This document shows, piece after piece, positions 1 through 26,001 of a stretch of 26,001 nucleotides of DNA. The position numbers and the translations under genes were made by a program. Source of the DNA: a virus; IMG/VR virus record IMGVR_UViG_3300021519_000059, positions 1-26,001 of that record. One strand, given 5' to 3'. Positions within the stretch are counted from its first letter, which is position 1; every line of letters begins with the position of its first letter. The notes under the pieces are model-generated. The model was given only the letters and a program-made list of their open reading frames with translations. It was not told where the DNA came from and searched no databases.

Positions 1-117
1 GCGGAGGCCCTTGTGGTTCTTGCAGTGTGAGAAGCCGTGATCTCCGGGGCCGAAGCTCTGGCCGCACTGGCTGCATCCGGTAATCGAAAACCGTGCGGGC
101 TTGATTGCGCTGTCCAT
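1..117 (-). CDS. Small zinc-ribbon-like protein, first gene of the leftward operon (partial)
   Basis: The reading frame starts at ATG 117 and runs leftward off the window, giving 39 visible residues. A strong Shine-Dalgarno, AGGAG at 128-124, sits 6 nt before the ATG and fixes the start. The visible part has Cys15-x2-Cys18 followed by His27, His31, Cys32 and His35, which suggests a small metal-binding fold. No family was recognised. It is the first gene behind the PL-type promoter at 155-183, the position that N-type or other early left genes hold in lambdoid phages. An antiterminator or recombination accessory role is possible, but nothing in the sequence shows it. Confidence 0.6.
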   Translation of the reverse strand, partial: MDSAIKPARFSITGCSQCGQSFGPGDHGFSHCKNHKGLR

Positions 118-154
118 CTCGTTCTCCTCTGCGCTGTGTGCGCTGGTGAGTAGG

Positions 155-183
155 AACGTAAGCGACACTTAAGCGTGGGTCAA
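155..183 (-). promoter_or_regulatory. PL-type promoter of the leftward early operon
   Basis: Read on the minus strand: -35 TTGACC (183-178), 17-bp spacer, -10 TACGTT (160-155). The expected transcript start is near 148, which leaves a leader of about 30 nt carrying the AGGAG of the gene starting at 117. An operator-like box lies inside the spacer and another lies 5 nt upstream of the -35. Confidence 0.55.
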
Positions 184-196
184 GGGAAACTTAAGT
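167..196. promoter_or_regulatory. Left operator pair (OL-like)
   Basis: Two near-identical 8-bp palindromic boxes lie here, ACTTAAGC at 167-174 and ACTTAAGT at 189-196. Their starts are exactly 22 bp apart, about two helical turns, so both sit on one face of the DNA. They flank and overlap the PL-type promoter. The same 22-bp spacing and the same position relative to the promoter recur at 963-992, which marks them as likely CI/Cro binding sites. Confidence 0.55.
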
Positions 197-244
197 CTGA
201 AGTCAAAAAAGATTGCGGCGCAGTCTGGCCGGCACTTTTCGCAA

Positions 245-928
245 CTACATACGGGGGCGGATTTCAGCGATCCTGTAGGCTTTCGACCATTTCCGGCGGC
301 TGAGATCAAAGTCCTTGGCCGGGTTGAGCTGCCGGACTCGCCAGTTGTCCCCTGATGCCCGCAGAAGCCGCTTCGCCAAGGCGTAGATCACCCCATCCTC
401 TGCCTGGTGGACGAAAACACAATCAGTCATCGGGAGCAGGGGCATTGCAGGATTAATGACGACCTGATCGCCCCCCGCCAGCCGCTCGAGCATTGAATCG
501 CCCACGATATGGAAAGCCCACGGGTCTTTCACGGCGACCATGCGCTCGCTTCGGCGAATGTAGTCGATAGGTTCCGCCGTAATAAGCATTGCGCCGTCGC
601 CATCCCCGGCCGCCGCGCTCGCCCACACGGGAATGTCTGGCCCTTGGTTCATAGCCGCTGGCGGCGGCTCTAGTGATGGGCGAACGATCTGCACGGGTGG
701 CGGCAAGAAGCTGGTCTGCACGGCGGGCCTGTCATCATCCTGTGCAAGGGCGTCCACCGTCGTACCCAGGAAGCGAGCGAGGTCACTCAAGCGGGCGGAC
801 TTCGGCCCGGTGTCCTTTCCGAACCACTGGGAGACCGCCGATTCGCTGATCTTCAGATGGCGCGCAATGTCGACCGGCTTCTTGCGGGCCGCGATCATGG
901 CCGCCTCGATACGCTTACCAATGCCCAT
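245..928 (-). CDS. CI/LexA-like phage repressor (HTH plus S24 autopeptidase)
   Basis: This 227-residue protein should maintain lysogeny and lose activity by RecA-stimulated self-cleavage. Residues about 3-60 form an XRE-type helix-turn-helix, with the recognition helix around ISESAVSQWF. A Pro-rich linker follows (about 65-100). The C-terminal half is an S24/LexA peptidase: a likely cleavage bond at Ala107-Gly108, catalytic Ser145 in GDSM and Lys186 in YALAKR. The length matches lambdoid CI repressors. It runs leftward between the two operator pairs and diverges from the Cro-like gene, as cI does. The leader has only a weak AGGA motif 10 nt before the ATG. The family call is firm from domain architecture. 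The phage-specific operator specificity is inferred. Confidence 0.92.
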   Translation of the reverse strand: MGIGKRIEAAMIAARKKPVDIARHLKISESAVSQWFGKDTGPKSARLSDLARFLGTTVDALAQDDDRPAVQTSFLPPPVQIVRPSLEPPPAAMNQGPDIPVWASAAAGDGDGAMLITAEPIDYIRRSERMVAVKDPWAFHIVGDSMLERLAGGDQVVINPAMPLLPMTDCVFVHQAEDGVIYALAKRLLRASGDNWRVRQLNPAKDFDLSRRKWSKAYRIAEIRPRM

Positions 929-948
929 CGTAAAGTTGTCCTAAACTT
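929..948. promoter_or_regulatory. Imperfect operator-like boxes and inverted repeat just upstream of the repressor ATG
   Basis: CGTAAAGT (929-936) and CCTAAACT (940-947) each match the operator box ACTAAAGT at 6 of 8 positions and are 11 bp apart. The stretch also holds an inverted repeat AAGTT/AACTT (933-937, 944-948). It lies in the leader of the repressor gene and could serve autoregulation. No clear -10/-35 pair for the repressor's own promoter was found. Confidence 0.3.
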
Positions 949-962
949 CCGGCTCAATCTCC

Positions 963-992
963 ACTAAAGTGTTACTTGCTTAATACTTTAGC
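963..992. promoter_or_regulatory. Right operator pair (OR-like)
   Basis: ACTAAAGT (963-970) and ACTTTAGC (985-992) start 22 bp apart, the same spacing as the pair at 167-196. Both resemble the consensus ACTWWAGY. They lie 5 nt upstream of the -35 and inside the -35/-10 spacer of the promoter facing the Cro-like gene, reproducing the PL arrangement. Confidence 0.55.
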
Positions 993-1004
993 AACGCTTA
1001 TGGT
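976..1004 (+). promoter_or_regulatory. PR-type promoter of the rightward early operon
   Basis: -35 TTGCTT (976-981), 17-bp spacer, -10 TATGGT (999-1004). The distances from operator box to -35 (5 nt), -35 to second box (3 nt) and second box to -10 (6 nt) equal those at PL. Transcription should begin about 7 nt beyond the -10, near 1011-1012, which coincides with the cro ATG at 1012. Confidence 0.5.
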
Positions 1005-1011
1005 CAACGCC

Positions 1012-1218
1012 ATGAGCGACACACCCCTCGACATCGCCCGAAAGGCCGCCGGCGGCAAAAACGTCGATCTGGCAAAGCTTCTCGGCATCACTGAATCCGC
1101 CGTGAGCCAGTGGAAAACCGTTCCACCAGACCGCGCCATTGAGATCGAGCGGAAGACGAAGGGGAAGGTCACTCGCTACGACCTTCGTCCGGATTATTTC
1201 GGGAAGGCCGCAGCATGA
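1012..1218 (+). CDS. Cro/YdaS-like DNA-binding protein
   Basis: A 68-residue protein, nearly all one HTH domain. The helix-turn-helix lies around residues 17-35 (LAKLLGITESAVSQWK), and the tail KVTRYDLRPDYFG is typical of the YdaS/Cro-like family found beside CI-type repressors in Proteobacteria. Its recognition helix resembles that of the repressor at 245-928 (ITESAVSQW versus ISESAVSQW), as expected if both read the same operators. In-frame starts exist at TTG 976, ATG 1000 and ATG 1012. The ATG at 1000 lies inside the inferred -10 hexamer, and no Shine-Dalgarno precedes any of them. ATG 1012 at the inferred transcript start is therefore preferred, giving a leaderless message. Role: repression of early genes and entry into the lytic route, inferred from position. 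Confidence 0.8.
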   Translation: MSDTPLDIARKAAGGKNVDLAKLLGITESAVSQWKTVPPDRAIEIERKTKGKVTRYDLRPDYFGKAAA

Positions 1219-1280
1219 TCGCCGCCGCCATCGCCTTTGTGGTGCTGCTGGCTGCTCTTGTCTGGACGGTGACGCGATGA
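1215..1280 (+). CDS. 21-residue single-pass membrane microprotein
   Basis: ATG 1215 overlaps the stop of the Cro-like gene by ATGA, and its own stop overlaps the next start (ATG 1277) in the same way. The peptide is one hydrophobic helix (residues about 2-18, rich in Ala, Val and Leu) with a C-terminal Arg. Such double ATGA coupling argues that it is translated. The function is unknown. Small membrane peptides in early phage operons can act in exclusion or lysis control, but there is no direct evidence for that here. Confidence 0.5.
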   Translation: MIAAAIAFVVLLAALVWTVTR

Positions 1281-1465
1281 GCGACTGGAAGGAAGCCACC
1301 GACCCCGTGCAGACGGTGAAAGACCGCGATCAAGCCCGTTACGAGCGTGGTCGCGCCCGTTGGCAGAAGCGCCAGATCGCGATGGGACGGTCGGTCGGGA
1401 AACTCGTCTGCCTGCAGGGCCATGAAGCGGCTGTAGAGCCTGACTTCGACGCGAGCGAGGCTTAG
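1277..1465 (+). CDS. Small hypothetical early protein
   Basis: A 62-residue, charged, Arg/Lys/Asp-rich protein with no family recognised. The N-terminal half is probably helical (about residues 10-38, with repeated basic residues), and a short acidic tail follows. The start overlaps the preceding microprotein stop by ATGA, and the next gene begins immediately after its TAG. It belongs to the early operon behind PR. Confidence 0.65.
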   Translation: MSDWKEATDPVQTVKDRDQARYERGRARWQKRQIAMGRSVGKLVCLQGHEAAVEPDFDASEA

Positions 1466-1642
1466 ATGACCGGCCTTTACCGCGAATCCACCACGCAAGA
1501 CTGGCGCGCTGTTGAGATCGTCTGCGCGCTGCCGATGAACCGCTTCCTCGTTCGCGAGACCGGCAAGGTTCTGGCCGGCATTGCCGTCGCCACCATCGAT
1601 CAGGTCCGCGTTCCTGGCGCCATCTTTGAGCCGGTGCGCTAG
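1466..1642 (+). CDS. Small hypothetical early protein
   Basis: A 58-residue frame running from ATG 1466, directly after the previous stop, to TAG 1640-1642, directly before the next ATG. It has alternating hydrophobic residues that suggest a small beta-rich fold. No motif was recognised. The end-to-end packing with both neighbours and G/C-rich third positions support it as a gene. Confidence 0.55.
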   Translation: MTGLYRESTTQDWRAVEIVCALPMNRFLVRETGKVLAGIAVATIDQVRVPGAIFEPVR

Positions 1643-2104
1643 ATGGACGGCACCGGGCACTTCCATTTCCTTCAAGAACAAAAGGCGCGTGTTCTCAAGC
1701 GCAACCCGCATCTGGCCCAGTTGATTACCGGCGAGAAGGCCCCGACCAAGGCACATCCTGCCAAGCTCGTCGTGAAGCCGATATTCCCGCGCGGTCGCTA
1801 CATTCCGAGGACCATCGACGACCTGATCATCCTGGTGGCCCGTCACAGTGACCAGCACCCGCTGGCGATCAGCGGCAATGGCCGCACCCGCCGACTGGTC
1901 GATGCCCGCTTTTGCATTGGCGTGCTGGCCAAGGACTTCGCGCCTCGGCAGTCGCCCGCCGCGATCGACGACGCCCTCTTGCGCGGCTCTGGCATGACCA
2001 TCTGGTATCGCTCCCGTCACGAGGACCGCATCAGGCTCTACCCGGAATACGGCGTCCTTTACGAACGCTGCCTGCTGGCGCTGACGGCGACACCATGCAG
2101 CTAG
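1643..2104 (+). CDS. DnaA domain IV-like HTH protein
   Basis: A 153-residue protein. Residues about 55-142 resemble the C-terminal DNA-binding domain of DnaA (Bac_DnaA_C type). There is an initial helix (TIDDLIILVARH), then an R-x-RRLVDAR-type basic helix at about 81-89 corresponding to the region where DnaA carries its arginine-rich ARQIAMYL helix, then a second segment at about 104-128. The DnaA signature loop GGRDHSTV is not conserved (here LLRGSGMTIWY), so DnaA-box specificity should not be assumed. There is no AAA+ domain. A role in DNA binding, replication or transcription is inferred. Its stop TAG (2102-2104) overlaps the stop of the opposing gene in the tetranucleotide CTAG. Confidence 0.45.
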   Translation: MDGTGHFHFLQEQKARVLKRNPHLAQLITGEKAPTKAHPAKLVVKPIFPRGRYIPRTIDDLIILVARHSDQHPLAISGNGRTRRLVDARFCIGVLAKDFAPRQSPAAIDDALLRGSGMTIWYRSRHEDRIRLYPEYGVLYERCLLALTATPCS

Positions 2105-2451
2105 GAAACACGCGAGGGGAAGCGGGCCGCGCCGATGGCGTGGGGCTTGGTGGCGCGGCCCGCGTGGGGCGAGGATGCCCCATCTCGAATTTCAGTCTCT
2201 ACGCTGTCGCCATTAGCGATCCGAAGGCGTGCAGCGTTGGCCTCGCGGTTATCCCTCACATCCGCGAGGCCACCCCTATCGACCCTCCCGCCCAGCCATT
2301 CTCCCCCGGCTGGGTTACTTCCCTCGGTGCCTTGGGGCGCCGGGGGCTTTCTATCCTGCTCCTCACGAAGCGCGATCAGCTTGGCGGCGATTTGCTTCGT
2401 AAGGGAGCCCAGAGGCTTCCATGTGTCCGCTCTCTTCATGTCCTTGAACAT
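2101..2451 (-). CDS. Hypothetical protein encoded antisense in the early operon
   Basis: A 116-residue frame from ATG 2451 leftward to TAG 2103-2101. Third positions in the first 60 codons are G/C-biased, and the N-terminus reads like a folded domain (helix around TKQIAAKLIALREEQ). The C-terminal half is Gly, Arg and Asn rich and looks disordered. An alternative start is ATG 2441. No good Shine-Dalgarno precedes either. On the plus strand this stretch has no convincing gene. The gene meets the DnaA-like gene tail to tail with shared stop CTAG, and it diverges from the gene at 2462. No family was recognised. A regulatory or lysogeny-expressed role is possible. Confidence 0.45.
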   Translation of the reverse strand: MFKDMKRADTWKPLGSLTKQIAAKLIALREEQDRKPPAPQGTEGSNPAGGEWLGGRVDRGGLADVRDNREANAARLRIANGDSVETEIRDGASSPHAGRATKPHAIGAARFPSRVS

Positions 2452-2461
2452 GGAGCAAGCG

Positions 2462-2863
2462 ATGACCGCGAAGCCGTCAATCTCTGCCAAAGGCTCGGCA
2501 ATGTCTGCCGCGCTTGAGCTTGTCCGCCCCATGCTGGTTGCCATCGGCGGCAGTCGTGGGTGGGACGACACCAAAGACCACTGGCGAAACAAGCTCGCTA
2601 GAAAGGTCGGCATCAACGCCCGGCGAGTCCGGGCCATCCTCTCCAAAAATGAAGACGTGAGGCTGACTGCTGATGAATATCTCGCGATTGAAGAGCGTTT
2701 TCGCGCGCTCGACCACCGCCTTGCGGAAGACCTGCGGGCGCTCTCCTCAGAGGTTGGCGCTGCGCCTGCTGGCGAAGTGCGAGCGGGAGGAGCGACGCAT
2801 CCGCGAGCGCGTGGCGGCGGTGCAGGAAATGCGCCGTCGAGCCTGCGCGCTGATGGGCGGTAG
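2462..2863 (+). CDS. Putative HTH-type early protein; 3' part probably read in another frame
   Basis: ATG 2462 has GGAG (2452-2455) 6 nt upstream, which fixes the start. The 133-residue frame contains a likely DNA-binding segment at about residues 37-70 (WRNKLARKVGINARRVRAIL), followed by an acidic helix ending around residue 96. From about 2750 onward this frame turns into low-complexity Gly/Ala/Arg sequence with poor third-position G/C bias, while the +1 frame becomes a well-formed basic coiled helix (see 2754-2873). The last 37 residues are therefore probably not the natural C-terminus, unless two genes overlap here. The family is unknown. Confidence 0.55.
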   Translation: MTAKPSISAKGSAMSAALELVRPMLVAIGGSRGWDDTKDHWRNKLARKVGINARRVRAILSKNEDVRLTADEYLAIEERFRALDHRLAEDLRALSSEVGAAPAGEVRAGGATHPRARGGGAGNAPSSLRADGR

Positions 2864-2873
2864 GGGGTGGTGA
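2754..2873 (+). CDS. Basic helical ORF in +1 frame: overlapping gene or frameshifted C-terminus of the preceding gene
   Basis: From TTG 2754 to TGA 2871-2873 the frame encodes 39 residues, strongly helical and basic (LLAKCEREERRIRERVAAV). About 34 of its 39 codons end in G or C, against roughly half in the competing frame. The stop overlaps the next ATG as TGATG, the usual coupling in this operon. No usable Shine-Dalgarno precedes TTG 2754, because AGAGG abuts it. A +1 frameshift from the gene at 2462, natural or a sequencing error, is therefore as likely as an independent start. Confidence 0.4.
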   Translation: MALRLLAKCEREERRIRERVAAVQEMRRRACALMGGRGW

Positions 2874-2950
2874 TGGCCCCGCCGGTCGCTGAGCAGATCG
2901 ACCCGCCGCGCCGCTCTCTGTGGCAGCGCATCAAGGGGTGGTTCGCATGA
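2873..2950 (+). CDS. 25-residue amphipathic peptide gene
   Basis: ATG 2873 overlaps the preceding TGA (TGATG), and its own TGA 2948-2950 overlaps ATG 2947 (ATGA). The peptide has a Pro-rich start and a basic amphipathic end (RRSLWQRIKGWFA) that could lie on a membrane or bind nucleic acid. It is supported mainly by coupling on both sides. The function is unknown. Confidence 0.4.
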   Translation: MAPPVAEQIDPPRRSLWQRIKGWFA

Positions 2951-3684
2951 TCAAGGCCAAGCCCCTGGCGCTCGCCCAGAAGCTCAAGAACATCGTGGAC
3001 ATCTGCGAGGCCGCCGACGCAGCCATTGATGAGCAAAACCTCATCAAGAAGGGCGCGCTTGATGCCGGCAAAGAGAACGACGGCATCGAGCCGGCGGTCG
3101 TCCGCAAGATCCTCGCGCGCCGCAAGAAGCTCGCCAAGGATCCAGCCGAGACGACCCGCCTCGAGGACCTGATGACGGATTACCAGTTCATGCTGGGCGA
3201 GGGCGTCGAGGCCGCGCGCCCATGGACGCAGGCCGACGACGAAGTCTCCCGCGTCATGGCCCTCACGAACACCAGCAAGCCGCCCAAGATCGAAGCCATC
3301 AAGAAGGTGCTCGGCTGCAGCCAGGGCAAGGCGCACAAGCTGCGCTCTATCGCGGCCGTCCGCCTCGCCAAGAAAAGTTCAAGTTCATCCGACGAAAATG
3401 AACATGAACATTTGCCCAAGCCGGAGGGCGGCGACGACGGCTTCGTGATTACCGGCGAAATCACGCCCCAGCCGGCAGGTCAAAATGCCAATGAAACCGT
3501 GCTTATGTCCTCGTTCTCTGGCCCTCAGCCGGCATCCCCCGAAGACGAAGCGCCCGCCACCCCATCGGTCGGCGCGGTAGCGGCGTCTTCGCCGCGCGTA
3601 GCACCCCAAATCGATGACGCCACCGCTCTCGCTGCCATGGAAGAGGCTGGCGCGCAGTGGCGAACCGCGAGGGCCAGCGCATGA
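2947..3684 (+). CDS. GapR/DUF2312-like N-terminal domain fused to a putative HTH and disordered tail
   Basis: A 245-residue protein. Residues about 10-85 follow the GapR/DUF2312 pattern: a long helix with acidic and basic residues, then GIEPAVVRKILARRKK, then an acidic helix ending in DLMTDYQFML. In alphaproteobacteria GapR binds AT-rich, overtwisted DNA as a nucleoid protein. Residues about 112-140 (KIEAIKKVLGCSQGKAHKLR) look like a helix-turn-helix, and 143-245 is Ser/Pro/Ala-rich and disordered. GapR itself is a short single-domain protein, so this is an enlarged relative. The start at ATG 2947 is chosen for the ATGA overlap with the preceding peptide gene. A role in phage DNA organisation or replication is inferred. 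Confidence 0.5.
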   Translation: MIKAKPLALAQKLKNIVDICEAADAAIDEQNLIKKGALDAGKENDGIEPAVVRKILARRKKLAKDPAETTRLEDLMTDYQFMLGEGVEAARPWTQADDEVSRVMALTNTSKPPKIEAIKKVLGCSQGKAHKLRSIAAVRLAKKSSSSSDENEHEHLPKPEGGDDGFVITGEITPQPAGQNANETVLMSSFSGPQPASPEDEAPATPSVGAVAASSPRVAPQIDDATALAAMEEAGAQWRTARASA

Positions 3685-3836
3685 GCGAACAGGCTGACAT
3701 GTTCGAGCCTCGCGCTCCCTACAACGGCAAGCCCGGCTTCAAAACCCCCGGCCCTTCACAGGAAGCAGCAGAGAAGGGAACAGGCTCGCTTCGCTCCGCA
3801 CCTATCTCGCATGGCATTGGAGGCTTCGCGCAATGA
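3681..3836 (+). CDS. Small hypothetical protein
   Basis: A 51-residue frame from ATG 3681, overlapping the previous stop by ATGA, to TGA 3834-3836, which overlaps the next ATG. It is Gly/Pro/Ser-rich with no predicted fold and no recognised family. Support comes from the coupling at both ends. Confidence 0.5.
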   Translation: MSEQADMFEPRAPYNGKPGFKTPGPSQEAAEKGTGSLRSAPISHGIGGFAQ

Positions 3837-3979
3837 CCGAATACCCAGCCATCGCCCGACTTGTCCGCCGCGTCTCACGCGCCCCGCACGGCCAGAAGCG
3901 CGCCCTTGAGCGGTCCCTTTTGAAGGCACGCCTTGCCAGCCTCAAGCGCGAGATCAAGACGAGGAAGGCTGGCAAATGA
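3833..3979 (+). CDS. Small basic hypothetical protein
   Basis: A 48-residue, strongly basic and helical peptide (many Arg/Lys, ending in KREIKTRKAGK) from ATG 3833 to TGA 3977-3979. It overlaps both neighbours by ATGA. Nucleic-acid binding is plausible from charge alone. No family was recognised. Confidence 0.5.
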   Translation: MTEYPAIARLVRRVSRAPHGQKRALERSLLKARLASLKREIKTRKAGK

Positions 3980-4098
3980 GCCGCCTCGCATCAACCCCGA
4001 TCTGGTTGCGAACTGCTCCCCCGAAACGGGAGGCAATTCCCGACGTGCGACGGAAGAACATCAGCAACTGCTCGGCCACCGTGTGGAGGGTGCTGTGA
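3976..4098 (+). CDS. Small hypothetical protein
   Basis: A 40-residue frame from ATG 3976 to TGA 4096-4098. The start overlaps the previous stop (ATGA), and the stop overlaps the GTG start of the methyltransferase (GTGA). It has no recognised motif. It may serve mainly to deliver ribosomes to the next gene. Confidence 0.4.
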   Translation: MSRLASTPIWLRTAPPKREAIPDVRRKNISNCSATVWRVL

Positions 4099-4595
4099 GC
4101 GCGTGGGAAGCGTCGGGCAAGACCGACGAATGGTACACGCCTCGCTACATCTTCGATGCGCTGGGCTGCCGGTTCGATATGGACGTGGCCGCTGCGCCGG
4201 GCGGCTGTCACGTGCCGGCGCTGTATTTCGAGCGGCACAAGGGCCTTGAAATCGACTGGCGCGGCTTTGTCTGGATGAACCCGCCGTTCGGCGGTCGCAA
4301 TGGCCTCGTGCCGTGGCTCGACAAGTTCTTCAAGCACGGCGATGGGATTGCCCTTGTTCCCGATCGCACGAGCGCCCCATGGTTTCAAGCCTACGCTCGG
4401 ATGGCGAGCGCCGTCCTGTTCGTCGCGCCAAAGATCAAGTTTGAACGGCCAGACGGATCTGTCGGTCGCTCGCCGGGTTGTGGAACAGCGCTTCTGTCGG
4501 CTGGTCCGCGCGGGCTTGTTACCCTTTTTCGCGCTGGCTCGCTCGGCCTCGTCGTGCAGCCGAACAAGGTCGCCAACGAAAGACTTGCCGCATGA
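4095..4595 (+). CDS. Phage Dam-type N6-adenine DNA methyltransferase
   Basis: A 166-residue protein that should transfer a methyl group from S-adenosylmethionine to adenine in DNA, of the phage Dam (PF05869-type) family. Visible family hallmarks are TPRYIFDAL at 15-23, the DMDVAAAPGG segment at 28-37, the catalytic NPPF motif at 62-65 within VWMNPPFGGRNG, the LVPDRTSAPWF stretch at 88-97 and KIKFERPDG at 113-121. The length is normal for the family. Phage enzymes of this kind protect phage DNA from restriction or tune replication. The target site cannot be read from sequence, and GATC is only the family precedent. GTG 4095 is chosen over upstream starts because it overlaps the preceding stop and begins just before the conserved region. 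Confidence 0.88.
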   Translation: MSAWEASGKTDEWYTPRYIFDALGCRFDMDVAAAPGGCHVPALYFERHKGLEIDWRGFVWMNPPFGGRNGLVPWLDKFFKHGDGIALVPDRTSAPWFQAYARMASAVLFVAPKIKFERPDGSVGRSPGCGTALLSAGPRGLVTLFRAGSLGLVVQPNKVANERLAA

Positions 4596-4598
4596 CCC
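4095..4598 (+). other. Translational-coupling junction region of the methyltransferase gene
   Basis: The methyltransferase frame begins at GTG 4095, inside the previous gene's stop (GTGA). It ends at TGA 4593-4595, which overlaps ATG 4592 of the nuclease gene. An upstream in-frame extension to 3933 exists but reads as a shadow of the two preceding small genes. Confidence 0.4.
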
Positions 4599-5002
4599 GC
4601 TCCAAGTACAACGCCAAGCCCCAGGTAAGCGAAGCGGCTCTGCACAAGTCCGTGGCGGACTATCTGCGCCGCGCGCTCAAGCCTCCGACGATCTGGACCA
4701 CGATCGGCCACGGCGGCGGCGGCAGGATCCGCGGCGCCCAACTCAAGGCCATGGGCGTCCAGAGGGGCTGGCCAGACATCATCGTCATGACGCCGGATGA
4801 GAACAACCTGTGCGCCAACGTCGTCGGCATCGAACTCAAGACGCCCAAGGGCACGCTCTCGCCTGAGCAGAAGGTCATGCACGCGGCCTTCAAGAGCACA
4901 TGGGCTTGGTACTTCAAGGCAACCTCCGTCGAGCAGGTCGAGACGTTCCTGCACGCCGCCAAGGTGCCCCTGCATGCGACCGCTGGAGGAACCCGCGCAT
5001 GA
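4592..5002 (+). CDS. VRR-NUC domain nuclease
   Basis: A 136-residue stand-alone VRR-NUC (PD-(D/E)XK superfamily) protein, expected to cut branched or structured DNA. The motifs follow family order: Glu14 in the first helix, the Gly-rich turn at 39-44, GWPDIIV with Asp62, the IELK motif with Glu81 and Lys83, and the LSPEQ motif with Gln93. The size matches phage versions, which are often encoded in early or replication modules and may help resolve recombination intermediates. ATG 4592 overlaps the methyltransferase stop, and its own stop overlaps the next ATG. Confidence 0.85.
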   Translation: MTRSKYNAKPQVSEAALHKSVADYLRRALKPPTIWTTIGHGGGGRIRGAQLKAMGVQRGWPDIIVMTPDENNLCANVVGIELKTPKGTLSPEQKVMHAAFKSTWAWYFKATSVEQVETFLHAAKVPLHATAGGTRA

Positions 5003-5193
5003 CATCCAACCACTACCGCCTCAACAAGGCAGGAGACGAGTGGGAGTTCATCGCCCGCGTTCACCCGCCCTTGCCGCCTGTATCGATCGCGCCCATGCCC
5101 GCGCCTCGTCCTCCTCTGTGGTTCCCGATCATCGTGTTCTTCGTGCTGGGGGTTCTTCCGTTCGCGGGCGTTCTGCTGTGGCCGTGGCGATGA
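4999..5193 (+). CDS. Small single-pass membrane protein
   Basis: A 64-residue protein with a soluble N-terminus of about 25 residues, a Pro-rich stretch, and one strong transmembrane helix at about 41-62 ending in WPWR. It overlaps both neighbours by ATGA. No family was recognised. A membrane protein in the early operon could act in superinfection exclusion, but this is only positional inference. Confidence 0.6.
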   Translation: MTSNHYRLNKAGDEWEFIARVHPPLPPVSIAPMPAPRPPLWFPIIVFFVLGVLPFAGVLLWPWR

Positions 5194-5450
5194 GCGGTCC
5201 CGGTCGCCCCAAGGGCTTCAGCCCTTCGCCTGAAACGAGAGCGAAGCTTCGCGCCAACATGCTCGCACGTCCCGACATGATGGAGAGGGCCATGAAGGGG
5301 CTGGAGGCCGCCTGGAAGTCACCAAACCGTGGGCGACGCCGCACACGCCCGCCGGCCGGCACACCCGAGCGGCTGTACTTCGAGAAGGTGCGGCGCGAGC
5401 TGGGATCGCCTGCCGCGCACGCCGCCGTGAGGAGTGGGGCAAATGCCTGA
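5190..5450 (+). CDS. Hypothetical basic early protein
   Basis: An 86-residue frame from ATG 5190 (ATGA overlap) to TGA 5448-5450. The N-terminal segment GRPKGFSPSPETRAKLRAN resembles short DNA-contacting modules seen in phage proteins. The remainder is Arg-rich. No enzymatic motif was seen. Its 3' end carries the GAGGAG that serves the replication gene. Confidence 0.5.
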   Translation: MSGPGRPKGFSPSPETRAKLRANMLARPDMMERAMKGLEAAWKSPNRGRRRTRPPAGTPERLYFEKVRRELGSPAAHAAVRSGANA

Positions 5451-6303
5451 GTCGTTCACCAAGCTTTTCTCCTCGATCATCACGTCGACAGTGTGGTCGC
5501 ACGACTCCGACACCAAGGTCGTCTGGGTGACGATGCTCGCCCTCGCCGACAAGAACGGTGAAGTGCAGGGGAGTGTGCCCGGTCTCGCTCGCCTCGCAGG
5601 CGTGTCCGTGGAGGCCTGTGAGAGGGCGCTGGAAGCGTTTCTTGCCTCCGACAGGTATTCCCGCACCCAAGACTACGAAGGCCGCAGGATCGAAGAAATA
5701 CCGGGCGGCTGGTCGCTTCTGAATTACGCCAAGTATCGGAAGATGGCGTCGGTCGACGACCAGATGGAAAAGGGCGCTGAGCGTGCGCGCCGGTATCGCG
5801 CCAACAAGGCCGGTCGAGATTGCGCAGGAGACCGTGACGACACCGTGACGAGTCGTGACGCATCACGCGATATCACGCAAATCACGCCAGAAGCAGAAGC
5901 AGAAGCAGAAGCAGAAGCAGAGCTTAAGCCTGAAGGCTTAAGCCAAGCAGACGGACAGCAGCGGCAGAAACGAGCGAGGTCGGACGATGAGCGCATCAAA
6001 CTCCCCGCAGACTGGCGGTCTACGCCCGATGACCGAGCTTATGCGAGCGACAAGGGCCTCGATCCAGAATCGACCGGCGCAGCATTCACCGACTACTTCG
6101 TTGAGGGTCGAGGGCGAAACGAGAAACGGACCATCGCCGGGTGGTCTAAGCGTTACCGGATCTGGTGCAACACCGATGCGGCGCGCCGACCTGCGGCCCC
6201 AGGTGGCGCGGGTGTTCGACCTGCCGGACGCAGCGACGAATCTAGCGCGTTCGCTCGGGCGGCTGCTATCCTGGCAGGAGGCGAGCATCTACGCGGGCGA
6301 TGA
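5443..6303 (+). CDS. Phage replication initiator-like protein (winged-helix N-terminus)
   Basis: ATG 5443 has GAGGAG 8 nt upstream, giving 286 residues; a GTG at 5434 in frame is less likely. The N-terminus (FTKLFSSIITSTVW, WVTMLALADKNGEV, GSVPGLARLAGVS) matches a widespread family of phage replication proteins with a winged-helix fold, functionally like lambda O. Residues about 125-185 form a charged linker with an (EA)5 run. Residues about 187-245 (LPADWRSTPDDRAYA ... WSKRYRIWCN) resemble the C-terminal helical segment that such proteins use to contact the helicase loader or ssDNA. The linker DNA holds the repeat cluster at 5833-5943. The last 43 residues overlap the next gene and have weak codon bias. 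Role as initiator is inferred from family and position. Confidence 0.65.
   Translation: MPESFTKLFSSIITSTVWSHDSDTKVVWVTMLALADKNGEVQGSVPGLARLAGVSVEACERALEAFLASDRYSRTQDYEGRRIEEIPGGWSLLNYAKYRKMASVDDQMEKGAERARRYRANKAGRDCAGDRDDTVTSRDASRDITQITPEAEAEAEAEAELKPEGLSQADGQQRQKRARSDDERIKLPADWRSTPDDRAYASDKGLDPESTGAAFTDYFVEGRGRNEKRTIAGWSKRYRIWCNTDAARRPAAPGGAGVRPAGRSDESSAFARAAAILAGGEHLRGR
5833..5887. repeat. Iteron-like cluster: six CGTGA/TCACG motifs at ~10-bp spacing
   Basis: CGTGACG occurs at 5833, 5844 and 5854. TCACGC, which contains the reverse complement of CGTGA, occurs at 5863, 5873 and 5882. Successive starts are 11, 10, 9, 10 and 9 bp apart, about one helical turn. The two halves meet in a CGTGA-CGCA-TCACG dyad at 5854-5867. 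All lie in the linker-coding part of the replication gene, a location like lambda ori inside gene O. Confidence 0.55.
5888..5923 (+). repeat. Hexanucleotide tandem repeat, five CAGAAG units plus a variant
   Basis: Five perfect CAGAAG units run from 5888 to 5917, followed by CAGAGC. In frame they encode Glu-Ala repeats in the protein linker. Copy-number changes would keep the reading frame and only alter linker length. Confidence 0.8.
5922..5943. repeat. Perfect 9-bp inverted repeat with 4-nt loop
   Basis: Arms GCTTAAGCC (5922-5930) and GGCTTAAGC (5935-5943) enclose TGAA. The hairpin follows the tandem repeat directly. No T-run follows, and it is inside a coding frame, so it is not a terminator. 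Each arm contains CTTAAG, the core of the left operator boxes. Confidence 0.7.
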
Positions 6304-6670
6304 GTTTGCCGGCGTGCGGATCAAGGACGTGGTCGTTCGTCCCGGTTTCGATGCGGCCGAAGTCCAGCGCCATGCCGCCGCCGTCGAGCGGCTGTGTGAG
6401 CCCTGCGGACCCGACCTCGCGACCCACAAGCTGGCCGAACTCCGCAGACTGACCGCTCATCGCGCGCAAGGCGATAACGACATGGTTCTGGCTGCAGTGG
6501 CTTATGGCCAGCGCCTCGCTCAGTACCCGGCTGATGTCGTGACTGCCGCCTGCGATGGCTGGGCAGACCGCGAACAGTGGTGGCCCTCGTGGGCCGAACT
6601 CAAGGCCGAGTGCGACAAGCGCATGCGTGGCCGCCTGCAGGTTCGTGACGCGCTGAGGAGGTTCCAATGA
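6176..6670 (+). CDS. Putative replication accessory protein (possible helicase-loader-like)
   Basis: A 164-residue frame from ATG 6176, which overlaps the replication gene by 128 nt in a different frame. Third positions in the overlap are much more G/C-biased in this frame than in the frame of the replication gene, supporting the early start, although no Shine-Dalgarno is evident. The C-terminal part carries AQYPADVVTAACDGWA and WWPSWAELKAECDKR. This pattern is common in small phage proteins encoded next to initiators and reminiscent of G39P-type loaders (YP, then W, then WP-x-AEL). There is no ATPase motif. A loader role is a guess from position and this pattern. Confidence 0.55.
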   Translation: MRRADLRPQVARVFDLPDAATNLARSLGRLLSWQEASIYAGDEFAGVRIKDVVVRPGFDAAEVQRHAAAVERLCEPCGPDLATHKLAELRRLTAHRAQGDNDMVLAAVAYGQRLAQYPADVVTAACDGWADREQWWPSWAELKAECDKRMRGRLQVRDALRRFQ

Positions 6671-6861
6671 TTGAGATCGGCACGAACAGCGCTACCAAGC
6701 GCGCGTTGCTCCCAGCCCGGATCAAGTATTGGCGGGAGCAGGGACAGGAATCGCTCGCAGATCGGCTCCAGGCTGAATACGACGCCCTCACCGATGGCGC
6801 GCCAGAAGCCCCACCAAAGGTCAGGACCACCACCCCCACCACCGTGGAGAAGGGGGCATGA
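6667..6861 (+). CDS. Small hypothetical protein
   Basis: A 64-residue frame from ATG 6667 (ATGA overlap) to TGA 6859-6861 (overlap with the next ATG). The N-terminal 45 residues are probably helical (LPARIKYWREQGQESLADRL) and the tail is Thr/Pro-rich. No family was recognised. Confidence 0.55.
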   Translation: MIEIGTNSATKRALLPARIKYWREQGQESLADRLQAEYDALTDGAPEAPPKVRTTTPTTVEKGA

Positions 6862-7067
6862 GAGGAACACCTTGGTCCACCGAGGCCCAATCCATGATCG
6901 AGCGCAGAGTGCCTGACGCCGAGGTCTCCCGCCTGACGGGCTGCGCCGTCCGCACCGTGCAGGAGCATCGCCGCGCCTTGGGCGTGAAGCCGTTCAACCA
7001 GCGTGAGGGCTGGAGCCGGCGCGACTGGCTACTCCACGACGCTGCCGGGCTTGACTTTCAAATGTAA
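6858..7067 (+). CDS. Small HTH protein, last gene before the terminase; candidate late regulator
   Basis: A 69-residue protein whose residues about 19-43 (AEVSRLTGCAVRTVQEHRR) form a clear helix-turn-helix. The WSTEA beginning and spacing recall GcrA-like or Myb-like DNA-binding proteins of alphaproteobacteria, but the resemblance is weak. It is the last gene of the early operon, separated from the small terminase by 92 bp, the place where lambdoid phages keep their late-gene activator. A regulatory role for the late operon is inferred from position. Confidence 0.6.
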   Translation: MRGTPWSTEAQSMIERRVPDAEVSRLTGCAVRTVQEHRRALGVKPFNQREGWSRRDWLLHDAAGLDFQM

Positions 7068-7159
7068 GCTGCCCCCCTTGAAAGGCTGACAGCTCCACAA
7101 CCGAGCATCAGCCCATGGCCGGAAAGGCCTCAATCGTATCAATGGCTTGGCCGCTGTAA
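7068..7159 (+). other. Early/late junction without a recognised gene
   Basis: This 92-bp gap separates early and late modules. It contains TTGAAA at 7079-7084 without a fitting -10, a 4-bp GGCC/GGCC stem with no T-run, and a 14-codon open frame (7115-7159) whose TAA abuts the terminase ATG. No Shine-Dalgarno precedes ATG 7160, so coupling from the short frame is conceivable. No promoter or terminator can be supported. Confidence 0.3.
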
Positions 7160-7498
7160 ATGGCCCGCCCTCATCGACCCCAAGGCGCGTGGTCCGGCAA
7201 GGCGTGGCGCGACGCGCTTCTGCTTGCGGTCAACGAGCCTCACGAGAAGGGCAAGAAGAAGCTGCGCGCTCTCGCCGAGAAGGCCGTCGAGCTTGGACTG
7301 GCCGGCGACATCGCTGCGATGCGCGAGATCGGCGACCGCTTGGACGGCAAGCCGGCGCAGTCCCTCACAGTGGACGCAACCGTAACCCATGACCTCAGCA
7401 GCCTCAGTGACGCGCAGCTCGCGGCCATTATCGCAGGAGCAGCGGATGGCGGCGGCGGAAGCGATGCGCCGAAGAACGATAAGGCGGGACTGCATTGA
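7160..7498 (+). CDS. Terminase small subunit
   Basis: A 112-residue protein that should recognise the packaging site and recruit the large subunit. The N-terminal segment ends in KKLRALAEKAVELGLAGDIAAMREIGDRLDGKPAQS, split here as LRALAEKA then GDIAAMREIGDRLDGKPAQ, a hallmark of many small-terminase proteins of proteobacterial phages. A Gly-rich C-terminus follows. It sits directly before the large subunit, overlapping it by 53 nt. An in-frame TAA just upstream makes ATG 7160 the first possible ATG. In P22-like phages the pac site lies within this gene; none could be identified here. Confidence 0.8.
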   Translation: MARPHRPQGAWSGKAWRDALLLAVNEPHEKGKKKLRALAEKAVELGLAGDIAAMREIGDRLDGKPAQSLTVDATVTHDLSSLSDAQLAAIIAGAADGGGGSDAPKNDKAGLH

Positions 7499-8858
7499 GT
7501 GGTGCCGCTCCCTCGGCTTTGAGCCCGCGCCGCATCATCAGCTCATCGTCCGTGAGATGTGCGCGCTCATGGAGGCGACCGACTACGACACGCTGCTCAT
7601 CTTCGCGCCTCCTGGCAGCGCCAAGAGCCACCATGTCAGCGTTGCATTCCCGCCACACTGGCTTGCCAACAACCCAGGAAAGTCCGTGATTGCCGCGTCG
7701 CATAGCGCTGAGTTGGGCGCAAAGTGGGGCAGGCGCGTCCGCAATCTCATCGTGGCCAATTCGGCGCTGCTGGGTATATCGCTCGCCACCGACAGCCAGG
7801 CGGCCGATCGCTGGGCGCTCTCGACGGGCGGGGAATACCTCGCGGCTGGCGTGCAGGCTGGCATCGCCGGCTTCCGTGCCGATCTCGGCATCATCGACGA
7901 CCCGTTCGGCTCGAAGGAGGACGCCTATTCCGAACGCGTCCGTGATCGCGTCTGGGAGTGGTACCTCAACGACTTCTCGGCCCGTCTGAAGCCCAACGCC
8001 AAGCGTGTTATTATGCACACGCGCTGGCACATGGACGACCTCGCCGGCCGCGTGATCGAGCAGTCGGTGCAAAATGGGCAGAAGGTCCGCGTTGTTTCGA
8101 TCCCGGCCATCGCCACAGAGGCTGACGTTCTGGGCCGCAAGCCCGGAGAATACCTTTGGGACGAGCCCGGCGGCTACGACTACGCCGCCTTCCTGAAGCG
8201 CCGGCAACTCGAGACGCCGCCGATGGAGTGGGCGGCGCTCTACCAGCAGAACCCTGTCCCCGAGGCTGGCGGCTACTTCAAGGCAGAGTGGATCCGCTAC
8301 TACGACGAGCGCCCAACCAACCTGCGCACCTACGGTGCCAGCGACTACGCAGTGACGGACAAGGGCGGCGACTTCACCGAGCACGGCGTTGCCGGCATTG
8401 ATCCGGACGCCAACCTTTACGTGCTCGACTGGTGGCGCGGGCAGACGGCCTCTGACGTGTGGGTCGATGTTCTGCTCGACATGGCGGGCCGTCACAAGCC
8501 GCTGAGTTGGGCGGAAGAATCCGGGCAGATCATCAAGAGCCTGGGGCCGTTCATCGATCAGCGCATGGGTGAACGCAACATCAACTTCTACCGCGAGCAG
8601 TTCACCAGCGTTGCCGACAAGCCGACCCGCGCGCAGGGCATCCGTGGCCGCATGGCGCTGGGCAAGGTCTACTTCCCGCGCAACGCACCTTGGGTGCAGC
8701 ACCTCGTGGCGCAGCTTCTCGCGTTCCCGGCCGGCAAGAACGACGACGGCGTGGACGTGTTGAGCCTGTTTGGTCGGCTCCTCGACCAGATGTTCCCGCA
8801 AAAGACCCAGACCGAAGCCAAGAAGCCCCGCACTCAAGGCGATTGGATGTCCGCATGA
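7446..8858 (+). CDS. Terminase large subunit
   Basis: A 470-residue ATPase/nuclease that pumps DNA into the prohead and cuts it. The start is ATG 7446, with CAGGAG ending 6 nt upstream; an in-frame ATG at 7389 lacks this. The motor domain has the Walker A-like APPGSAKS at 54-61 and Walker B LGIIDDP at 147-153. The C-terminal nuclease begins with SDYAVTDKGGDFT, whose first Asp is the expected metal ligand. MHTRWHMDDL and WAALYQQNP are family landmarks. The length is close to P22 gp2 (499 residues). Confidence 0.95.
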   Translation: MAAAEAMRRRTIRRDCIEWCRSLGFEPAPHHQLIVREMCALMEATDYDTLLIFAPPGSAKSHHVSVAFPPHWLANNPGKSVIAASHSAELGAKWGRRVRNLIVANSALLGISLATDSQAADRWALSTGGEYLAAGVQAGIAGFRADLGIIDDPFGSKEDAYSERVRDRVWEWYLNDFSARLKPNAKRVIMHTRWHMDDLAGRVIEQSVQNGQKVRVVSIPAIATEADVLGRKPGEYLWDEPGGYDYAAFLKRRQLETPPMEWAALYQQNPVPEAGGYFKAEWIRYYDERPTNLRTYGASDYAVTDKGGDFTEHGVAGIDPDANLYVLDWWRGQTASDVWVDVLLDMAGRHKPLSWAEESGQIIKSLGPFIDQRMGERNINFYREQFTSVADKPTRAQGIRGRMALGKVYFPRNAPWVQHLVAQLLAFPAGKNDDGVDVLSLFGRLLDQMFPQKTQTEAKKPRTQGDWMSA

Positions 8859-9049
8859 GCGACGACCGCGACGTGATGGTGAAGGCGCGCCAGCAGGCCG
8901 CCGTGTGTAAGGAACAGGGCTTCCCGGAGACGGCCGCCTTCCTGACCGAACTGGCCGATGAGATCGAGGCATTGCGGGCGCGTCTGCGCATCCGCGTTCT
9001 GGACGCCGCCGATTCGGTCGTGCGCGACAAGGTGAACGGGCATGGCTGA
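8855..9049 (+). CDS. Small coiled-coil hypothetical protein
   Basis: A 64-residue, almost entirely helical protein. Residues about 22-48 form an amphipathic helix with heptad-like Leu spacing (FLTELADEIEALRARL). ATG 8855 overlaps the terminase stop (ATGA). Its position between terminase and portal suggests an accessory head or packaging role. No family was recognised. Confidence 0.55.
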   Translation: MSDDRDVMVKARQQAAVCKEQGFPETAAFLTELADEIEALRARLRIRVLDAADSVVRDKVNGHG

Positions 9050-9305
9050 GCCGACCATTTTCGAGCGGCCTTACACGGGCGCGTACGAGGAGGCCGTCTT
9101 GGCCTTCGCGATGGCGCATCCCGAACCCGGCCCGACCTACGCCGAGATCAAGCGCCTCCTGTTTCCGGAGCCGGTGCCCACGCCTCGCTGTGAGTGCGCG
9201 CCGCGCCAGCAGCAGCATTCTTCGCCGTCGTACGTGTCGAGCCATGAGCCGAGCAACTACGTCTTCGGCCTGCCGCTCGGCATTGCCTTGGGGATGATGT
9301 TCTGA
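9042..9305 (+). CDS. Hypothetical protein with hydrophobic C-terminus
   Basis: An 87-residue frame overlapping the preceding gene by 8 nt, with a TGA (9303-9305) that overlaps the portal ATG. The N-terminal half is helical, the middle has Cys-x-Cys and a Gln/Ser-rich stretch, and the last 16 residues (FGLPLGIALGMMF) are hydrophobic. The function is unknown. Confidence 0.55.
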   Translation: MAEPTIFERPYTGAYEEAVLAFAMAHPEPGPTYAEIKRLLFPEPVPTPRCECAPRQQQHSSPSYVSSHEPSNYVFGLPLGIALGMMF

Positions 9306-11434
9306 TGGCTGACGTAACCCCAACCCGCGGCGAGCTCGCCCCTGGCGATGGCAACGGCGGCGCTGACGACCTCCACAAGCTCGCGCTCGCCCATGCCGAC
9401 GAAGCCTGGAAGCAGGAGTTCGACAACGTCTCGAGCGGTCGCGACTGCCAGCGTTTCTACGTCGGCGGCGAGGCTCAGTGGGACACGCAGACGCTCGCCA
9501 ACCGCAAGGCGGCCAATCGCCCGGCCCTGACGATGAACCGCGGCCCGGGCTTCGTGCGCCAGCTCACCGGCGAGGTGATGCAGAACCCGCCTGGTATCAA
9601 GGTCCTGCCGGCCAAGGACGGCGCGACGATCGAGGCGGCCGAAATCTTCAACGGCCTGATCCGCAACATCGAGCAGCAGAGCGTCGCCCGCTCGGCCTAC
9701 ACCAAGGCCACGGAGAACGCGGCGCAGGCGGGCATCGGCGGCTGGCGCGTCGTCACGCAGTACAGCTCGGACGACAGCTTCAATCAGGACATCCGCATCA
9801 AGCGGATCAACGACCCGTTCCAGATCCTCATCGACCCGCTGGCGCAGGAGCCGGACAAGTCCGACATGCGCTACGGCTTCGTGTTCGAGGACCTGGCCAA
9901 GGAAGAGTACCAAAAGCGGTACCCCAAGGTTCCGGCCGAGAGCCTGCCCACGAACGTGGCCGATCAGGCGCTTTCGTGGCGCACGGTCAACACGATCAAG
10001 ATTGCCGAGTACTGGTACCGCGAGCCGGTCAAGAAGACCCTGCAGCTCCACGAGAACGGCGATGTGAGCTACGCCGAGGACCCGGTGAAGGAGGGCGAGG
10101 AGCCGAACCCGTCACCGGTGGTGCAGAAGCGGCCCGTCGTCGTCCAGCAGGTCCGCACCTGCCTGATGTCGGGCGCCGGCATCCTCGAAGGCCCGACCGA
10201 TTGGGCGGGGCGGTACATTCCCATCTGCGTCGTGGTCGGCGAGGAAGTGTGGTCCGACGGCCGCGCTGTCCGCAAGGGCATGATCCACGACATGCGCGAC
10301 CCGCAGCGCGTCTACAACTACACGCGCACAGCGGCGGTCGAGGCGGTTGCCCTGCAGCCGAAAGCGCCGTTCATCCTCACCGCTGATCAGGCGTCGGGCT
10401 ATGAGAGCCAGTGGTCGAACGCCGGCACGCAGAACCTCGCCGCGCTGTTCTACAAGGGCGACCCGCGCGCCAACGGCCCACCCAAGCGCAGCGAACCGCC
10501 TTTGGCCTCGCAGGGCCTCGACGTGCAGAGCCAGCTTGCCATCAGCGACCTGGAGGGCGTGACGGGCATCTACAAGGCCGGCTTGGGTGCTCCCAGCAAC
10601 GAGACCTCCGGCCGCGCCATCATGGCCCGCCAGCAGGAAGGCGACACCGGGACGTATCACTACATCTTCAATCTCGGCATCGCGATCCAGTATTGCGGCA
10701 AGATCCTCGTCGACCTGATCCCGAAGATTTACGACAGCACGCGCGTTGTCCGCACGCTGGGCGAAGACGGCTCGGCCAAGATGGTCAAGATCAACGAGCC
10801 CCAGCAGGACCAGCGCACCGGCATGGAGATCGTGATGAACGACCTCTCGGCCGGCGAGTATGACGTGACGGTCAGCACCGGGCCGAGCTTTGCCACCAAG
10901 CGCGCCGAGGCCTCGCAGTTCATGACCGAGCTGTTGCGCAGTTTCCCGAAGATTGCCGACGTTGCCGGCGACCTCATCATCAAGAACATGGACGTTGCCG
11001 GCGCCGAGGAGATTGCCGCGCGCATCCGCATGGCCAGTGGCCTCGACGACGAGGGCAAGCCGATCCCGCAGGAGCAGAAGCCCGACCCGAAGGACGCGGC
11101 CAGCGCCATCAAGGACGCCGCGACGGCCGACAAGACGCGCGCCGAGACCACGCAAATCGACCTCCAGAACGCGCAGCTCTACAGCACCATGCAGGCCTTC
11201 GCGTCGCAATTGCCGGAGATCATGCAGCAACTGCAGCAGATCACGGCGGCCGCACAGGCCGCGCCTGGCCAGCCTGGCGAACCGCCCGGCCCGCACGACG
11301 AGATGGCCGAGCCGCCGCAGGGCGAACCCGACGCCGACAACATGGGCGCACCACCGATGGCCGAGATGCCGCCGGAGATGCCCTCCGACCTTCCTCCGAC
11401 AGTCGAGATCGGCGGAGCCAGCGCGCCCGCCTAA
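9305..11434 (+). CDS. P22-like portal protein
   Basis: A 709-residue portal forming the dodecameric ring at the packaging vertex (P22 gp1 is 725 residues). The N-terminus has the typical RDCQRFYVGGEAQW and NRPALTMNRGPGFVRQLTGE region. The wing and stem sections follow, with NDPFQILIDPLAQEPDKSDMRY around 170-190. The last 110 residues are Gln/Ala-rich helices followed by a Pro/Met-rich acidic tail. It overlaps the previous stop (TGATG) and is followed by the scaffold after 14 nt. The family assignment is firm from sequence pattern, length and gene order. Confidence 0.93.
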   Translation: MADVTPTRGELAPGDGNGGADDLHKLALAHADEAWKQEFDNVSSGRDCQRFYVGGEAQWDTQTLANRKAANRPALTMNRGPGFVRQLTGEVMQNPPGIKVLPAKDGATIEAAEIFNGLIRNIEQQSVARSAYTKATENAAQAGIGGWRVVTQYSSDDSFNQDIRIKRINDPFQILIDPLAQEPDKSDMRYGFVFEDLAKEEYQKRYPKVPAESLPTNVADQALSWRTVNTIKIAEYWYREPVKKTLQLHENGDVSYAEDPVKEGEEPNPSPVVQKRPVVVQQVRTCLMSGAGILEGPTDWAGRYIPICVVVGEEVWSDGRAVRKGMIHDMRDPQRVYNYTRTAAVEAVALQPKAPFILTADQASGYESQWSNAGTQNLAALFYKGDPRANGPPKRSEPPLASQGLDVQSQLAISDLEGVTGIYKAGLGAPSNETSGRAIMARQQEGDTGTYHYIFNLGIAIQYCGKILVDLIPKIYDSTRVVRTLGEDGSAKMVKINEPQQDQRTGMEIVMNDLSAGEYDVTVSTGPSFATKRAEASQFMTELLRSFPKIADVAGDLIIKNMDVAGAEEIAARIRMASGLDDEGKPIPQEQKPDPKDAASAIKDAATADKTRAETTQIDLQNAQLYSTMQAFASQLPEIMQQLQQITAAAQAAPGQPGEPPGPHDEMAEPPQGEPDADNMGAPPMAEMPPEMPSDLPPTVEIGGASAPA

Positions 11435-11448
11435 CTACGAGGTGATTC

Positions 11449-12330
11449 GTGAGCGATATTGACTTGAACAAGATCGTCGCTGATGATGCGGCACAGAGAT
11501 CGGCGGCTGAACAAGCCGCTGCGCCGGTGGAAACACCGGAGGTTGCAGAGACGCCGGAAGCAACCGCCGGCCCGGTCGAAGAGACCGCGGAAGAGCAGCC
11601 ATCAGAGGCCGAGGGCGACGAGCCCAAGCCGAAGAAATCGGGCGGCGGCTTCCAGAAGCGAATTTCAGAAGTAACCCGCGATAAGCACGAGGCGCTGCGT
11701 CGCGCCGAAGCTGCCGAGGACCGCGAACGCCGTTTGCTTGCTCTCATCGAGGGCAAAAACGGCAATCAGGTACAGCAGCCAAGCGGCGACGAAGAACCCC
11801 GTCAGGAGCAGTTCAGCAAGTACGAGGACTATGTCCGCGCCGTAGCGCGCTATGACGCCGCCCAAGCCGCAAAGCAGGTACTGGACGGCCATCAAAAGCA
11901 AGCCAGCGTCGCGGACCAGGAAAAGGCTCGCATCGAACGCGCCAAGAACTTCGCCAGCGAGGCGACGGTTCAAGGCAAGACCATTCAGGGATTCGACGCC
12001 GCACTCGAATACGTGCGCTCCGAAGAGTTCCCGATGACCACGGCAATCGGTGAGTACCTTCTCGACGCCGACCACAAGGCGGCGATGGTCAAGTACCTAG
12101 CGGACAATCCGGACGAGGCGTTCAAGATTTCTCGCCTCAGCGACTTCGCGGCCGTCAAGGAACTGGCCAAGGTGGAAGCGCGACTGAGCGCCAAGCCGAA
12201 GCCGAAAACTTCATCGGCCCCGCCGCCGCCGGCAACAGTGTCCGGAGGCGCGGCAGCACCGCAGACGATCGAGCGTATGGATCACAAAGGCGTCCTCGCA
12301 TGGGTGCGCCAGTTGGATCAGCAGCGCTAG
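11449..12330 (+). CDS. Scaffolding protein
   Basis: A 293-residue protein starting at GTG 11449, with GAGG about 8 nt upstream. The first 65 residues are very acidic and disordered (runs of Glu, Ala and Pro). A basic KPKKSGGGFQKRI patch and long helices follow up to about 255. The C-terminal region has a Pro/Lys linker and a final helix, which in P22-type scaffolds is the coat-binding helix-turn-helix. The position between portal and coat, and the size (P22 gp8 is 303 residues), support the call. It assembles the prohead and is then released. Confidence 0.85.
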   Translation: MSDIDLNKIVADDAAQRSAAEQAAAPVETPEVAETPEATAGPVEETAEEQPSEAEGDEPKPKKSGGGFQKRISEVTRDKHEALRRAEAAEDRERRLLALIEGKNGNQVQQPSGDEEPRQEQFSKYEDYVRAVARYDAAQAAKQVLDGHQKQASVADQEKARIERAKNFASEATVQGKTIQGFDAALEYVRSEEFPMTTAIGEYLLDADHKAAMVKYLADNPDEAFKISRLSDFAAVKELAKVEARLSAKPKPKTSSAPPPPATVSGGAAAPQTIERMDHKGVLAWVRQLDQQR

Positions 12331-12359
12331 ACGGTGGCGAAGGCGAGAGTCCGAAGGGG

Positions 12360-12377
12360 CCTAACCAAACGGTTAGG
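12360..12377 (+). promoter_or_regulatory. Hairpin immediately upstream of the coat start codon
   Basis: A perfect 7-bp stem, CCTAACC (12360-12366) and GGTTAGG (12371-12377), with loop AAAC, ends 2 nt before ATG 12380. The only purine-rich Shine-Dalgarno candidate is GAAGGGG at 12353-12359, directly upstream of the stem. Unfolded, it is more than 20 nt from the ATG. Folded, the stem brings it to an effective distance of about 4 nt. Confidence 0.6.
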
Positions 12378-12379
12378 TC

Positions 12380-13591
12380 ATGGCAAATACGATCATCACG
12401 CCGAGCATCATCGCGAAGGTGGGCTTGGCACAACTCGAAAACAACCTCGTGATGGGCAAGAAGGTCTATCGCGACTACACCCGGGAGTTCGTGAAGGTCG
12501 GCGACACGATCAGTGTCCGTCGCCCGGTCAAGTTCTCCGCGCAGGATGGCGCCGTCGCCATCAACCAGGACGTCACCGAGGGCAAGTTCTCGCTCTCGAT
12601 GAGTTCCCGCAAGCACGTCTCGTGGTCGTTCTCGACGCAGGATCTCACCCTGTCGATCGAGGAGTACAACGAGCGCTACATCAAGCCGGCCGCCATCGCC
12701 CTGGCCAACCAGATCGATTACGACCTGTGCGGCCTGTACAACAAGGTCTGGAACTGGGTCGGCACGCCGACTTCGCCGGTCAACTCGTTCACCGACTTCG
12801 CCTTGGCGCCGCGTCGCCTCGACGAGGGTGCCGTGCCGCAGGACATGCGTAGCGCCGTCCTGTCTCCGGCGGACGCCTGGGGCCTGCTTGGCTCGCAGAC
12901 CGCCCTGTACATGCAGGACGTGGCCAAGGGCGCCTATCGCGCGGGTGACATCGGCATGATTGCCGGCGTTTCCACGGCGATGGACCAGAACATCCGCATG
13001 CACACCACGGGCGCGCTGGCGGGCTCTGGCGCGGTCGACGGCGCGAACCAGAACGTGACCTATGCCACGAGCAAGGACACGAACACGCAGTCGCTCATCA
13101 CCAAGTCGTGGACCTCGAACACCACGTTCAAGGCCGGCGACGTGTTCACCATCGCCAGCGTGTACGCGGTCAACCCCGTGTCCAAGCAGTCGACGGGCGT
13201 CCTGCAGCAGTTCGTCGTCCAGTCGGACCTGACGGCCAGCGGCACGGCGGCCACGCTCACGATCGCCCCGGCGATCATCACGAGCGGACCATATCAGACC
13301 GTCGACTCGGCCCCGGCCGACAGCGCGGCAATCACCGTGATGGGCAGCGGCTCGACGCAGTACGCGCAGAACCTCGTGTTCAACAAGAACGCCTTCGCCC
13401 TGGTGATGGCGGACCTCGAGATGCCGGACGGCGCCGTGTTCAAGGCTCGCGAGAGCCAGAACGGGTACTCGATGCGCGTCATCAAGTACTACGACGGCGA
13501 AATGGACGAGGACAAGATCAGACTTGATGTCTTGTACGGCGTCAAAGCGATCTACCCGGATCTCGCCACTCGCCTCTCGGGCACGACCTGA
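12380..13591 (+). CDS. P22-like major coat protein
   Basis: A 403-residue HK97-fold coat protein of the P22 gp5 type (430 residues in P22). The N-terminus MANTIITPSIIAKVGLAQLE and the segment ending in GDTISVRRP are family-typical. DVTEGKFSLSMSSRKHVSWSF and LANQIDYDLCGLY correspond to the E-loop/backbone helix region. A Thr/Ser-rich insertion at about 210-330 fits the extra telokin-like I-domain of this group, and DVLYGVKAIYPDLATRL is a typical end. It follows the scaffold after 49 nt and is preceded by the hairpin at 12360-12377. Confidence 0.92.
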   Translation: MANTIITPSIIAKVGLAQLENNLVMGKKVYRDYTREFVKVGDTISVRRPVKFSAQDGAVAINQDVTEGKFSLSMSSRKHVSWSFSTQDLTLSIEEYNERYIKPAAIALANQIDYDLCGLYNKVWNWVGTPTSPVNSFTDFALAPRRLDEGAVPQDMRSAVLSPADAWGLLGSQTALYMQDVAKGAYRAGDIGMIAGVSTAMDQNIRMHTTGALAGSGAVDGANQNVTYATSKDTNTQSLITKSWTSNTTFKAGDVFTIASVYAVNPVSKQSTGVLQQFVVQSDLTASGTAATLTIAPAIITSGPYQTVDSAPADSAAITVMGSGSTQYAQNLVFNKNAFALVMADLEMPDGAVFKARESQNGYSMRVIKYYDGEMDEDKIRLDVLYGVKAIYPDLATRLSGTT

Positions 13592-13615
13592 GCATAGGCA
13601 TAGAGGAGAAACATC

Positions 13616-13873
13616 ATGTCCGTTCGTGAACTCTCAGACGCTCGTACCGACGGCCAGCGCCTCGGTCAGAGCAGCACCGACCTCGTCGGCTTCCACGGGG
13701 CAACTCCGGTTGCGCAGCGCTCCGGCGCTTCGCAGGCCGCTGTCAGCACCACGGCCAGCACCACCACCACGCCTGCGGGGTACGCGACCACCACGCAGGC
13801 CAACGCCATCGTCACCCTCGTCAACGAGCTGCGAGCGGCGTTGGTAGCCAAGGGCCTCATCGCCGGATCGTGA
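13616..13873 (+). CDS. Small head-associated protein, possibly head fibre
   Basis: An 85-residue protein with a strong AGAGGAG 7 nt before ATG 13616. GFHGATPVAQRSGASQAAV followed by a Thr-rich spacer and a C-terminal helix (TQANAIVTLVNELRAALVAKGL) matches a widespread class of small proteins encoded straight after the coat gene and often called head fibre proteins. The Thr/Ser stretch could be surface-exposed. The strong ribosome site suggests high expression, fitting a virion component. Confidence 0.6.
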   Translation: MSVRELSDARTDGQRLGQSSTDLVGFHGATPVAQRSGASQAAVSTTASTTTTPAGYATTTQANAIVTLVNELRAALVAKGLIAGS

Positions 13874-14547
13874 CGATGATCGAACGTGTCCTGCCGGCAT
13901 CGCATCTTCGGATTGCGGTGCCGGCGTACACCGGGCAAATCTCGGTGCAGACGGCGTCGTCTATCGACGCCGCTCTGCCCCATCTTTTGTCTGCGGGCAT
14001 AAAGGTCGACACCGACTATCTGGCGGGGTGCTGCTACCTCGACCATACGCGAAACCTGATGGCCGACCGCTTCATGCGCAGCGATGCGACGGACCTTCTA
14101 TTCGTGGATGCCGACGTGGCCTTCGATCCGGCATCGGTCCTGCGTCTCGTGGCGTCGACACGCCCGGTTATCGCCGGGATCTATCCAAAGAAGGGCGCGG
14201 CCCCGGAGTTTCCGGTGGCGGTCGACTCTGATGAAATCTGGTCCGACGACGAGGGCAATATCGAATGCTCGATGGTCCCGACTGGCTTCCTGCGCATCAA
14301 CCGCGCGGCGTTCTCGTCGCTGATCCTCAATGTCGAGACCTATGCGGGGCCGGATGGCCCGCTGCGCGCCTACTTCAAGACCGTTATCCGCGACGGGCAG
14401 TACATCGGCGAGGACGTTGAGTTCTGCAATCGCTGGCGCTCGGTTGGCGGGAAGATTCACGCCGTCGCCAATCTCGAATTTGGCCACGTCGGCGCCAAGG
14501 AGTGGCGCGGCGCATGGCCCCTGGGCAACCACAAGGAGGCCGCATGA
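13870..14547 (+). CDS. Glycosyltransferase, GT-A fold (GT2-like)
   Basis: A 225-residue enzyme that should move a sugar from a nucleotide-sugar donor. The DAD motif at 80-82 in LLFVDADVAFDP is the metal-binding DXD equivalent. PTGFLRINR at 137-145, GEDVEFCNRW at 180-189 (acid base position) and His206 near the end complete a GT2-like catalytic core. There are no membrane segments. GTG 13870 overlaps the previous stop (GTGA); ATG 13876, 6 nt on, is an alternative. Lying between head and tail genes, it might glycosylate a virion protein or a host surface glycan. The sequence does not decide. Confidence 0.75.
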   Translation: MTMIERVLPASHLRIAVPAYTGQISVQTASSIDAALPHLLSAGIKVDTDYLAGCCYLDHTRNLMADRFMRSDATDLLFVDADVAFDPASVLRLVASTRPVIAGIYPKKGAAPEFPVAVDSDEIWSDDEGNIECSMVPTGFLRINRAAFSSLILNVETYAGPDGPLRAYFKTVIRDGQYIGEDVEFCNRWRSVGGKIHAVANLEFGHVGAKEWRGAWPLGNHKEAA

Positions 14548-14891
14548 GCGGGTCTGTCACCACAGCGATGGCCGAGGCCGGCATCGCCGCCTACGAGCGC
14601 ATCCAGCGCACCAAGCAGTCACCGCAGGCCATCGTCTCGACCGTGTTCAATGCCATGGACGCCGTGCGCCGCCGCGAGGCGATCAAGGCACCGGGCGCGC
14701 CGCAGCCCTATGTGCATCAGGCATGGCCGTCCTTTCGCTACGGCCCGAACGGCGAGAAGCAGATTTTCCAGCGCGCCGAGGACGTGCCCGAAGGCTGGCG
14801 GGACTCGCCCGACTTCGTGACCGCGGCCAAGGAGATCGGCGCGGCGACGGTTGCCGATCTGCCGCGCGGCCGGGCCAAGGCCCGTGGCTAA
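14544..14891 (+). CDS. Hypothetical late protein
   Basis: A 115-residue protein. An N-terminal helical half (ATG 14544, ATGA overlap with the glycosyltransferase) is followed by a segment with FRYGPNGEKQIFQRAEDVPEGW. That pattern is common in short phage structural-region proteins whose genes lie between coat and head-completion genes. There is no enzymatic motif. A role in head completion or as an adaptor is possible from position. Confidence 0.6.
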   Translation: MSGSVTTAMAEAGIAAYERIQRTKQSPQAIVSTVFNAMDAVRRREAIKAPGAPQPYVHQAWPSFRYGPNGEKQIFQRAEDVPEGWRDSPDFVTAAKEIGAATVADLPRGRAKARG

Positions 14892-15216
14892 CGTCCAGAA
14901 CTTCGACATCGTGGCCGGCGAGAGCCGGACGCTGACCATGTACGCGCGTGACTCCGACAACGCGGTCCAGAGCCTGTCGGGCCTCACCGTGCAATGGCGC
15001 GTCGGCAAGGCCCCGTGGGACCCGATGAGCGACGTTCCCGTCCTCACCAAGACCGCGACCATCATCTCGGCGCCGGCCGGCTCGTTCAGCATCAGCCTGA
15101 TCTACGACGACAGCTACGACATCCAGGGCGACTTCCTGCACCAGGCCGTCACGTCCTCCGGGCTCGTGGTCGTGTCGGGTCGCCTGCACGTTCGCACCGG
15201 CATCAGGAGCGGCTAA
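14884..15216 (+). CDS. BppU-like Ig-type structural domain protein
   Basis: A 110-residue beta-rich protein starting at GTG 14884 (8-nt overlap with the preceding gene). The pattern GESRTLTMYARDSDN, LSGLTVQWRV, then a Thr/Ser beta segment and GDFLHQAVT matches the N-terminal Ig-like domain of BppU-type baseplate or fibre proteins, found in podophages as a stand-alone gene. It is a likely virion surface component. An upstream in-frame ATG at 14851 overlaps the previous gene more and lies outside the conserved domain. Confidence 0.55.
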   Translation: MANVQNFDIVAGESRTLTMYARDSDNAVQSLSGLTVQWRVGKAPWDPMSDVPVLTKTATIISAPAGSFSISLIYDDSYDIQGDFLHQAVTSSGLVVVSGRLHVRTGIRSG

Positions 15217-15620
15217 TGAGCACCAAGACCGCGCGCACCCTCATCACCGAGGCCATGCAGGACATCGGCATCGTCTCCGATCAGGAGGCCATGTCAGCGG
15301 CGCAGGGCAACTACGGCTTCCGCAAGCTCAACGACATGCTGGCCGGTTTCGAGAGCGAGGGCATCCGCTACGCCCACACCGATTTGGCCTCGCTGGATAC
15401 CGTCGTGAACGTGCCCGACGGCCAACTTCGCAACGTCGGCCTGATGCTCCAGAACGAGCTGGCACGGGCCTATGGTGTGGCCCTGAGCGACGACGACCGC
15501 GACGCCGCCTACAAGGCGCGGACGGCGCTGCAGGCCTTCTACTACGTGCCGATCACGTCGGCGCCGGAACTGGCGATCCGCACCCGCCGCTTCGGGCGGT
15601 ATAATTTCACCACAGGATGA
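15216..15620 (+). CDS. P22 gp4-like head-to-tail adaptor (tail accessory factor)
   Basis: A 134-residue, mostly helical protein; P22 gp4 is 166 residues. The N-terminus TARTLITEAMQDIGIVSDQEAMSA and KLNDMLAGFESEGIRY, then LRNVGLMLQNELARAYGV, are characteristic of this family. It binds under the portal and gives the platform for gp10-like protein. TAATG overlaps with the preceding gene, and its stop overlaps the HNH gene start by ATGA. Confidence 0.85.
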   Translation: MSTKTARTLITEAMQDIGIVSDQEAMSAAQGNYGFRKLNDMLAGFESEGIRYAHTDLASLDTVVNVPDGQLRNVGLMLQNELARAYGVALSDDDRDAAYKARTALQAFYYVPITSAPELAIRTRRFGRYNFTTG

Positions 15621-16096
15621 GCATGCACTCGCTCACCCTGCGCCTCGAAAGAGACGCGATCCCGGAACCCAACAGCGGCTGTCTGTTGTGGACTGGTGCA
15701 ACCCAGAGCAATGGATACGGCCGCGCGCAGTGGGGCGCGCGCGGGAAGTCTTACCTTGTTCACAGGCTGGCGTGGCAGGCAGCAAACGGACCGATCCCAG
15801 AAGGGAAAGTTGTCTGCCACAAGTGCGACGTGCGGTCTTGCATCAACCCCGCGCACCTGTTCGTCGGCACTCAGTCCGACAACATCAAGGACATGTATGA
15901 CAAGGGGCGCGTGCCACGATTCCGGGGGCAGGTGCCACGGCGCGGTGAGGCCGGGACGGCCGCAAAGCTGACCGCTGAGATTGTAATGCGCATTCGTTCG
16001 GATGGGCGTTCAGCCAGAGAGTGGGCCACCGAAACCGGGGTCCACCAGATGACTATCTACAAGATTCGCAATCGGCGAACCTGGGCGCACATCTGA
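15617..16096 (+). CDS. HNH homing-type endonuclease with C-terminal HTH
   Basis: A 159-residue free-standing endonuclease. The HNH_3-like core runs from about 20 to 98: CLLWTGATQSNGYGR, His49 in VHRLAW, NGPIPEG, VCHKCD (Cys67, Cys70), Cys75, NPAHL with His80, and GTQSDNIKDM. Residues 117-159 (KLTAEIVMRIRSDGRSAREWA ... TIYKIRNRRTW) form a HTH that selects DNA. It is inserted between gp4-like and gp10-like genes, with ATGA at its start and TGATG at its end, so neither neighbour is disrupted. It likely promotes its own spread between related phages by cutting alleles lacking it. A paralogue is on the opposite strand at 17780-18250. Confidence 0.85.
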   Translation: MSMHSLTLRLERDAIPEPNSGCLLWTGATQSNGYGRAQWGARGKSYLVHRLAWQAANGPIPEGKVVCHKCDVRSCINPAHLFVGTQSDNIKDMYDKGRVPRFRGQVPRRGEAGTAAKLTAEIVMRIRSDGRSAREWATETGVHQMTIYKIRNRRTWAHI

Positions 16097-17517
16097 TGCG
16101 CGGCCCGATTGCCATAGGCTTCGGACAGCAGCGCTCCCGGCCGGTCAACGCCGCGCGGGTGGTGAACCTGTACGCCGAGGCCACGCCGGAAGGCTCGCGC
16201 TCCAAGGTCGTCATGTACGGCACGCCGGGCCAGAAGGAATGGCGCACGATCGGCGACGACACGATCCGCGCCGGTCTGGAAGGGCAGGGCGTCGCCTACA
16301 TCCTCTCCGGCACCACCCTGTGGAAGACCGAGGCGGACGGCACCACGACGGCCTGCAGCGGCGATATGATCCCGCCCACGGGACAGGCGACCCTCATCAA
16401 CAACGGCACGCAGATCGGCCTGCTGGTCGTGCCAGACTTCTTCGTCGTCACCGATACCACGGTGGTCAAGAACACGTCGGCGGGCGTGCCGGACGCGGGC
16501 TTCTCGTCGGTGTCCTACATCGACGGCTACGGCATCCTGACGACCAACGACTCGTCGGGCGAGTTCTGCATCACCGCTCTGCTCGATTTCTCGACCATCG
16601 ATCCGCTCGACTTCGCCACCGCCGAGAGCAGCCCCGACGGGCTGGTGCGCGTGCTGGTCGACCATCGCGAAATCTGGCTGTTCGGCACCAAGACGATCGA
16701 GCCGTGGAGCAATACCGGCGCCAGCCCGTTCCCTCTGGAGCGCGTGCCGGGCGCGTTGCTCGAGCGCGGGTGCGCCGCGGCCCAGAGCTGCGCCAAGATG
16801 GACAACTCCGTCTTCTGGCTGGGCGACGACCGCATCATCTACCGCGCCGACGGCTACCAGCCCGTCCGCATCTCGACCCACGCCATCGAGGAAGTGTTGC
16901 GCGTTGGAACCGTGAGCGACGCCTACGGTATGACCTACTTTATGGGTGGGCATCATTTCTACCTGCTGACGCTGCCGAGCCTCGGGCGCACGTTCGCCTT
17001 CGACGCCGCGGCATCCGGCGCGGCCGGCATTCCCGTCTGGCATGAGCGCCAGTCCGGCACCTCACTCACTCCCGCGCCCTGGAACGTCCAGTGCGTATTC
17101 GAGGCCTTCGGCAAGACGCTGGTAGGCCTGCAGGGCGGCAAGGTCGCCGAGCTGGACCTGGACACCTACACCGACCTGGGCGAGCCGATCCGCAGCGCTA
17201 TCGTCGGCCAGCCGTTCTTTGCCGAGGGCTCCCGCGCGCTGATGATCGACTACGAGGTCGAATGCGAGATCGGCGTCGGCGCGACCAGCGGGCAGGGGCA
17301 GGACCCCCAGATCATGCTGCGCTTCTCCGACGACGGCGGCAGCACTTGGAGCAACCAGAGCGAAGGCAGTCTTGGCCGCATGGGCGTCCGCATCATCCGC
17401 GCGCTTTGGAACCGGCTCGGCTCGTTCCGCCAGCGTACCGTGGAAATCTCCATCAGCGATCCCGTCAAGCGCGCTTTCTACGGCATGCGCACGACCGTGA
17501 AGGCGTTCTCGCGATGA
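16096..17517 (+). CDS. P22 gp10-like packaged DNA stabilisation protein
   Basis: A 473-residue protein, nearly the length of P22 gp10 (472). It forms the hexameric plug below the gp4 ring that closes the head after packaging. RPVNAARVVNLYAEATPEG near the N-terminus, LVDHREIWLFGTKTIEPWSN in the middle, a CAAAQSCAKMDNSVFWLG segment and the FSDDGGSTWSNQ beta-propeller-like repeat are typical of this family. ATG 16096 overlaps the HNH stop. A longer in-frame frame from 16021 is only the shadow of the HNH gene. Confidence 0.92.
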   Translation: MRGPIAIGFGQQRSRPVNAARVVNLYAEATPEGSRSKVVMYGTPGQKEWRTIGDDTIRAGLEGQGVAYILSGTTLWKTEADGTTTACSGDMIPPTGQATLINNGTQIGLLVVPDFFVVTDTTVVKNTSAGVPDAGFSSVSYIDGYGILTTNDSSGEFCITALLDFSTIDPLDFATAESSPDGLVRVLVDHREIWLFGTKTIEPWSNTGASPFPLERVPGALLERGCAAAQSCAKMDNSVFWLGDDRIIYRADGYQPVRISTHAIEEVLRVGTVSDAYGMTYFMGGHHFYLLTLPSLGRTFAFDAAASGAAGIPVWHERQSGTSLTPAPWNVQCVFEAFGKTLVGLQGGKVAELDLDTYTDLGEPIRSAIVGQPFFAEGSRALMIDYEVECEIGVGATSGQGQDPQIMLRFSDDGGSTWSNQSEGSLGRMGVRIIRALWNRLGSFRQRTVEISISDPVKRAFYGMRTTVKAFSR

Positions 17518-17783
17518 CTGCACCACTCAATTCCTCGGCCGCCATCGTCGACAGCGCCGGCCGCGCGACCCGCGCCCTCATCGCGTACCTGCAGGCCCTC
17601 GGTACAGGCGTCGTCGAGCGCACGACGTACACGGCGGCCCAGCTCGCCACGATGGCTCCGGAGAAGGTCTCCACGGCGATCTGCACGGACCTGTCGGTGA
17701 CGACGTTCGGCAACGTGATCGCAGGCGGCGGCGCCAACACCCGTCCCGTGTTCTGGGACCTCACAGATTGGCGCGTGGGCTAG
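17514..17783 (+). CDS. Small tail-associated protein with fibre-like C-terminal motif
   Basis: An 89-residue protein with ATGA overlap with the gp10-like gene. An N-terminal Ala/Ser-rich helix is followed by TFGNVIAGGGANTRPVFWD and WRVG, a motif recurring at the ends of phage fibre and tail proteins. A needle like gp26 would be much longer, so it is not an obvious homologue of that. Its stop TAG (17781-17783) overlaps the stop of the antisense HNH gene in CTAG. Confidence 0.55.
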   Translation: MTAPLNSSAAIVDSAGRATRALIAYLQALGTGVVERTTYTAAQLATMAPEKVSTAICTDLSVTTFGNVIAGGGANTRPVFWDLTDWRVG

Positions 17784-18250
17784 CGAAGATGACCCCAAGT
17801 CTTGCCGCGCAACACGTCCTGCACCGCATGGTGGCCGACACCAAGGGAGGCCGCCATCTTGCGGTAGCTCATCGGTCTTTGGCGGATCATGCGAACGTCT
17901 TCTGCCGTGAGCTTCGATGCGCCGATTGCCTCACCGCGCGCCTGCCTGTTCCGCGAAACCTTGTCGGCCGCGTTATCTCGCGCAGTCCCAAGGCGCATGT
18001 GCGCGACATTGATGCACGTCCGCACGTCGCAAGAGTGGCAAATCTGAAGACCTGTGGGGATCGGGCCATTCACCACCTCCCAGGCAGCCCTGTGCGCGCC
18101 TGTGGTTCGCCCCTGATAGCAGACGTTCCCGTATCCACTTTTAGCGACCGCTCCGACCCAAAGAACGCAACCCGTGGATGTTGGCGGGGACGAATGCATT
18201 GCCAGCACATCAACGAGAGATGCGCCGTTCTTAGCCTTTATGCGACCCAT
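17780..18250 (-). CDS. HNH homing-type endonuclease, antisense within the late operon
   Basis: A 156-residue relative of the HNH protein at 15617-16096. The core has CVLWVGAVAKSGYGN, His53 in AHRAAW, NGPIPTG, ICHSCD (Cys71, Cys74), Cys79 and NVAHM with His84 where NPxHL is usual. The C-terminal HTH begins with SKLTAEDVRMIRQ, and the sequence ends TWGHLR. The start at 18250 is chosen because GGGAG lies about 10 nt upstream; an in-frame ATG at 18274 is the alternative. The gene points against the late operon and shares its stop CTAG with the upstream gene, consistent with a mobile insertion. Catalytic residues appear intact. Confidence 0.85.
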   Translation of the reverse strand: MGRIKAKNGASLVDVLAMHSSPPTSTGCVLWVGAVAKSGYGNVCYQGRTTGAHRAAWEVVNGPIPTGLQICHSCDVRTCINVAHMRLGTARDNAADKVSRNRQARGEAIGASKLTAEDVRMIRQRPMSYRKMAASLGVGHHAVQDVLRGKTWGHLR

Positions 18251-18294
18251 TCCGCTGTTTCTCCCGCAGCACAAAGCACAACCGAGAGTGTATC

Positions 18295-18738
18295 ATGATC
18301 AGGCAAGCAGAGCCCAGAGATATGCCCTCCATTATTGAGATGGGTGAGGCTTTTTTTGCCGAGGCGGGATGGGCGGCGCGCGCCGAGTTCTGCCGCGAGT
18401 CCTTTACCGAAACTGCAACCCTGCTGATGGAGAAGGGCATCCTTCTCGTTGTCGACAAGGGTGGCGAGGCGGTCGGCATGGCCGCTGCGGTCTCGTCGCC
18501 GGCCTATTGGAACAGAAATGTCTTTATCGGGCAGGAGCTTTGGTTATACTGCAAACCAGCCCACCGCAAAGGTGTTGGCGCAGAGCTTCTCAAGCAGCTC
18601 GAATCCGCCGCCAAGGCGCGCAACGTAAAATTCTTCGGCATGGTGGCGGAGCATGGTCTCCGTCATGAGGCACTAGCCCAAGTCTACAAGCGGGCCGGTT
18701 ACTCCCTTGCCGAACACACGTTTTGCAAGGCGCTCTGA
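18295..18738 (+). CDS. GNAT family N-acetyltransferase
   Basis: A 147-residue GNAT protein using acetyl-CoA. It starts with MIRQAEPRDMPSIIEMGEAF, has the beta-strand region around GILLVVDKGGEAVGMAAA, and the acetyl-CoA loop motif A in AHRKGVGAELLKQL (R-K-G-V-G-A). FYKRAGY-type C-terminal sequence appears as YKRAGYSLAE. Phages often carry GNAT genes in the tail region, but the substrate is unknown. A seven-T run (18351-18357 region) in the coding frame is a possible slippage spot. The start is ATG 18295 with GAGAG 6 nt upstream; the following gene overlaps its stop (TGATG). Confidence 0.85.
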   Translation: MIRQAEPRDMPSIIEMGEAFFAEAGWAARAEFCRESFTETATLLMEKGILLVVDKGGEAVGMAAAVSSPAYWNRNVFIGQELWLYCKPAHRKGVGAELLKQLESAAKARNVKFFGMVAEHGLRHEALAQVYKRAGYSLAEHTFCKAL

Positions 18739-19430
18739 TGGCGATTTTCTCTGCTCTTGCTGGCGCTCTAGCGCAGTCCGGCGCCCAACAGGGCGGCGAG
18801 ATGGCGTACAGCGCCGCGAACCAGGCCGCGAACCAGAACCTTCAGGAAGCCCAGAGGGGCCGCGCCGCCGCCTCGCCGTGGACCAGCTCCGGCACGTCGG
18901 CCGTCGGCAAGATCACCAACCTCCTCGGCCTCGGCACGCTCACCCAGCAGGGCAATAACCAGGGGATTTACTGGGTCGACCCGACGGACGCCAAGGGCGC
19001 GCAGCAGCGGGCGATGACGGATTTCCAGACGGACCCGGGCTACCAGTTCCGCGTGGACGAGGGGATGAAGACCCTCGACCGATCGGCCGCGTCGCGCGGG
19101 CTTCTCCGCTCCGGCGCACAGGCCAAGGCCATCACCGACTTTGGCCAGCAGATGGGCTCACAGGAGTACGGCAACTACTTCGACCGGCTCCTGAAGGTCT
19201 CGGGCATGGGCAGCGAATCTACGTCGGCCGCCAATAACACGTCGGCCAACCTCACCAGCAGCGCCGGTAACTACCTGACGCAAGGCGGCATCGCCCGTGG
19301 CTCGGCCTACGCTGACGGCGCCAAGTCGATGGCCTCTGGCATCGGGCAGGGTGTCAATAACACGCTGGCTGGTGCTTACATGTTCGGCGGCTACGGGACG
19401 CCGAAGACCACGAAGACGGGCAATCCGTGA
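18738..19430 (+). CDS. gp7-like DNA ejection (pilot) protein
   Basis: A 230-residue internal virion protein, the size of P22 gp7 (229). It begins with an Ala/Gln-rich helix, then FQTDPGYQFRVDEGMKTLDRSAASRGLLRSGAQ, quoted in part as DPGYQFRVDEG and ASRGLLRSG, a hallmark of phage ejection or DNA-transfer proteins. The Asn/Ser/Gly-rich C-terminus is flexible. It should leave the capsid ahead of the DNA and enter the host envelope. The start overlaps the GNAT stop (TGATG). Confidence 0.75.
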   Translation: MAIFSALAGALAQSGAQQGGEMAYSAANQAANQNLQEAQRGRAAASPWTSSGTSAVGKITNLLGLGTLTQQGNNQGIYWVDPTDAKGAQQRAMTDFQTDPGYQFRVDEGMKTLDRSAASRGLLRSGAQAKAITDFGQQMGSQEYGNYFDRLLKVSGMGSESTSAANNTSANLTSSAGNYLTQGGIARGSAYADGAKSMASGIGQGVNNTLAGAYMFGGYGTPKTTKTGNP

Positions 19431-19435
19431 GCGCG

Positions 19436-19879
19436 CTAGTTGCACTGCACGCTGTTGCCGAACCTGTAGCAGTTCATGGAACTTGGCGCGCTCATGACGG
19501 GGCCGGACGAGGCGAACGGGTTTGGCCTGTTCAGAATGCTCGCCGCGACAATGGCCCTCCCTGTGGAGTTGGCATTCTCCCGAGTGGCGGCGGCGTCGTA
19601 GTTACGTTGTCGCACTTGAGCCATCGCCATCTTGGCCTCGGCGTCCGTCATCTTCCCTGTGGTGACTTGCTCGGAAACGAAGTCGCCGCTCGCGATGTAG
19701 ACGGATTTCAGGTCGCTGTAGAAATCGACCTCCTGGAAGCCGCTGCGGACACACGGCCACGCCTGAACGAACGGCTTGGAGTCGTACCCGCAGCGTTGGA
19801 TGACCTGAGTCAGGTTGGGACCGTCGGCGCTGGCGCAAGCCGTGGCGACCATGCACGCCAGAATGGCAAGTATCCGCAT
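19436..19879 (-). CDS. Secreted/periplasmic protein, antisense moron candidate
   Basis: A 147-residue protein with an N-terminal signal (residues 1-19, MRILAILACMVATACASA) that fits Sec export. Cys15 gives only an imperfect lipobox. The mature part has Cys30, Cys43, Cys137 and Cys146, so two disulphides are possible. The end MNCYRFGNSVQCN resembles a motif of many small exported alphaproteobacterial proteins. GGAGG precedes the ATG by 5 nt. A weak promoter of its own may lie upstream (TTGCCA at 19929-19924, 17 bp, GATGTT at 19906-19901). It lies between two ejection genes in the opposite direction, the usual place of lysogenic-conversion genes. The function is unknown. Confidence 0.75.
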   Translation of the reverse strand: MRILAILACMVATACASADGPNLTQVIQRCGYDSKPFVQAWPCVRSGFQEVDFYSDLKSVYIASGDFVSEQVTTGKMTDAEAKMAMAQVRQRNYDAAATRENANSTGRAIVAASILNRPNPFASSGPVMSAPSSMNCYRFGNSVQCN

Positions 19880-19941
19880 CGTTTCCTCCGCCCCGCCGTA
19901 ACATCGGACTCCGGCGCCGACTTGGCAAGGGGTGCCCTCTG

Positions 19942-21951
19942 ATGGCCGGCGGGATCGTCTTCCCCGATGTCGCGGGCACGCTCGCGCCGCTGATCCAGAT
20001 GCGCCGGGCCGAGGAACGGAACGCTTTCGAGGCCGACCGCGCGCGCCGCGCCGACGAGGCCGAAGCCCGCCAGAAGGAAGCCGCCCAGCATGTGCCGGCG
20101 GCCCTTGGCGGCGACCGCGAGGCCCTGAACCGCGTTGCCAGCATCTCGCCCGACACGGCGATGAAGCTCGCGCCGCTGCTCGAGCGTCTCGACACCGGCA
20201 AGCGCGCCAAGCTCAAGGAAGATGCCGACTTCGTCACCACGAGCGGCATGGCGATCCTCAACGCGCCACCGGAGCAGCAGCCGCAGATTTACGCAAAGGT
20301 TCGGCAGGACGCGCAGGCACAGGGCCGCGACGTGTCCACCTGGCCGACGCAGTACGACCCGGGTTGGGTGAAGTTCAACGTCGACAAGGCGATGCCCATT
20401 GCCGAGCACTTCAAGCGCTCGGGCGAGGGGGTGCAGTTCGCGCCTCCAGTGGGTGGAGCGCCGGCTCCCGCTGGCGGCGACGACCGATCTGGCAACGCCA
20501 TCGCAGGCATCGAGTCGGCCGGCCGTTACGACGCCCTTGGCCCGGTAGCCAACTCCAAGGGCAACCGCGCCTACGGCAAGTACCAGATTATGGATTTCAA
20601 CGTCGGCCCGTGGACAACGGAGATCCTTGGCAAGTCGATGACGCCGCAGGAGTTCCTCGCGAACCCGCAGGCGCAGGATCAGGTCTTCAAGACCAAGTTC
20701 AACCAGTACGTCCAGAAGTACGGCAGCCCGGAAGCCGCGTCTCGCGCATGGTTCGCGGGCGAAGGTGGAATGAACAATCCCGGCGCGAAAGACGTGCTGG
20801 GCACGACGGTTCAGGGCTACGGGCAGAAGTTCGCACAGGCCTACGGTGCCGGCGCGACGGGTGGCCCTCCGGGCATGGCTGTCGGCTCCGACATGCCGCC
20901 GGCGGATGCCAACGGCACGCCGCTCCCGCCCAACCATCCCATGGCCCCCTTGCGTGGCCTTCAGCTTCCCCAAGGTGCGCGCGTCGCGCTGCAGGGCGGC
21001 GTCCCGATCGTGAAGGACGGCACGGTCCTGTACCTCGACGCCAATGGCGGGTGGGGCGCTGTTCCGCTGCCGGCGCGCAAGGAACCGGGACCGGAGAAGG
21101 GCCTGTTTGGCGACTCGTTGACGGGCCGCGCGCTGCATACGCTTCGCACCTCTGACCCCACCTCTCAGGATTTCGCTGCGGCCCACGCCATTCTATCCAA
21201 GCCGCAGGTTATCAGCGACGGGGCAGGCGGGCAGACAGTCATCCAGCCGATGGACCTGTCGATGTTCCCGAAGCCTGCCTATGGCGCTGGCGCCGCTCCC
21301 GCTCCGGGTGGCGCACCGGCTCCGGGTGGGCCGGTGCCGACGGCGATCCCGGGAGGTGGATCCATCGTCAACATTCCCGGCAAAGGCAAGCCGCTCGACA
21401 ATTCCTCGCGCGACGACCTCGTCAAGAAGGCGGGGCCGGCCTTGGAGATAAACGCGCTTCTGAAGTCGTTCGACCCATCGTTCGGCGGCTTCACGTTCGA
21501 TGCGCTGGGCGATAGCGACAACTTCCGCAAGCGCAACCTTCCGGATTCTTTCGGTGGCAAGGACGAAAAGGGACAGGCGCAGTGGTGGCAGCGCTATCAG
21601 GCGATGTCGAACATCGAGCGCAACGCCCTGTTCGGCGCGTCTCTGACTGCCGGAGAGCAGGCGGCATGGAAAGCCGCCACGGTGACGCCCGGCATGAAGC
21701 CAGACCAGATCAAAGCGAACCTCACACGCCAGAACGACATTGCACAGAAGGCGCTGTCTCGCCTTGCCAATTCGCTGGCAGCTTCTGGATACAACAAAGA
21801 AGCCATTGAAGCGACGACCGGCATCAAACTGGATGAGATGCCGAGCCCGATGGGTGGCGTCCCACAGGCCGCGCCGTCTCCTCCGCCGCAGGGGACTGCC
21901 GAAGAGGGTAGGGCTCAGTTCGACCTCAAGAAGAAATACGGGCTTGAGTGA
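19942..21951 (+). CDS. Ejection protein with lytic transglycosylase domain
   Basis: A 669-residue virion protein. Residues about 20-95 are a charged helix. A transglycosylase-like domain spans about 184-290: Glu191 in IAGIESAGRYDA is the likely catalytic acid, followed by AYGKYQIMDFN and AWFAGEGG, as in SLT-type phage murein hydrolases. The rest (about 300-480) is Pro/Gly-rich, and the C-terminal quarter is helical. Such proteins are ejected with the DNA and open the peptidoglycan locally, the job that P22 gp16 or T7 gp16 fulfil. The start at ATG 19942 follows the divergent secreted gene. Confidence 0.8.
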   Translation: MAGGIVFPDVAGTLAPLIQMRRAEERNAFEADRARRADEAEARQKEAAQHVPAALGGDREALNRVASISPDTAMKLAPLLERLDTGKRAKLKEDADFVTTSGMAILNAPPEQQPQIYAKVRQDAQAQGRDVSTWPTQYDPGWVKFNVDKAMPIAEHFKRSGEGVQFAPPVGGAPAPAGGDDRSGNAIAGIESAGRYDALGPVANSKGNRAYGKYQIMDFNVGPWTTEILGKSMTPQEFLANPQAQDQVFKTKFNQYVQKYGSPEAASRAWFAGEGGMNNPGAKDVLGTTVQGYGQKFAQAYGAGATGGPPGMAVGSDMPPADANGTPLPPNHPMAPLRGLQLPQGARVALQGGVPIVKDGTVLYLDANGGWGAVPLPARKEPGPEKGLFGDSLTGRALHTLRTSDPTSQDFAAAHAILSKPQVISDGAGGQTVIQPMDLSMFPKPAYGAGAAPAPGGAPAPGGPVPTAIPGGGSIVNIPGKGKPLDNSSRDDLVKKAGPALEINALLKSFDPSFGGFTFDALGDSDNFRKRNLPDSFGGKDEKGQAQWWQRYQAMSNIERNALFGASLTAGEQAAWKAATVTPGMKPDQIKANLTRQNDIAQKALSRLANSLAASGYNKEAIEATTGIKLDEMPSPMGGVPQAAPSPPPQGTAEEGRAQFDLKKKYGLE

Positions 21952-23816
21952 TGGCCGACACCGACCGCATCAAACACAACATCGGCAAGATGATCGGCGC
22001 TGGCGCCCCGGAATCGGATATTGACGCATATCTGAAAACGGAAGGCTTCGCGTCTCCCGACGCGTGGCGCTCTGCTGTTGCCCAGCCGCAGCGCTCTGCC
22101 GGGACGCAAGTTGCGCGCGTGGTCGGGCAAGCCGCACAGGGTTTCAATGATGCCGTCGCCGGCACGGTTGGCGCTCCGGTCGATCTCGTGGCCGCTGGAT
22201 TGCGCGCGGTCGGAGGGGACCCGAATCCTACGCCGTTCATGACGCCTAGCGCACCGCCTATCGGCGGCTCTGAAAGCATCAAGAATGTCTTAGACTATAC
22301 AGCGACGCTGCCGAGCCGCATTTCCGATATCCCCTCACAGGGACTAAATGCCCTATCGGATGGCCGCACCTCACGCTTCGCCCCGGAGACACGCGGCGAG
22401 AAAATAGCCAACAAGGTGGGCGAAGTGGTCGGCGGTACGGCCTCCGTTGTCATGCCAGCGGGCCGCATAGCCGCTGCGGCACAGCCTGGGTCGATGACGG
22501 CTGGAGTAGCCAACGCGCTTTCGACGCAGCCACGCCTTCAGTATGGCGCGGGCGCCGCAGGAGGCGCGACCGAGGGCGCGACGGACAATCCGCTTCTTGG
22601 TCTTGCAGTCAACGCGGCTATCCCGGTCGCCACAGCGGGCGGAAGTCGCCTTCTGCGCCCGGTCAACGATTCCCTGCGTCCGGCAGAACGCACCATCGTT
22701 GCCAATGCTCGCCGCGAGGGCATCGATCTTACGCCGGGACAGGCAACAGGCAGCGACGCGCTTCTAAACACCGAAGGCAACTTCGGCCGCCTGCCGGGCG
22801 CTGCCGGACCGCAGAGAGTGGCGTACGAGAACCAGCGCGACCAGTTCACCCGCGCCGTGATGGAGCGCGTGGGCGGTGCGGCGGACGCCTCGCCGGAGAC
22901 CATAAACCGGCTGCGTGGCGTCATCGGCCAGCGATTCGACGACCTGATCCAGCGGACAACCTTGACGGGCGACAACGCCTTCGTGACGGCTGTAGAGGAT
23001 ACCGCCAACCGTTATGGCCGCCGCCTGGACAACAACGTGGCGCGCACGTTCACCGCTTACTACGACGACTTGCAGCCGTTCATGGATGCCGTGAGGACTG
23101 GCGCAAATCCGCAGTTCGATGGGCAGGTCTATCGCAACATCCGGACTGATCTCGGAAAATCGATCCGAGGCGCACAGGGCGACCTCCGCACCGCATTGCA
23201 GGGCTTGGCTGAGTCCATGGATGACATGGTCGAGCGCTCCATGGGTGGCAATCTTCGTGGCGAATGGCAGGACGCCAGGCGTCAGTGGTCGGCACTCATG
23301 ACGATTGAGGACGCCATGGCGAAGGCCCCGCAGGCGGAGCGCGCCTCTGGGCAAATCCCGCTCGGTTCATTCTCGGGCGCGGTGAAGGCGTCGGATCGCG
23401 AAGGCTACGCCCGCGCCCGTGGCCAATTCGGAGAGCTTGCCAAGATTGGCGACTATCTCGCTCCGAAGATCCGCGACAGCGGCACGCCGCAGGGCAACGC
23501 CTTTTATAACTCTCTGGTCGCCCCAGTCGTTGCCGGTGGCGGCGTAACTGCGGCGACAGGCGACCCGATGCTGGGGCTCATCTCCGGTGCCGCAACTGCG
23601 GCGGGTGCCGCAGCGCCGTGGGCCGCTTCCCGCGCCTATAACACGGGGCCGGTCCAGAACTGGCTCTCCACCACCATGCCGGCCGCCGCCCGCCCGTCTG
23701 GTCGCAATGCGCTGTCTGTGGTGGCCGCTCGTGAAGCTATCGACGCAGTGCCTCAAGAAGACGTTGTGCAGCGCGCCCGACGCCTGCGGGCCTCCAATGA
23801 GCGAGGCGGACAATGA
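21951..23816 (+). CDS. Large internal ejection protein (gp16/gp20-like position)
   Basis: A 621-residue protein with TGATG overlap with the transglycosylase gene, so ATG 21951 is preferred over GTG 21948. The N-terminus (GKMIGAGAPESDIDAYLKTEGF) looks like a helical linker domain often found in ejection proteins. Hydrophobic Gly/Ala helices occur at about 205-235 and 520-560 and could insert in the host membrane. The middle is long amphipathic helices. No enzymatic motif was seen. Size and position agree with the third P22 ejection protein; sequence identity to it cannot be judged here. Confidence 0.65.
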   Translation: MADTDRIKHNIGKMIGAGAPESDIDAYLKTEGFASPDAWRSAVAQPQRSAGTQVARVVGQAAQGFNDAVAGTVGAPVDLVAAGLRAVGGDPNPTPFMTPSAPPIGGSESIKNVLDYTATLPSRISDIPSQGLNALSDGRTSRFAPETRGEKIANKVGEVVGGTASVVMPAGRIAAAAQPGSMTAGVANALSTQPRLQYGAGAAGGATEGATDNPLLGLAVNAAIPVATAGGSRLLRPVNDSLRPAERTIVANARREGIDLTPGQATGSDALLNTEGNFGRLPGAAGPQRVAYENQRDQFTRAVMERVGGAADASPETINRLRGVIGQRFDDLIQRTTLTGDNAFVTAVEDTANRYGRRLDNNVARTFTAYYDDLQPFMDAVRTGANPQFDGQVYRNIRTDLGKSIRGAQGDLRTALQGLAESMDDMVERSMGGNLRGEWQDARRQWSALMTIEDAMAKAPQAERASGQIPLGSFSGAVKASDREGYARARGQFGELAKIGDYLAPKIRDSGTPQGNAFYNSLVAPVVAGGGVTAATGDPMLGLISGAATAAGAAAPWAASRAYNTGPVQNWLSTTMPAAARPSGRNALSVVAAREAIDAVPQEDVVQRARRLRASNERGGQ

Positions 23817-23976
23817 TGTGGGTCGCCATCCACGCCGCGCCGAACCCAGTCACCAGAACACCCAGCAGCCACGCCTGCGGCGTCAACAGGGGGTCGCGGC
23901 CGACAGTGATTGAGAATCCGTATGCAGCCGCCACCGAAATAGCGAGCTGTGTCCACTCCATCCATCCAATTCGCAT
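23737..23976 (-). CDS. Small two-helix membrane protein, antisense
   Basis: A 79-residue protein with two clear hydrophobic helices (about 10-25 and 36-57) separated by a short polar turn, and a basic C-terminal tail. Its 3' end overlaps the ejection gene by 80 nt in antisense, and its ATG lies 16 nt from the tail-fibre ATG on the other strand. No Shine-Dalgarno is evident, which lowers confidence. On the plus strand a 59-codon frame (23813-23992) overlaps but looks far less protein-like. A lysogenic exclusion or conversion role is possible. No family was recognised. Confidence 0.55.
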   Translation of the reverse strand: MRIGWMEWTQLAISVAAAYGFSITVGRDPLLTPQAWLLGVLVTGFGAAWMATHIIVRLAHWRPAGVGRAAQRLLEALRR

Positions 23977-23992
23977 GGCGGGAGCCTAGCAG

Positions 23993-25153
23993 ATGTCCGC
24001 GCTCTTCACACCTCCGCGCTACAGCCCCATGTCGGGCAACGGCACGTCGTACCCGGCGGCGAAGCTGTATTTCTACGTCACCGGCACCACGACGCCGAAG
24101 AACACCTATTCGGACGCCGGGCTCATCACGCCAAATGCCAACCCGGTTGTCGCCGATGCCAATGGCCTGTTCGGGCCGATCTATCTGGCCTCGGGTGACT
24201 ACAAGGTCATCCTCCAGGACGCGAGCAGCAACGTCCTGTACACGGTGGACCCGCAGCCGGGACTAGGCGCCGCCGACTCGCTCACCACGCGCGGCGATCT
24301 GCTGACGCGGGATGCCACGGGCTACAAGCGGCTTCCGGTAGGCACGGCCGGGCAGGTCCTGACCAGTAACGGCGTTGACCCCGCATGGGCAACGCCCGTC
24401 ACCCCGCGCTCGGCGGTGCAGGGGCTCACTTATGCCAACAACGGCACCGACGCGACCAACGACATAGACATCGCGGTCGGCTCGGCGATGGACACCACCA
24501 ACACCCGTATGCTGATTCTGGGCTCGGCGCTGACCAAGCGGCTGGATGCGGCGTGGGCGGTGGGCACCAATCAGGGCGGCCTCGATACCGGGTCGATCGC
24601 GGACACCGACTATTTCGTCTGGCTCATCAACCGGTCCGATACCGACGTGACCGATGTGCTGTTCTCGACCTCGGCCACGTCGCCGACCATGCCGACCAAC
24701 TACAACTACAAGCGGCTGATCGGCTGGTTCAAGCGGGTGTCGGCCGCGATTGTCGCGTTCACGACCTACGAAGGGCCGGGCGGGGCGCTGGAGTTCAAGT
24801 GGAAGGCGCCGACGCTCGACGTGAGCCTGTCCGGCACGCTGAACGATACCCGCCGCCTGGATGCCCTCAAGGTGCCGGTGGGCTTCTCGGTCGAGGCCAT
24901 CCTGCGCGCCGAGATGTTCGACGCGGCGAACGCCGCGATCGGACGCATCTGCTGCCCGGATGAAACCGACGCGGCGGCCGCCCTCAACACGGCGCCTCTG
25001 AACAACATCTACAGCACGGCCGGAGTTCTCGGCGTGCCGGAACTTCACATCCGCACGAATGCCTCCGGACAGGTCGCGTCGCGTGCCGCCGGTCCTACCA
25101 CGGTCGACACCTATTACGTGGCCACCGTCGGCTTCGTCTGGGCGCGGAGGTGA
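23993..25153 (+). CDS. Tail fibre protein with virion-binding N-terminus
   Basis: A 386-residue receptor-binding candidate. The N-terminal region (AAKLYFYVTGTTTP, NPVVADANGLFGPIYL, SGDYKVILQD; about 22-75) has the pattern of head/tail-binding domains of short-tailed phage fibres. RGDLLTRDATGYKRLPVGTAG, quoted as GDLLTRDATGYKRLP, is a frequent fibre linker. The C-terminal 250 residues are beta-rich with no hydrolase motif. GGAG 8 nt upstream supports ATG 23993. It takes the place of the P22 tailspike gp9, but no endorhamnosidase-like feature is seen. Confidence 0.75.
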   Translation: MSALFTPPRYSPMSGNGTSYPAAKLYFYVTGTTTPKNTYSDAGLITPNANPVVADANGLFGPIYLASGDYKVILQDASSNVLYTVDPQPGLGAADSLTTRGDLLTRDATGYKRLPVGTAGQVLTSNGVDPAWATPVTPRSAVQGLTYANNGTDATNDIDIAVGSAMDTTNTRMLILGSALTKRLDAAWAVGTNQGGLDTGSIADTDYFVWLINRSDTDVTDVLFSTSATSPTMPTNYNYKRLIGWFKRVSAAIVAFTTYEGPGGALEFKWKAPTLDVSLSGTLNDTRRLDALKVPVGFSVEAILRAEMFDAANAAIGRICCPDETDAAAALNTAPLNNIYSTAGVLGVPELHIRTNASGQVASRAAGPTTVDTYYVATVGFVWARR

Positions 25154-25157
25154 TCGC

Positions 25158-25367
25158 ATGCCCTTCATCGGCCGTCGCGAGGATCACTCCATCTACGGCC
25201 TCTGGTCCGTCCGCCAATGGCCGGGGCAGGAATGGCTTGCCGAGGATCACACCGATGTCGTGGCCGCTCGCGCCGCCGCGCAGCCTCCGGAGCGTTCGCC
25301 CGAACAGAAACTCGCGTCGCTCGGCCTCTCGGTCGACGACCTCAAGGAACTGCTGGGTCTGACATGA
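25158..25367 (+). CDS. Small tail-region protein
   Basis: A 69-residue protein starting at ATG 25158, behind a good GGAGGTGAT. GLWSVRQWPGQEWLAEDHTDVVA followed by a Pro-rich spacer and a C-terminal SPEQKLASLGLSVDDLKELLGL helix is typical of small proteins encoded beside fibres, where it may aid fibre assembly. No experimental family function is known to me. Confidence 0.6.
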   Translation: MPFIGRREDHSIYGLWSVRQWPGQEWLAEDHTDVVAARAAAQPPERSPEQKLASLGLSVDDLKELLGLT

Positions 25368-25714
25368 GCGAAGCAACGCCCGTCAACGTCACCGCCTTTC
25401 AACCCTTCGAGGGAGGGGTCGGGGCCGAAATCAACGCCACCAGCACGACGGCGCGGGTCCAGATCCCCGGCACGCAGGCGGCGGCCACGCCCGATCGGCT
25501 GCGCGTCCTCGTGACCAACGACGGATTGGTCTCGGCCTCCATCCGTATGGGGCAAGCGAACGTCGAGGCGACGAGCAGTTGCCAGCGGATCATGCCTGGC
25601 ACGCAGGTCCTGCTGACGCCGCCCGTGGTCTCACCAAGCCCTGTCTGGCTGGCGGCCATCTGCCCATCCGGCGGCACGGTGAACCTGCAGATCACGGCCG
25701 GATTCGGAACATAG
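25364..25714 (+). CDS. Beta-rich small virion-like protein
   Basis: A 116-residue protein with ATGA overlap with the previous gene. Alternating hydrophobic residues and segments such as RLRVLVTNDG, MPGTQVLL and VWLAAICPSG suggest a compact beta-sandwich. It resembles in outline the incomplete protein that follows. A role as a small fibre or decoration component is inferred from position. Confidence 0.6.
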   Translation: MSEATPVNVTAFQPFEGGVGAEINATSTTARVQIPGTQAAATPDRLRVLVTNDGLVSASIRMGQANVEATSSCQRIMPGTQVLLTPPVVSPSPVWLAAICPSGGTVNLQITAGFGT

Positions 25715-25723
25715 GAGAACGAC

Positions 25724-26001
25724 ATGGCGACACATTTCGAGCTTCGGGCTTCGACGCCCAATCAGGACCCCCTGGCAGACGCCAATGGCCTCAAGGTCAA
25801 AGGTGCTTCCTATGACGCGACGCTCACGAAATCGTCTGTCACGATGACCGGAGCCTCCGGCGTGCTCCTTGCAGCTTCCGCTACGCGCGTAGTTGTCATT
25901 GTCAGCAGCACAGAAGCCAACGGAGCGGCGGCAATCGATCCCACAGGCGGCACGGCTGCACTGGATGCGGGCGTTCCCATTCCTGCGGGCACGACTATCG
26001 A
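25724..26001 (+). CDS. Beta-rich small virion-like protein (partial)
   Basis: The frame starts at ATG 25724, with AGGAG about 7 nt upstream, and is open to the window end, giving 92 visible residues. Pattern: a Thr/Ser-rich N-terminal segment, ATRVVVIVSS strand, then GGTAALDAGVPIPAGT. Its outline (nucleus of strands, then a pro-ximal 'P-I-x-A-G-T' turn) parallels that of the gene at 25364. The function is unknown; it is probably structural. Confidence 0.6.
   Translation, partial: MATHFELRASTPNQDPLADANGLKVKGASYDATLTKSSVTMTGASGVLLAASATRVVVIVSSTEANGAAAIDPTGGTAALDAGVPIPAGTTI

Follow-up and report, generated by a model that had tools for sequence, protein, structure and literature searches.

The replication origin of phage lambda lies in the middle of gene O and combines iterons with an AT-rich tract (PMC7466680), whose purines are almost all on one strand (PMC5043065). 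The lambda iterons are 18- to 19-bp inverted repeats, about two helical turns apart, that bind O dimers, and past the tract the lambda sequence contains a palindrome with 12-bp arms in which 11 of the 12 positions are paired. In SPP1, oriL lies within gene 38 and comprises an unwinding element and direct repeats to which the initiator of the phage binds (PMC6316719). Direct, helix-phased iterons also adjoin the opening region in the plasmids P1, F, RK2 and R6K, where a change of phase can inactivate the origin (PMC5043065). In bacterial oriC, the DnaA-trio is a short strand-specific repeat that adjoins the cluster of initiator sites and is needed for opening (PMC5043065). Phage origins embedded in an initiator gene are an established type of arrangement. 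We analyzed a candidate in a 26,001-base fragment from an IMG/VR virus record (hereafter the window, meaning this whole stretch of DNA), with the following features:

5443-6303, plus strand: initiator gene, 286 aa, phrog_1408 ('replication initiation protein').
5461-5820, plus strand: predicted N-terminal winged-helix domain and long helix, aa 7-126 (AlphaFold2, mean pLDDT 84).
5833-5838, plus strand: site 1, CGTGAC (motif search, as for the five sites below).
5844-5849, plus strand: site 2, CGTGAC.
5854-5859, plus strand: site 3, CGTGAC.
5863-5867, minus strand: site 4, TCACG (CGTGA inverted).
5873-5877, minus strand: site 5, TCACG.
5882-5886, minus strand: site 6, TCACG.
5888-5921, plus strand: (CAGAAG)5.7 tract made of NYAGAN units, coding for EAEAEAEAEA (TRF, 5.7 copies, 100% match).
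5922-5943, no strand assigned: perfect hairpin GCTTAAGCCT-GA-AGGCTTAAGC, which outscores 400 of 400 control windows of the record.
5987-6670, plus strand: downstream ORF from the ORF list, overlapping the initiator gene in another frame.

Positions 5833-5943 are very probably the theta-type cis origin of this phage, embedded in the manner of lambda ori in the stretch of the phage's initiator gene that codes for the linker. The likeness to lambda, which an earlier sequence-only reading of this DNA had drawn, holds for the layout, i.e. phased sites, a purine-rich strand-asymmetric tract and a palindrome. Lambda ori and the origins of Stx phages resemble the window in their linker-coding position and in the order of iterons, purine-asymmetric tract and palindrome, in the same orientation. 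Unlike lambda, the family of the window uses short words of 5-7 bp that stand one turn apart and are direct in most relatives, and its tract is an exact hexamer tandem that is not AT-rich in all of them. The three-plus-three opposed sites of the window differ from the lambda iterons and from most relatives alike. We detected no homology between the N-terminal domain and lambda O (hhalign probability of 0.4%), and the two could still share a remote winged-helix relation.

Staphylococcus phage 80alpha has a putative rep_origin inside a 'possible replisome organizer' gene, in which repeats are followed by a low-complexity tract and then by a hairpin (GTCGGG-CAA-CCCGAC), as in the window. Its tract, however, is the AT-rich ACTAATAAT and not NYAGAN, and no relation was detectable between the N-terminal domain and the 80alpha organizer protein. 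SPP1 can be likened to the window by description, as its origin also lies inside the initiator gene; it has a second origin, oriR. The origins of iteron plasmids usually lie outside the rep gene and, unlike these plasmids, the window gene has no plasmid Rep-type Pfam family. We also considered the tract as a DnaA-trio and rejected this: its unit is of 6 nt, it contains no trinucleotide repeat with a fixed central A, and the 3-nt register is broken by the (GCAGAC)n, (GCAGAT)n and (GTAGAT)n tracts of the family. Our searches of the open-access literature turned up lambda, Stx, SPP1 and plasmid origins and no description of a hexamer rule of this kind. Judging by the literature that could be searched, what is new is the combination of short words phased at one turn, an NYAGAN tract in register with them and a recurring hairpin, and the extension of this rule across initiator families.

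The initiator matched phrog_1408 in a profile search (E=1e-7, residues 50-259), while a Pfam search with the ORF at 5443-6303 gave no match. A PDB sequence search with the initiator found nothing, a PDB fold search of the N-terminal domain returned generic winged helices only (E above 0.04), and tblastn of the window initiator and of its relative L005 against cultured phages gave no match. The N-terminal domain aligned with those of five relatives at 48-57% identity to the window initiator. We modeled the first 135 residues with AlphaFold2 from a 43-sequence alignment and obtained a predicted fold with helices and a wing at aa 7-94, followed by one long helix at aa 95-126. In this predicted structure the long helix stops just ahead of the array, which places the array in the linker-coding part, and the winged-helix domain is presumed to be the part that binds the iterons. 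The sequence-only reading had put all the elements in the linker of an initiator-like protein, and they do lie after the predicted winged helix and the helix at aa 95-126.

That reading had also described six CGTGA/TCACG motifs at helical-turn spacing, three direct and three inverted. We confirmed them at 5833-5886, with start-to-start steps of 11, 10, 9, 10 and 9 bp and a centre-to-centre step of 8 bp at the junction between the two orientations. The six sites are spread over all three reading frames, and therefore they are not a peptide repeat. CGTGA or TCACG occurs 71 times in the window, yet 56 bp hold 6 occurrences at the array, whereas no other such stretch of the window exceeds 2 and none of 300 Markov-simulated windows exceeds 4. 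When any 5-mer was allowed on two strands, no other chained array in the window exceeded 3 copies, compared with 6 here. None of 2000 recodings of the segment that keep the protein reached a 6-copy array of any word, and 2 of 5000 synonymous recodings contained six CGTGA/TCACG. The two-strand recoding test of the array was significant, whereas a one-strand synonymous-shuffle test was not (p=0.196), because half of the sites of the window are inverted. This mixed orientation and the 8-bp junction step are unusual among relatives, whose arrays are mostly all-direct, with partial mixing in L097, L066, L039 and L025. The GC skew along the window showed no switch and no origin signal at the array.

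The tandem of CAGAAG units proposed earlier is present, although its count is slightly higher than five (5.7 units at 5888-5921). The tract outperformed synonymous shuffles (p=0.003) and was among the least stable 3.6% of the 34-mers of the window. The A-richness claimed for it is not invariant in the family, where it is the A and G of NYAGAN that are fixed. To compare the plan among relatives, we started from five sequences, extended the collection by 80 viral and 6 genome loci, and removed near-duplicates and ORFs stopping after the N-terminal domain. The resulting set comprised 63 sequences including the window; kinship was removed only partly, and the counts that follow are not independent trials. 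L042, L062, L073, L074 and L075 were left out of the statistics; they are tract-less ORFs that stop soon after the N-terminal domain, i.e. split genes or frameshifts. A search for prophages in 369 genomes of one class gave only 2 convincing members.

The linker peptides differ among the relatives, while the DNA plan is common to them. The array word changes by clade (GTAACG, GTCACG, GTGACG, GTCCCG, GTCTACG and GTGGACA, and further GTAGAC, GTAAGCC, GTCAGCC, GTCGCG and GTTAAC), and the best word reached a mean of 3.8 copies over the 63 sequences, compared with 1.8 in the control part of the same genes. Spacings of 10 bp (71 cases), 11 bp (41 cases) and 9 bp (25 cases) separated the repeats, often in an 11, 10, 11, 10 alternation (that is, 10.5 bp), and the repeats were mostly direct. 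Synonymous recoding was beaten at p<0.05 by 30/63 arrays and 48/63 tracts. Among 42 cases, the distance from the last repeat to the tract was 20-21 bp in 17, 10-11 bp in 8, 41-42 bp in 4 and 32 bp in 2, and in 31/42 it deviated by no more than 1 bp from a multiple of 10.5, which suggests that the tract tends to stand in helical register with the array. The segment is conserved as DNA: the relatives keep array and tract in other letters and other peptides, which supports the earlier proposal of an origin whose DNA signal shapes the protein. A loss of the repeats in relatives keeping the protein, named beforehand as the outcome that would count against that proposal, did not occur in the relatives examined.

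At least three YAG at period 6, as NYAGAN, were found in 53/63 members and were missing from about 10/63. YAG was our criterion for counting units, and hence its constancy is not evidence in itself. The A that follows YAG was kept in 237/246 units. Within tracts, the codon for alanine was GCA in 250/258 cases, compared with 460/2013 outside them, that for valine was GTA in 48/48 and that for threonine ACA in 24/27. Acidic codons, in contrast, varied within tracts (GAA:GAG 154:58 for glutamate, GAT:GAC 71:7 for aspartate); hence, the free third base of the neutral codons is nearly always A. The nearest-neighbour stabilities of GCAGAA and GCTGAA are equal (-1.43 kcal/mol per step), and GCT was nevertheless never used for alanine within tracts. 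Across relatives, the tracts had a median instability percentile of 0.10 and an A/(A+T) of 0.92. As several relatives have (GCAGAG)n tracts with 67% GC and 9/45 tracts were not notably unstable, ease of melting is not the whole reason for the tract. We accordingly rejected a plain AT-rich unwinding element, given these GC-rich tracts and the absence of the equally stable GCT; strand-specific letters, beyond melting ease, are selected. The hexamer was also read in other frames, as QIQKQIQIQK in L087, NQNQNQNQ in L097 and, with an NYAGAN-type hexamer, RSRSRSRS in L441, which belongs to another initiator family. This reading in several frames points to the DNA, and not the peptide, as what is under selection. 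If the origin reading holds, the origin has left its imprint on the protein in dipeptide runs such as EAEAEA and DVDVDV. In L045, the linker tract reads GCATCTGCATCTGCAGATGCAGA, where the hexamer repeat switches to its own inverse and gives a palindrome.

The perfect hairpin reported with 9-bp arms is borne out, with 10-bp arms by letters and 9 pairs around a 4-nt loop when folded (z = -4.6). Within 48 nt past the tract, 27/51 members had a hairpin that ranked among the top 5% of windows for its contig (top 2% in 20 members), and the enrichment over windows of the same contig was clear (KS p=2e-12); about half of the 51 members had no notable hairpin there. The hairpin sequences are mutually unrelated, as in CAGATTCC-TTC-GGAATCTG, CCCACTGC-TGAC-GCAGTGGG and GGATCTAC-TACC-GTAGATCC. 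In L022, L029, L031, L039, L053, L061 and L090, the hairpin past the tract is often CCCCCTTACCCCC..GGGGG, coding for TPLPPKGG or TPLTPQGG, and may be a recurring palindromic insert.

We also scanned viral contigs with DNA patterns only, namely (CAGANN)5, (TAGANN)5, (AAGANN)5 and (GAGANN)5, with (GC[CG]GAN)5, which likewise encodes Ala-acidic runs, as control; the first 120 matches of each were taken and passed through a low-complexity filter. Among the matches listed, a phased array lay upstream of 12/88 CAGA, 12/75 TAGA, 8/85 AAGA and 18/77 GAGA tracts, or 50/325 pooled, compared with 0/75 in the control. Downstream arrays numbered 3, 4, 0 and 8, respectively, and 1 in the control, again among the matches listed. 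Within the listed GAGA set, 12/18 phased matches had a top-5% hairpin, compared with 11/61 of the unphased ones. Of ten phased matches drawn at random, nine encoded initiators of replication, replisome organizers or primosomal proteins, which belonged to different PHROGs; ten drawn from the unphased matches included two such proteins and one replicative helicase. Ten hand-picked phased matches agreed with the random draw. These results demonstrate that the arrangement is linked with replication initiators of several families. One locus, L628:2979-4190 (minus strand), encodes a replisome organizer initiator with an HNH-endonuclease-like segment in the middle of the protein, adjoining the origin array.

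One could argue that selection acts on the linker as an acidic peptide of low complexity, with the DNA repeats as a by-product of codon choice and slippage. The (EA)n frame does prevail in the phrog_1408 relatives, and slippage can lengthen tracts, whose unit number varies between close relatives. This reading is nonetheless very improbable, since it does not account for a fixed third-position A in Ala, Val and Thr codons next to variable third bases in Glu and Asp codons, for a tract read in three frames (EA; QI or NQ; RS), for iteron steps of 10-11 bp that are not codon multiples, or for hairpins that recur with unrelated sequences. We attach next to no probability to a chance microsatellite beside chance motif matches: slippage makes tandem hexamers and CGTGA/TCACG is common in the window, but the array was out of reach of all 2000 protein-keeping recodings, and the conserved plan, recurring in relatives with other letters, contradicts chance.

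Short phased repeats within rep genes or close to them can serve as control sites in plasmids as well. On this precedent, the array might be an operator or copy-control (incompatibility) site for self-repression or sequestration of the initiator, with replication starting elsewhere. We consider this unlikely, as it leaves the phased hexamer tract and the hairpin unexplained, the window has no second array, and the order of the elements is that of lambda ori and of the rep_origin annotated in 80alpha. Somewhat less doubtful, and compatible with an origin, is that the complement of the tract, (TTCTGC)n, is a dense series of DnaG start trinucleotides and the site of the first primer. Primases of E. 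coli and Firmicutes start at CTG or CTA (PMC5429622, PMC5204125). The complement of YAG is CTG or CTA, with both C and T found at the Y position, and the A kept after YAG places a T 5' of the trinucleotide, which the C. difficile primase favours; L006 keeps CAG and loses the following A. As a general rule, though, primase start sites predict CAGA and TAGA only, and we rejected this rule because AAGA hexamers (complement CTT) also accompany phased arrays in other initiator families (8/85 upstream and 0/85 downstream, among the matches listed). The primase-start reading may hold within the phrog_1408 relatives alone.

Taken as an origin, which the comparisons of sequence support, the segment can be given a mechanism that we infer from its layout. 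The winged-helix domain would bind the CGTGA sites, which helical phasing places on one face of the DNA, and the stacked initiator would strain the adjacent purine-rich CAGAAG tract until it opens. One strand of the tract would be captured by the initiator or a partner, the hairpin would mark or stabilise the far edge of the opened tract, and the helicase and host primase would enter after strand capture; the EAEAEA peptide would be a tolerated by-product of the DNA signal. Tentatively, the AGA hexamer tract could be a sequence-specific single-strand code, common to phage initiator families with no detectable kinship to one another, in register with the array, closed by the hairpin and read by an initiator domain or a host factor, with the EAEAEA, ETETET, DTDTDT, DVDVDV and RSRSRS runs as its imprints. 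Such a code would be a phage counterpart of the DnaA-trio or a set of primer start sites; an ssDNA-binding domain of the initiator would be an alternative to primase as its reader.

For most uncultured phages, to our knowledge, no origin has been located. The DNA rule, in which phased repeats precede an AGA hexamer tract in register and often a hairpin, picks out initiators with no protein information, and could locate the origin within about 100 bp in many phage genomes. It also offers an explanation of why phage replication proteins commonly contain alternating dipeptides: these would be DNA signals that are translated along with the gene. A GCA-to-GCT change keeps the peptide and the duplex stability and breaks the conserved strand-specific letters, and would thus separate the requirements of an unwinding element.

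On its left, the initiator gene is flanked by genes for a cI-like repressor, a Dam-type methylase and a VRR-NUC protein, and on its right by the terminase; replication modules of temperate phages commonly sit between such repressor-side genes and the terminase. The methylase gene (3933-4595) overlaps the VRR-NUC/resolvase-like gene (4478-5002) in a different frame, upstream of the initiator. The ORF at 5987-6670, whose actual start probably lies further in, matched no family in Pfam or PHROG and is, by position, an unproven candidate for a helicase loader; it ends in YPADVVTAACDGWADREQWWPSWAELKAECDKR. Within the structural gene region, two ORFs on opposite strands, 15617-16096 (plus) and 17780-18274 (minus), are HNH-endonuclease-like and resemble each other by eye (CHKCDVRSCINPAHLFVGT and CHSCDVRTCINVAHMRLGT).
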